From Muribaculaceae bacterium (GTDB taxonomy: Bacteria; Bacteroidota; Bacteroidia; Bacteroidales; Muribaculaceae), in assembly GCA_022509045.1 (NCBI GenBank), contig JAFLTZ010000004.1, positions 1 to 48,212 of the forward strand: DNA of 48,212 nt. Reading direction: 5' to 3'. Below, in pieces: positions 1-48,212 of the stretch (position 1 is its first letter; every line of letters begins with the position of its first letter). The notes beneath the pieces are model-generated. The model was not told where the DNA came from, made no database searches, and saw only the letters and a list, made by a program, of their open reading frames with translations. The position numbers were made by a program, and so were the translations under genes.

Positions 1-510
1 TCCACCGATTATTCTATTTTCCGACATTCGATATTCAGGAAGCGTTGTATATCCTAATTTTATATCAATGTGTCTAGTGATGACGCATCCGACTTCAGCA
101 TTCCAACATGTATTATATTTATATCCTGAGTCGAACCAAGGAGCAATTGTTGCTCCAACTAAAAGTCTTCTTACTAATTTAGCTCTTGCATTTAATATAA
201 CACCTGTATTATAATATGAGCCGTTGAATGCAGAGCCAAAAAAGTACTTGCCTTCCAAAAGAAATAGATTTAAACTTGTTTTATATCCTAATGTAGCTCT
301 TGCATACTGAAAAGAAAGTTTCTCAGAATAAGCACTTACGTTCAATTTAGCCGTAAAATGATCCTTATATGTATATTGACCGAATATCAGTCGGTTATTC
401 TCAATACCCAAACTAAATTTATTGGGATAATAAGACTCCTCCTCTGCATTGACGACAGAGGGGATATAAAGAAAGAAGGCAAAAACTAAAAATTTAAGAA
501 TACTTTTCAT
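1..510 (-). CDS. Outer-membrane beta-barrel-like protein, C-terminus off the window
   Basis: The frame is open from an ATG at 510 to the left edge, giving 170 residues without a stop. The N-terminus is a clear signal peptide (MKSILKFLVFAFFLY, then a VNA cleavage site). The mature part has alternating polar and aromatic stretches (for example FSLGIENNRLIFG and YARATLGYKTSL) typical of short amphipathic beta strands in an outer-membrane barrel. Its ATG overlaps the stop of the upstream SGNH lipoprotein gene as ATGA, so the two are translationally coupled. It is the last visible gene of the MBOAT/SGNH operon and probably acts at the outer membrane with that system. I recognise no named family; function is inferred from context only. 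Confidence 0.7.
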   Translation of the reverse strand, partial: MKSILKFLVFAFFLYIPSVVNAEEESYYPNKFSLGIENNRLIFGQYTYKDHFTAKLNVSAYSEKLSFQYARATLGYKTSLNLFLLEGKYFFGSAFNGSYYNTGVILNARAKLVRRLLVGATIAPWFDSGYKYNTCWNAEVGCVITRHIDIKLGYTTLPEYRMSENRIIGG

Positions 511-1100
511 AAATACTTGTTTTTGATAAATCTTAATAAATACGAGGATAAGATTTCATAGCCGTATATGTTTAAATGGAGCCCATCGCTATAATATTGA
601 TAGTTAATATGTCCATTATTCATAAACTCTTTATATACATCGATATAAGTAATGTTAGGATAATTTGAAACGTTATTTTTTATTCCGGCATTTATATTAG
701 AAATATAATAATTTATTGTCGATGAATCATTCTTAAACTCCCTGGGCAATACAGAAAAGAGATAAATATTTTCATCAGTAAGCATTGATATTAGTGACAA
801 ATAGTTAGTAATATATTCATCAACATTATCTTCTGCGAAAAGATGATTATCATTAGTTCCTATCATAACAACTACATCTTGTCCGTCAAAAGAATGGCAA
901 TAATTATTTAGATATTCAATTCCTGCGCCTGACTTTCCGTAATTATAAACAAGTTGAGATGGGAAAGTCTCACCTATAGGCCAACGCGCAATAATTGAGT
1001 CACCTATAAAATTATAGACTTTATCCTGCTCAATATTATCTTCGCAAGAAGACATAAATAGAACAAGTAGAATATAGACAAATAGTGATTTACCTTTCAT
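507..1100 (-). CDS. SGNH/GDSL-family hydrolase lipoprotein
   Basis: A 197-residue lipoprotein: the signal peptide ends in a lipobox-like SSC with Cys at residue 19. The SGNH blocks are visible: GDSI with nucleophile Ser35, GTND at 81-84 with Asn83, and the C-terminal DGLH with Asp172 and His175. Block II Gly is probably within GKSGAG (55-60). The length fits a single-domain SGNH esterase. It would add or remove acyl groups on a glycan at the periplasmic face or cell surface. It lies downstream of an MBOAT acyltransferase and a DltD-like protein, overlapping the latter by 11 bp, which supports a role in O-acylation. Substrate and direction of reaction cannot be read from the sequence. Confidence 0.8.
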   Translation of the reverse strand: MKGKSLFVYILLVLFMSSCEDNIEQDKVYNFIGDSIIARWPIGETFPSQLVYNYGKSGAGIEYLNNYCHSFDGQDVVVMIGTNDNHLFAEDNVDEYITNYLSLISMLTDENIYLFSVLPREFKNDSSTINYYISNINAGIKNNVSNYPNITYIDVYKEFMNNGHINYQYYSDGLHLNIYGYEILSSYLLRFIKNKYL

Positions 1101-2010
1101 GTATATATGGCTTTAATCTATTGATTATTGTATCTGTATAAATTTCAGTCCCTTTAAAATTTATATGAGAGTTATCATAAAATAATTCAGGACTATGGGC
1201 AAATGGCTCCAGTGCTATGTCATTATACATTTTAAACCCGAGTTCGGATGCTAATTTAGATGTTTGCCCGATGATATTATCAGGGTCTTCAAGATTATCA
1301 AAGTCCGTAAAAAGGGGTGGAAACAAAACAATTATTTGAATATTATTCTCTTTACAAATATTGATAAATTCATTAAACTGAACCCGTCTTTCATCTGAAA
1401 AGGACTCTATTTTGCCAGATTGTTTGATAGGATAACTTGGTGGCTCAGGTTTTGCTATATGGCCGTTTTCACCTCTTATGTCGGGTGCGATAAAGAAATA
1501 TAGAAAAATTCTAAACCATATAGTATTCAATTTATACAAAGAGCTTTTCATGAAAAATTCATTATATTTTTTGAGACTATTCATGTTCTGATCAATGTCG
1601 GCAATCCCCTCTCCATAATAAGGTGCTAAAAAATTGTATCGTTCTCCGACACCTTCTCCGGTTAATGCTGAAGGTGGCATACATAACACTACTATTTTAG
1701 GAGTGTGAGAGGCTATTGCTACCTTAAGTATTGTTAGAAAAAACGGAAAAGTTTGACCATTACCTCCACCTCCAAAAGCACGCGACCTGAGAGAATCCTC
1801 TAACGTTTTTGTATTTATACTGTTAAGTGCCACACTTGACCCCAAAACCAAAATATCAGTATCATTATGACGAAGTACCTTTTCAATTGATTCATAATCT
1901 CCAGGCAAAGTGTGAGAATTTAGATAACGCTGAAATAAATACCCCAAAGATAAGTCAACAAATACTACAGTAATTACAATCACAGAAATCCAAATTATAA
2001 ACTTTTTCAT
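1090..2010 (-). CDS. DltD/AlgX-like membrane-anchored SGNH protein
   Basis: From the ATG at 2010 the product is 306 residues, beginning with one membrane anchor (MKKFIIWISVIVITVVF). I chose this start over an in-frame upstream ATG at 2103 because that one would overlap the MBOAT gene by about 80 bp and precede the anchor with unlikely sequence; the chosen start lies 14 bp after the MBOAT stop. An SGNH-type nucleophile motif (VLGSSV, around residues 56-60) and a C-terminal DNSHINFKG (Asp and His) are visible. Proteins of this type act with MBOAT transporters to transfer acetyl or other acyl groups onto extracytoplasmic polymers, as DltD does with DltB and AlgX/AlgJ with AlgI. The acceptor polymer here is unknown. 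Confidence 0.75.
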   Translation of the reverse strand: MKKFIIWISVIVITVVFVDLSLGYLFQRYLNSHTLPGDYESIEKVLRHNDTDILVLGSSVALNSINTKTLEDSLRSRAFGGGGNGQTFPFFLTILKVAIASHTPKIVVLCMPPSALTGEGVGERYNFLAPYYGEGIADIDQNMNSLKKYNEFFMKSSLYKLNTIWFRIFLYFFIAPDIRGENGHIAKPEPPSYPIKQSGKIESFSDERRVQFNEFINICKENNIQIIVLFPPLFTDFDNLEDPDNIIGQTSKLASELGFKMYNDIALEPFAHSPELFYDNSHINFKGTEIYTDTIINRLKPYIHER

Positions 2011-2024
2011 AATCAGAGCCAAAT

Positions 2025-3485
2025 TTAAAATTGGAAATATATAAACTGCCCACCGTTGAAATTCGCACACAGCAAGATGATTATTATCATAAGACTGCTG
2101 CATATTCCGCTAAGATATAAATTTTTACTCCATATATTACGCGCGATGTCAAACTCTATAATTATTTCCCTGCATATCAGTATTATTATCATAATAAGGG
2201 GTAGAACTATTGCCGGTTTCCCATTTCCATTAAACAACATTCCGGAAGGGTGCATCATTTTTCCCCAGGCAGTCCAAGCATCATGAATGTTATTCGCACG
2301 GAAAAGCACCCATCCAAATAGCATTAATATAAATGTTGTAAATATTCCCAACAGTTTGGGAATTGTCACTTTTATGTTGAATTTATTCTTAATCTTATTT
2401 TTTGCTACTAAAAGCGATTGAAGAAAACCATGATACACTCCCCATAAAACAAATGTCCAATTTGCTCCATGCCATAGACCACTTATCAAAAAAGTTATAA
2501 AGAGGTTACGATGATGCTTGAATTCGCCGTCCCTACTACCCCCTAAAGGTTTATAGATATAATCACTTAGCCAAGTGGATAAACTAATATGCCATCTCCT
2601 CCAGAAATCCTTGACATTATTCGCTAAATAAGGCTGCCGGAAATTTTGCATAAGATGAAAATTTAAACATTTTGCCGTTCCTATGGCAATTAGGGAATAA
2701 CCGGCAAAATCGCAGAAAATCTGAAATGTAAAGAAAAAAGACGCAAGCCATATGCTTTTTCCGTTATGCATGTCAATATTGTTAAAAACAGCGTCAACAT
2801 AAGGAGAAACTGTGTCAGCTATACATAATTTCATAAAATAACCCCATATCATCATTTTAAGCCCCTCAATCATGAAATTGCCGTTAAAATGATGTTTTTC
2901 ATGGAATTGAGGTAAAAGATTCTTCGCACGTTCTATAGGTCCGGCTACTAACTGAGGAAAAAAAGAAACGAATAATGCATAAGTAAAAAAATTGTGTTCC
3001 ACTTTTATTTCTCCACGATAAACATCTATAATATAGCCTAAGGCTTGAAACGTGTAAAATGAAATGCCGACGGGAAGCAAAAGTTCAAAATGTGGAATAT
3101 TTATTCCAATACCAAATATATCGAATAGCGACATTATAGCATCTCCGACAAATCTTAAATATTTATATAAAAATAAAATACCGATGTTTATAATTATACA
3201 GATGGCTACAAGAGTCTTCTTGTTATTCATTTGTGTTTTATTGGCCATAAATATGTTAACATCTGCGGAGGCAGCTTTTATAGTCATTATTTCAAGCAGT
3301 CGTGCGCATCCCCACGTGGTTATTGATGAAAATAAGATCAATAAAGCATATACAGGCTCCCAATTCATATAGAAATAATAGCTTGCGATTAGCAACATGG
3401 GATTTCTGAATTTTGTAGGGAGAATCCAGTAAAGCAAAACTACTATCGGAAAGAAAATAATGAAATCAAAAGAGTTAAAAAGCAT
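2025..3485 (-). CDS. MBOAT-family membrane O-acyltransferase (AlgI/DltB-like)
   Basis: A 486-residue polytopic membrane protein of the usual length for AlgI-type MBOAT enzymes. The N-terminus (MLFNSFDFIIFFPIVVLLYW) and the RNPMLLIASYYFY segment are typical of the family. The family signature is present: WRRWHISLSTWLSDYIY, then GLWHGANWTFVLWG with the catalytic histidine. Such proteins move an activated acyl group across the inner membrane for O-acylation of a surface polysaccharide. It is the first gene of the minus-strand operon ending at the window edge, and a -7 element lies just upstream (3502-3509). The glycan substrate is not identifiable. Confidence 0.92.
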   Translation of the reverse strand: MLFNSFDFIIFFPIVVLLYWILPTKFRNPMLLIASYYFYMNWEPVYALLILFSSITTWGCARLLEIMTIKAASADVNIFMANKTQMNNKKTLVAICIIINIGILFLYKYLRFVGDAIMSLFDIFGIGINIPHFELLLPVGISFYTFQALGYIIDVYRGEIKVEHNFFTYALFVSFFPQLVAGPIERAKNLLPQFHEKHHFNGNFMIEGLKMMIWGYFMKLCIADTVSPYVDAVFNNIDMHNGKSIWLASFFFTFQIFCDFAGYSLIAIGTAKCLNFHLMQNFRQPYLANNVKDFWRRWHISLSTWLSDYIYKPLGGSRDGEFKHHRNLFITFLISGLWHGANWTFVLWGVYHGFLQSLLVAKNKIKNKFNIKVTIPKLLGIFTTFILMLFGWVLFRANNIHDAWTAWGKMMHPSGMLFNGNGKPAIVLPLIMIIILICREIIIEFDIARNIWSKNLYLSGICSSLMIIIILLCANFNGGQFIYFQF

Positions 3486-3501
3486 AATTATTATTTTTTT
3501 A

Positions 3502-3509
3502 CAAAGATA
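3502..3509 (-). promoter_or_regulatory. Bacteroidetes -7 element for the MBOAT operon
   Basis: On the minus strand this reads TATCTTTG, a full match to TAnnTTTG. Transcription would begin about 10 bases before the MBOAT start codon. The -33 region is only weakly similar to TTTG. Confidence 0.55.
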
Positions 3510-3570
3510 ATAATTTTTTCATTTTGAAAGATGAAATTGGTAAATGGTCGAGATTAACTAAAGATTACAA

Positions 3571-3610
3571 AAAGAGAGTGTGTCAAAATGAGATATGACA
3601 CACTCTCTTT
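3571..3610 (-). terminator. Intrinsic terminator of the susC-susD operon
   Basis: A perfect 15-bp inverted repeat (arms 3571-3585 and 3596-3610, loop 3586-3595) follows the susD stop on the minus strand, and the arm runs into a stretch of T residues in that direction. It separates the fructan locus from the O-acylation operon. Confidence 0.85.
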
Positions 3611-3632
3611 CTTAACTGAAATATATATTTTA

Positions 3633-5402
3633 TTAGAAACTCGGGTAACCCGGATTCTGAGTATATATACCTCCAGAGAAATTATATTGTGCAACAGGAA
3701 CAGGGAAATATTCCTCACCGTCGTTAAATTCAGCACCTTGATAGTAAATGCGATTGTCTTTTTCGGCATTGAAGTAGTTATTCATAGTTTCCTTAGCAAT
3801 ACCCCAACGCACAAGGTCGAAGAAACGTTCCCCTTCCATCGCTTTTTCGAGTCGCATTTCAGTTCTGAGAGCCTGACGTGCATATTCCTGAGTCCAACCT
3901 TCAGCAGGATATAAGCCTATTTTGTAGTTTGCAGCATCCTTTGACGGATCATAGAAATCTTTTACATAGCTACTATTCATGGCACGCTGGCGCACACGGT
4001 TAATCAAAGTTCTTGCCTCTTCAAGTCCACTACCGCCAAGTTCTATGAGAGCTTCAGCTTTGTAAAGCAGGAGGTCAGCATAACGAATAATCTGCCAGTT
4101 GAGTGCAGAAGCTCCCCAAGGCCAACCGTGAGTAGCGTCCGGCGATTCCGGAGAAAGCCAAAAACGTTTTGTGTTGTTATAACCATAGACATCGCGGTTA
4201 CGTACCCAAAGGCCGCATGGACGTTCGGTGTATGTTTTGTATCTGATAGTAGGACGACCTGTGACATAGTCCAAACGCGGGTCAACATTGCCATCAACAT
4301 TAGTCAATGAGTAGGTATCATCTTCTGCAAATTTCACAACACCATAATCGGGAAGTGATTGATAGTCGAAAATAGGAAGACCATCGGCATCGGTTTGATA
4401 AGCGTTAATCAAGTCCTGAGAAGGGAGGAAGAATCCATCGCCTTGCCATGGACAATCGGGACCGGTCATAGAGTTAAGAAGGTTAGCCCAATTGATACGT
4501 CCAACACTGCTTGAACCGTCACCTATAGAATATTGGATAGCAAATACCGATTCAACGCCATTTTCATATTCGAGAAGGTCGAGATACTGGAAATCAGCGA
4601 GCAAATCGTAGCCCTGGATTTGGTCGATAATATCAACAACCTCTTGCAAGCGAGCCTTATTGATATTAACAACGGCATTAGTTTCAGGATTTTGTTCGTA
4701 AGCTTGATATAGCTTAACTTTTGCAGCATAAGCAAGAGCGATGTTGCGGTTGATGCGTCCGGCTTCCGGTTGTGTAACAGGAAGGTCGTTGGCAGCAGCA
4801 AGGAGTTCATTAGCTATTCTGTCGAGATGTTGATCGCGAGAAAATTCATCGTTACGAACAGAAGTATATTCCGTTTCAGGAAGGTCGATATCCATGTAAG
4901 GGATACGGTTGAACATACGTACCAAATCAAAGTACCAATGGCAACGGATAACGTAAACTTCTGCAATACGAGTTTTCTTCTCCTTAATTATATTTTCATC
5001 TACCTTATTAAGGGCTCTGATAGCGGAATTACAGCGAGAAATGCCACAATATACGTTAAACCATTTACCATCAAGCAATCCATTGTTTGGCTGTATTTTA
5101 GCTGTTTCCATATCGTGAACTTCCCATATATCAGTTTCGCCACCACCACCTTTATAAGCATTATCGGCGCGTACTTCGCCATAGCTCCAATTGGTAACAG
5201 GGTAGAAATGAGGATCGTTTGAGTCAGCGTAACGACAACCAAAAGTAGCATAAGCACTATTGACGAGCAAATCTACAGCTTCCGGGGTATCCATATTCCC
5301 TTCAGAAAGGGCCCCTTGCGGTTTATTTTCAAGAAAATCGTCGCCGCATGCACTTAGTGTTAAACCTAAAAGTGCTATTGTGAATATCTTATTAAATTTC
5401 AT
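3633..5402 (-). CDS. SusD/RagB-family surface glycan-binding lipoprotein
   Basis: A 589-residue lipoprotein starting MKFNKIFTIALLGLTLSACG, with lipobox LSAC. I chose the ATG at 5402 over one 42 bp upstream because the signal peptide begins there and it lies 19 bp after the susC stop. The conserved SusD C-terminus is visible (EYFPVPVAQYNFSGG, then TQNPGYPSF), as is the helical EAVDLLVNSAYATFG near the N-terminus. SusD proteins form the lid of the SusC channel and bind glycan at the surface. Location beside GH32, fructokinase and a sugar-sensing regulator indicates a fructan or fructo-oligosaccharide ligand. No separate surface glycan-binding protein or surface enzyme follows it. Confidence 0.93.
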   Translation of the reverse strand: MKFNKIFTIALLGLTLSACGDDFLENKPQGALSEGNMDTPEAVDLLVNSAYATFGCRYADSNDPHFYPVTNWSYGEVRADNAYKGGGGETDIWEVHDMETAKIQPNNGLLDGKWFNVYCGISRCNSAIRALNKVDENIIKEKKTRIAEVYVIRCHWYFDLVRMFNRIPYMDIDLPETEYTSVRNDEFSRDQHLDRIANELLAAANDLPVTQPEAGRINRNIALAYAAKVKLYQAYEQNPETNAVVNINKARLQEVVDIIDQIQGYDLLADFQYLDLLEYENGVESVFAIQYSIGDGSSSVGRINWANLLNSMTGPDCPWQGDGFFLPSQDLINAYQTDADGLPIFDYQSLPDYGVVKFAEDDTYSLTNVDGNVDPRLDYVTGRPTIRYKTYTERPCGLWVRNRDVYGYNNTKRFWLSPESPDATHGWPWGASALNWQIIRYADLLLYKAEALIELGGSGLEEARTLINRVRQRAMNSSYVKDFYDPSKDAANYKIGLYPAEGWTQEYARQALRTEMRLEKAMEGERFFDLVRWGIAKETMNNYFNAEKDNRIYYQGAEFNDGEEYFPVPVAQYNFSGGIYTQNPGYPSF

Positions 5403-5421
5403 TTTTGTAAGAATTAAAGAT

Positions 5422-8400
5422 TTAGAAACCGAACTGAATACCAAATGTTACTTGACGCGGTAAAGCGTAAGGATATCCTAATCCTTCAGGATCGGCACCG
5501 GTATATTTTGTAATAGTAAACAGGTTTTGAGCTTGTAAATAAACTCGAGCATTACTCATGTGAAGAGTATTACGAACTTTATCGGGGAGAGTGTATCCGA
5601 GAGAAAGAGTTTTCAGACGGATAAATGAGCCATCCTCAATAATGTATTGAGACAATTCATTTTCACTATTTGAGTTGTCGATTGACGGAGCCGGGATATT
5701 TGATGAATAGTATCCGGTTTGCAAATAGTTTTCGTAGGCAGCAGCAGCTTTAAGCAATTTGGTGCCGTGATTACCAGTCCAAAGTGGGAAGAAATCAGTA
5801 TAGAATTTTGAATTGTTGTATGCATCGCGAATAATGCTATTGAAGAACAAGCTGAGGTCAAAACCTTTCCAGGTAGCACTGAGATTAAGCCCGAATTGAG
5901 CTTTTGGCAGGTCACAACCAAGCCAAGTACGGTCGCGGTCGCTGATTTCACCATCACCGTTAGTATCAACATAACGAATACGACCAACAGCAGGATTACC
6001 AAAACTTACACGATATTTTGCTTTGTATTCATCCACTTCTTCCTGAGTGCGGAATATTCCATCAGTCTTATAACCCATCCATGAGCCAAGAGGTTGTCCG
6101 ACAATACTCTTGTCAATACCATTACCTCCACCCCACGAATAATAGATGTCTTCCATAAGGTCGGACACCTTATTTTTCATGGCAGTAACATTAAGTCCTA
6201 TTTCATAGCTAAAGTCCTTGTTAACTGTCTGACGCCAGTTTGCAGTGATTTCAACACCATTATTAGTCATAGAACCACCATTGTACCAGCAGTATCCACC
6301 TTCACCAATTGTTGCTATATATGGTTTTTCAACAAGCATATCGTTTGTTTTCTTATAGAAATAATCAAACGAGAAAGAGAGTCGGTTGTTTAGGAAAGAT
6401 GCATCAAGTCCGACGTTAGTCTGATAAGTTTTTTCCCATTTAAGGTCGGGATTTGTAGTTCTTGAACGGAGAGCACCCGGAGAAAGAGTGTTGCCACCGC
6501 CAATAGCGTATCCTGCACGGTCGAGATCCATTGCATATTTTGCATAGAAAGCATCGTTTGCAATGATATCATTACCGTTAATACCATACGCACCGCGAAT
6601 CTTAAGGCTGCTTAACCAATCGCGAGTATCTTCCATGAATTTTTCTTCGGAAATACGCCAACCGGCAGAGATTGACGGGAACCAATCGAAATTGTGGTCG
6701 GGCGACAAACGAGATGAAGCATCACGACGGATGGTAAATGATAAGAGATACTTGTTGTCGAAAGTGTAGTTAACCTTCCCGAAGAAAGAGAACATAGAAT
6801 AGTTAGAAGCTCCTGAACCGGTATTTTTGTATTCGGTAGCATTTCCGAGATAGAGGTAATTAGGGTCTTCCAATTCAAGACCTTTACCTTCACCAAACAT
6901 ATCTTCGAAGTGATTACGTTTAGCCTCGATACCGATTAGAGCCATAAGAGAGTTTTTACCAAAATCAATGTTATATTGAGCAGTATTAGTCCAAACCCAA
7001 TCGACAGTTTTACTTGAGTATTGATAAAGATTATTAGTATTGTCACGAAGGTTGGCCGGCGTGAAAATCTTATCCATACCATTGTGATAGTTTATACCGA
7101 AGTTGGTTTTTACGATAAGATTCTTAATCGGCTCGATAGAAAGATAAGCATTACCGAACACACGCCAATATTCGCGCTTGTTGATAGCTTCTTCGTCAAT
7201 CTGGCGCATGATATTAGGTGTATCGTTAAGACCATAAGCGACCTGATCGTTGTAATTTCCTTCAGAGTCGTAAACAGTTCTTGCAGGGTGCATTTTAATA
7301 GCATTTTCTTCAATGCCACCCGGAGCGTTATGCTGACGCCACCAATTGACAGCAACACTTCCACCTGCGCGCAAGCGATTGTTCAAAAAACCATAATCGG
7401 TGCTGAAGCGAGAGTTTGCTTTTTGGAAATCAGTACCTTTAATAATACCGTCATGGTCAAGTAAACTGATAGAAAGTGAAGATGAACCATTTTCGTCGCC
7501 TTTAGACAGACCTATGCTATAAGTCTGCATCAAAGCGGTGCGGTGAATTTCTTTCTCCCAATCGGTATTTTGAGGATTAACTATAACGCCGTTGAGGTTA
7601 GTATAGGGCTGTAATTTGGGAGTAGCACCACTTCCATACAATTCAGAAGAAGGAGTCGTGCCATAAGAATATTTGTAAGCGGACCAATATACCTCACCCC
7701 ATTGGTCGGCATTCAACATACTCAAACCGCTCTGGTATGTTTGAAGTGTGAGAGTAGCATCAAATGTCACATGACATTCACCCTTATTGGCGCGTTTGGT
7801 AGTAATAATAATAACGCCGTTGGCTGCCTGCGCACCGTAGATAGAAGCAGAAGCAGCATCTTTAAGAACTTGTATTGACTCAATGTCGTTACTGTTAAGG
7901 ATAGTACCCGGATTTTCACGCGTCATTATACCATCGATAACGTAAAGAGGTCCATTTGCCTCGCCACGGAAAGAAGACGCACCACGAATAGAGGTAGATG
8001 TACTAAGTCCACCAGGAGTACCATCAGTGGTGATATTCATACCTGCCACACGTCCTTGAAGAGCCTGAATAACATTACCTGTAGGTGTATCTGCCACATC
8101 TTTCATTTTTACTACAGAAACAGAACCTGTGAGGTCTGATTTCTTTTCAGCAGAATAACCAACCACAATCACTTCATCGAGGAGTGCGGATTCTTCTTCC
8201 AATTCAATAGTCATTTCAGGCTCAGCCTTAACAGTAAGTGGCACGAAACCTATATAAGAAACAACAAGATTAGAACCGGCAGGAACAGAAATGACGAAAT
8301 TGCCGTCGAAATCGGTAGCAGCTCCGATAGTGCCGTCGGTCTCACATATCACACTTGCACCAATCAAGGGTTCGGCATCCGTCTTGGAAATGACAGTGCC

Positions 8401-8481
8401 GTGCACCGTGATTTTTTCTTGTGCCATTGCCGTGATTGCCATAATCACGAACATAAATGCAGTTAATAATTGCTTTTTCAT
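5422..8481 (-). CDS. SusC/RagA-family TonB-linked outer-membrane transporter
   Basis: A 1019-residue protein with a signal peptide (MKKQLLTAFMFVIMAITAMA), then a carboxypeptidase-regulatory-like domain (about 22-105; KITVHGTVISKTDAEPLIGA) and a plug domain with the SusC signature LDEVIVVGYSAEKKSDLTGS. The plug continues through PLYVIDGIMTR and IESIQVLKDAASASIYGAQA, and the barrel ends in QVTFGIQFGF. It imports oligosaccharides across the outer membrane with TonB energy and pairs with the SusD 19 bp downstream. The likely substrate is a fructan oligosaccharide, inferred from the neighbouring GH32, fructokinase and sensor genes. A -7 element (8513-8520) and a motif shared with the GH32 promoter region (8552-8571) lie upstream. 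Confidence 0.95.
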   Translation of the reverse strand: MKKQLLTAFMFVIMAITAMAQEKITVHGTVISKTDAEPLIGASVICETDGTIGAATDFDGNFVISVPAGSNLVVSYIGFVPLTVKAEPEMTIELEEESALLDEVIVVGYSAEKKSDLTGSVSVVKMKDVADTPTGNVIQALQGRVAGMNITTDGTPGGLSTSTSIRGASSFRGEANGPLYVIDGIMTRENPGTILNSNDIESIQVLKDAASASIYGAQAANGVIIITTKRANKGECHVTFDATLTLQTYQSGLSMLNADQWGEVYWSAYKYSYGTTPSSELYGSGATPKLQPYTNLNGVIVNPQNTDWEKEIHRTALMQTYSIGLSKGDENGSSSLSISLLDHDGIIKGTDFQKANSRFSTDYGFLNNRLRAGGSVAVNWWRQHNAPGGIEENAIKMHPARTVYDSEGNYNDQVAYGLNDTPNIMRQIDEEAINKREYWRVFGNAYLSIEPIKNLIVKTNFGINYHNGMDKIFTPANLRDNTNNLYQYSSKTVDWVWTNTAQYNIDFGKNSLMALIGIEAKRNHFEDMFGEGKGLELEDPNYLYLGNATEYKNTGSGASNYSMFSFFGKVNYTFDNKYLLSFTIRRDASSRLSPDHNFDWFPSISAGWRISEEKFMEDTRDWLSSLKIRGAYGINGNDIIANDAFYAKYAMDLDRAGYAIGGGNTLSPGALRSRTTNPDLKWEKTYQTNVGLDASFLNNRLSFSFDYFYKKTNDMLVEKPYIATIGEGGYCWYNGGSMTNNGVEITANWRQTVNKDFSYEIGLNVTAMKNKVSDLMEDIYYSWGGGNGIDKSIVGQPLGSWMGYKTDGIFRTQEEVDEYKAKYRVSFGNPAVGRIRYVDTNGDGEISDRDRTWLGCDLPKAQFGLNLSATWKGFDLSLFFNSIIRDAYNNSKFYTDFFPLWTGNHGTKLLKAAAAYENYLQTGYYSSNIPAPSIDNSNSENELSQYIIEDGSFIRLKTLSLGYTLPDKVRNTLHMSNARVYLQAQNLFTITKYTGADPEGLGYPYALPRQVTFGIQFGF

Positions 8482-8512
8482 GTTAAATAACTAAATTAAA
8501 ATTTATCTGGCA

Positions 8513-8520
8513 CAAAGATA
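8513..8520 (-). promoter_or_regulatory. -7 promoter element of susC
   Basis: Minus-strand TATCTTTG matches TAnnTTTG. It lies about 32 bp upstream of the susC start. No good -33 TTTG is present at the expected spacing, which fits a promoter that depends on an activator. Confidence 0.6.
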
Positions 8521-8551
8521 TTGCACGTATAAAACGAATGTTGATAAGATT

Positions 8552-8619
8552 TGTAGCATGAAATATAAAAAATGTGCTGTTGCACTATTTTTCATACAAT
8601 AGGCAACATTTTTGCAACA
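8552..8619. promoter_or_regulatory. Candidate operator region upstream of susC
   Basis: The first 20 bases (8552-8571; TGTAGCAT, four variable bases, TATAAAAA) match 17 of 20 positions of 11457-11476 upstream of the GH32 gene. Farther upstream of susC there is TGTTGC at 8578-8583 and two GCAACA copies at 8603-8608 and 8614-8619, spaced 11 bp apart. AraC-type regulators often bind direct repeats about one helical turn apart. Binding by the adjacent hybrid sensor is inferred. Confidence 0.4.
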
Positions 8620-8664
8620 AAAAACACCGGGGGATTCTGTTTTACATCAATGTAGCGAGCGAAA

Positions 8665-11391
8665 TCAATGAGAAATCTTATCGCGAAGGTCGGAAGGCGT
8701 TTCATTATACACCTCACGATAACAACGAGTAAAGTAAGCCGGAGTTGAAAATCCCACCTCATAAGCAATTTCACTGATAGTTTTTTCAGTGGAAGTGAGC
8801 AATTCACGCGCTTTTTTCAAACGAATATCTCTGATTATCTCCACAGGAGAGTAATTTGTGAGGGCTTTAATTTTACGATAAAGCTGTGAGCGTCCAAGTC
8901 CCAAATCAGACGCAAGCATATCTACATTCAAATCAGGATCGCTCATTTTATTTTTTACCAATCCGACGAATTTCGAATAAAACTCACTCTCCATATCAGT
9001 GGAACCGACAACCGGAACAGCAGTCCTTTGGGAAATCGGATGGCTCTTATCGCGCTGAGACCATAAGTCGTAAATGCGATGACGATTCTCCATCAAGCTG
9101 CGGCAACGCGCTTTCAACACATTACTATTAAATGGTTTCGACACATATCCATCGGCACCACTTTCATAACCGCTTGCCCTTTGTTCGTCAAGCGAACACG
9201 CCGTGAGTAGCAATACCGGTATGTGAGAAGTCGATGTTTCTTTCTTGATAAACCTACAGCATTCCAGTCCGTCCATACCAGGCATCATCACATCGCATAT
9301 TATCAAATCCGGGATATACTTGGCAGCCATTTTGACACCGTCCTTGCCATTGGAAGCGAAAACCACATTGTATTCTTCACACATAATTTCTCCCACAAGT
9401 TGCCTAATGTCAAGATTATCGTCAATCACAAGCAACAAAGGCTTATCGGGGTCAATTTTATATTCCACACTTTCTTCAACATCAAGCTCTGCCTCAATAT
9501 CTTCAGTGGTAACATACCGTTCAAAAACCGAGGCAACTTCGCCCTCTACGTGTTCTATAGGAATAGATACCACAAATTCAGTGCCTACGTTTAGCTCGCT
9601 TTCAACCGATATTGTTCCTCCATGCATTTCCACAAACGCCTTAGCAAGCGACAAGCCTATACCTGAACCTTTGGGATGAACTTTATCAACCTGATAGAAA
9701 CGGTCGAAAATATTTCCTAAATCCTCGGCACTAATACCCTGTCCGTTATCTTTAACTGAAATAATGAATGACTCATCCTGTTTAAAACACTTAAATTCGA
9801 TGTTACCATTTTCGGGCGTATATTTAAAGGCGTTCGACATCAGATTGAAGAATACTCGTTCTATCTTTTCCACATCGAGAGCAATCGAAAACTTGTCGGG
9901 AAGATTCACTTCTGTGGAGAGCCTCATATTATGGCGTTGTGCCAATTCTACAAAAGATTCCGACCAATCAAGAATTATGGGAGCAATATTCACTTCGGAA
10001 AGATGGAGTCCTAATTTGCCATTTTCATATTTACGGAAATCGAGAATTTCATTAATAAGGCGTCGCAGAATTTTGACATTCTTGTTTGCTATATTTATAA
10101 GTTTTCGTTGTTTGTTATCAAGATTTTCAGAAGCAGCAAGTTGTTCTACGGGCTCCGAAATAAGAGTGAGCGGTGTACGCAAATCATGTGAAACATTTGT
10201 AAAGAACATCAGTTTCGACTGAGTGATTTCACTAAGCTGCTCATTAAGAGCGCGTTCGGTGTCACGTTGTTCTTCAAGCATTTTATTTTGACGTAAAATC
10301 TCTGCATGATAGCGTCGTCGTTGCCAGAAAGCACGCAGCAGTAAAAAGATAAAAGCAAAGAGTACAACAAGGAAAGCTATCACCACATAAAAAAGTGTGG
10401 TTTGCGCTGAGTATTGTGTCCAATACTCGTCGAGTTGTTTTTTCAGAATATATATTCGCTCTGTATTTTCAACCAACGACACATTTTGACGAAGAATTAT
10501 ATCGGCATTTGAAGCATCAACAGCAGGAGAAGGCGGCAGAATCGTTATTCTATCGTATTGTTCATTTTTAAGTATAGCCAAAGCCGTTTTTATCAGCCTA
10601 TTCCCTTCGGAGGGGTAAATGAAAGTGGCATCAATAATTCCATCGGAAACAGCTTTTATACCGACTTCAGGGACTGCATCTATACCAATAATTTTCACTT
10701 CTCTACCGTGCTTTTTGGCAACATCCGATGCAGCAATAGCCATTCGGTCGTTATGTGCATATATGACATCAACATCAACATGCTCGTTTAAAATGGAATC
10801 CATGGCAATTGCAGCATCATCATAATTCCAATTACCGTACCCGAGTCCAACCATTTTAAATCCATAACGTTCGGCAGTTTCAACAAATCCTTTATGGCGT
10901 GCAATTGCCGGAGTCGAACCCGGTAATCCATGAATTTCTATTACTTTGGCACCGGCTCCTATTATATTATGTGTGTATTCAGCAGCAGCAATCCCAATTC
11001 CCTCATCATCTACACCTTGCAACGCAGTGAAAGACTCCCCATTGATATTTCTGTCAAAGATAATCACCGGAATTCCTAAATCATATACTTCCTTTACAAT
11101 CGGGGTAATAGCATCTGCTTCATTTGGAGCAACCAAAATGATATCGAATCCATTATCGCAAAAATAACGGATGTCCTCAATTTGTTTCGTATTGTCATCG
11201 TTGGCCGACCTAATTTCAACAACAGCTTCCGGATGAAATATTATTTCCCGCAATATTTCATCATTCATTCTACGACGCCAGTCATCATCACTACATTGCG
11301 ACACCGCTATACGGTATGTCACTTGCTGCTTGCATCCGGATACCACAAACAGCATCATTATACTCATTAAATAAAATAATTTCCTCATCAA
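8665..11391 (-). CDS. Hybrid two-component system sensor/regulator with periplasmic sugar-binding domain
   Basis: A 908-residue protein combining sensor and regulator. It has a signal sequence with SGC at 18-20, a periplasmic-binding-protein domain of the ribose/LacI type (about 25-300), one membrane segment (about 333-355), a HisKA domain with His402 in NVSHDLRTPLTL, and an ATPase domain (N box NLMSNAFKYT; G boxes DNGQGIS and GSGIGLSLAK). A receiver domain with acceptor Asp700 (IICDVMMPGMDG) and a C-terminal AraC-type DNA-binding domain (about 800-905) follow. The architecture matches BT1754 of Bacteroides thetaiotaomicron, whose periplasmic domain binds fructose. It sits between susC and the divergent GH32 operon and most likely activates both. 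Confidence 0.93.
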   Translation of the reverse strand: MMRKLFYLMSIMMLFVVSGCKQQVTYRIAVSQCSDDDWRRRMNDEILREIIFHPEAVVEIRSANDDNTKQIEDIRYFCDNGFDIILVAPNEADAITPIVKEVYDLGIPVIIFDRNINGESFTALQGVDDEGIGIAAAEYTHNIIGAGAKVIEIHGLPGSTPAIARHKGFVETAERYGFKMVGLGYGNWNYDDAAIAMDSILNEHVDVDVIYAHNDRMAIAASDVAKKHGREVKIIGIDAVPEVGIKAVSDGIIDATFIYPSEGNRLIKTALAILKNEQYDRITILPPSPAVDASNADIILRQNVSLVENTERIYILKKQLDEYWTQYSAQTTLFYVVIAFLVVLFAFIFLLLRAFWQRRRYHAEILRQNKMLEEQRDTERALNEQLSEITQSKLMFFTNVSHDLRTPLTLISEPVEQLAASENLDNKQRKLINIANKNVKILRRLINEILDFRKYENGKLGLHLSEVNIAPIILDWSESFVELAQRHNMRLSTEVNLPDKFSIALDVEKIERVFFNLMSNAFKYTPENGNIEFKCFKQDESFIISVKDNGQGISAEDLGNIFDRFYQVDKVHPKGSGIGLSLAKAFVEMHGGTISVESELNVGTEFVVSIPIEHVEGEVASVFERYVTTEDIEAELDVEESVEYKIDPDKPLLLVIDDNLDIRQLVGEIMCEEYNVVFASNGKDGVKMAAKYIPDLIICDVMMPGMDGLECCRFIKKETSTSHIPVLLLTACSLDEQRASGYESGADGYVSKPFNSNVLKARCRSLMENRHRIYDLWSQRDKSHPISQRTAVPVVGSTDMESEFYSKFVGLVKNKMSDPDLNVDMLASDLGLGRSQLYRKIKALTNYSPVEIIRDIRLKKARELLTSTEKTISEIAYEVGFSTPAYFTRCYREVYNETPSDLRDKISH

Positions 11392-11430
11392 TCAATATCT
11401 TTCGGTTGGTGGGTGTAATTTATTATTAAG

Positions 11431-11438
11431 CAAATTTA
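11431..11438 (-). promoter_or_regulatory. -7 promoter element of the hybrid sensor gene
   Basis: Minus-strand TAAATTTG matches TAnnTTTG and lies 40 bp upstream of the sensor start. No clear -33 box is seen. Confidence 0.45.
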
Positions 11439-11456
11439 ATCAATAATTTATGAAAA

Positions 11457-11476
11457 TGTAGCATCGAGTATAAAAA
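11457..11476. promoter_or_regulatory. Copy of the 20-bp motif found upstream of susC
   Basis: TGTAGCAT, four variable bases, TATAAAAA, identical at 17 of 20 positions to 8552-8571. It lies in the 190-bp region between the divergent sensor and GH32 genes and may be the operator for GH32, for autoregulation, or both. Confidence 0.45.
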
Positions 11477-11543
11477 TTTATTCAATTCATCAAATTTAAT
11501 ACTTAATGCACCAAATTTTATCTCGGTTATTTTTCAAAGACAG

Positions 11544-11551
11544 TAAATTTG
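11544..11551 (+). promoter_or_regulatory. -7 promoter element of the GH32 operon
   Basis: TAAATTTG matches TAnnTTTG and lies about 30 bp upstream of the GH32 ATG. The -33 region is poor, consistent with an activated promoter. Confidence 0.55.
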
Positions 11552-11581
11552 TGTCAAACAAAATAAATTAATGTGATAATT

Positions 11582-13429
11582 ATGAACAAAAAATTGCAAT
11601 TACTGATCACGGTCCTATTGGTTTGCGGAATGTCAATACATGCGTATGCCAATACACATAATGGTGTCAGTGTAGAACACCTCAGCGCAGACAACACATT
11701 TGTGCGCGTTGTGGGCGAAGGCAAGTATCTGATGCTCCCGGTACAGGAATCAAATACTGAAGATGCCACAATAAATGTAATAGTAAACGGCAATATCGAT
11801 CAAACTATATACGTTCGCCTCGCGAAATCAAAAGTAGATTATTTGATGCCTTTCGACTTAAGTCGCTATTCAGGCAAAAAGGTTATACTTGACATTAACA
11901 CCAAACAAGGAAGAATGACAGTGCGTGATGTAAAGATGGATGTATGCTGGAATAACTTCGCATTGTCGGATTCTTTTGACATAACCAATAGAGAAAAATA
12001 TCGTCCGAAATTTCACCATACACCGGAGTATGGATGGATGAATGACCCGAATGGCATGTTCTACAAAGATGGCAAATGGCATCTTTACTATCAATGGAAC
12101 CCCTACGGCTCAAAGTGGCAAAATATGACATGGGGACATTCATCATCTGAAGACTTGGTTAACTGGGAACATCATCCAACGGCTATCGAGCCGAATGGCT
12201 TAGGTGCTGCATTTAGCGGAAGTGCTGCGATTGACCCGGAAGGGAGTGCCGGATTTGGGGAAAATGCAGTAGTAGCAATGTACACTACTGCCGGAACCAA
12301 TCAGACACAAAGTCTTGCATGGAGCAACGATAATGGTAACACCTTTAATATTTATCCCGGTAATCCGGTTATCACTTTAGAAAGTGAAGCTCGCGACCCG
12401 AACATGTTTTGGAATTCGGAAACAAAACTTTGGACTCTCGTACTTGCACATGCGTTAGACCGTGAAATACTCTTTTTCACATCGCCCGATATGAAAGAAT
12501 GGACTCTTGCAAGTTCATTCGGCAAAGGTCTCGGCGCTCAAGGTGGTGTGTGGGAATGTCCCGATTTATTCGAACTTCCGATTGAAGGCACAAATCAAAA
12601 AAAATGGGTCTTAATCTGCAATCTTAACCCCGGTGGTCCATTTGGAGGAAGTGCCACGCAATATTTTGTAGGCAATTTCAATGGAAAAACATTTAAAGCC
12701 GATACCGACGTGAATGGTATTATACCGATCAAATGGTTGGATTACGGAAAGGACAACTATGCAAATGTTAGCTGGAGCGATGCCCCGGATGGCAGACGAG
12801 TAATAATAGGATGGATGAGTAATTGGCAGTATGCTTCCGAAATTCCAACAAAACAATTCAGAAGTGCAAATACATTGCCTCGCGACTTATCACTGTTCAA
12901 AGCAAAAGATGGCGAACTCTATGTGGCGTCACGTCCTTGTAAGGAAATTGATGCGCTTCGCACGAATATCGTTGAAAACATCAGTCAACAGACTGTGTCG
13001 CAACGTAGTAAAACTATTCATTTGCCAAAAGAAAACAACGGAGTGTGCGAGATTACAATGAAAGTCGATGCCCGTTCTGCAAAAACATTCTCATTAATAC
13101 TGTCAAATGAGAGAGACGAAAAAGTAAAGATGACATATAGTCCGACTACAGATAAATTGTCGTTCGACAGAACGGAGAGCGGCTTGTCGGAGTTCAGTGA
13201 TGATTTTCCTGCAATCACGGTAGCTCCAATGTACTCTGCCAACTCTATTTTCGGTCTCAGAATATTCATCGATACATCGAGTATAGAAGTGTTTGAAGAA
13301 TCGGGAAAATCTGTAATGACAAACCTTGTGTTCCCGACAACGCCCTACACATCACTCACATTAACTGCCGATGGCGGAAACGTAAAAGTGTCAAATCTAA
13401 AAATATATTCTCTAAAAACAATAAAATAA
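11582..13429 (+). CDS. Glycoside hydrolase family 32 fructanase (levanase/inulinase/sucrose type)
   Basis: From the ATG at 11582 the product is 615 residues; a GTG nine bases upstream is in frame but less likely. A type I signal peptide (MNKKLQLLITVLL, AYA cleavage site) without a proper lipobox places it in the periplasm. An N-terminal beta-rich domain (about 28-130) precedes the five-bladed propeller. The GH32 motifs are intact: WMNDPNG with nucleophile Asp155, RDP with Asp272, and WECPDLF with acid/base Glu325. A C-terminal beta-sandwich (about 470-610) completes the fold. It would hydrolyse beta-fructosidic bonds and release fructose. Linkage preference (levan, inulin or sucrose) cannot be judged. 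It heads a three-gene operon with the permease and fructokinase. Confidence 0.95.
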   Translation: MNKKLQLLITVLLVCGMSIHAYANTHNGVSVEHLSADNTFVRVVGEGKYLMLPVQESNTEDATINVIVNGNIDQTIYVRLAKSKVDYLMPFDLSRYSGKKVILDINTKQGRMTVRDVKMDVCWNNFALSDSFDITNREKYRPKFHHTPEYGWMNDPNGMFYKDGKWHLYYQWNPYGSKWQNMTWGHSSSEDLVNWEHHPTAIEPNGLGAAFSGSAAIDPEGSAGFGENAVVAMYTTAGTNQTQSLAWSNDNGNTFNIYPGNPVITLESEARDPNMFWNSETKLWTLVLAHALDREILFFTSPDMKEWTLASSFGKGLGAQGGVWECPDLFELPIEGTNQKKWVLICNLNPGGPFGGSATQYFVGNFNGKTFKADTDVNGIIPIKWLDYGKDNYANVSWSDAPDGRRVIIGWMSNWQYASEIPTKQFRSANTLPRDLSLFKAKDGELYVASRPCKEIDALRTNIVENISQQTVSQRSKTIHLPKENNGVCEITMKVDARSAKTFSLILSNERDEKVKMTYSPTTDKLSFDRTESGLSEFSDDFPAITVAPMYSANSIFGLRIFIDTSSIEVFEESGKSVMTNLVFPTTPYTSLTLTADGGNVKVSNLKIYSLKTIK

Positions 13430-13436
13430 TCGAATC

Positions 13437-14621
13437 ATGGATGCATATTCATCAACTTCAAAAAAGACATCGTTGATGCAAATTATCCCGGTAATGCTCT
13501 GCTTTTTTGCAATGGGCTTCGTTGACCTTGTGGGAACTGCATCAAACTATGTAAAACAGGATCTAAACCTGACAGATGCTCAGGCAAACCTATTTCCTTC
13601 ACTGGTATTTTTCTGGTTCCTAATCTTTTCAGTCCCTACCGGGGTACTTATGAACAAGATTGGACGAAAGAAAACAGTATTGCTGAGTTTAGTAGTAACC
13701 GCAGTGTCGTTGATTATTCCTATCACAGGCAATGGCTACATGACTATGCTTGCCGCATTCTCGTTATTGGGCATTGGTAATGCCATCATGCAAACATCTC
13801 TTAATCCGCTTGTTACAAATCTGATAAGCGGTGATAAGTTGGCTTCCACTCTTACATTCGGACAATTTGTAAAGGCGATAGCTTCATTCTTAGCTCCTAT
13901 TATTGCTGCATGGGGAGCTACTACATATTTGCCCACTTTCGGTCTCAGTTGGAAAGTATTATTTGTAATATATGCCATAATCTGCTTCCTGTCTATATCG
14001 CTGCTCGGCGCCACCCCGATTCAAGAAGAAAAACAAGACAAGGCTTCCGGCATTATCGCTTCGCTGAAATTATTAGGACGTCCGTTTATTCTATTGTGTT
14101 TTCTCGGCATAATGTGCCACGTTGGTATTGATGTCGGCACAAATACTACAGCTCCTAAGATAATTATGGAACGTGTTGGCTTACCACTTGAAGAAGCTAT
14201 ATTTGCTACCAGTGTCTATTTTATCTTCCGCACAATAGGTTGCTTTCTGGGAGCTTTTATTCTAAGATTCGTGCCTGCCAAATCATTTTTTGCAATAAGT
14301 ATCATCATGATGCTTGCTGCCATGATTATGCTATATGCCTGCGATTCACTCTTATCCCTTTACATAGGTATTGGCATGATAGGATTTGGAAACTCAAATG
14401 TGTTCCCAATTATATTTTCTCAAGCTCTTATCGCTGCACCAAAAGAGAAAAATGAAGTTTCCGGACTGATGATTATGGGTCTATTTGGAGGTACTGTGTT
14501 CCCATTGGCTATGGGCTTCGCAGCTGATGCTATCGGTCAAATAGGTGCCGTGGCTGTAATGACAATCGGCGTGGCATATCTTCTTTACTATACTCTTAAA
14601 ATCAAAAAAATAAACGCATAA
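13437..14621 (+). CDS. Sugar MFS permease (FucP-like; probable fructose importer)
   Basis: A 394-residue protein with about 12 membrane segments. The first half shows the FucP/glucose-galactose-type pattern (FFAMGFVDLVGTASNYVKQD) and an MFS loop motif (GVLMNKIGRKKTV). It starts 7 bp after the GH32 stop and is followed 12 bp later by fructokinase. In the B. thetaiotaomicron fructan locus an MFS monosaccharide permease holds the same place. It would import fructose released in the periplasm, probably with protons. Substrate is inferred from context. Confidence 0.88.
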   Translation: MDAYSSTSKKTSLMQIIPVMLCFFAMGFVDLVGTASNYVKQDLNLTDAQANLFPSLVFFWFLIFSVPTGVLMNKIGRKKTVLLSLVVTAVSLIIPITGNGYMTMLAAFSLLGIGNAIMQTSLNPLVTNLISGDKLASTLTFGQFVKAIASFLAPIIAAWGATTYLPTFGLSWKVLFVIYAIICFLSISLLGATPIQEEKQDKASGIIASLKLLGRPFILLCFLGIMCHVGIDVGTNTTAPKIIMERVGLPLEEAIFATSVYFIFRTIGCFLGAFILRFVPAKSFFAISIIMMLAAMIMLYACDSLLSLYIGIGMIGFGNSNVFPIIFSQALIAAPKEKNEVSGLMIMGLFGGTVFPLAMGFAADAIGQIGAVAVMTIGVAYLLYYTLKIKKINA

Positions 14622-14633
14622 AATATTAGATAT

Positions 14634-15512
14634 ATGAACAATATAGTAGTCGGAATGGGCGAAGCTCTATGGGATGTTTTACCCGAAGGAAAGAAACTCG
14701 GTGGTGCACCTGCAAATTTTGCTTATCATGTATCGCAATTCGGATTAGACAGTTGCGCCATAAGTGCTATTGGCGATGACGTATTGGGAGCGGAACTTCT
14801 CGAAAATTTTGCTCAAAAAAACATAAAACATATCATTGAAACAGTTCCGTATCCTACAGGAACCGTACAAGTAGAAATTGATCAAGCAGGTGTCCCACAA
14901 TATGAAATTAAAGAAAACGTAGCATGGGACAACATTCCTCTTACCGATAAACTCAAAAACCTTGCCCATAACACCAAAGCAATATGTTTCGGCTCACTCG
15001 CACAACGTAACATCGTATCGCGAAACACTATAAATACATTCCTGGATGAAATGCCAAAGGACAATGACCGCTTGGTCGTATTTGATGTTAATCTTCGGCA
15101 GGGATTTTATAACAAAGATATTCTTTGTAATTCGATGGAACGTTGTAACGTGCTTAAAATAAACGATGAGGAACTTGTAACTGTGAGTCGGATGTTTGGC
15201 TATCCGGGTATTGATTTGCAAGATAAGTGCTGGATTCTTCTCGGCAAATATAATCTCAAAATGCTCATTCTCACCTGCGGTATAAACGGAAGCTACGTAT
15301 TTACACCCGGTAATGTGTCGTTCCAACCTACTCCGAAAGTAGATGTTGCCGATACTGTAGGAGCCGGAGATTCGTTTACGGCCGCGTTTATAGCTTGCAT
15401 TCTCAAAGGGAACAGTGTTGCAGATGCTCATAAAAAAGCAGTTGAAGTTTCTGCATATGTTTGCACTCAACAAGGCGCAATGCCTGTTCTCCCACCGGAA
15501 CTAACAAAATAG
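14634..15512 (+). CDS. Fructokinase, PfkB (ribokinase) family
   Basis: A 292-residue PfkB-family sugar kinase of typical length. The N-terminal signature is visible (KKLGGAPANFAYHVSQFG, substrate-binding region), as is the C-terminal signature DTVGAGDSFTAAFIA with the catalytic aspartate in GAGD. It phosphorylates fructose with ATP in the cytoplasm and feeds glycolysis. It is the last gene of the GH32-permease-kinase operon and is followed by a terminator at 15548-15580. Fructose is the likeliest substrate given the operon. Confidence 0.92.
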   Translation: MNNIVVGMGEALWDVLPEGKKLGGAPANFAYHVSQFGLDSCAISAIGDDVLGAELLENFAQKNIKHIIETVPYPTGTVQVEIDQAGVPQYEIKENVAWDNIPLTDKLKNLAHNTKAICFGSLAQRNIVSRNTINTFLDEMPKDNDRLVVFDVNLRQGFYNKDILCNSMERCNVLKINDEELVTVSRMFGYPGIDLQDKCWILLGKYNLKMLILTCGINGSYVFTPGNVSFQPTPKVDVADTVGAGDSFTAAFIACILKGNSVADAHKKAVEVSAYVCTQQGAMPVLPPELTK

Positions 15513-15547
15513 ATTAACCTCTAACCTACTATATTCACTTAAAATGA

Positions 15548-15580
15548 GTGCCGGACAGAATAATTGAAGGTGTCCGGCAC
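15548..15580 (+). terminator. Stem-loop terminator after fructokinase
   Basis: A perfect 10-bp inverted repeat (GTGCCGGACA at 15548-15557, complement at 15571-15580) with a 13-base loop. The downstream side is only moderately T-rich, so termination strength is uncertain. Confidence 0.65.
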
Positions 15581-15653
15581 TTGCTTGTTGAATCCGCAGT
15601 AAGTTAAAGTTTGTTAAAAGTTATAGTAATCTATACCCCTTTAAAAGGCAACT

Positions 15654-15685
15654 ATTGCACAGCGGTGCAAAAATAACTATATTTG
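15654..15685 (+). promoter_or_regulatory. Promoter of the rimP-nusA-infB operon
   Basis: TATATTTG at 15678-15685 matches TAnnTTTG, with an ATTG about 20 bp upstream (15654-15657) as an imperfect -33 box. Transcription would start near 15692, just before the leader stem-loop. Confidence 0.6.
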
Positions 15686-15703
15686 CACTGTAAAACAGCA
15701 TCG

Positions 15704-15731
15704 GAGGGAGCGCAGGCTCCCTCGATTTTTT
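15704..15731 (+). terminator. Leader stem-loop with U-tract upstream of rimP (possible attenuator)
   Basis: GAGGGAGC (15704-15711) pairs with GCTCCCTC (15716-15723) around a 4-base loop and is followed by GATTTTTT. It lies between the predicted transcription start and the rimP ATG at 15745, so it could end transcription before the operon. In E. coli the nusA operon is under NusA feedback; similar attenuation here is inferred. Confidence 0.6.
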
Positions 15732-15744
15732 ATTATACAAAAAA

Positions 15745-16215
15745 ATGATTGATAAAAATGATATAATTACTGCCGTAGAGCACGCTATTCATGGCACAGC
15801 GCTATTTCTTGTGGACGTAGCGGTAAGCAAGGATAATGTAGTGACGGTGGAAGTGGATGCAATTACCGGGAATGTGGCAATTGATGATTGCGTGGCTATT
15901 ACCAGGGCCGTATATGCCGAGGTTGATCGCGACAAAGAGGACTATGAGCTTGAAGTTGGATCTTCCGGGCTCACATCTCCATTTAAGGTAAAAGCACAAT
16001 ACGAAAAAAATATTGGCAATGAGGTGGAGGTGCTTGCCATTGATGGAAAAAAACATAAAGGCGTACTAAGTGCAGTCACCAATGATGATTTTACCATTAT
16101 GGAAACTCGCAAACTTAAACCGGAAGGCGCAAAACGTCCTATAATGGTAGAACAGCCTCAGACATTTAAATACAGTGAAACAAAACAAACTAAATATCTA
16201 ATTCAGTTTAAATAG
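15745..16215 (+). CDS. rimP: Ribosome maturation factor RimP
   Basis: A 156-residue protein of the usual length for RimP, which is needed for 30S subunit assembly. The N-terminal domain carries LEVGSSGLTSPFK, matching the RimP signature (E-V-S-S-P-G in many homologues), and a small C-terminal SH3-like domain follows (KKHKGVLSAVTNDDFTI). It is first in the conserved order rimP-nusA-infB, 11 bp before nusA. The identification rests on motif, length and gene order. Confidence 0.93.
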   Translation: MIDKNDIITAVEHAIHGTALFLVDVAVSKDNVVTVEVDAITGNVAIDDCVAITRAVYAEVDRDKEDYELEVGSSGLTSPFKVKAQYEKNIGNEVEVLAIDGKKHKGVLSAVTNDDFTIMETRKLKPEGAKRPIMVEQPQTFKYSETKQTKYLIQFK

Positions 16216-16226
16216 ACCAAAATATT

Positions 16227-17489
16227 ATGGCAAAAAAGCAAGAACCGATAGGGTTGGTAGATAGTTTTTCAGAATTTAAAGAACTGAAAAATATTGATAA
16301 AACTACGATGATTAGCGTGCTCGAAGAATCTTTTAGAAGCGTGCTTTCAAAGATGTTTGGCTCCGATGAAAATTTTGATGTTATTATGAATCCTGACAAA
16401 GGAGACTGCGAAATATATCAGAATCTCACCGTAGTGCCTGATGGCGAGGTTTCCGACCCGAATAAACAAATAAGTATTAGCGACGCTCATAATGATGCCG
16501 ACAATCCTGACCCGGATTGTGAAGTGGGTGAAGATCATATCAAGAAAATAGATTTTGCCAAATTCGGTCGTCGCGCCATTCTGAATTTGCGACAGACTCT
16601 TGCATCGAAAATACTCGACTTGCAGAAAGATGCTATATACACCAAATTCAAGGAAATGGAAGGCGAACTCATCACAGGTGAAGTATATCAAACATGGAAA
16701 CGTGAAGTACTCCTTCTCGATGAAGACAAGAACGAATTGATATTGCCACGCGACCAACAAATTCCTTCGGATAATTATCGCAAAGGAGAGACTATTCGTG
16801 CTGTGATTGAGAGCGTTGATAATAAAAATAACAACCCTAAAATCATCGTATCGCGTACCAGCGATAATTTCCTGCGCCGTCTTTTTGAACTTGAGGTTCC
16901 GGAAGTTCACGATGGTTTAATTCCTATTAGAGCCGTGGCTCGCATCCCTGGCGAAAGAGCTAAAATTGCAGTAGAGTCGTATGACGACCGCATCGACCCG
17001 GTAGGCGCATGTGTGGGAGTTAAAGGCGCTCGTATCCACGGTATCGTACGCGAATTGCGTAATGAAAATATCGATGTAATTCCTTGGACAAACAATCCTC
17101 AATTGCTCATACAGCGAGCTCTTAGCCCTGCACGTATTTCTTCTATTCGCCTTAACGAAGAAGAAAAGCACGCAGAGGTATTTCTACGTCCCGAAGAAGT
17201 TTCGTTGGCTATCGGTAAGGGTGGTTTAAATATCAAATTAGCTATGAAGCTAACCGGATATCAAATAGATGTATATCGCGACCTTGAGGAGGCGGAAGAT
17301 GATATCTACATTGATGAATTCCGCGACGAAATTGAACCTTGGATTATTGAAGCATTAAAGGATTTGGGGTGTGCCACAGCCCGTGCAGTGCTTAATACTC
17401 CGAGAGAACTTCTTATCGAAAAAGCCGACCTCGAAGAAAGTACGGTAGATGAAATACTCCGAATCCTCAAAGCCGAATTTGAAGATTAA
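16227..17489 (+). CDS. nusA: Transcription termination/antitermination factor NusA
   Basis: A 420-residue protein with the NusA domain order: N-terminal RNA-polymerase-binding domain (about 1-140), S1 domain (about 150-215; ITGEVYQTWKREVLLLD), and tandem KH domains (about 220-360) with KIAVESYDDRIDPVGACVG and EVSLAIGKGGLNIKLA. It lacks the acidic C-terminal repeats of E. coli NusA, but a short helical tail (about 375-420; CATARAVLNTPRELL) remains, as in many Bacteroidetes. The N-terminal domain has an acidic insertion around 80-110 (DPNKQISISDAHNDADN). It sits between rimP and infB. Confidence 0.96.
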   Translation: MAKKQEPIGLVDSFSEFKELKNIDKTTMISVLEESFRSVLSKMFGSDENFDVIMNPDKGDCEIYQNLTVVPDGEVSDPNKQISISDAHNDADNPDPDCEVGEDHIKKIDFAKFGRRAILNLRQTLASKILDLQKDAIYTKFKEMEGELITGEVYQTWKREVLLLDEDKNELILPRDQQIPSDNYRKGETIRAVIESVDNKNNNPKIIVSRTSDNFLRRLFELEVPEVHDGLIPIRAVARIPGERAKIAVESYDDRIDPVGACVGVKGARIHGIVRELRNENIDVIPWTNNPQLLIQRALSPARISSIRLNEEEKHAEVFLRPEEVSLAIGKGGLNIKLAMKLTGYQIDVYRDLEEAEDDIYIDEFRDEIEPWIIEALKDLGCATARAVLNTPRELLIEKADLEESTVDEILRILKAEFED

Positions 17490-17557
17490 AATTTTATATT
17501 CAGGGTTCTGTGGATAGGTTTCATTAATTTAGAAGTATAAGCAATACAATAATATAT

Positions 17558-20542
17558 ATGTCGGATAACACCATTAAAATCAGTAAAGCAGCTAAAGACC
17601 TTAATGTAGGCTTCTCAAAGCTCATCGATTTCCTTCGTAAAAAGGATATTGAAGTTGAGTCGAGCCCTAACGCCCGTATTTCACAAGAGCAATATGAATT
17701 GCTCACGCAGGCTTTTAAAAGTGATAAAGATGATAAAGCAAAATCATCAAAACTCACTTCCGACCGCAATTTAAAAGCGGCTAAAAAAACTGAACGTCCG
17801 GAAGTGCAAGAAATACCAACAGTAGTGACACCTACCGCCGGTCCGAAAATTATAGGAATGATTGACCTTTCATCAAAGAAAGGGAGAGAGCCAAATACGC
17901 AACCGGTTGCCGAGAAAAAGCCTGTCGCTGAAAAACCGGATGCAGCGCCTGCACAGAAAAAGGAAGAGGTGAAACCTGTGGAACTACAGCCTGTAAAACC
18001 GAAAACAAAAGAGGGTGCAGAAAAACCTGTTGCAACTAAAGTTTCAGAAACCAAACCTAAATCGGAATCTGCTAAGAAATCTGAGCCTAAAAAGGTTGTA
18101 TCTGAAACAAAACCTCATAATGAAACGGTTAAAGCGAAAGAGGAAGCCAAACCTGCGGTTCAGGAAGAGCCTAAACCATTAGCTGAATCTCCAAAACAGG
18201 AGAAACCTGAGGAGGTTTTTAAACTTGGTGTGCCGAAAACCAACGTAAACATCAACGTGGTAGGGAAAATAGACTTATCTTCTCTTAACCAAACTACGCG
18301 CCCTAAAAAGAAAACAAAAGAAGAACGTAAGAACGAGCGAATCGCAAAAGAGAAGGCTCGCCACGCTGTTTCAACCGGGAATGTGGCTAATAAAGATGCT
18401 GCACAGCAAACGCCACAACAAGGCAATCCCGATAAGAAAAAACGCCGTCGTATAAGTGCCGAAAAGGTAGATATTGAGAAAAGTGGCAGTCAAATTAAAG
18501 ATTTTGGCAATCAACAAAGAAACGGCAAGAAAGGTGGTGCCGATGCACTGCATCGTCATGACGGTCAAGGTGGACAAAAAGAAGGTAAAGGCTCTTGGAA
18601 GAAAGAAAAAGGCTCACGTCGCCAATTTATTCCCGAGGTCAATGAAGAAGATGTTCAACGCCAAGTAAAAGAAACACTTGCACGTCTCACCAATAAGCCA
18701 CAAAATAAAGCGGCTAAATGGCGCAAAGAGAAACGCGATGATTTCCGCAATCGTGAGCGGGAAGCTGCAGAAGCAGAAGCAGAAGAAAGCAAAGTACTCA
18801 AACTCACTGAATTTGTCACCGCCAATGACCTTGCAATTATGATGGATGTGCCAATAAACAATGTGATTGCCACATGCATGAATCTTGGCGTTATGGTGTC
18901 TATAAACCAACGCCTCGATGCAGAAACCATCAATATTGTCGCTGACGAATTCGGATTTAAAACCGAATATGTAAGTGCAGAAGTAGTTGAAGCTATAAAT
19001 ACTGAACAAGAGGACAGTGAAGACGACTTAATTCCACGTGCACCAATTGTTACGGTAATGGGACACGTCGATCATGGTAAGACCTCACTTCTCGACTATA
19101 TTCGTAAAGCTAATGTAATTGCCGGAGAAGCCGGTGGTATTACTCAACATATAGGTGCATATAATGTAAAGCTCTCTGATGGCAGAAGAATTACATTCCT
19201 CGACACTCCTGGTCACGAGGCATTCACCGCTATGCGCGCACGTGGAGCCAAGGTTACCGACCTTGTGATTATCATAGTTGCTGCCGATGACAGTGTAATG
19301 CCACAAACAGTGGAAGCTATCAACCACGCGAGTGCCGCCGGGGTTCCTATTATTTTTGCTATCAATAAGATTGACAAACCGGGAGCTAATCCCGACAAGA
19401 TTAAGGAAGAACTTGCCAACATGAATTATCTTGTTGAAGATTGGGGTGGTAAATATCAATCACAGGAAATATCAGCCAAAACAGGTTTAGGTATTGATGA
19501 ATTGATGGAAAAAGTGCTTTTGGAAGCAGAAATGCTTGAATTGAAAGCAAATCCAAATAAAAAAGCCTCAGGTTCTATAATAGAATCCTCTCTTGACAAA
19601 GGTCGTGGATATGTAGCAACGGTACTCGTACAAGCCGGGACATTGCATGTAGGTGATATCGTACTTGCCGGCACACACTATGGCAAAGTCAAAGCAATGT
19701 TTAATGAACGTAACGAACGTATCAAGGAGGCAGGTCCTTCTGTTCCTGCGCTTATTTTGGGTCTTGACGGTGCACCAACAGCCGGTGACAAATTCAATGT
19801 TATGGATTCCGACCAGGAAGCAAGAGAAATTGCCAACAAACGTGAACAGTTGCAACGCGAACTTGGATTACGTACTCAAGTACATCTTACACTCGAAGAA
19901 ATCGGTCGTCGCCGTGCTATCGGAAACTTCAAAGAACTCAACATTATTGTAAAAGGCGATGTGGACGGTTCTATTGAAGCTCTAAGCGACTCTCTCATAA
20001 AACTTTCTACTCCGGAAGTACAGGTAAATGTATTGCACAAAGGTGTGGGTGCTATCAGCGAGAGCGATGTCACTCTTGCAGCAGCATCAGATGCCATAAT
20101 CATCGGATTCCAAGTGCGACCATCTGTAGCAGCAAAACGACTCGCAGAGAAAGAAGGTGTAGAAATACGTTTGTATTCTATCATTTATGCCGCCATCGAA
20201 GAAATAACGCAAGCTATTGAAGGTATGCTTGCACCGGAACTAAAAGAAGAAATTATTGGTAATGCAGAAGTACTCCAAACATACCATATCTCTAAGGTCG
20301 GAACAATTGCCGGAGGTATCGTTCGCGACGGTAAAATCAAGCGTGGTTGCAAAGTACGCGTAATCCGCGACGGTATTGTACGCTATACCGGTGATCTCGG
20401 CTCACTTAAGAGATTTAAAGACGATGTGAAGGAGGTTGCGTCCGGGTATGATTGCGGACTTAGTGTTGCCGGATATAATGACATTAAAGAAGGTGATATT
20501 ATAGAGGCATTCGAAGAAGTTACTGTAAAGAAAAGTCTTTAA
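17558..20542 (+). CDS. infB: Translation initiation factor IF-2
   Basis: A 994-residue IF-2. A long N-terminal region (about 60-400) is rich in Lys, Glu and Pro with many near-repeats ([17 protein letters not shown]). Then come an IF2_N-like helical domain, the GTPase domain with [22 protein letters not shown] and SAKTG, and the domains that bind initiator tRNA. The C-terminal part is complete, ending near [15 protein letters not shown]. It delivers fMet-tRNA to the 30S subunit. It follows nusA by 68 bp and is followed by a terminator. The size of the low-complexity extension is usual for this phylum. Confidence 0.97.
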
Positions 20543-20552
20543 TTATACAATG

Positions 20553-20595
20553 CTCCCGACTATATATTTTCATTATCGGTCGGGAGTATATTTTA
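20553..20595 (+). terminator. Intrinsic terminator of the rimP-nusA-infB operon
   Basis: CTCCCGAC (20553-20560) pairs with GTCGGGAG (20579-20586), followed by an AT-rich tail (TATATTTTATT). It separates infB from folK. Confidence 0.75.
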
Positions 20596-20604
20596 TTAAT
20601 TGCG

Positions 20605-21015
20605 GTGAAAATATATCTTAATATTGGGACAAACCTTGGCAATCGTATTGCAAACCTAAAACATGCAATTTTAGCTATTGAATCTGAATTGCATTGTAAG
20701 GCTGTGGTTAGCGATATAATATCATCTGTACCATGGGGATTTGCAAGCAAAAATTTTTTCTACAATCAAGGCGTTATGATAGATGTTGATATAGAACCGT
20801 ATGAGTTACTGGACACTACCCAGAAAATTGAAAAAAACCTTGGAAGCAAAGCACACAGAGATGCTGCAGGTAATTATTTAGATAGAATTATAGATATTGA
20901 TATTGTTGATATGGAAGGCGTAAAAATACGTAGCGAACGACTCGTGCTACCACATCCACATCTCTATGACCGCCCATTTTTCCTTATACCTTACCTTATG
21001 CTTAAAGGGTTTTAA
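20605..21015 (+). CDS. folK: 2-amino-4-hydroxy-6-hydroxymethyldihydropteridine pyrophosphokinase (FolK), GTG start
   Basis: A 136-residue protein that begins at a GTG; no ATG fits the conserved N-terminus KIYLNIGTNLGNRIANL, which matches the FolK start (GSN-GD-R pattern). The HPPK signature appears as DRIIDIDIV, and LVLPHPHLYDRPFFLIPY matches the conserved C-terminal motif. The enzyme transfers pyrophosphate from ATP to the pterin in folate synthesis. It is somewhat shorter than the E. coli enzyme (about 158 residues). It lies just after the infB terminator and 14 bp before the LRR gene. Confidence 0.88.
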   Translation: MKIYLNIGTNLGNRIANLKHAILAIESELHCKAVVSDIISSVPWGFASKNFFYNQGVMIDVDIEPYELLDTTQKIEKNLGSKAHRDAAGNYLDRIIDIDIVDMEGVKIRSERLVLPHPHLYDRPFFLIPYLMLKGF

Positions 21016-21029
21016 CAAAATTATGTGAT

Positions 21030-22475
21030 ATGAAAAAGTTGGAATCTGAACACAAAGTTCTTATTGATATTTTCAAAGCCTTAGATGGCGTCAATTGGAA
21101 TATTAAAGATAATTGGTGCTCTGATAAGCCTATCAGTGAATGGTTTGGTATTACCATTAATAAAAACGGCAAAGTGGTTGCGTTATCATTAACGGCAAAT
21201 AATTTAACAGGCACTATTCCTCATTCGATAGGGCGCCTTAAATATTTAAAACATTTAAATCTTAGCAGGAACAACATTCGCGGTTTCATTCCGAAAGAGA
21301 TAGGAATGTTGGTAAGTTTGGCGGATTTACACTTGGGCGATAATAAATTTACAGGTTCTATCCCTTCGGAAATTGGAAATTTAAAACATCTATCGCATCT
21401 GACATTAAACAATAATAAATTTACCGGACTTATTCCCGATGAGATCGGGATGTTAACTAAACTAAGATCTGTTGATTTATCAAACAACAAGCTGTCTGGT
21501 GCAATTCCTGCAAAATTTTCAAATCTAACAATCCTGAAAGAGTTATTTCTAAATTACAATAGCATATCTGATTCCATCCCTGCAGAATTTGGCGAACTGA
21601 AACAGTTGAAATATTTATTGTTGAATAATAATAAACTTACCGGCTCTATTCCTCCTGAAATCGGCAAAATGGCAAAACTCTCAATGTTGCAACTGAGTGA
21701 TAATAACTTAACCGGAGCTATTCCTGAAGAGATTGGTAATTTAACCAAACTGAATAGTTTGTTGTTGGACAACAATAAACTTACCGGAAAACTTCCGGCC
21801 GGGCTCATGAGATTGGCAAGACTAAAGTATTTATCGGTGACCAATAATCAATTAACAGACGACTTGCCTACGAGACTTATGCAGTTGCCGAAATTAGAAA
21901 AACTGAATCTATATAATAATCAGCTGACCGGTGAGGTGCTTGAAAAATGGAAAAAAATCCCTATTTTTAAAACAGGGTGGGGAAATATAATCGCCGGTAA
22001 TAATTTTTATTTAGAAAGTTCGTCGCTTGAGGCCCCGTTTTTTCATGTTACGAGTTACAATAAAGGACATATTAAGCTTAATGCTGACGAAATTTATGCC
22101 AAACATCGATATACAATTCTGCACCAATCGCAAAACGGAGTCATTGATAAGAAACTCCTCAAGTTATTTAAGCAATACACCAATTCTGAAATTGAAATTG
22201 TGAGCTACACATCATACTATAAAGCGGCTGAACGTATGGCCTTAACACTTCTGAATAATCCGGCAGAAGAAGGCGAAGTTATGTGGTGCGTGGTGCACTC
22301 TACTGAAAACAATTCCATTTTGGGAAATGAACTACCATATCAGAATTGGTATCCATCGGTAACAGAGAAAATTGAATCTATATATACTATTGTTGACAAA
22401 ACGGGTAAGATAGTTTATATAGATTCAAATATAGACAACATTGCTGTATATATCGACGTATATTTGACCCTGTAA
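21030..22475 (+). CDS. Cytoplasmic plant-type leucine-rich-repeat protein with an unknown C-terminal domain
   Basis: A 481-residue protein with no signal peptide or membrane segment. Residues 1-55 resemble the plant LRR N-cap (LIDIFKALDGVNW, then W--C, then FGITINKNGKVVAL). About ten repeats of 24 residues follow (about 56-310), with the consensus LTGSIPPEIGKMAKLSML, the plant-type form. Residues 315-481 carry no LRR; the stretch SIYTIVDKTGKIVYIDS resembles the end of TlpA/thioredoxin-like folds, and an earlier segment (HRYTILHQSQNG) sits where the CxxC would be, but the cysteines are absent. I infer a protein-binding role with a degenerate thioredoxin-like domain; this is a guess. It converges with the DUF3256-like gene 10 bp away. 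Confidence 0.8.
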   Translation: MKKLESEHKVLIDIFKALDGVNWNIKDNWCSDKPISEWFGITINKNGKVVALSLTANNLTGTIPHSIGRLKYLKHLNLSRNNIRGFIPKEIGMLVSLADLHLGDNKFTGSIPSEIGNLKHLSHLTLNNNKFTGLIPDEIGMLTKLRSVDLSNNKLSGAIPAKFSNLTILKELFLNYNSISDSIPAEFGELKQLKYLLLNNNKLTGSIPPEIGKMAKLSMLQLSDNNLTGAIPEEIGNLTKLNSLLLDNNKLTGKLPAGLMRLARLKYLSVTNNQLTDDLPTRLMQLPKLEKLNLYNNQLTGEVLEKWKKIPIFKTGWGNIIAGNNFYLESSSLEAPFFHVTSYNKGHIKLNADEIYAKHRYTILHQSQNGVIDKKLLKLFKQYTNSEIEIVSYTSYYKAAERMALTLLNNPAEEGEVMWCVVHSTENNSILGNELPYQNWYPSVTEKIESIYTIVDKTGKIVYIDSNIDNIAVYIDVYLTL

Positions 22476-22485
22476 ATTGATTCGA

Positions 22486-23163
22486 CTATTCTATAATCGA
22501 AAAGACATTTTTAGCAGGTTTCACTTTATATGTGATAGAATTCTTAAAATACGACGAGATTTGGTCATAATCCTCCGCACTTAGATATTCCTTTATGTTT
22601 AAGTGTGCTGTAATAGTATTTTCATTTCGATTTATAGTGTAATATACAATAGGAATATCCGCCAAGGCAATAACATCAGCTTTTGAAAGGCTACTGTTTT
22701 TCTCGATTTTTAACATGAAATCTTCAATTGTAGATGGTTTCCAATTACTATTTAATGGATAACCATTTGCACTAAACACCTTAATATTCCCATCGGAAGT
22801 CGGAATACTATATGTGAAGTTTGCAATAATCATAGATGATTGCTCCGGTTGTGGTGCCCATAATTCAATTGTTACACCTTTTGATATCTTTACACATACA
22901 TACTCTGTAGTTGCAGCCAAGAGTTTACTTTTGCCATTAAGCGCATTCTCTACTTCCTTATCTATATTGCTATCGAAATAATCCAGCATATCAAGACGTT
23001 GTAATTTCGGAATCAAATCAAAGATTCCAGCCGGATCTTCTTTGAAAAATGCCCGAGTATCGGCTTTCACTTGTTTGGCACTCTTCGATACAGCACTCAC
23101 TTGAAAACATACGCCTAAAATCAATATTATTCCGGCGACAACTGTATATAAGGTTTTGTTCAT
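22486..23163 (-). CDS. DUF3256-like periplasmic protein
   Basis: A 225-residue protein with a type I signal peptide (MNKTLYTVVAGIILILG, SAV site). The segment IFDLIPKLQRLDMLDYFDSN, followed by ALNGKSKLLAAT and EYVCVKISKGVTIEL, resembles Bacteroidetes DUF3256 proteins as I recall them. No catalytic motif is apparent. Its ATG overlaps the stop of the DEAD-box helicase gene by 4 bp, so it is co-transcribed and coupled with it. Function is unknown. Confidence 0.72.
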   Translation of the reverse strand: MNKTLYTVVAGIILILGVCFQVSAVSKSAKQVKADTRAFFKEDPAGIFDLIPKLQRLDMLDYFDSNIDKEVENALNGKSKLLAATTEYVCVKISKGVTIELWAPQPEQSSMIIANFTYSIPTSDGNIKVFSANGYPLNSNWKPSTIEDFMLKIEKNSSLSKADVIALADIPIVYYTINRNENTITAHLNIKEYLSAEDYDQISSYFKNSITYKVKPAKNVFSIIE

Positions 23164-24935
23164 CTTCTTTTCTTTTTCTTTTTTTTATCAGAATTGATAA
23201 AGATATCGTAGTTACCATGCTTCCCTTCAGATAATGTCACGGATTTATCTTCTTTTTTATTTTTTCCACGTGACTCCGATTTATAATCTTTATCTGACTG
23301 AGCTATTTCACAATACACACGTTTTCCATAAAACTCAGCATGTTTGAGTGCTCCAATCACTTTTTTGCTTTGTCCGTTTCTTACGTCAAACAACGAATAT
23401 GACGGCATCAAATCAATACGACCAACATCTATACGTTGTCCTTTCACATTTCTGTTTATCATTTCAATGAGATTCGGAGCGAAAAAACCATCTGCTTTAC
23501 CGAGATTGATATATACACGTTCATATCCTTTTTCTCCCACTCGTCTATCCTTGTCCTCCGCTGATGGAATTTCACGTTCTTTTTTCTTTTTACGTTCTTT
23601 GCGGCTTTCCGGCAAATCAAGTTTGGGAGCATCCTTATAGTATGCAATAAGTCGATTAAATTCAAGAGAAAAAACTCTTTTTAACAAATCAGCCTCATTA
23701 AGCCAACCAAGTTTCTTCGAAATACCGGGCATATAATCCGCTATCTCGCTTTCATCGACTTCAACATTCTCTATACGATCAGCAAGGTTATACAACTGTC
23801 TTTCTACAATATCACGCGGGGTTGGGGCTTCTTTACGTTCAAATGTCTTACCTATTCGTTTTTCTATATCTCGAAGTTTCCCTTTCTCTTTTGAATGAAC
23901 AATTGCTATCGACACACCATTTTTGCCAGCTCTACCTGTACGACCGCTACGGTGAGTATAAGTAGCAATATCATCAGGCAAACCATAATTGATAATGTGG
24001 GTCAAATCGTCGACATCCAAACCACGCGCTGCAACATCTGTTGCAACGAGTAATTGCAGATTGCGGTCACGGAATTTTTTCATCACCGCGTCGCGTTGCG
24101 ATTGAGACAAATCACCGTGTAAAGCATCTGCATTGTAGCCCTCCTGCATGAGCTTTTCAGAGATTTCCTGCGTGTCACGACGAGTACGGCAGAAGATAAT
24201 ACCGTATATATTCGGTAAATAATCTACAATTCGCTTAAGAACATTATATTTGTCGCGTGCCGCTACAAGATAATATGTATGCTTTACGTTTTCTGCACCT
24301 TCATTGCGGGAACCTACCACAAACTCCTCCGGACTATGCATATATTTTTTTGCAATCTTTGCTATTTCATTAGGCATGGTAGCCGAAAACATTAGCATTT
24401 TCCTATCATCGGGCACAGAGGCTAAAATTTCATCAATACTTTCGAGAAATCCCATATTCAGCATTTCATCTGCTTCATCGAGGATTACAGTATGTACATC
24501 CTTAAGCTTTACTACTTTGCGCTTTATAAGATCAATAAGACGCCCCGGAGTTGCCACAATTATCTGTACACCTTTTTTCAGTGCCGATATTTGGCCTTCT
24601 ATACTTGAGCCCCCATATACCGGTAACACTTTAAGTCCATGTATGTATTTAGAGAAATCGGCAAGGTCTCCACTAATCTGAAGACAAAGTTCACGTGTCG
24701 GTGCTATAATTAATGCTTGAGGAGCATGATTGTCAATATTAGTTCTCTGTATCACCGGCAATCCGAAAGCAGCAGTCTTGCCGGTACCTGTTTGTGCCAA
24801 CGCCACTACATCGTTATCATTGTTTAGCAGATGCGGAATCACAAGCTGCTGAATAGGCATCGGAATCTCAAATCCCATATCGGCAATTGCTCTTAGCAGA
24901 TCCTCTCGGACACCTAATTCTTCAAACGAATTCAT
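23160..24935 (-). CDS. DEAD-box ATP-dependent RNA helicase (DeaD/CsdA-like)
   Basis: From the ATG at 24935 the product is 591 residues; an ATG at 24956 is in frame, but it is only about 8 bases from the predicted transcription start. The helicase motifs are all present: FEELG, AQTGTGKT (47-54), PTRELCLQ, DEAD (153-156), SAT in MFSATMP, and HRSGRTGRAG. A DbpA-type RNA-binding domain (about 465-540; ERVYINLGKADGFFAPNL) follows, with a Lys/Arg-rich tail ending in a run of lysines. It unwinds RNA, probably in ribosome assembly or cold adaptation. The coding end overlaps the DUF3256-like gene. Confidence 0.94.
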   Translation of the reverse strand: MNSFEELGVREDLLRAIADMGFEIPMPIQQLVIPHLLNNDNDVVALAQTGTGKTAAFGLPVIQRTNIDNHAPQALIIAPTRELCLQISGDLADFSKYIHGLKVLPVYGGSSIEGQISALKKGVQIIVATPGRLIDLIKRKVVKLKDVHTVILDEADEMLNMGFLESIDEILASVPDDRKMLMFSATMPNEIAKIAKKYMHSPEEFVVGSRNEGAENVKHTYYLVAARDKYNVLKRIVDYLPNIYGIIFCRTRRDTQEISEKLMQEGYNADALHGDLSQSQRDAVMKKFRDRNLQLLVATDVAARGLDVDDLTHIINYGLPDDIATYTHRSGRTGRAGKNGVSIAIVHSKEKGKLRDIEKRIGKTFERKEAPTPRDIVERQLYNLADRIENVEVDESEIADYMPGISKKLGWLNEADLLKRVFSLEFNRLIAYYKDAPKLDLPESRKERKKKKEREIPSAEDKDRRVGEKGYERVYINLGKADGFFAPNLIEMINRNVKGQRIDVGRIDLMPSYSLFDVRNGQSKKVIGALKHAEFYGKRVYCEIAQSDKDYKSESRGKNKKEDKSVTLSEGKHGNYDIFINSDKKKKKKRR

Positions 24936-24970
24936 ATTATAGTCTTTTAATCTCATTTGTAACTATAATA

Positions 24971-24978
24971 CAAAAGTA
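24971..24978 (-). promoter_or_regulatory. -7 promoter element of the DEAD-box helicase
   Basis: Minus-strand TACTTTTG matches TAnnTTTG. Predicted start is near 24964, giving a leader of about 29 bases to the preferred ATG, which helps choose that start. Confidence 0.5.
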
Positions 24979-25003
24979 GGCATAAAAACTGATGTTTTAA
25001 AAT

Positions 25004-25480
25004 TTACTTGTATATCAGAGCAGAAGCATAAGCCATTATCCCCTTTCCTCTTCCGGTAAAACCGAGGTGCTCTGTGGTGGTAGCTTTTACGGAAACTCTA
25101 TTTGGTTCCACACCCATACATTTAGACATTTCTAATTGCATCTTCGGTATAAACGGTTTCATTTTGGGCTGTTCTGCACATATGGTAATATCAACATTCC
25201 CTATTTTCCACCCATTTTCAGTCAACAAGGACACGACATGCGACAATAGTTTCCGGCTATCAATTCCTTTGTATTTAGGATCGGTGTCGGGAAAATGGTA
25301 GCCTATATCCCGTAATGCGGCAGCTCCGAGCAGCGCATCGCATAATGCGTGAATTGCAACATCTGCATCCGAATGTCCGAGTAACCCCAAAGGATAATCG
25401 AATTTTATACCGCACAGCCACAATTCCCTACCCTCTACGAGTTTGTGAACATCAATTCCGTTACCTACACGAATATCCAT
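25004..25480 (-). CDS. ispF: 2-C-methyl-D-erythritol 2,4-cyclodiphosphate synthase (IspF)
   Basis: A 158-residue enzyme of the usual length. The metal-binding residues are present: Asp10 and His12 in GIDVHKL, and His44 in VAIHALCDAL. The HSDADV segment and the conserved AALRDIGYHFPDTDP, plus the C-terminal TTTEHLGFTGRGKGIMA, confirm the family. It catalyses the fifth step of the non-mevalonate isoprenoid pathway. It is 17 bp downstream of the PorV-like gene and likely shares its transcript. Confidence 0.97.
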   Translation of the reverse strand: MDIRVGNGIDVHKLVEGRELWLCGIKFDYPLGLLGHSDADVAIHALCDALLGAAALRDIGYHFPDTDPKYKGIDSRKLLSHVVSLLTENGWKIGNVDITICAEQPKMKPFIPKMQLEMSKCMGVEPNRVSVKATTTEHLGFTGRGKGIMAYASALIYK

Positions 25481-25497
25481 TGTTGAAGTACAGTTTA

Positions 25498-26697
25498 TTA
25501 ACGACGTGTGACGAGATTTTTCAAACCTTCCAGGTCGAACGTAAGAGAAAATCTTAGCGTTTGGTCCAATGGAGAACTTTGTGCAGTTGCAATCATATAT
25601 GCAGCATCTATCGTCACTATATTCAGCGAGAATCCTGCACCGAAACCAAAATATTTTCTATTACCTTTAAGCGCATTTTCGTTATAATATCCGGCTCGCA
25701 ATGAGAACTGGTGATTGTATGTATATTCTGCGCCAATGGAAAAGTTTATTTCTTTAAGTTCTTCTGAAAAACCACCCGGGGCATCCCCGAACGACTTAAA
25801 TATACCGGTTATCGGTGACATATCTTTCCAATCTTGTAATGCTTCTTCATATTCTTTGGTTCCCTCGGTAGTCTCAGGAAAATCAGAGATTCTTGGGCGC
25901 GTGGGAACAAGCAACTTGTTAAAATCCACAGAAAGAGCGAGTGAGTGATAATCGGCTAACGGAAATGCGAAAGTTGTACCCAATTTCAAATTTGTCGGCA
26001 GAAACGCCATTTCGTTTCCACCATCCATCGACACTTTAGAACCGATGTTGGATATATTGAAACCCCACGACCATTGACATTCACTACGTCCTATAAGCGG
26101 ATATGTAGTATAATATCCCGATATATCCGCAGCAAATGCCGAACTACCCGACATATCTTGATTATAATCGGTAAAGCCTAAATTGGTATATACATATCTG
26201 AGAGCAACACCCATAGAAAATTTCTCAGACAGTTTTCTGGAATAGCCAACATCAAACGACATTTCATAGGGGCTAATTGAAGCCATAAGTTCTCCATCAT
26301 TGGTAGTCATCGGTATTTCACCGAGTGAGAAATAGCGCAATGATGCAGAAACAGCCTGATTGTCACCACTTCCTATTTTCCAATATCCTGCCAGATTAGC
26401 AAGATATATATCATTCACCAATTTACGCAACCATGGAGTGTACGAAATTGACACACCAGCCTGACTATAAGCAAATGCGTATTTTGACGGATTCCAGTAC
26501 TGTGAATTCACATCCGGCTCGGTAGCAGCACCTATATCACCCATTGATGCACCACGAGCATCCGGTGCAATATATAGTGATGTCACACCGGTTTGAACCG
26601 GATTGAACTCGTTTTTCTGAGCGTTAAGCGTAAGAACCGAAGCAAAAGCCATGGCACAGATTAGTAAACACCGATATGTATAAGTGATTTTAATCAT
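25498..26697 (-). CDS. porV: PorV-like type IX secretion outer-membrane protein
   Basis: A 399-residue protein with a signal peptide (LICAMAFASVLTLNAQ) and a FadL-like beta-barrel. The opening VQTGVTSLYIAPDARGASMG and the SQYWNPSKYAFA segment match PorV/LptO of type IX secretion, a protein that carries secreted substrates from the translocon to the attachment complex. The barrel ends in LRFSLTFDLEGL. It is upstream of ispF. No C-terminal-domain cargo protein is evident elsewhere in this window, so whether the full secretion system exists cannot be told here. Confidence 0.85.
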   Translation of the reverse strand: MIKITYTYRCLLICAMAFASVLTLNAQKNEFNPVQTGVTSLYIAPDARGASMGDIGAATEPDVNSQYWNPSKYAFAYSQAGVSISYTPWLRKLVNDIYLANLAGYWKIGSGDNQAVSASLRYFSLGEIPMTTNDGELMASISPYEMSFDVGYSRKLSEKFSMGVALRYVYTNLGFTDYNQDMSGSSAFAADISGYYTTYPLIGRSECQWSWGFNISNIGSKVSMDGGNEMAFLPTNLKLGTTFAFPLADYHSLALSVDFNKLLVPTRPRISDFPETTEGTKEYEEALQDWKDMSPITGIFKSFGDAPGGFSEELKEINFSIGAEYTYNHQFSLRAGYYNENALKGNRKYFGFGAGFSLNIVTIDAAYMIATAQSSPLDQTLRFSLTFDLEGLKNLVTRR

Positions 26698-26831
26698 TCT
26701 AATTCAGTTAAATTACACAACGATTCGGTCATCATTCACTTTGATGCGAAAAAACCTATATCTATAAAACTGAATTATATGCCGATTATTGCATCGGACT
26801 CACTTTTTTTAATTCTCAATAGCAGAATATC

Positions 26832-27425
26832 TTATTTTACGTGCATCGATAATATGGATTCGCCATTAATAGTCGCTGTTATATGCATATCGCGATATAA
26901 TGTTATTGATTCCATGTTAGGTATTCCAATGAGAATATAGTCTCCTATTTTGAGTGTAAAATATCTGCTTACATTTGAAATCAAATTATCTATAGCCACA
27001 TTTGATTCCGATACCTGAAAATTCCACACTATAGTATCATTTACTTTGATATTGAATCTCGTTTCAGCATCTATAACATGTGGTTCTTCTATGGTCTTAA
27101 GATTGCTCAGAATTGCAGCCCCGTCAAAACTCGTCGCCAAATCTGTCGGCTCATTTCTTGATTTTAACGATTCAAAAAGTGTTTGTGCCGTCACACACAC
27201 AGCTACTCCTACAGCATTATAATATCTGTGGGCAAATTTCGGCGCGATATTTTTGCCTAACCGACATATCTGCAACATCATAGCCGGACGTGCAGTAAAT
27301 TGTGTATCGAAATCGGGAATATAAAAAGGCTTCCCGTCCTTGAGCAGAGAAGAATCTGCCATCAACGATAATTGTGGCTCTTTTTGAGACTTTGGTTCAA
27401 TTGGGAAAAAATTTAATATTTTCAT
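26832..27425 (-). CDS. FAH-fold protein lacking the metal ligands (probable pseudoenzyme)
   Basis: A 197-residue protein whose middle (GKNIAPKFAHRYYNAVGVAV, then TAQTLFESLKSRNEP and ATSFDGAA) aligns by eye with fumarylacetoacetate-hydrolase-family proteins (GKNI..KFAH..YD..G.G.DFTARDLQ). The three acidic metal ligands seem lost: the E-x-E of the YEVEL segment is Arg46 and Ala48 here, and the Asp of GIDFTARD is Cys77. The rest of the fold, including the C-terminal beta region with KIGDYILIGIP, is kept. A frameshift is not apparent, so loss of catalysis with retention of the fold is inferred. It has its own -7 element and is divergent from the MscS gene. Confidence 0.7.
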   Translation of the reverse strand: MKILNFFPIEPKSQKEPQLSLMADSSLLKDGKPFYIPDFDTQFTARPAMMLQICRLGKNIAPKFAHRYYNAVGVAVCVTAQTLFESLKSRNEPTDLATSFDGAAILSNLKTIEEPHVIDAETRFNIKVNDTIVWNFQVSESNVAIDNLISNVSRYFTLKIGDYILIGIPNMESITLYRDMHITATINGESILSMHVK

Positions 27426-27453
27426 CTATATACACCAATCCGATTATTTATTG

Positions 27454-27490
27454 CAAAGTTAATGTAATTTCGAAAATATTCTTATCTTTG
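27454..27490. promoter_or_regulatory. Divergent promoters of the FAH-fold and MscS genes
   Basis: TAACTTTG on the minus strand (27461 to 27454) and TATCTTTG on the plus strand (27483-27490) each match TAnnTTTG and face apart. The -33 boxes are weak in both. Confidence 0.5.
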
Positions 27491-27544
27491 TCATTGTAAA
27501 ATCAGAATTTTCAACGCAATTCATCATTGCATTAATATTACGAC

Positions 27545-29389
27545 ATGAAACAAGCAAGAATATCGTTACTCCTCATTTTAACTATATTTACGACACACCT
27601 TCCTGCACAAGCACAGTTGATTGAAAAGGCAGGTCAGTTGCTGCAATCAGCTATCAACGAATTTAGTTCGGATTCTGTTGCCACACAAAACGGAGACACA
27701 CTTCCGGTTGAAGAACGATTACGACTCGATTCCATCCGGCTCCATGATATGGCACTTCTTTTACAAGAAATGAAGGAGAATGAAAACATGCTCCGCGCCG
27801 AGCTCGAGAATGTCCGCTTTAAAAGCATCCATGCCGATTCACTGAAAACAGCTGAACAGCGCAAGAGAATAGATTCTCTGCGAGTGCACACTCGCGGAAT
27901 TCCGGTTTTAGTGGATGGTGACACTCTATTCACCTTATATTCAGAACGCGGTGGATATTCTGCATCGGACCGCGCAGAAATGGCTCGTGACATTATTCTA
28001 AAAATCGGTAAAAGCACTTCACTGCAACGCGATTCTGTTCATATTCTCGATAACGAAACCTACACCGATATCATGTACGGCAAAAAAGTGATATTCAGTA
28101 TCACCGATTTAGATGCGATATGGCAAGGGACCACACGGAAAGAATTGGCAATGCAGTATATGCCAATTATCGCCAATAAAATCAACGAATTGAAAGATGA
28201 CCATAATTTGCTGCAGGTTATAAAAAGAATTGCCTTATTTCTACTCGTAATAATTGTACAATATTTGCTTATACGACTCACAAACAGTTTGTTCAAGAAG
28301 TTGCGTTGCAAAATAATACAGTTCAAACAACAACGACTCAAACCTGTGATTATTCGCGACTACGAGTTGCTCAATACAAAGCTCCTGGAGAGAATACTCC
28401 TTATGCTAAGTAATGTCGGTAGATACATAGTGCTACTTATACAATTGATGCTTAGTGTCCCCATACTGTTTGCAATCTTTCCTCAGACCGAGAAACTTGC
28501 CCTTACCATATTCCACTATATCATAGAACCGATTAAGATGGTCCTAAGGTCAATCATTGATTATATTCCAAACTTATTCATTATTGTAGTTATTTGGTTA
28601 TGTATTAAGTATATCATAAAGGGCCTCCGCTATATCTCGAATGAGATTTCAAATGAGAAATTAAAAATATCAGGGTTCTATCCCGATTGGGCACAGCCAT
28701 CGTTCAATATAATCCGCTTTCTACTCTATGCTTTCATGGTGGCGATGATTTACCCCTATTTGCCCGGTTCACATTCCGGAGTATTCCAAGGCATATCAGT
28801 ATTTGTGGGACTAATAGTATCACTCGGGTCGAGTACCGTTATCGGTAATATTATTGCCGGTCTGGTAATCACATATATGCGCCCATTTAAAATCGGAGAC
28901 CGCATCAGACTGAATGACACCACCGGAAATGTAATTGAAAAAACACCTTTTGTTACTCGATTGCGTACACCAAAGAATGAAATTGTGACCATCCCAAATT
29001 CATTTGTTATGTCGTCACACACCGTCAATTACAGCAATTCTGCCCGCCAATTTGGCTTGATTATTCACACCACCGTCACCATCGGCTATGATGCACCGTG
29101 GCGGCAGGTCCATCAACTCCTTATCAATGCTGCGCGTATCACTCCGGGAGTACTTGAAGACCCAAAACCGTTTGTACTTGAAACGGATTTGCAAGATTTT
29201 TATCCGTGTTATCAAATTAATGCATATATCAGTGAAGCAGACAGACTTGCACAGATAACATCCGAATTGCATCAAAACATACAGGATGTATTTAATGAAG
29301 CCGGAGTTGAAATTATGTCACCTCATTATTATGCAAAACGTGATGGCAGTGCTTCAACAATTCCGGAGGATGATCTCCGTAACCAATAA
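27545..29389 (+). CDS. MscS-family mechanosensitive ion channel
   Basis: A 614-residue protein with a signal peptide (QARISLLLILTIF, HLPAQAQ) and a periplasmic coiled-coil-like region (about 50-220; EMKENENMLRAELENV). Four or five membrane helices follow from about 225, then the MscS core: pore-lining helix VGLIVSLGSSTVIGNIIAGL, and the beta-domain with PFKIGDRIRLNDTTGNVIE and IPNSFVMSSHTVNYS. It opens under membrane tension to release solutes. The large N-terminal addition is common in Bacteroidetes MscS-like channels. Confidence 0.92.
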   Translation: MKQARISLLLILTIFTTHLPAQAQLIEKAGQLLQSAINEFSSDSVATQNGDTLPVEERLRLDSIRLHDMALLLQEMKENENMLRAELENVRFKSIHADSLKTAEQRKRIDSLRVHTRGIPVLVDGDTLFTLYSERGGYSASDRAEMARDIILKIGKSTSLQRDSVHILDNETYTDIMYGKKVIFSITDLDAIWQGTTRKELAMQYMPIIANKINELKDDHNLLQVIKRIALFLLVIIVQYLLIRLTNSLFKKLRCKIIQFKQQRLKPVIIRDYELLNTKLLERILLMLSNVGRYIVLLIQLMLSVPILFAIFPQTEKLALTIFHYIIEPIKMVLRSIIDYIPNLFIIVVIWLCIKYIIKGLRYISNEISNEKLKISGFYPDWAQPSFNIIRFLLYAFMVAMIYPYLPGSHSGVFQGISVFVGLIVSLGSSTVIGNIIAGLVITYMRPFKIGDRIRLNDTTGNVIEKTPFVTRLRTPKNEIVTIPNSFVMSSHTVNYSNSARQFGLIIHTTVTIGYDAPWRQVHQLLINAARITPGVLEDPKPFVLETDLQDFYPCYQINAYISEADRLAQITSELHQNIQDVFNEAGVEIMSPHYYAKRDGSASTIPEDDLRNQ

Positions 29390-29391
29390 AG

Positions 29392-29541
29392 TATTTTTCG
29401 GAATGCTTTATTAGTATAAAGCTCTAAAATATATGCGTTCCATGGAATGTCCCACGACTGTGTAAAAGTTTTTCAAGATTATTTCATCATAGCAATTTTT
29501 AGCGTTAAACAGTTAAATTATCCCCTATCACCACACGCCGA
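29392..29541 (-). ncRNA. Candidate small RNA convergent with mscS
   Basis: A strong promoter-like sequence on the minus strand (TTGACA at 29579-29574, 18 bp, TATCTTTG at 29555-29548) points away from the OPT gene and toward the end of mscS. The next about 150 bases contain no plausible gene but do contain the palindrome TTCCATGGAA (29437-29446 region) and a weak inverted repeat near 29390-29415. I propose a short RNA. No Rfam family is recognised. Confidence 0.35.
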
Positions 29542-29547
29542 TGGGTG

Positions 29548-29579
29548 CAAAGATACAAAATCGATATAGCGGTTGTCAA
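29548..29579 (-). promoter_or_regulatory. Strong promoter on the minus strand
   Basis: TTGACA-18 bp-TATCTTTG, combining a sigma70-like -35 with the Bacteroidetes -7 element. It lies downstream of the OPT gene's terminator, so it does not serve that gene. Confidence 0.6.
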
Positions 29580-29610
29580 GTGTTTTATTGATTTTTTTGA
29601 GAAATAAAAA

Positions 29611-29645
29611 ATATCGCTGCCATTATATATTAATAGCAGCGATAT
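29611..29645. terminator. Bidirectional terminator between mscS/small RNA region and the OPT gene
   Basis: ATATCGCTGC (29611-29620) pairs with GCAGCGATAT (29636-29645), with A-rich sequence before and T-rich sequence after. It serves the OPT gene on the minus strand and could stop transcripts from the left. Confidence 0.75.
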
Positions 29646-29664
29646 TTTATGTTATTGAAGATGC

Positions 29665-31608
29665 TTATTTTTCGGTTTTAGCGCGTAAACTGTCACATAT
29701 AAAGTAAACAACCAAGCCAATGTATAGAGCGAGTCCCACCGCTTGTAATTGAACTTGAGAAGCATCGTAATGATAAGAGAACCCAAAATAAGTGATAGCC
29801 GCACTGACTACCCCCATGAGAGCACCACCGGCAATAAAACCGGAAGCGAGGAGAGTGCCGCGTTCACGACGAGCATCGTTGAGTGCCTTATTTTTGCTAC
29901 GAGACGTTACAAACCAACTCACAGCACCACCGACCAAAAGCGGAGTATTAAGGTCGAGCGGAATAAACATACCAAGAGAGAAAGCCAAAGCAGGTACACC
30001 CAACCAGTTTAGCAACAGAGCCAAGATAGCCCCAATACCATAAAGGAGCCAAGGCGTATCGCCACCCATCATGAGAGGTTCGATAACAGCTGCCATAGCA
30101 TTAGCCTGAGGAGCAGCGAGTGCGTCATCGCCAGTAAATCCATAAACATCGTTAAGTACAAGCATTACACCGCCAACAGTGAGAGCAGAAACGAGAGTGC
30201 CGAGGAATTTCCAAGATTCCTGTTTACGCGGAGTGCTACCAAGCCAGTAACCTACTTTCAAGTCAGTAACCATACCGCCTGCCATAGAAAGCGCTGTACA
30301 TACAACACCACCTATTACCATTGAAGCAACAATACCGTTATACCCGTTCAATCCGACGGCAACAAATATTGCAGAAGCAATAATGAGAGTCATGAGAGTC
30401 ATACCGGAAACCGGATTGGAACCAACGATAGCTATGGCATTTGCGGCAACTGTAGTGAACAGAAATGCTATGATTGTGACAACCAAGAAAGCTACAATAG
30501 CCTGGAACAAATTGCCGATAACCCCGATGTAGAAGAACAAGAACACAACAATCAGAGCAGCAGCAAGCGCAAAAACCAGGAATTTCATAGAAATATCCTT
30601 TTGTGTGCGCAATTGCTTTGTAGTATCTGCACTTTCAGCACCTTTGATTTCTCTTCCGGCGAGTCCGACAGCATTTTTGATAATTCCCCAAGATTTGATG
30701 ATTCCAATTACACCACTCATGGCAATACCACCAATACCAATGTATCGTGCATAGTTTTTAAACAAAAATTCAGGCTCCAACTCAGGCATACTCATACCTA
30801 ACAAAGGCACAACGCAGAACCACACGAAAGCACTACCTGCAAAGATAATGAAGCTGTATTTAAGACCCACGATGTAGCCTAACCCGAGAACAGCAGCTCC
30901 GGTGTTAAGTTTAAATACCATCTTAATATCATTAGCTATCTTAGCTCCAGCGGGAATAACTGTGGTAGTGAGAGTTTCGCTCCACCATCCAAAAGTATTG
31001 AGGACAAAATCGTAGATACCACCTACGAGACCGGCAATCACAAGCGGTTTAGCCTGATTTCCACTTTTTTCACCGGAGATAAGCACCTGAGTAGTAGCTG
31101 TAGCTTCCGGGAAAGGGAATTTTCCGTGTTGATCTGCACAGAAATATTTTCTGAATGGTATAAAAAACAGAATACCCAAAACACCACCCAAAAGAGAACT
31201 AAGGAAAATTTCAATGAAATTTACGGCAATTTCGGGATACTTAGCTTTCAGAATGTAAAGTGCCGGCAAAGTAAAGATAGCTCCAGCAACAATCACACCC
31301 GAGCAAGCACCTATGGATTGAATAATCACATTTTGTCCGAGCGCATTTTTTTTGCCTGTAGCACTTGACAAACCGACTGCAATGATGGCAATAGGAATGG
31401 CCGCTTCAAAAACCTGCCCCACTTTCAAACCCAAAAAGGCAGCTGCAGCACTAAAAATCACAGCCATCAAAAGTCCCATTGACACCGAATAAGGGGTAGC
31501 CTCCGGATAAATCTTATCCGGTCGCATAGGCGGAATGTATTGCTCATTTTCGCCAAGTTCACGGAATGCATTTTCCGGAATACCGAGTTGTTCTTCGTCT
31601 TTTTTCAT
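29665..31608 (-). CDS. OPT-family oligopeptide/metal-chelate transporter
   Basis: A 647-residue membrane protein with about 14-16 membrane segments. It matches the OPT family: PYSVSMGLLMAVIFSAAAAF near the N-terminus, FIPFRKYFCADQHGKFPFPE, and VGSNPVSGMTLMTL in the middle. These carriers move small peptides or peptide-like metal chelates using the proton gradient. The precise substrate is unknown. It is monocistronic and ends at a terminator. Confidence 0.93.
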   Translation of the reverse strand: MKKDEEQLGIPENAFRELGENEQYIPPMRPDKIYPEATPYSVSMGLLMAVIFSAAAAFLGLKVGQVFEAAIPIAIIAVGLSSATGKKNALGQNVIIQSIGACSGVIVAGAIFTLPALYILKAKYPEIAVNFIEIFLSSLLGGVLGILFFIPFRKYFCADQHGKFPFPEATATTQVLISGEKSGNQAKPLVIAGLVGGIYDFVLNTFGWWSETLTTTVIPAGAKIANDIKMVFKLNTGAAVLGLGYIVGLKYSFIIFAGSAFVWFCVVPLLGMSMPELEPEFLFKNYARYIGIGGIAMSGVIGIIKSWGIIKNAVGLAGREIKGAESADTTKQLRTQKDISMKFLVFALAAALIVVFLFFYIGVIGNLFQAIVAFLVVTIIAFLFTTVAANAIAIVGSNPVSGMTLMTLIIASAIFVAVGLNGYNGIVASMVIGGVVCTALSMAGGMVTDLKVGYWLGSTPRKQESWKFLGTLVSALTVGGVMLVLNDVYGFTGDDALAAPQANAMAAVIEPLMMGGDTPWLLYGIGAILALLLNWLGVPALAFSLGMFIPLDLNTPLLVGGAVSWFVTSRSKNKALNDARRERGTLLASGFIAGGALMGVVSAAITYFGFSYHYDASQVQLQAVGLALYIGLVVYFICDSLRAKTEK

Positions 31609-31677
31609 ATCTACACAAAAATCATGTTTAGTTTCAGTACGCGAAGATAGCTAATAATCTCTATACTTCACGTATAT

Positions 31678-32577
31678 TCAATTCGTTTTTTTATATCGAA
31701 CATTATGCCAAACTACATACGACAATAAAATCATATTCATCAGCAAGGCATACACAATGGCAGGAATCGCCATTAGTTGACTATTGAAAACCAACGGACT
31801 CACAGCTACAGCAATAGCCTGTGCGGCATTTTGCATACCAATCTCAATGACTATCGTGCGTGATTGTTTCGGTGAAAGTCGAAAACTGCGAGCCAACACT
31901 TTGCCACACAACATAGATATGATTATCAGCAATGCAGTAGCCAGCCCAAGTTGGGCAATATTATCAATAATTACATCTTTATTTTGCATAAAAAACACAC
32001 CGGCAAGCAACAGCAGCAAAGGGAAAGCCAACCGTCCGAGAATTGTGTGTATAATCATTACTCGTTTATCGAAAAACTTCCGAACAATTATTCCGAGAAC
32101 CACAGGCAATAATACCAACACTACATTTTGCATAAACAATTTTATAACCGGAAGGTCGATTCTATTGTCTTGCAAAAAATTGCAAGAATCACCAAGATAA
32201 TTGAGAGCCACCCATATTAACAGCGGCATAGTGACAAGCGTAATTATACTACTAAAAGCCGTTAATGTAACAGATAAAGCCACATCACCCTTTACCAACA
32301 TGGAGAAAACATTAGAAGAACTCCCTCCGGGACAGCAAGCAATAAGCATGAAGCCCAAGAACCATACCGACTGTATATCAGCAAAACAGGCAATAAGAAA
32401 TGCCACAACCGGCAACACCACTATTTGCCCAATCATTCCAGCCAGTACGGCTTTTTTCTCCTTACGGAGCAGAAGGAAATCTTTAACACTAAGCGTGAGA
32501 CCGATATCAAACATGAGCAGAGTGAGTATCGGAAGAACTATATATATAGATTTAGCAAGCATACCGAAATTATTCAA
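31678..32577 (-). CDS. Bile acid:sodium symporter-family (BASS) transporter
   Basis: A 299-residue protein with about ten membrane segments. The N-terminus (VLPILTLLMFDIGLTLSVKD) and the CCPGGSSSNVFSMLVKGD segment match the conserved BASS sodium-binding region, and EIGMQNAAQAIAVAV is the second conserved motif. Members carry bile acids or other organic anions with sodium. The substrate is not determined by sequence alone. A good promoter lies directly upstream. Confidence 0.9.
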   Translation of the reverse strand: MNNFGMLAKSIYIVLPILTLLMFDIGLTLSVKDFLLLRKEKKAVLAGMIGQIVVLPVVAFLIACFADIQSVWFLGFMLIACCPGGSSSNVFSMLVKGDVALSVTLTAFSSIITLVTMPLLIWVALNYLGDSCNFLQDNRIDLPVIKLFMQNVVLVLLPVVLGIIVRKFFDKRVMIIHTILGRLAFPLLLLLAGVFFMQNKDVIIDNIAQLGLATALLIIISMLCGKVLARSFRLSPKQSRTIVIEIGMQNAAQAIAVAVSPLVFNSQLMAIPAIVYALLMNMILLSYVVWHNVRYKKTN

Positions 32578-32595
32578 AATTTGTAATCGTTAATA

Positions 32596-32627
32596 CAAAA
32601 GTAATACTACGGCTCAATACGACCAAA
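32596..32627 (-). promoter_or_regulatory. Promoter of the BASS transporter
   Basis: Minus-strand TTTG (32627-32624), 20 bp, TACTTTTG (32603-32596): a close match to the Bacteroidetes TTTG/TAnnTTTG promoter. Confidence 0.65.
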
Positions 32628-32733
32628 TACATCCACATTTTTCACTATTTGTTATAGAATACCAACAGGAGACATGGCAACTATTCCTAAGAAATATCGC
32701 ACTAAATTGGACTCAGATATAGCGGTTTTTTTG

Positions 32734-32741
32734 TAATTTTG
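32734..32741 (+). promoter_or_regulatory. -7-like element before the ABC ATPase gene
   Basis: TAATTTTG matches TAnnTTTG. The transcript would begin only 6-12 bases before the ATG, and no -33 box is seen, so this is tentative. Confidence 0.35.
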
Positions 32742-32753
32742 CAGAAAATTTCA

Positions 32754-33686
32754 ATGATTATGAATTTAGTTGAAGTAGAACATGTGTCGAAACAATATTC
32801 CAACCACAAAGCACTTGACGATGTGAGTCTGGAAGTTCCGGAGGGGACAATATATGGATTACTTGGTCCTAATGGTGCCGGAAAAACGACACTAATCCGT
32901 ATAATAAACCGAATCACGGCTCCAGACACAGGGATAGTGCGCTTAAACGGACACCCACTACAGGAGTCGGATATATATAACATAGGTTATCTGCCTGAGG
33001 AACGAGGTCTTTATAAAAAAATGAAAGTAGGAGATCAGGCAGTGTTTTTTGCCCGACTCAAGGGTTTATCAAAAGCAGAGGCAGTACAACGTTTGCGATT
33101 TTGGTTTGATAAGTTCGAAATTTCCGATTGGTGGAATCGCAAAGTAGAGGAACTTTCAAAAGGGATGGCCCAGAAAGTTCAATTTATCACTACGGTGCTC
33201 CATGAGCCGAAATTACTGATATTTGACGAGCCGTTTTCCGGCTTCGACCCTATAAATGCCAATATGTTGAAGGAGGAAATATTAGGACTGCGCGACAAAG
33301 GCGCAACTATTATATTCTCCACCCACAACATGGCTTCGGTAGAAGAAATATGCGACAATATCACGCTAATCAACAAGTCGCACAATATACTTTCCGGCCC
33401 AGTGGCAGAGATTCGAAGACGCTACGGCAAAAACCGGTATTCGATTGGTTTTACAGGGGTAATAGAATCTCTTGAATCTGCGATAGCAGAACAAGCAATA
33501 GTGCTACCGGGAGAGAGTCTCGGATATGCAAATATCACACTGAATCCCGGAGTGAAACTTAGAGAAATAATACCGGCAATAAATGATGCAGTTGAAATCA
33601 AGTCGATATCAGAGGATATACCGTCAATGAATGAGATTTTCATACACACAGTGGATGAATATAATGAAAATCACAGTCAAAATTAA
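32754..33686 (+). CDS. ABC exporter ATPase (NatA-like)
   Basis: From the ATG at 32754 the product is 310 residues; ATG at 32760 and TTG at 32739 are alternatives. Walker A is GPNGAGKTT, the signature is LSKGMAQKV, Walker B is LLIFDEPFSGFDP, and the switch region is STHNMASVEEI. A C-terminal extension of about 80 residues resembles the DUF4162 domain of ABC-2 exporters. It pairs with the permease 8 bp downstream. Similar NatAB systems export sodium or small molecules; the substrate here is unknown. Confidence 0.92.
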   Translation: MIMNLVEVEHVSKQYSNHKALDDVSLEVPEGTIYGLLGPNGAGKTTLIRIINRITAPDTGIVRLNGHPLQESDIYNIGYLPEERGLYKKMKVGDQAVFFARLKGLSKAEAVQRLRFWFDKFEISDWWNRKVEELSKGMAQKVQFITTVLHEPKLLIFDEPFSGFDPINANMLKEEILGLRDKGATIIFSTHNMASVEEICDNITLINKSHNILSGPVAEIRRRYGKNRYSIGFTGVIESLESAIAEQAIVLPGESLGYANITLNPGVKLREIIPAINDAVEIKSISEDIPSMNEIFIHTVDEYNENHSQN

Positions 33687-33694
33687 AAGAGGAA

Positions 33695-35011
33695 ATGGAA
33701 TCGAAAATAGGAATCATAGTGGCTCGCGAATTTAATGAGCGCGTGCGCAAGAAGAGTTTCATAATTACTACAATACTTGCACCAATATTTATGGTTGCAG
33801 TGATGGTTCTCCCTGTGGTGTTCACACTGTTTAGCTTTTCGGAAGAGAAAGTAATAGCAGTGGTGGACGAAAGCGGGATTGTAGCACCAAAACTTGAAAG
33901 CGACAAAGAGATTATATACATCACAGATTCTGATCCGATAGCAGAGGTAAGAAAACGCGAAGATGTGTTTGGTGTGCTATATATAAACAAAGATGTGGTA
34001 AAAAATCCAAACGGAGTGAAACTCTACACTAATGACGCGTTGCCTATATTCATAGAAGCAAGCATCACACACACAGTAAAAAGTGTTGTGCGCGACAGCA
34101 GGTTGCAATCGTATAATATAGAGAATATAGAAGCCATACTTGCCGATGCAGAAGTGAATATGACATTACAGACATTCAAGAATAACAGCAACCCCGATAA
34201 AGATGAAGAATCGGCGTCGGCTACAACGTCATACATATTGGGATTATTTCTCTCAATGGCACTATATATGCTGATGCTTTTATACGGTCAGGCTGTGATG
34301 AATTCGATAGTGGAGGAGAAAGGCAACCGCGTGCTTGAAGTAATGGTGGGGTCGGTGAAGCCATTCCAGCTTATGTTTGGCAAAATACTTGGCGTAGGAG
34401 CCGTAGCGGTAGTACAACTACTGATATGGTCGGTGCTTGTAACACTAATTAGCGGAGTATTGATGCCCAGTCTTATACCGGCAGATATGATGTCAGAAGT
34501 GTCGGCTATGCAAGCAGGAACGTTAGACACGACAAATGCACATTTTGATATGGACCTCATTCAAACTATCTCTGTGATAAGCAATGTGTGGTATATAGTG
34601 AGAATATTCGGATATATGGTGCTGTATTTGATAGGAGGTTATTTCTTCTATTCGGCAATATATGCGGCAGTGGGCTCGGCAGTGGAAAATATACAGGATG
34701 CCGCACAACTGAGTAATATTGCAACACTACCGATTATATTCGGTATAATATTTGAAATGTCGTGTATTCAAGACCCTAATGGTTCACTCGCATTCTGGGG
34801 GTCGATGGTCCCGTTCATATCTCCGATGGTGATGGTTGTGCGATTGCCGTTTGATGTTCCTGACTGGCAGGTGCTTGTGTCGCTTGCAATACTATATGCG
34901 TCGTGTGTTGGCATGGTGTGGTTTGCCGCTAAAATATACCGAGTTGGTATATTTATGTATGGCAAAAAGCCCACACTGAAAGAACTTGCCAAATGGGCAA
35001 TGTACAAATAA
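33695..35011 (+). CDS. ABC-2-type exporter permease (NatB-like)
   Basis: A 438-residue membrane protein beginning with a helix (FIITTILAPIFMVAVMVLPV), then an extracytoplasmic domain (about 50-175) and five or six C-terminal helices. The segment NSIVEEKGNRVLEVMVGSVK, followed by the GKILGVGAVA helix, is characteristic of ABC-2 permeases. It follows its ATPase by 8 bp and precedes typA by 30 bp. Substrate unknown. Confidence 0.9.
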   Translation: MESKIGIIVAREFNERVRKKSFIITTILAPIFMVAVMVLPVVFTLFSFSEEKVIAVVDESGIVAPKLESDKEIIYITDSDPIAEVRKREDVFGVLYINKDVVKNPNGVKLYTNDALPIFIEASITHTVKSVVRDSRLQSYNIENIEAILADAEVNMTLQTFKNNSNPDKDEESASATTSYILGLFLSMALYMLMLLYGQAVMNSIVEEKGNRVLEVMVGSVKPFQLMFGKILGVGAVAVVQLLIWSVLVTLISGVLMPSLIPADMMSEVSAMQAGTLDTTNAHFDMDLIQTISVISNVWYIVRIFGYMVLYLIGGYFFYSAIYAAVGSAVENIQDAAQLSNIATLPIIFGIIFEMSCIQDPNGSLAFWGSMVPFISPMVMVVRLPFDVPDWQVLVSLAILYASCVGMVWFAAKIYRVGIFMYGKKPTLKELAKWAMYK

Positions 35012-35041
35012 AAAAGGATGACTAAAGAATCGTAGCAAAGT

Positions 35042-36841
35042 ATGCAAAAAATAAGAAACGTTGCCATTATTGCGCATGTCGATCATGGTAAAACCACATT
35101 GGTTGATAAAATGTTGCTTGCCGGAAATTTGTTTCGTGAGAATCAAAATGCCGGTGAATTGATACTTGACAATAATGATTTGGAACGCGAACGCGGAATA
35201 ACAATTCTGTCTAAAAATGTATCAATTAAGTATAAGGATTATAAAATAAACATTATAGACACTCCGGGACACGCAGACTTTGGCGGAGAAGTGGAACGCG
35301 TGCTCAATATGGCCGACGGATGTCTTTTGCTCGTGGATGCGTTTGAAGGTCCGATGCCACAAACTCGTTTTGTGTTGCAGAAGGCTATTCAAATGGGATT
35401 GAAACCGGTTGTTGTTGTAAACAAGGTAGATAAACCGAATTGTCGCCCCGAAGAGGTGAACGAAATGGTGTTTGACCTTATGTGCAATCTTGATGCCACA
35501 GAAGACCAACTTGATTTTCCTACAATTTACGGTTCAGCAAAACAAAACTGGATGAGCACTTCGTGGCAAAAGCCAACCACAGATATTACAGCAGTGCTCG
35601 ATGCAATTATAAAATATATTCCTGAGCCGAAAGTTATAGAAGGCGACCCGCAGATGCTCATCACCTCGCTCGATTATAGTAATTATGTCGGGCGAATAGC
35701 CGTGGGACGAGTACACCGTGGCACAATACGTGAAGGCATGGATGTGGGATTGGTAAAAAAAGACGGCACAGTGGTACGCCAACGCATAAAAGAACTTCAC
35801 ACATTTGAGGGGATGGCTCGCAAAAAAGTGCATGAGGTGTCGAGCGGTGACCTTTGTGCAATCGTGGGACTTGACGATTTTGAAATTGGTGATACAATCA
35901 CTCTTTATGACAACCCGGAATCACTTCCGCGCATAGCAATAGACGAGCCAACGATGTCAATGACATTTACTATCAACGATTCCCCATTTTTCGGTCAGGA
36001 TGGAAAATATGTTACGACTCGCCACATTGCCGACCGACTCATTCGCGAATTGGATAAGAATTTGGCACTCCGTGTGGGACGCACTGAGAAGGAAGATTCA
36101 TGGATTGTATATGGCAGAGGCGTTTTGCATTTGTCTATACTTATTGAGACGATGCGTCGCGAAGGATACGAATTGCAAGTGGGACAGCCACAGGTTATAA
36201 TAAAGGAAATCGACGGAGTAAAATGTGAACCTGTGGAATTGCTATCAATAAATGTACCGGAAGAATATTCGAGCAAGATTATCGATATGGTGACTCGTCG
36301 TCGTGGCGAAATGGTATCGATGACAACGCAGAACGACCGCATACATATAGAATTCAACATTCCATCGCGCGGAATTATCGGACTACGCGGGAACGTGCTT
36401 ACCGGTTCGGCCGGAGAAGCAATAATGAGTCATAGATTTCTGGAGTATCAACCGTGGAAGGGGGATATAGAACGACGCACGAATGGTTCCCTTATAGCAA
36501 TGGAAAACGGAACCGCATACGCTTATGCCTTAGACAAGTTACAAGATAGAGGCCGATTCTTCATATTCCCACAAGAAGAGGTGTATGCCGGACAAATAGT
36601 CGGAGAAAATGCCAAAGAAGGCGATATCGTGGTGAATGTGACAAAATCGAAAAAACTCACAAATACCCGTGCATCAGGCTCTGACGACAAAGCTCGAATA
36701 ATTCCGCCGATAGTGTTCTCTTTGGAGGAAGCACTCGAATATATCAAGGAAGATGAGTATGTGGAGGTTACACCGCATAATATACGATTGCGCAAAATAA
36801 TTCTTGACGAAACGGAGCGCAAACGCGCCAATCGGTCGTAG
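35042..36841 (+). CDS. typA: Translational GTPase TypA/BipA
   Basis: A 599-residue GTPase of the expected length. The motifs [34 protein letters not shown] and NKVDKP are present. The C-terminal region carries [18 protein letters not shown] and [13 protein letters not shown], both specific to BipA. It binds ribosomes and aids assembly of the large subunit under stress. It ends 2 bp before the convergent ABC ATPase gene, leaving no room for a terminator between them. Confidence 0.97.
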
Positions 36842-36843
36842 TG

Positions 36844-37569
36844 TTATCTTTTCACATCAGAGATATTAAATACCCTATCAATATGCCCCGATGCAATCAT
36901 TGCATTTGTGGGCATATTGTGCAATAAAGGGGTATCGATAAGCATTATATTATCGCAAATGCTTTTCGCAATGTCAAGTTCGTGGGTGGAAAACAATACG
37001 CATTTATTATGCTTTTCCGCAAGATTATGAAGGAGGCGACATAACTCATAGCGATTGGGGATATCGAGAAACGAAGTTGGTTCATCAAGGAGAATTACAG
37101 GCGTTTCCTGCGCCAAAGCTCTTGCTATCATAACTCTTTGACATTCGCCATCACTCATCTTGTCAATAGAAACATCAGCAAAGCTACCCATACCAACAGC
37201 CTCAAGAACAGCATACACTACTTGCTCATCTTGTGGTTGCATACGCCCCATCCAGTTGGTATATGGTGCTCGTCCAATAGCTACCACATCGCAGCATTTC
37301 ATGTTGGATATCCTTGGACGGTGTGTCGATACAAAAGCAATCTTTTTAGCCCGATCGTGCGGGGTGATTTTTCGCAAATCTACTCCGGCTATCTTTATTT
37401 CACCGGAATAATCAGCATTAAGTCCGGCAATTGCCCGCAATAGTGTAGATTTTCCACTGCCGTTTCGCCCCAGTAAGGCAGTCATTCCGGATGCCGGAAT
37501 CATCGCTCCCACATTGGTTAATAACCTTTTTGAGCCGTATCCTATCGAAAAATCCGACAATTCTATCAT
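36844..37569 (-). CDS. ABC importer ATPase of FecE/BtuD type
   Basis: A 241-residue ATPase: Walker A GRNGSGKST, signature MSDGECQRVMIARA, Walker B VILLDEPTSFLDIP, and switch His in STHELD. It overlaps the FecCD-type permease by 4 bp. The pair imports iron siderophores, haem or cobalamin. No substrate-binding protein or TonB receptor lies next to it in this window, so the cargo is not determined. Confidence 0.9.
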   Translation of the reverse strand: MIELSDFSIGYGSKRLLTNVGAMIPASGMTALLGRNGSGKSTLLRAIAGLNADYSGEIKIAGVDLRKITPHDRAKKIAFVSTHRPRISNMKCCDVVAIGRAPYTNWMGRMQPQDEQVVYAVLEAVGMGSFADVSIDKMSDGECQRVMIARALAQETPVILLDEPTSFLDIPNRYELCRLLHNLAEKHNKCVLFSTHELDIAKSICDNIMLIDTPLLHNMPTNAMIASGHIDRVFNISDVKR

Positions 37570-38570
37570 ACCGACATAGTTTTATTACGAAGTACTACCC
37601 ATACGACTATCGGAATGCCTAACAATGCCGTTATCGCATTTATAGGCAATGTAAACATTTTTGAAAGGACGTCGCATCCAAGCAAAACCGATGCGCCAAT
37701 TAGCAATGTTGTGGGTAAAAGAACTCGATGATCGCTATTGTCGCACACGAGTCGCGACACGTGAGGTATGGCGAGGCCGACAAATCCTATCGGTCCGCAA
37801 AAAGCAGTTATTGTCCCAGCCAGCAATGTGGTTGATAAGAAAATAACAATCCGGCATTTTCGCAAATTCAGTCCCATAGTCAAAGCATATTCTTCACCGA
37901 ACAAAAGAATATTGAGCCATTTAATACTTATGATACTAAGTATAATACCTATTGCTATGGCAGGCAACAATATCCACAATTCCGACGTCACAACATCGCC
38001 AAGCGAACCCATGGTCCATATTACAAAGGCTTTAAGAGATTCATCTTTACTTAAATACTGCAGAATTTCAACTATGGCACTCACGCCCGACGAAAACATC
38101 ATTCCAAGAATAAGAATTACCATAATATCACGTACCCTGTGAGCTACCGATGCAACAACTAAAAGCACGAGCGATGAACCAATCCATGCCGCTCCCGCTA
38201 TGCCCAAGGAATTCATAACAGTACCCATTCCAAACAGTGGTGCTCCTAATATAAATAGCGCCACCCCCAGGCTCGCTCCGGAACTGATACCAAGCACATA
38301 TGGTCCTGCAAGTGGGTTTCGGAACAATGTCTGCATCTGTAGTCCGCTTATCGATAAAGCAGCTCCGGCAAACATTGCAACCGTGGCTTTCACCAGGCGT
38401 ATGTTGATAATTATTGTTCGAGTAACTTCGTCTGTGTCGCCTCCAATCAGTGCGTTGACAATTTCTCGTGGAGATATGTGCACACTGCCTACAATCATAT
38501 CTATTGCAAATAGCACTATAAGCACTACACTTAATATCGGGAACATTATTTTCAGCGGCACATTTCGCAT
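37566..38570 (-). CDS. FecCD-family ABC importer permease
   Basis: A 334-residue permease with about ten membrane segments. The family pattern is clear: GAALSISGLQMQTLFRNPLA, then GPYVLGISSGASLGVALFIL, and FCGPIGFVGLAIPHVSRL, which contacts the ATPase. It sits 4 bp after the MsbA-like exporter and overlaps the ATPase gene, so the three share one transcript. The substrate class is iron chelate, haem or B12. Confidence 0.93.
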   Translation of the reverse strand: MRNVPLKIMFPILSVVLIVLFAIDMIVGSVHISPREIVNALIGGDTDEVTRTIIINIRLVKATVAMFAGAALSISGLQMQTLFRNPLAGPYVLGISSGASLGVALFILGAPLFGMGTVMNSLGIAGAAWIGSSLVLLVVASVAHRVRDIMVILILGMMFSSGVSAIVEILQYLSKDESLKAFVIWTMGSLGDVVTSELWILLPAIAIGIILSIISIKWLNILLFGEEYALTMGLNLRKCRIVIFLSTTLLAGTITAFCGPIGFVGLAIPHVSRLVCDNSDHRVLLPTTLLIGASVLLGCDVLSKMFTLPINAITALLGIPIVVWVVLRNKTMSV

Positions 38571-38574
38571 ACAA

Positions 38575-40401
38575 TCAGAATTTTTGCATTTCTACCAACC
38601 TGCTGTAATATCCGCCTTTTGCAAGCAGTTCTGTATGCGTGCCTTGCTCCACAATTTTGCCTTCATGCATCACGCATATCATATCGGCATTAACAATGGT
38701 TGACAGCCTGTGTGCAATCACTAATGTCGTGCGATTTTTCATCAACCTGTCAAGAGCTTCCTGCACTAAACGCTCGCTCTCGGTGTCGAGTGCGGATGTT
38801 GCCTCATCAAGTATCAATACGGGTGGATTTTTCAAGATGGCCCGCGCTATGCTTATCCTTTGTCGCTGCCCTCCGGATAATTTACAACCTCTATCGCCAA
38901 TATTGGTGTCAAATCCATTTTCCGATGCCATAATGAAATCGTAGGCATTTGCCACTTTGGCGGCTTGCTTTACTTCTTCAAATGTGGCATTCCCGACACC
39001 GAATGTTATATTATTGTAGAATGTGTCGTTAAACAAAATAGCCTCTTGATTAACATTTCCCATCAATTGCCGCACGTCATACACATTATACTCGCGCAAA
39101 TCATTACCGTTGAGTAATATCTGTCCTTCATCCACATCATAGAAACGCGGCAACAAATCGGCAAGTGTTGATTTTCCCGACCCGGATTGTCCCACGAGGG
39201 CAACAGTGGCTCCATGCGGAATCTTTAATGACACACCATCGATAACCGGACGCTCTGAATAGCTGAATTTCACGTCTTTATATTCTATGTCACATGTCGT
39301 AAAATCTATGCTCTTCGGATTTTCAGGATTTTTTATCGGATTTTCTGCTTTTAATATCACTTCTACACGTTGCATCGATGCCAACCCTTTTTGGATGGAA
39401 TATACCGCTTTTGACAAATCCTTCGACGGGTTTATAATATTGTAGAATATTATCATGTAATATATAAACTGCGACGCATCAATCGTTGAATTTCCAGAGA
39501 AAATCAATGTTCCGCCAAACCATAGTACAATTGCAATTGTCAGCGTCCCAAGGAATTCACTCATGGGGTGAGCCAATGAATATCGGCGATTGAGACGGTT
39601 GGAGATTTTATAAAATTTTTGGTTTTCATCATGAAATCGCTTCTGTACCTTTGGTTCGGCATTAAAAGCTTTGATTATGCGCAACCCACCGAGGGTCTCT
39701 TCTATATTGGCAAGCAATACACCCCACTGCGTCTGCCCTTCATATCCAACTCGTTTCAGCCTTTTTCCTACGGTTCCCATAACCCAGCCAGCCACCGGAA
39801 GCAGTATCAACACAAACACCGAAAGTTGCCAACTCACAACGAACATCATCACAAGGCACGAAATTATGATGATGGGGTTTTTGAACATCATATCCAGCGA
39901 GGCCATAATGCTATTCTCTATCTCAGAGACATCGCCGCTCATACGTGCCATCACATCGCCTTTTCTCTCGGCTGTAAAAAATGATACGGGCAATTTAAGG
40001 ATTTTGTCATATACATGATTTCTTATATCGCGCACAATTCCCGACCGTATCGGTATCAGGTAATACGCTGCAAGATAATACGTTCCGGTTTTTAGCAAAG
40101 TCATTATTACTAAACCGAGAGCAAGCAATGCCAACGCCGTCGATTGTCCCCATATCTCTATCGATTGCTGGATGTAGTAGTAACCATTGTTCACCAATTC
40201 ATCTTTAATACCGGCACTACCCCATTCCATAAATTCATAGCGGGCGGTATCCACTCTGAACAACATTCGCAGAATAGGAATTATTAAAGCGAACGAAAAC
40301 AACGTCAAAAAAGCCGATATAATGTTAAAAATTACATTTAAAAATAAATATTTTTTATACGGCGGCACGAATCTATGTAATATTTGGAGAAATTCTTTCA
40401 T
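38575..40401 (-). CDS. MsbA-like ABC exporter (fused permease-ATPase)
   Basis: A 608-residue half-transporter: six membrane helices (about 15-330) fused to an ATPase domain (about 360-608). Motifs are ALVGQSGSGKSTLADLLPRF, LSGGQRQRISIARA, VLILDEATSALD and AHRLSTI. The order and length match the MsbA/lipid-flippase subgroup. The exported substrate may be lipid A or another lipid, which is inferred. It is first in an operon with the FecCD-type importer, an unusual pairing. Confidence 0.88.
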   Translation of the reverse strand: MKEFLQILHRFVPPYKKYLFLNVIFNIISAFLTLFSFALIIPILRMLFRVDTARYEFMEWGSAGIKDELVNNGYYYIQQSIEIWGQSTALALLALGLVIMTLLKTGTYYLAAYYLIPIRSGIVRDIRNHVYDKILKLPVSFFTAERKGDVMARMSGDVSEIENSIMASLDMMFKNPIIIISCLVMMFVVSWQLSVFVLILLPVAGWVMGTVGKRLKRVGYEGQTQWGVLLANIEETLGGLRIIKAFNAEPKVQKRFHDENQKFYKISNRLNRRYSLAHPMSEFLGTLTIAIVLWFGGTLIFSGNSTIDASQFIYYMIIFYNIINPSKDLSKAVYSIQKGLASMQRVEVILKAENPIKNPENPKSIDFTTCDIEYKDVKFSYSERPVIDGVSLKIPHGATVALVGQSGSGKSTLADLLPRFYDVDEGQILLNGNDLREYNVYDVRQLMGNVNQEAILFNDTFYNNITFGVGNATFEEVKQAAKVANAYDFIMASENGFDTNIGDRGCKLSGGQRQRISIARAILKNPPVLILDEATSALDTESERLVQEALDRLMKNRTTLVIAHRLSTIVNADMICVMHEGKIVEQGTHTELLAKGGYYSRLVEMQKF

Positions 40402-40429
40402 TGTCGATTCCTAAAAATTTTTTCAAGTA

Positions 40430-40466
40430 CAAAGATAGTAGAATTTAAACTTTTGGCTTATCTTTG
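40430..40466. promoter_or_regulatory. Divergent promoters of the MsbA-like and barrel genes
   Basis: TATCTTTG on the minus strand (40437 to 40430) and TATCTTTG on the plus strand (40459-40466) face apart with 21 bp between them. Each is a full TAnnTTTG match. Confidence 0.6.
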
Positions 40467-40527
40467 TGTCAAAAATATGGTTATTCACTATTGAATAATT
40501 TACATTTTTATTCTGTCACCTAAATTA

Positions 40528-43470
40528 ATGAAAATTTTTATACTGTTTTGCGCCGCTTTGGTAGTTAGTTTTGGCGCCTTTGCCGGTGTGGTTTCCGGTG
40601 TTGTAAGAGATAAGAATGGAGATTCGCCACTCGGTCAATGTTCAATTAGAATTTTGATGGAGCGGGATAGTTCGTTTGTCAATGGTGCTGCTTCTGCCGA
40701 TGATGGCAACTTTAGCGTTAAAGGATTGAAGTCCGGTAAGTATATTGCCCAGTTTTCGTATATAGGCTATAACCCGGTAAATGTAAATTTCACCATCTCC
40801 GACAAAAAACCGAATGCCGACCTGGGTATCACATATCTCAGCGAAAATTCGATTCTTCTTAAGGAAACAGTTGTGCTCGGTGCTCGCACAGAAATCACGG
40901 TAAAAGAAGACACTATTGAATATAATGCCGATGCCTATAGAACGCAACCCAATGCCGTGGTTGAGGACCTCTTGAAACGATTGCCGGGTGTTGAAGTTGA
41001 TGCCGATGGTAAAATTACATCTAATGGCAAAGAAGTAAAGAAGATTCTTATTGAGGGAAAAGAATTTTTTGCCGACGACCCGAAGGTGGCTTCTAAAAAT
41101 CTCCCGGTAGATATCATTGACCGGCTTCAAGTAGTTGACAGAAAAAGTGACCTTGCCCGCATGACCGGTGTTGATGATGGCGAAGAAGAAACAGTCATCA
41201 ATCTCACTATCAAAAAAGGCATGAACAACGGCTGGTTTGGTAACTTTACCGCAGGATATGGTACCGATAACCGTTACGGATTCTCAGGCATTGCCAACCG
41301 TTTTTGGAATGGCAATCAACTCACTTTTATTGCAAATGCCAACAACACAAACAATCTTGGCTTTACCGATGGTAACTCCGGGCGTTTTCGCCGATTCGGT
41401 GGCATGAACGGAATTAACACTTCTCAAAGTATGGGGTTAAACTTCAACGTGGGTAAAGAAGAGTATTTCAGAGTCGGGGGTAATATCTTATACTCTCACA
41501 GCGACAATAATGTCGTGCAAAAAACTGCTCGTGAATATCTCCTTGTCGATTCACTTTCTTTCTACAACTCCAATTCAAGCAATCGGAATCGCGGACACAA
41601 CGTGCGGGCCGATTTCCGTATTAAATGGGATATCGACTCTTTCAACGCTTTAGAGTTCCGCCCGCGATTCTCATATAATTACAATAGGTCGGATGCTAAT
41701 GAGTTCTATGCCACTACCGGCGGGCCATCGCTCATCGCACTTGATTCCATCAATAATAGTTTCAACACATCCTTTGACCATGGCAAAAGTTTTGAATACG
41801 GATTTGATTTCGTTTATAACCATAATGTAAAATCAAAACCGGGACGATCTTTCAGCATCATGGCAAACTTTAACGGCTCGAATGTACGTGAGGATGAAAC
41901 AGCCTACACTCGAAATTTCTTCTATATTGACGACAATGAAGAAATAACCGACCAAATTATCGACAATCACACTTGGAGTAATGCGCTACGTACTCGTCTG
42001 TCGTGGACTGAACCACTCGGCAATGTGGCTAACGGTAATTTCTTCGAAGCAGCGTACCATTTAAATTATCGTTGGAATAATGCTGATAAAGTGGTTTATG
42101 AGTTGCCTCAGAATCCACAAGGCGATGCTCCGGTTAATCCGGAAACTATATATAATTTGATTAATCGCGAAATATATCTTGATGCTATCGCGGCCGACTT
42201 TGCCCGCGTGTGGGGGCCTGCATTTGCTGCCGACCCTATTCTCACGCGTCAAATTGTGGAAGAAGAATTGCTTGCCAACGGCTATGATGTTAATTCCGAT
42301 CTGTCCAATAGTTTTCGCAATACATTCTTTGACCAACGACTACAATTAGGGTATAAAAAGGTTTCAAAAAGCTACAATCTTAATGCCGGTCTTACCTTGT
42401 CTCCGACTCGGTCACAAAGTATAAATCTCACTAATGCCGACAAGACGATACCCTCGCGATGGGTTTGGAATGTGGCTCCTTACGCAAGATTCAGATACAA
42501 ATTCAGTAACACACGCTCTCTCAATGCGTTCTATTTTGCACGTTCTTACCAACCATCAATGTCTCAACTGCAACCGGTTGAAGACCGTTCAAATCCGATG
42601 CGTATAGTCGTAGGTAATGATTCCTTGAAACCATCATTTGCCAATAGTATAAATATCCGTTTCCAAGATTTTAATCAGGAAAGCCAGCGAAGCATTATGG
42701 CAATGATTAATGCAAACTTCGATACCAACAGCATTATCAACAAAACTTCATACCAGGCATCTACCGGTAAGCAAATCACAACCTACGAAAATGTTAATGG
42801 CGTTTGGAATATTATGGGTATGAACATGATTAATATGCCTTTCCGAAATAAACATTGGCAATTCTCCAATCATGTGTTTATGAGATATAACGTCACTAAG
42901 GGTTATATTAACTCAGCTTTCAATACAAGCTCTACTTTCTCTATAAATGAGAGTCCGGGTATTACATACCGAAACGATTGGCTCGAAGTTCAGGCACGTC
43001 CGAATTATTCAATTCAAACTACACGCAATACTGTGCAAGGTGCAAATAACAGCACCGTCCATTCTTATGGCGGAACTGTTAATGCCACATATAATGCTCC
43101 TTTCGGACTCACAATCTCTTCCGATGCCAACTATAGTGCTCGTTTAGGTTATACTCAGGGCTACAACACCCGTGCATGGCTGTGGAATGCTTCCATTGCT
43201 TATCAATTCCTACCGGGAAGAGTTGGCACTATTGCACTCAATGCATACGATATATTGCAACAACGTCAGAATATACGCCACTCTGTGACCGCAAACTATA
43301 TTGACGATACAGAGTACAATAATTTGTCGCGATATTTTACCATTTCATTCGCATACCGATTCAATACGTTCGGGAATGGGAAGCAGCCTGCTGATATGAA
43401 TGGATTCCCCGGAGGTCCGGGTGGCGGACCGGGAAGACCCGGTGGTTTCGGCGGTGGTCGTCGTTTCTGA
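40528..43470 (+). CDS. TonB-receptor-like outer-membrane beta-barrel protein
   Basis: A 980-residue protein with a signal peptide (MKIFILFCAALVVSFGAFA), a carboxypeptidase-regulatory-like domain (about 21-110; VVSGVVRDKNGDSPLG), a plug-like domain (about 115-230; NAVVEDLLKRLPGVEVDADG and KKILIEGKEFFADDP), and a long barrel. The family resembles the outer-membrane beta-barrel group related to TonB receptors (OMP_b-brl_3). The C-terminus is a Gly/Pro/Arg-rich tail (PGGPGGGPGRPGGFGGG) following the last strand. The substrate is unknown. It is followed by a bidirectional terminator. Confidence 0.85.
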   Translation: MKIFILFCAALVVSFGAFAGVVSGVVRDKNGDSPLGQCSIRILMERDSSFVNGAASADDGNFSVKGLKSGKYIAQFSYIGYNPVNVNFTISDKKPNADLGITYLSENSILLKETVVLGARTEITVKEDTIEYNADAYRTQPNAVVEDLLKRLPGVEVDADGKITSNGKEVKKILIEGKEFFADDPKVASKNLPVDIIDRLQVVDRKSDLARMTGVDDGEEETVINLTIKKGMNNGWFGNFTAGYGTDNRYGFSGIANRFWNGNQLTFIANANNTNNLGFTDGNSGRFRRFGGMNGINTSQSMGLNFNVGKEEYFRVGGNILYSHSDNNVVQKTAREYLLVDSLSFYNSNSSNRNRGHNVRADFRIKWDIDSFNALEFRPRFSYNYNRSDANEFYATTGGPSLIALDSINNSFNTSFDHGKSFEYGFDFVYNHNVKSKPGRSFSIMANFNGSNVREDETAYTRNFFYIDDNEEITDQIIDNHTWSNALRTRLSWTEPLGNVANGNFFEAAYHLNYRWNNADKVVYELPQNPQGDAPVNPETIYNLINREIYLDAIAADFARVWGPAFAADPILTRQIVEEELLANGYDVNSDLSNSFRNTFFDQRLQLGYKKVSKSYNLNAGLTLSPTRSQSINLTNADKTIPSRWVWNVAPYARFRYKFSNTRSLNAFYFARSYQPSMSQLQPVEDRSNPMRIVVGNDSLKPSFANSINIRFQDFNQESQRSIMAMINANFDTNSIINKTSYQASTGKQITTYENVNGVWNIMGMNMINMPFRNKHWQFSNHVFMRYNVTKGYINSAFNTSSTFSINESPGITYRNDWLEVQARPNYSIQTTRNTVQGANNSTVHSYGGTVNATYNAPFGLTISSDANYSARLGYTQGYNTRAWLWNASIAYQFLPGRVGTIALNAYDILQQRQNIRHSVTANYIDDTEYNNLSRYFTISFAYRFNTFGNGKQPADMNGFPGGPGGGPGRPGGFGGGRRF

Positions 43471-43493
43471 TAAATATTTTTTCGATAACAATA

Positions 43494-43526
43494 AAAAGCA
43501 GCGATAATGTGTTAATCGCTGCTTTT
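43494..43526. terminator. Bidirectional terminator between the barrel and rluA-type genes
   Basis: AAAAGCAGCGAT (43494-43505) pairs perfectly with ATCGCTGCTTTT (43515-43526). It serves both convergent genes. Its core GCAGCGAT is the same as in the terminator at 29611-29645. Confidence 0.85.
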
Positions 43527-43527
43527 C

Positions 43528-44202
43528 TTATATATCCGTTGCCAACGCTTGCCACAATTTATCATCCGGCACAGGGGCTGTCACATCCACTGTCTCCTTC
43601 GACACCGGATGTACAAACTTAACGTTGCGTGCTAATAAACTTATGCTCCCGTCCGGGTTACTCCGCTTGGCTCCATATTTCAAGTCTCCATTTATGGGAC
43701 ACCCTATAGCGGCCAGTTGCACTCTTATTTGATGTTTTCTGCCAGTCAGCAATTCAACCTCTATTAAATTATAATTGTCACTTTTAGCGATTACCTTATA
43801 TCGAAGCACCGCTTTTTGGCTACCAGGCTTAGGCTCAAGGTGTGCATACGATTTATTATTCCGTTCTGTTGTAGTTATGTAGTGTGTGAGTAAATCGCTT
43901 TCTTTTTCCGGACAATCTTTTGTAATAGCCCAATATGTTTTGTGGACGTCTCCATTTCTAAACATATCGTTGAGGCGACTGAGTGCTTTTGAAGTCTTGG
44001 CAAAAACCACGACTCCTCGCACCGGGCGGTCAAGTCGGTGTACAACTCCGCAAAACACATTCCCGGGCTTGGCATATTTTTCCTTTATCCATGCCTTCAC
44101 TATTTCGCTTAATGGTCGGTCTCCGGTTTTATCCCCTTGAACTATTTCTCCTGATTCTTTATTTACTACTATTATATGATTATCCTCGTATAATACTTCC
44201 AT
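43528..44202 (-). CDS. RluA-family pseudouridine synthase
   Basis: A 224-residue enzyme without an S4 domain. The catalytic motif is VVHRLDRPVRGVVVFAKT with Asp58, and the C-terminal motif GRKHQIRVQLAAIGCPINGD is present. It converts uridine to pseudouridine in rRNA or tRNA; the target base is not known. A -7-like element lies at 44234-44241 (minus). It is the last ordinary housekeeping gene before the accessory-looking end of the window. Confidence 0.93.
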   Translation of the reverse strand: MEVLYEDNHIIVVNKESGEIVQGDKTGDRPLSEIVKAWIKEKYAKPGNVFCGVVHRLDRPVRGVVVFAKTSKALSRLNDMFRNGDVHKTYWAITKDCPEKESDLLTHYITTTERNNKSYAHLEPKPGSQKAVLRYKVIAKSDNYNLIEVELLTGRKHQIRVQLAAIGCPINGDLKYGAKRSNPDGSISLLARNVKFVHPVSKETVDVTAPVPDDKLWQALATDI

Positions 44203-44233
44203 CGTTTATTATTGTCGGTTTTTATTCCGCCTG

Positions 44234-44241
44234 CAAAGTTA
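44234..44241 (-). promoter_or_regulatory. -7 promoter element of the rluA-type gene
   Basis: Minus-strand TAACTTTG matches TAnnTTTG and lies 32 bp upstream of the ATG. No clear -33 box. Confidence 0.4.
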
Positions 44242-44347
44242 TATAAAATTGTGTTTATTATTTGTCTATTTTTGAAACCACACTGCGTTATTTTTCAGCC
44301 GATTATTAATTTTTTACTTGAATACTAAAAATATTTTTTAAAAATGC

Positions 44348-44378
44348 TTGACTTTTAGCAAATATTATTGTATCTTTG
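44348..44378 (+). promoter_or_regulatory. Strong promoter of the capsid-protein operon
   Basis: TTGACT (44348-44353), 17 bp, TATCTTTG (44371-44378). Transcription would start near 44385, about 28 bases before the first ATG. It is among the best promoter matches in the window. Confidence 0.65.
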
Positions 44379-44412
44379 CATCAAAAATCTTATCATCTTA
44401 ATCTTTTTTATT

Positions 44413-44655
44413 ATGAATACTACTGACAACCACCCACTGCAAACCAACGATGTAAGCCAATCCGACTTGTTGGCTCAAATCGAAGATTTGAAAATCACAA
44501 TGGCTATTAAGGAGGAAGATGCATATCTTCGAGGGCGAAATGATTGTATAGAGCAATATTTTTCACAAATGAAATCACAATCTCAATTCCACAACAAGCA
44601 CAAATCACAATCATTGCATGTTCTTGATTCCGTCTCAAAAAGCGTATGGGACTAA
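44413..44655 (+). CDS. Small 80-residue protein preceding the capsid gene
   Basis: From the ATG at 44413 the product is 80 residues; an upstream ATG at 44368 is rejected because it overlaps the promoter's -7 element. It is hydrophilic, without signal peptide, and residues about 16-52 (SQSDLLAQIEDLKITMAIKE and onward) look helical and may form a coiled coil. A Lys/His/Gln/Ser-rich stretch follows, ending in VSKSVWD. It is co-transcribed with the SU10-like capsid gene 75 bp downstream, so it could be a scaffold remnant, a decoration protein or a cargo protein. I recognise no family. Confidence 0.65.
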   Translation: MNTTDNHPLQTNDVSQSDLLAQIEDLKITMAIKEEDAYLRGRNDCIEQYFSQMKSQSQFHNKHKSQSLHVLDSVSKSVWD

Positions 44656-44730
44656 GACAACCAATCTTATTTTAACCTGATACCGTGAATACACAATCTT
44701 TATATATTCTATTTAATTAAATCATTATTT

Positions 44731-46077
44731 ATGGAAAATGCAGAAAACATTTCAACTGCTGCAATTGCAGCTCTTAACAGCTCAGATTCATCTTCGGCCG
44801 ACACCTCAATTATTGATGGAACAGATGGCGGGAAACATGTAGTGGATGGTCCTCTTTCCACCGATATTGTGAATGAGAACACCGACATTCTGCTCAATGA
44901 AATTGACTCGCGGATTGTAAAAATCCGACCAATGGCAACACCGCTCGACCAAATATCGCGCATTGCCGGCAGCAAGCGAGCCGGCGGCATGGTGGTAGAT
45001 TTTTATTCCGTGGATACAAAACCTACCGTTGCGAAAATTAAAACTGATTTCGATGGCAACGGCACATGTGATGGAGATAATGATGTAATGCGTTCTATTA
45101 TCAACACCACAAATAACGCACTTTTTGAACCCACAGAAACCATTCTTGTACGTGGAGTGAAAGGTTATAATGCCGATGGCACTCCATCCGATTCTGACCT
45201 CGTACTTTATGTCCTTGCTAAAACCGATGATGGCAAACTTATTGTCACCGGTATCAATGGTGCTTTTTCTGCATCAGGCAATTATCCGGGAGCCATCCCG
45301 CCTCTTTCTAAAAACACACAACTTATTCGTATGGGACGTGCCGCCTCAGAACTTGACGTCCAAACTTCTCAGTTTGAATCTTTGCCGGTTAAAGCTCAAA
45401 ATTTCTGTCAGATATTCAAGATGCAGATTGAACAAAGCACATTGCAGAAGATTGCCAACAAAAAAGTGGGATGGAACTTTTCCGACCAAGAGGAAGCCGC
45501 TATATATGATATGCGACTCGGTATGGAAAAAAATTTCCTTTTCGGCATCAAGCGTAAGATTTATAACCCTATCAAGCGTGAAACGGTTATGTTTACCGGA
45601 GGTATCTGGAACCAAGCAGGTAAAGACTTTGTGATTAACCCGGCAAAATTCACTGCCGATACATTGGTGGAAATGATGAGAGAAGCATTTACAGGTAACG
45701 CCGGTGGCAAACGTAAAATCCTAATTGCCGGTTCAAACCTTATTGAACGAATCAATAAACTCGAAACCACAAAAGTAATTGCGGCTACCGAGACTTTTGT
45801 CAAATGGGGTATTGATTTCACAGAACTGCGTTCAAAGTTCGGTAAACTATATGTATTACTTTCTGAAATTTTCGATGAATGTGGCATGGCCGATTGCGGT
45901 ATGATTATTGACCCTGATTATATTCAGAAATATAGTCACATCCCGTTCAGCACCGAGCCTCTCAACCTAAAGGCTGCTGGAATTCGCAACACCGATGCCA
46001 TTGTGCTCACAGAAGCATCATGCCTTACCTTGCGTTATCCGAAGGCACATATGCGTATTACCACTGCAACGGCTTAA
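44731..46077 (+). CDS. SU10/HK97-fold major capsid protein-like protein (isolated)
   Basis: A 448-residue protein. A Ser/Thr/Asp-rich N-terminal arm (1-50) precedes a region resembling the SU10-type major capsid family (DUF5309/SU10_MCP): ATPLDQISRIAGSKRAGG, then LPVKAQNFCQIFKMQIEQST, then DMRLGMEKNFLFGIKRKIYN. The C-terminal half (KILIAGSNLIERINKLE; GMIIDPDYIQKYSHIPFSTE) matches the same family by eye. No portal, terminase, protease or tail gene is present anywhere else in the window. Base composition is like that of its neighbours, so transfer, if any, is not recent. It may be a phage remnant or a domesticated shell protein. Confidence 0.75.
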   Translation: MENAENISTAAIAALNSSDSSSADTSIIDGTDGGKHVVDGPLSTDIVNENTDILLNEIDSRIVKIRPMATPLDQISRIAGSKRAGGMVVDFYSVDTKPTVAKIKTDFDGNGTCDGDNDVMRSIINTTNNALFEPTETILVRGVKGYNADGTPSDSDLVLYVLAKTDDGKLIVTGINGAFSASGNYPGAIPPLSKNTQLIRMGRAASELDVQTSQFESLPVKAQNFCQIFKMQIEQSTLQKIANKKVGWNFSDQEEAAIYDMRLGMEKNFLFGIKRKIYNPIKRETVMFTGGIWNQAGKDFVINPAKFTADTLVEMMREAFTGNAGGKRKILIAGSNLIERINKLETTKVIAATETFVKWGIDFTELRSKFGKLYVLLSEIFDECGMADCGMIIDPDYIQKYSHIPFSTEPLNLKAAGIRNTDAIVLTEASCLTLRYPKAHMRITTATA

Positions 46078-46099
46078 ACCTTACAACTTGTCAGTAAAA

Positions 46100-46130
46100 A
46101 AATGGACTGCACTGATGGTGCAGTCCATTT
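46100..46130. terminator. Bidirectional terminator after the capsid gene
   Basis: A perfect 13-bp stem (46100-46112 with 46118-46130) and 5-base loop, A-rich before and T-rich after. It sits between the convergent capsid and lipoprotein genes. Confidence 0.85.
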
Positions 46131-46147
46131 CAATTACAATAGAAACA

Positions 46148-47116
46148 TTAATCTTCGTCTTTCACAAGATTAAACTTGGTCGATATTTCTTTCTGTTCAA
46201 TTGCTTGACGGAGGTTGAAGCGACGTGATTGTGGCAAATATCCTGGTTTTTCACATTTCACTTCTATCTGAATATTACCTGAATTTTCAAAAGTTAAGCC
46301 TCTTATATCAAACGATTCGGTTGATTCATACGGAGTTGTACCCAAATATGCGGCATTCGTGTTTTTCACATCCGGCGTTGATGAAACTACACGCCACGAT
46401 ATATCAGCGCCTGCCGGACGCGATTCCACATACCAGCGAATAATAGTATGTTCCAATGCTGTGTTGCCATCTCCGGTAACTTTGCGGGTAGGTTCCTGCT
46501 CAGCACGTTTATGGGCCTTTAAATAACCTGCAATATTAACCCAATCCACTGATTTCAACGCTTCAGAATATGCCTTATCCAATTTCTTTGCCTCCGGGAC
46601 AGTTGCGTCTGTGGTTACATATCTGCCTCGAGCATTTTGCCGGATAAGCTCTTTGTTATCAGGATCACTTAAAGTATATTCCATATCTACAACTGTAGCT
46701 GATGAGTTATCGCTGCGATACGATATTTTAAACGTTTTCACATTCACGCGCAATGTATAGTCATTACTCACATCACTGCCCACATTAATACCCATCGAAC
46801 GTACGTACGATGTTATTGAATTCTTAACAAAATCATTTACCGATGGATCTACAATTACCATCCCCTTTTCAACTGTTGCCCGGACAGCTTTGCTTGCCTC
46901 TGATGCATCTATGAGAGTTTGCGCATTTACATTTGCGCTTGTATATATTGTCAGCCCGTGTGTAAGATCTGAGAAATGGTTATCCGACGTAGCGCTACAA
47001 GTGAGATCGACACGTATAGTGCTTGGGGTAAGTGGGAGCAGTGGCACTCGCTGTACTCCACATGATGAGAATAATGTTACAACGGAAATTAGAATAAATT
47101 TTACAATTGTTTTCAT
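46148..47116 (-). CDS. Lipoprotein with a PEGA-like C-terminal domain
   Basis: A 322-residue lipoprotein (signal peptide, lipobox FSSC). The middle (about 30-210) has a pattern seen in YajG-like lipoproteins (GMVIVDPSVNDFVKNSITSY, then DYTLRVNVKTFKISY), which is a weak resemblance. The C-terminal part (about 230-300) carries SRPAGADISW and AYLGTTPYESTESFDIRGL, which fits a PEGA-type surface domain. It follows the smaller lipoprotein gene by 11 bp. Function is unknown. Confidence 0.72.
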   Translation of the reverse strand: MKTIVKFILISVVTLFSSCGVQRVPLLPLTPSTIRVDLTCSATSDNHFSDLTHGLTIYTSANVNAQTLIDASEASKAVRATVEKGMVIVDPSVNDFVKNSITSYVRSMGINVGSDVSNDYTLRVNVKTFKISYRSDNSSATVVDMEYTLSDPDNKELIRQNARGRYVTTDATVPEAKKLDKAYSEALKSVDWVNIAGYLKAHKRAEQEPTRKVTGDGNTALEHTIIRWYVESRPAGADISWRVVSSTPDVKNTNAAYLGTTPYESTESFDIRGLTFENSGNIQIEVKCEKPGYLPQSRRFNLRQAIEQKEISTKFNLVKDED

Positions 47117-47127
47117 ATTTATACGGT

Positions 47128-47673
47128 TTAATTAGTTGGTTTGATTACGATTATTTTTGCACTGACAATTGAGGTAATCTCTATTTTGTTAGTATTTAGA
47201 TTTGTTACATTAGAAACAACTATAGGCTCTACCACAGCATCTGCTTCATAATCTTTTGCTGCGCGTATAATACGAGCCATTGCCACTCGGCGTGCAAACT
47301 CTTCCGCATTAGGGACTTCCGTTTCCTGCGCCTGAAAATCTGAACTAAAATAGCCCAACGATGCGGCTCCTACGAACTTAGATAATATCCAACCGTCTTT
47401 CGTTAATGTAAACGTATATCTGAAATCCCCTTCACCACTTGTGAGTATAATCGAGGAACCCTTGTATTCACATATAACAGATGCCGTTTCCGTTATTGTG
47501 CGCAATACTTCATATTGCCCCTCTTGCAGTTTAAGGTCTTTGGCAGCTACTGTGGAAGCGGTACTTACAGAGTGTGGTACTACGAGGTATTTTCTGCTGC
47601 TTCCGCATGATTGTAAAACTAATGCCAGCAATATCAGTATGCCTGGCAACATTTTTTTTAGGAAATGTTTCAT
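47128..47673 (-). CDS. Small lipoprotein of unknown function
   Basis: A 181-residue lipoprotein with lipobox LQSC (Cys23). The rest is mixed alpha/beta with EGDFRYTFTLTKDGWILSKF and a helix EEFARRVAMARIIRAAKDYE. No family is recognised. It is first in the two-gene lipoprotein operon. The only promoter seen upstream is that of the structured RNA at 47722-48036, which ends in a terminator about 50 bases before this gene, so the RNA may be its leader. Confidence 0.7.
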   Translation of the reverse strand: MKHFLKKMLPGILILLALVLQSCGSSRKYLVVPHSVSTASTVAAKDLKLQEGQYEVLRTITETASVICEYKGSSIILTSGEGDFRYTFTLTKDGWILSKFVGAASLGYFSSDFQAQETEVPNAEEFARRVAMARIIRAAKDYEADAVVEPIVVSNVTNLNTNKIEITSIVSAKIIVIKPTN

Positions 47674-47721
47674 TTGTTAAAAGTGCGCCTCGGTCCTCTC
47701 CTCGTTGGCATTAAATTATAT

Positions 47722-48036
47722 AAAAAAAGAAAGCGTGAGAGTCTGTACTATTGCTCTTCACACCCTTTGAGGCTCTCGCACTGCCCTGCATCGTAGAAGA
47801 GCAACGCCAAAGCCCACGCCTGTATGATATAACAATACTAATAACACACAGTTATCAATAGCCATAAATCATACCACGAGGCATCTACCGTTGCCAATCC
47901 CTGACGATGCATAGAATTTGCGAGATTCCAAAGAGTCAAGAATAAGCGAAGTAAACGCTTTCAAAATATGTCCTGCATAGCATACTCACCGAAAACTAAA
48001 TCACAATTCAATTTAAAGTGAGTTTATAACGCTTCG
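47722..48036 (-). ncRNA. Candidate structured RNA or long leader with pseudoknotted terminator
   Basis: No convincing gene lies in 47674-48155. The minus strand instead has a promoter (48043-48073), then about 310 bases rich in perfect pairings: 47904-47911 with 47787-47794; GTATGAT (47822-47828) with 47868-47874; ATAAC (47841-47845) with 47851-47855; and GCGAAG with CTTCGC near the 5' end. At the 3' end, helix A (47796-47804 with 47751-47759, 9 bp perfect) interleaves with helix B (47769-47781 with 47733-47743), which is followed by a run of T and acts as a terminator. It could be an independent RNA or a riboregulator for the lipoprotein genes. I cannot name the family. Confidence 0.55.
47733..47781 (-). 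terminator. Terminator at the 3' end of the structured RNA
   Basis: Arms at 47769-47781 and 47733-47743 (GCGAGAG against CTCTCACGC) followed on the minus strand by TTTCTTTTTTT. Its 25-base loop contains one arm of another helix. Confidence 0.65.
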
Positions 48037-48042
48037 CGACAA

Positions 48043-48073
48043 CAAAAGTAATACGTATTTATATTTTCACAAA
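48043..48073 (-). promoter_or_regulatory. Promoter of the structured RNA
   Basis: Minus-strand TTTG (48073-48070), 19 bp, TACTTTTG (48050-48043). This is a textbook Bacteroidetes promoter with exact spacing. Confidence 0.7.
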
Positions 48074-48155
48074 ATGATATTGAAAAAAACTTCAAAATAA
48101 AGTTTCAACCACTCAAATTTTTTCACTAAAATATTTATCATTAATCCATATAATC

Positions 48156-48212
48156 ATGGCCGAACAACATTTACAGTCGCGGCGATTTCATTACCTATTA
48201 TGTATTTTTAAC
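48156..48212 (+). CDS. Possible start of a gene cut by the right edge
   Basis: An ATG at 48156 opens a frame of 19 codons (MAEQHLQSRRFHYLLCIFN) to the end of the window without a stop. No promoter or clear ribosome binding site is seen. It is too short to judge and may not be a gene. Confidence 0.25.
   Translation, partial: MAEQHLQSRRFHYLLCIFN

Follow-up and report, generated by a model that had tools for sequence, protein, structure and literature searches.

A podovirus-type capsid gene of Muribaculaceae belongs to a dispersed set of domesticated phage genes that may encode a gene transfer agent

The window, a 48,212-nucleotide stretch of a Muribaculaceae contig (GenBank assembly GCA_022509045.1, contig JAFLTZ010000004.1), carries a gene for a phage-type major capsid protein (MCP) among host genes (Table 1). 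A first-pass annotation had described the product as a complete SU10-type capsid protein, which is borne out by its full open reading frame and by matches to Pfam SU10_MCP (E = 3.4e-52) and to PHROGs phrog_26635 (E = 1.8e-93) and phrog_1328, "major head protein" (E = 1.8e-14). The profile search returned phage capsid families only: no Pfam family besides SU10_MCP matched, and no encapsulin family was recovered by sequence. The HK97 fold suggested at first pass stands in the predicted structure, as the AlphaFold model (pLDDT 78.6) matched the capsid proteins of phages VP1, crAss001, SU10, and HK97, as well as encapsulins. The perfect terminator said to close the gene was confirmed as a stem-loop with a folding energy of -23 to -25 kcal/mol. 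Its T-run lies on the minus strand, and it therefore probably serves both convergent genes. The strong promoter claimed ahead of MCP fared less well. A Bacteroidetes -7 box match and a TTGACT element are present, but the -7 motif occurs 71 times across the window, so the match is compatible with a promoter without being proof of one.

Table 1. Features of the capsid locus in the window. The nature of the two flanking genes was read from sequence alone.
Feature	Position	Strand	Basis
RluA-like flanking gene	43528-44202		
Promoter-like site (TTGACT at 44348, one TATCTTTG at 44371-44378)	44348-44378	+	Consensus match only (Bacteroidetes -7 type, TAnnTTTG)
Shortened phage scaffold protein, 80 aa, keeping the C-terminus ..YLRGRN..(I)E...SVWD	44413-44655	+	Profile match
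MCP, 448 aa, SU10_MCP family, HK97 fold	44731-46077	+	Pfam, PHROGs, predicted structure
Stem-loop, perfect 13-bp stem, probable bidirectional terminator	46100-46130	.	Sequence and fold
Lipoprotein-like flanking gene, convergent with MCP	46148-47116		

The small protein encoded upstream of MCP had been proposed as either a scaffold or a cargo. A profile built solely from the MCP-upstream proteins of other genomes matched it (E = 4e-7) and also matched the scaffolds of related phages (E = 6e-12 to 2e-5). Those scaffolds are 250 to 275 aa long and have a C-terminal "RGRN ... SxWD" signature in common with the upstream proteins. By profile match and signature, the protein is thus a remnant of a phage scaffold, truncated with its conserved C-terminus kept, and a scaffold-type protein precedes MCP in 75 of 80 related genomes. 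The cargo role was ruled out, since the scaffold profile recognizes both this protein and the phage scaffolds.

MCP had been called isolated, and within the window no further phage gene was noticed around it. The isolation is local, however: further particle genes sit on separate contigs of this genome. The gene for the terminase large subunit (TerL), which is intact, lies on contig C6 directly upstream of rpsL-rpsG-fusA, and genes for a podovirus-type tail nozzle and an adaptor lie on contig C73 between ruvC- and dnaE-like genes. Neither a portal nor a protein of about 140 aa that recurs in relatives was found in this 137-contig assembly. A first search with MCP gave matches in 36 of 60 genomes, nearly all in the family of the window; of the 24 genomes sampled from the order's other families, two matched, one with a full phage (G054) and one nearest to Barnesiella (G056). 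In many genomes the gene order around MCP is scaffold, capsid, adaptor, portal. Portal (phrog_156/P22_portal) and terminase (phrog_2) are present mostly as one copy in nearly all genomes, commonly at sites away from MCP. Because Pfam alone gave nothing above the cutoff for the family's terminase, PHROGs and our own alignments were used for this gene. Often adjoining the terminase is a protein of about 830 aa, whose structural model had tail proteins of Pa223, SU10, crAss001, P22, and T7 as best solved matches (Z = 17 to 23) and which is predicted to be the podovirus nozzle. Of 38 genomes (G056, G054, and 36 family members), 36 have the nozzle; in the 37 genomes other than G054, the adaptor was found in 33 and the ~140-aa protein in 34. 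The ~140-aa protein contains two "APxFYVSxxxA"-like repeats, and in phages L060 and L191 its gene immediately precedes, on the same strand, that of the terminase; from this position in phages, our best guess is a candidate small terminase.

An encapsulin-like nanocompartment had been raised as a role for the capsid; some other host particle free of DNA would be a reading of the same kind. Encapsulins are likewise host-encoded HK97-fold shells and are among the structural matches, and the MCP locus of the window genome, like that of the genomes closest to it, consists of the scaffold remnant and MCP only. Encapsulins lack terminase, portal, and tail, whereas the Muribaculaceae capsid matches SU10_MCP alone in Pfam and the same genomes retain single-copy terminase, portal, adaptor, and nozzle genes. 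A nanocompartment is disfavored because it needs none of these four, which a DNA-packaging, DNA-delivering particle does need; we consider it, or another DNA-free particle, most improbable.

To define prevalence, we counted genes in 225 family genomes that were at least 90% complete. MCP was present in 209, terminase in 213, and portal in 215 (93 to 96%), usually as a single open-framed copy, and comparison of the absence lists placed all three together in 196. At the capsid locus we found no contiguous phage genome; single genes or short operons stand amid host genes. The survey of gene order in relatives put MCP overwhelmingly outside phage clusters, although full phages with homologous, clearly distinct genes do exist. 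In the single-contig 3.3-Mb genome G191, MCP (1893618), portal (1358443), and TerL (936896) are 420 to 535 kb apart. In G169, MCP and portal lie together at 180 to 183 kb, and nozzle and TerL (the latter at 2731 kb) lie 2.5 Mb away. Genome G021 has nozzle, terminase, scaffold, capsid, adaptor, portal, and the ~140-aa gene contiguously, which looks like an unsplit core. G025 is missing MCP, TerL, portal, and adaptor along with the ~140-aa gene; a shortened nozzle is all that is left, as though the genes decayed jointly.

The genus g30 has a compact cluster of seven genes (L059 in G029, positions 7894 to 15264; L272 in G136, positions 9919 to 17369): the ~140-aa gene, scaffold, capsid, a small gene, adaptor, terminase, and a portal of 505 to 506 aa. 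Its capsid falls together with those of phages from G002 and G012. The cluster may have been domesticated separately from the dispersed set, in a second event in which the portal was truncated in parallel.

Relatives of MCP were found in 335 stretches of GTDB r220 genomes, compared to 6 in 2.9 million viral contigs, and the bacterial relatives belong to Muribaculaceae and Barnesiella. Four of the viral-contig matches (L192 to L195) have a host-type gene order. Another, L191 (27.5 kb; IMGVR 2681813420), looks like a true provirus; its MCP, at 59% identity, comes closest to the window capsid among the true-phage relatives found here, and the provirus also carries homologous terminase, scaffold, adaptor, and ~140-aa genes, which makes it useful as an outgroup. 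The MCPs of Bacteroides phages BF1-TP2, BS-TP4, and BKO1-TP3 have 40 to 41% identity to the window protein, and the first two of these phages also carry homologous portal, terminase, adaptor, ~140-aa, and nozzle genes. In contrast to the Muribaculaceae set, these three phages and the provirus have contiguous genes and encode fibers and endolysins. The portals of BF1-TP2 and BS-TP4 and the scaffold of L191 are full length, whereas their Muribaculaceae counterparts are shortened.

The MCP, portal, and TerL trees recovered same-genus pairs and the split of the window's clade from the rest. They shared 5, 9, and 4 clades, respectively, with the rpoB tree (permuted maxima of 3, 2, and 3). The dispersed portals and that of G056 formed one clade (bootstrap of 100) apart from every phage. 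The MCP and TerL trees supported a grouping of the dispersed set weakly, and the MCP tree placed provirus L191 next to G056. Distances correlated with those of rpoB at an r of 0.42 for TerL, 0.09 for MCP, and 0.19 for portal, the latter two not significantly (Mantel test). Vertical descent is therefore likely at the level of genera and major clades; because MCP and portal correlate only weakly with rpoB, genes may also have passed between genera.

The reading frame was open across the match in all 86 MCP loci checked. The dN/dS ratio of MCP was 0.02 to 0.26 in the closest pairs and larger in distant pairs, probably due to saturation. The particle genes are kept as host genes under purifying selection. 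The host ownership of the capsid gene suggested at first pass thus holds, and the gene is kept by selection; the simpler option offered beside it, a phage remnant kept by chance, is refuted by the intact frames and the purifying selection. Chance remnants and recurrent integration of related prophages, taken together, are very unlikely. Related intact phages exist (L191, L109, and L110), the gene trees agree only partly with rpoB, and one genus has the compact second cluster type (L059 and L272), but neither process sits well with the 93 to 96% prevalence in mostly one copy, the open frames with low dN/dS in close pairs, the unlinked positions among housekeeping genes, or the single portal clade separate from phages.

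In TerL, the residues that we read as the ATPase motif (K107 A R Q. G.. T115, and E237) and as the nuclease (D459, D468, E517, D614, and D615) were identical in 30 of 30 aligned sequences, including that of the window genome. In the dispersed set, the portal measures about 425 to 540 aa, compared to 651 to 667 aa in related phages: the C-terminal ~180 residues are gone, with no trace downstream of the shortened portals. The portal of G056 is still 714 aa long. The lost part, which in P22 is the barrel, would gauge a full head. Truncation of portal and scaffold is also what dominant-negative proteins might show, and altered structural proteins could serve against phages by coassembling with, or jamming, the particles of related podoviruses still infecting the family. 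Homologous full phages do occur in the same genomes (L057 and L060) and, at ~40% identity, in Bacteroides. Even so, such a use is unlikely given the invariant catalytic residues of the terminase, the retention of a complete head-to-nozzle set that interference by one protein would not need, and the low identity to the phage proteins. The amino acid carbon content of the three genes was in each case slightly lower in the host set (4.85, 4.95, and 5.01) than in phages (4.88, 5.15, and 5.12), which are too few for the comparison to be weighed.

In several genomes, the ~140-aa gene at its own locus is followed by one for a lipoprotein that carries a membrane anchor at its C terminus. Single-protein spanins have this layout, and we call the product spanin-like. 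A mechanical scan found this layout in 3 of 66 open reading frames just downstream of the ~140-aa gene and in 10 of 4,970 elsewhere; two further genes were judged spanin-like by eye, giving about five genomes in all. We found no lysis module common to all genomes (spanin-like genes in about five, an amidase in one) and no common tail fibers. No replication, integration, or lysogeny family recurs next to the loci, as judged from recurring neighbor families.

The set thus consists of MCP, scaffold remnant, adaptor, portal, nozzle, TerL, and the ~140-aa protein, mostly single-copy and open-framed. It derives from a tailed phage, with capsid, portal, packaging motor, and tail genes all identified, and it is spread over several unlinked loci among housekeeping genes. 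Domestication of these phage particle genes we regard as virtually certain. Our main reading is that Muribaculaceae (and Barnesiella) inherited an ancient, domesticated podovirus and keep it as host genes, with MCP and the scaffold remnant at one of its loci, and that it works as a multilocus gene transfer agent (GTA); to this we give a probability of roughly 0.7. The GTA function is held less firmly than domestication because packaging and transfer are steps that we infer. In such an agent, the scaffold C-terminus would nucleate a small MCP shell on the portal, and the terminase, possibly with the ~140-aa protein as its small subunit and without a phage genome to recognize, would fill the shell with stretches of the producing cell's chromosome. 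Adaptor and nozzle would seal the head and form a short tail. Lysis would occur in a minority of cells, perhaps by means of the spanin-like protein that several genomes encode next to the putative small terminase, and the particles would inject host DNA into kin.

Known GTAs offer close parallels. The RcGTA-type agents of Alphaproteobacteria (Rhodogtaviriformidae) and the Bartonella GTA also have phage-derived head, portal, terminase, and tail genes inherited vertically as host genes at several unlinked loci (PMC9662315, PMC11841831), five in the case of RcGTA (PMC9662315). The Muribaculaceae set differs in its podovirus origin (SU10_MCP capsid, P22-like portal, and nozzle), in its phylum, and in being known from genes alone. 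FpGTA I of Faecalibacterium likewise occurs in gut commensals and comprises terminase, portal, scaffold, and capsid without phage replication genes, but it is a single 10.5-kb operon of Bacillota with evidence for packaging, in contrast to a dispersed set in Bacteroidota (PMC12946183). The characterized GTAs listed in that work include none from Bacteroidota, and prophage-driven lateral transduction is reported there for Bacteroides (PMC12946183). Our search of the open-access literature, with subscription papers and preprints mostly outside its scope, turned up no description of a GTA from Bacteroidota or Muribaculaceae. Similarity does not reveal GTAs from one phylum to another, and how common they truly are is an open question (PMC11841831). 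That we are dealing with a podovirus-origin GTA in nearly the whole family, possibly the first in Bacteroidota, accompanied by an independent compact-cluster domestication in g30 whose portal is also shortened, seems to us slightly better than an even bet.

Muribaculaceae are dominant in the mouse gut (PMC6381624). If the GTA reading is true, this family-wide, multilocus system would supply a large new comparative data set, add a GTA whose virion type differs from those known, and offer a genetic means by which genes could be exchanged in the gut. It also suggests a route of recognition: a "lone" capsid gene calls for a search of the same genome for an unlinked terminase and portal.

Several minor features were seen along the way. 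Many related capsid proteins of hosts (e.g., L032, L033, and L035) and phages (L057, L058, and L191) have a hydrophobic N-terminal segment, sometimes lipobox-like (LSGC), which the window capsid lacks. Related phages L109, L110, and L057 have a gene for a rhomboid-like membrane protein that separates the ~140-aa gene from the terminase. Downstream of portal and the ~140-aa gene, G006 alone has an amidase near the portal (Amidase_2; L082, positions 6164 to 6724, minus strand; E = 1.7e-11), which may be an endolysin. Beside the terminase of G056 (L089, positions 8469 to 11997), three genes (208, 104, and 864 aa) resemble those for internal virion proteins, and no relatives of them occurred in the fetched phages or loci. 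Finally, a conserved protein of ~160 to 200 aa (families c10/k7) follows the ~140-aa gene and the spanin-like protein (L286, L287, L294, and L297), and in other genomes it is found after the portal or the terminase.
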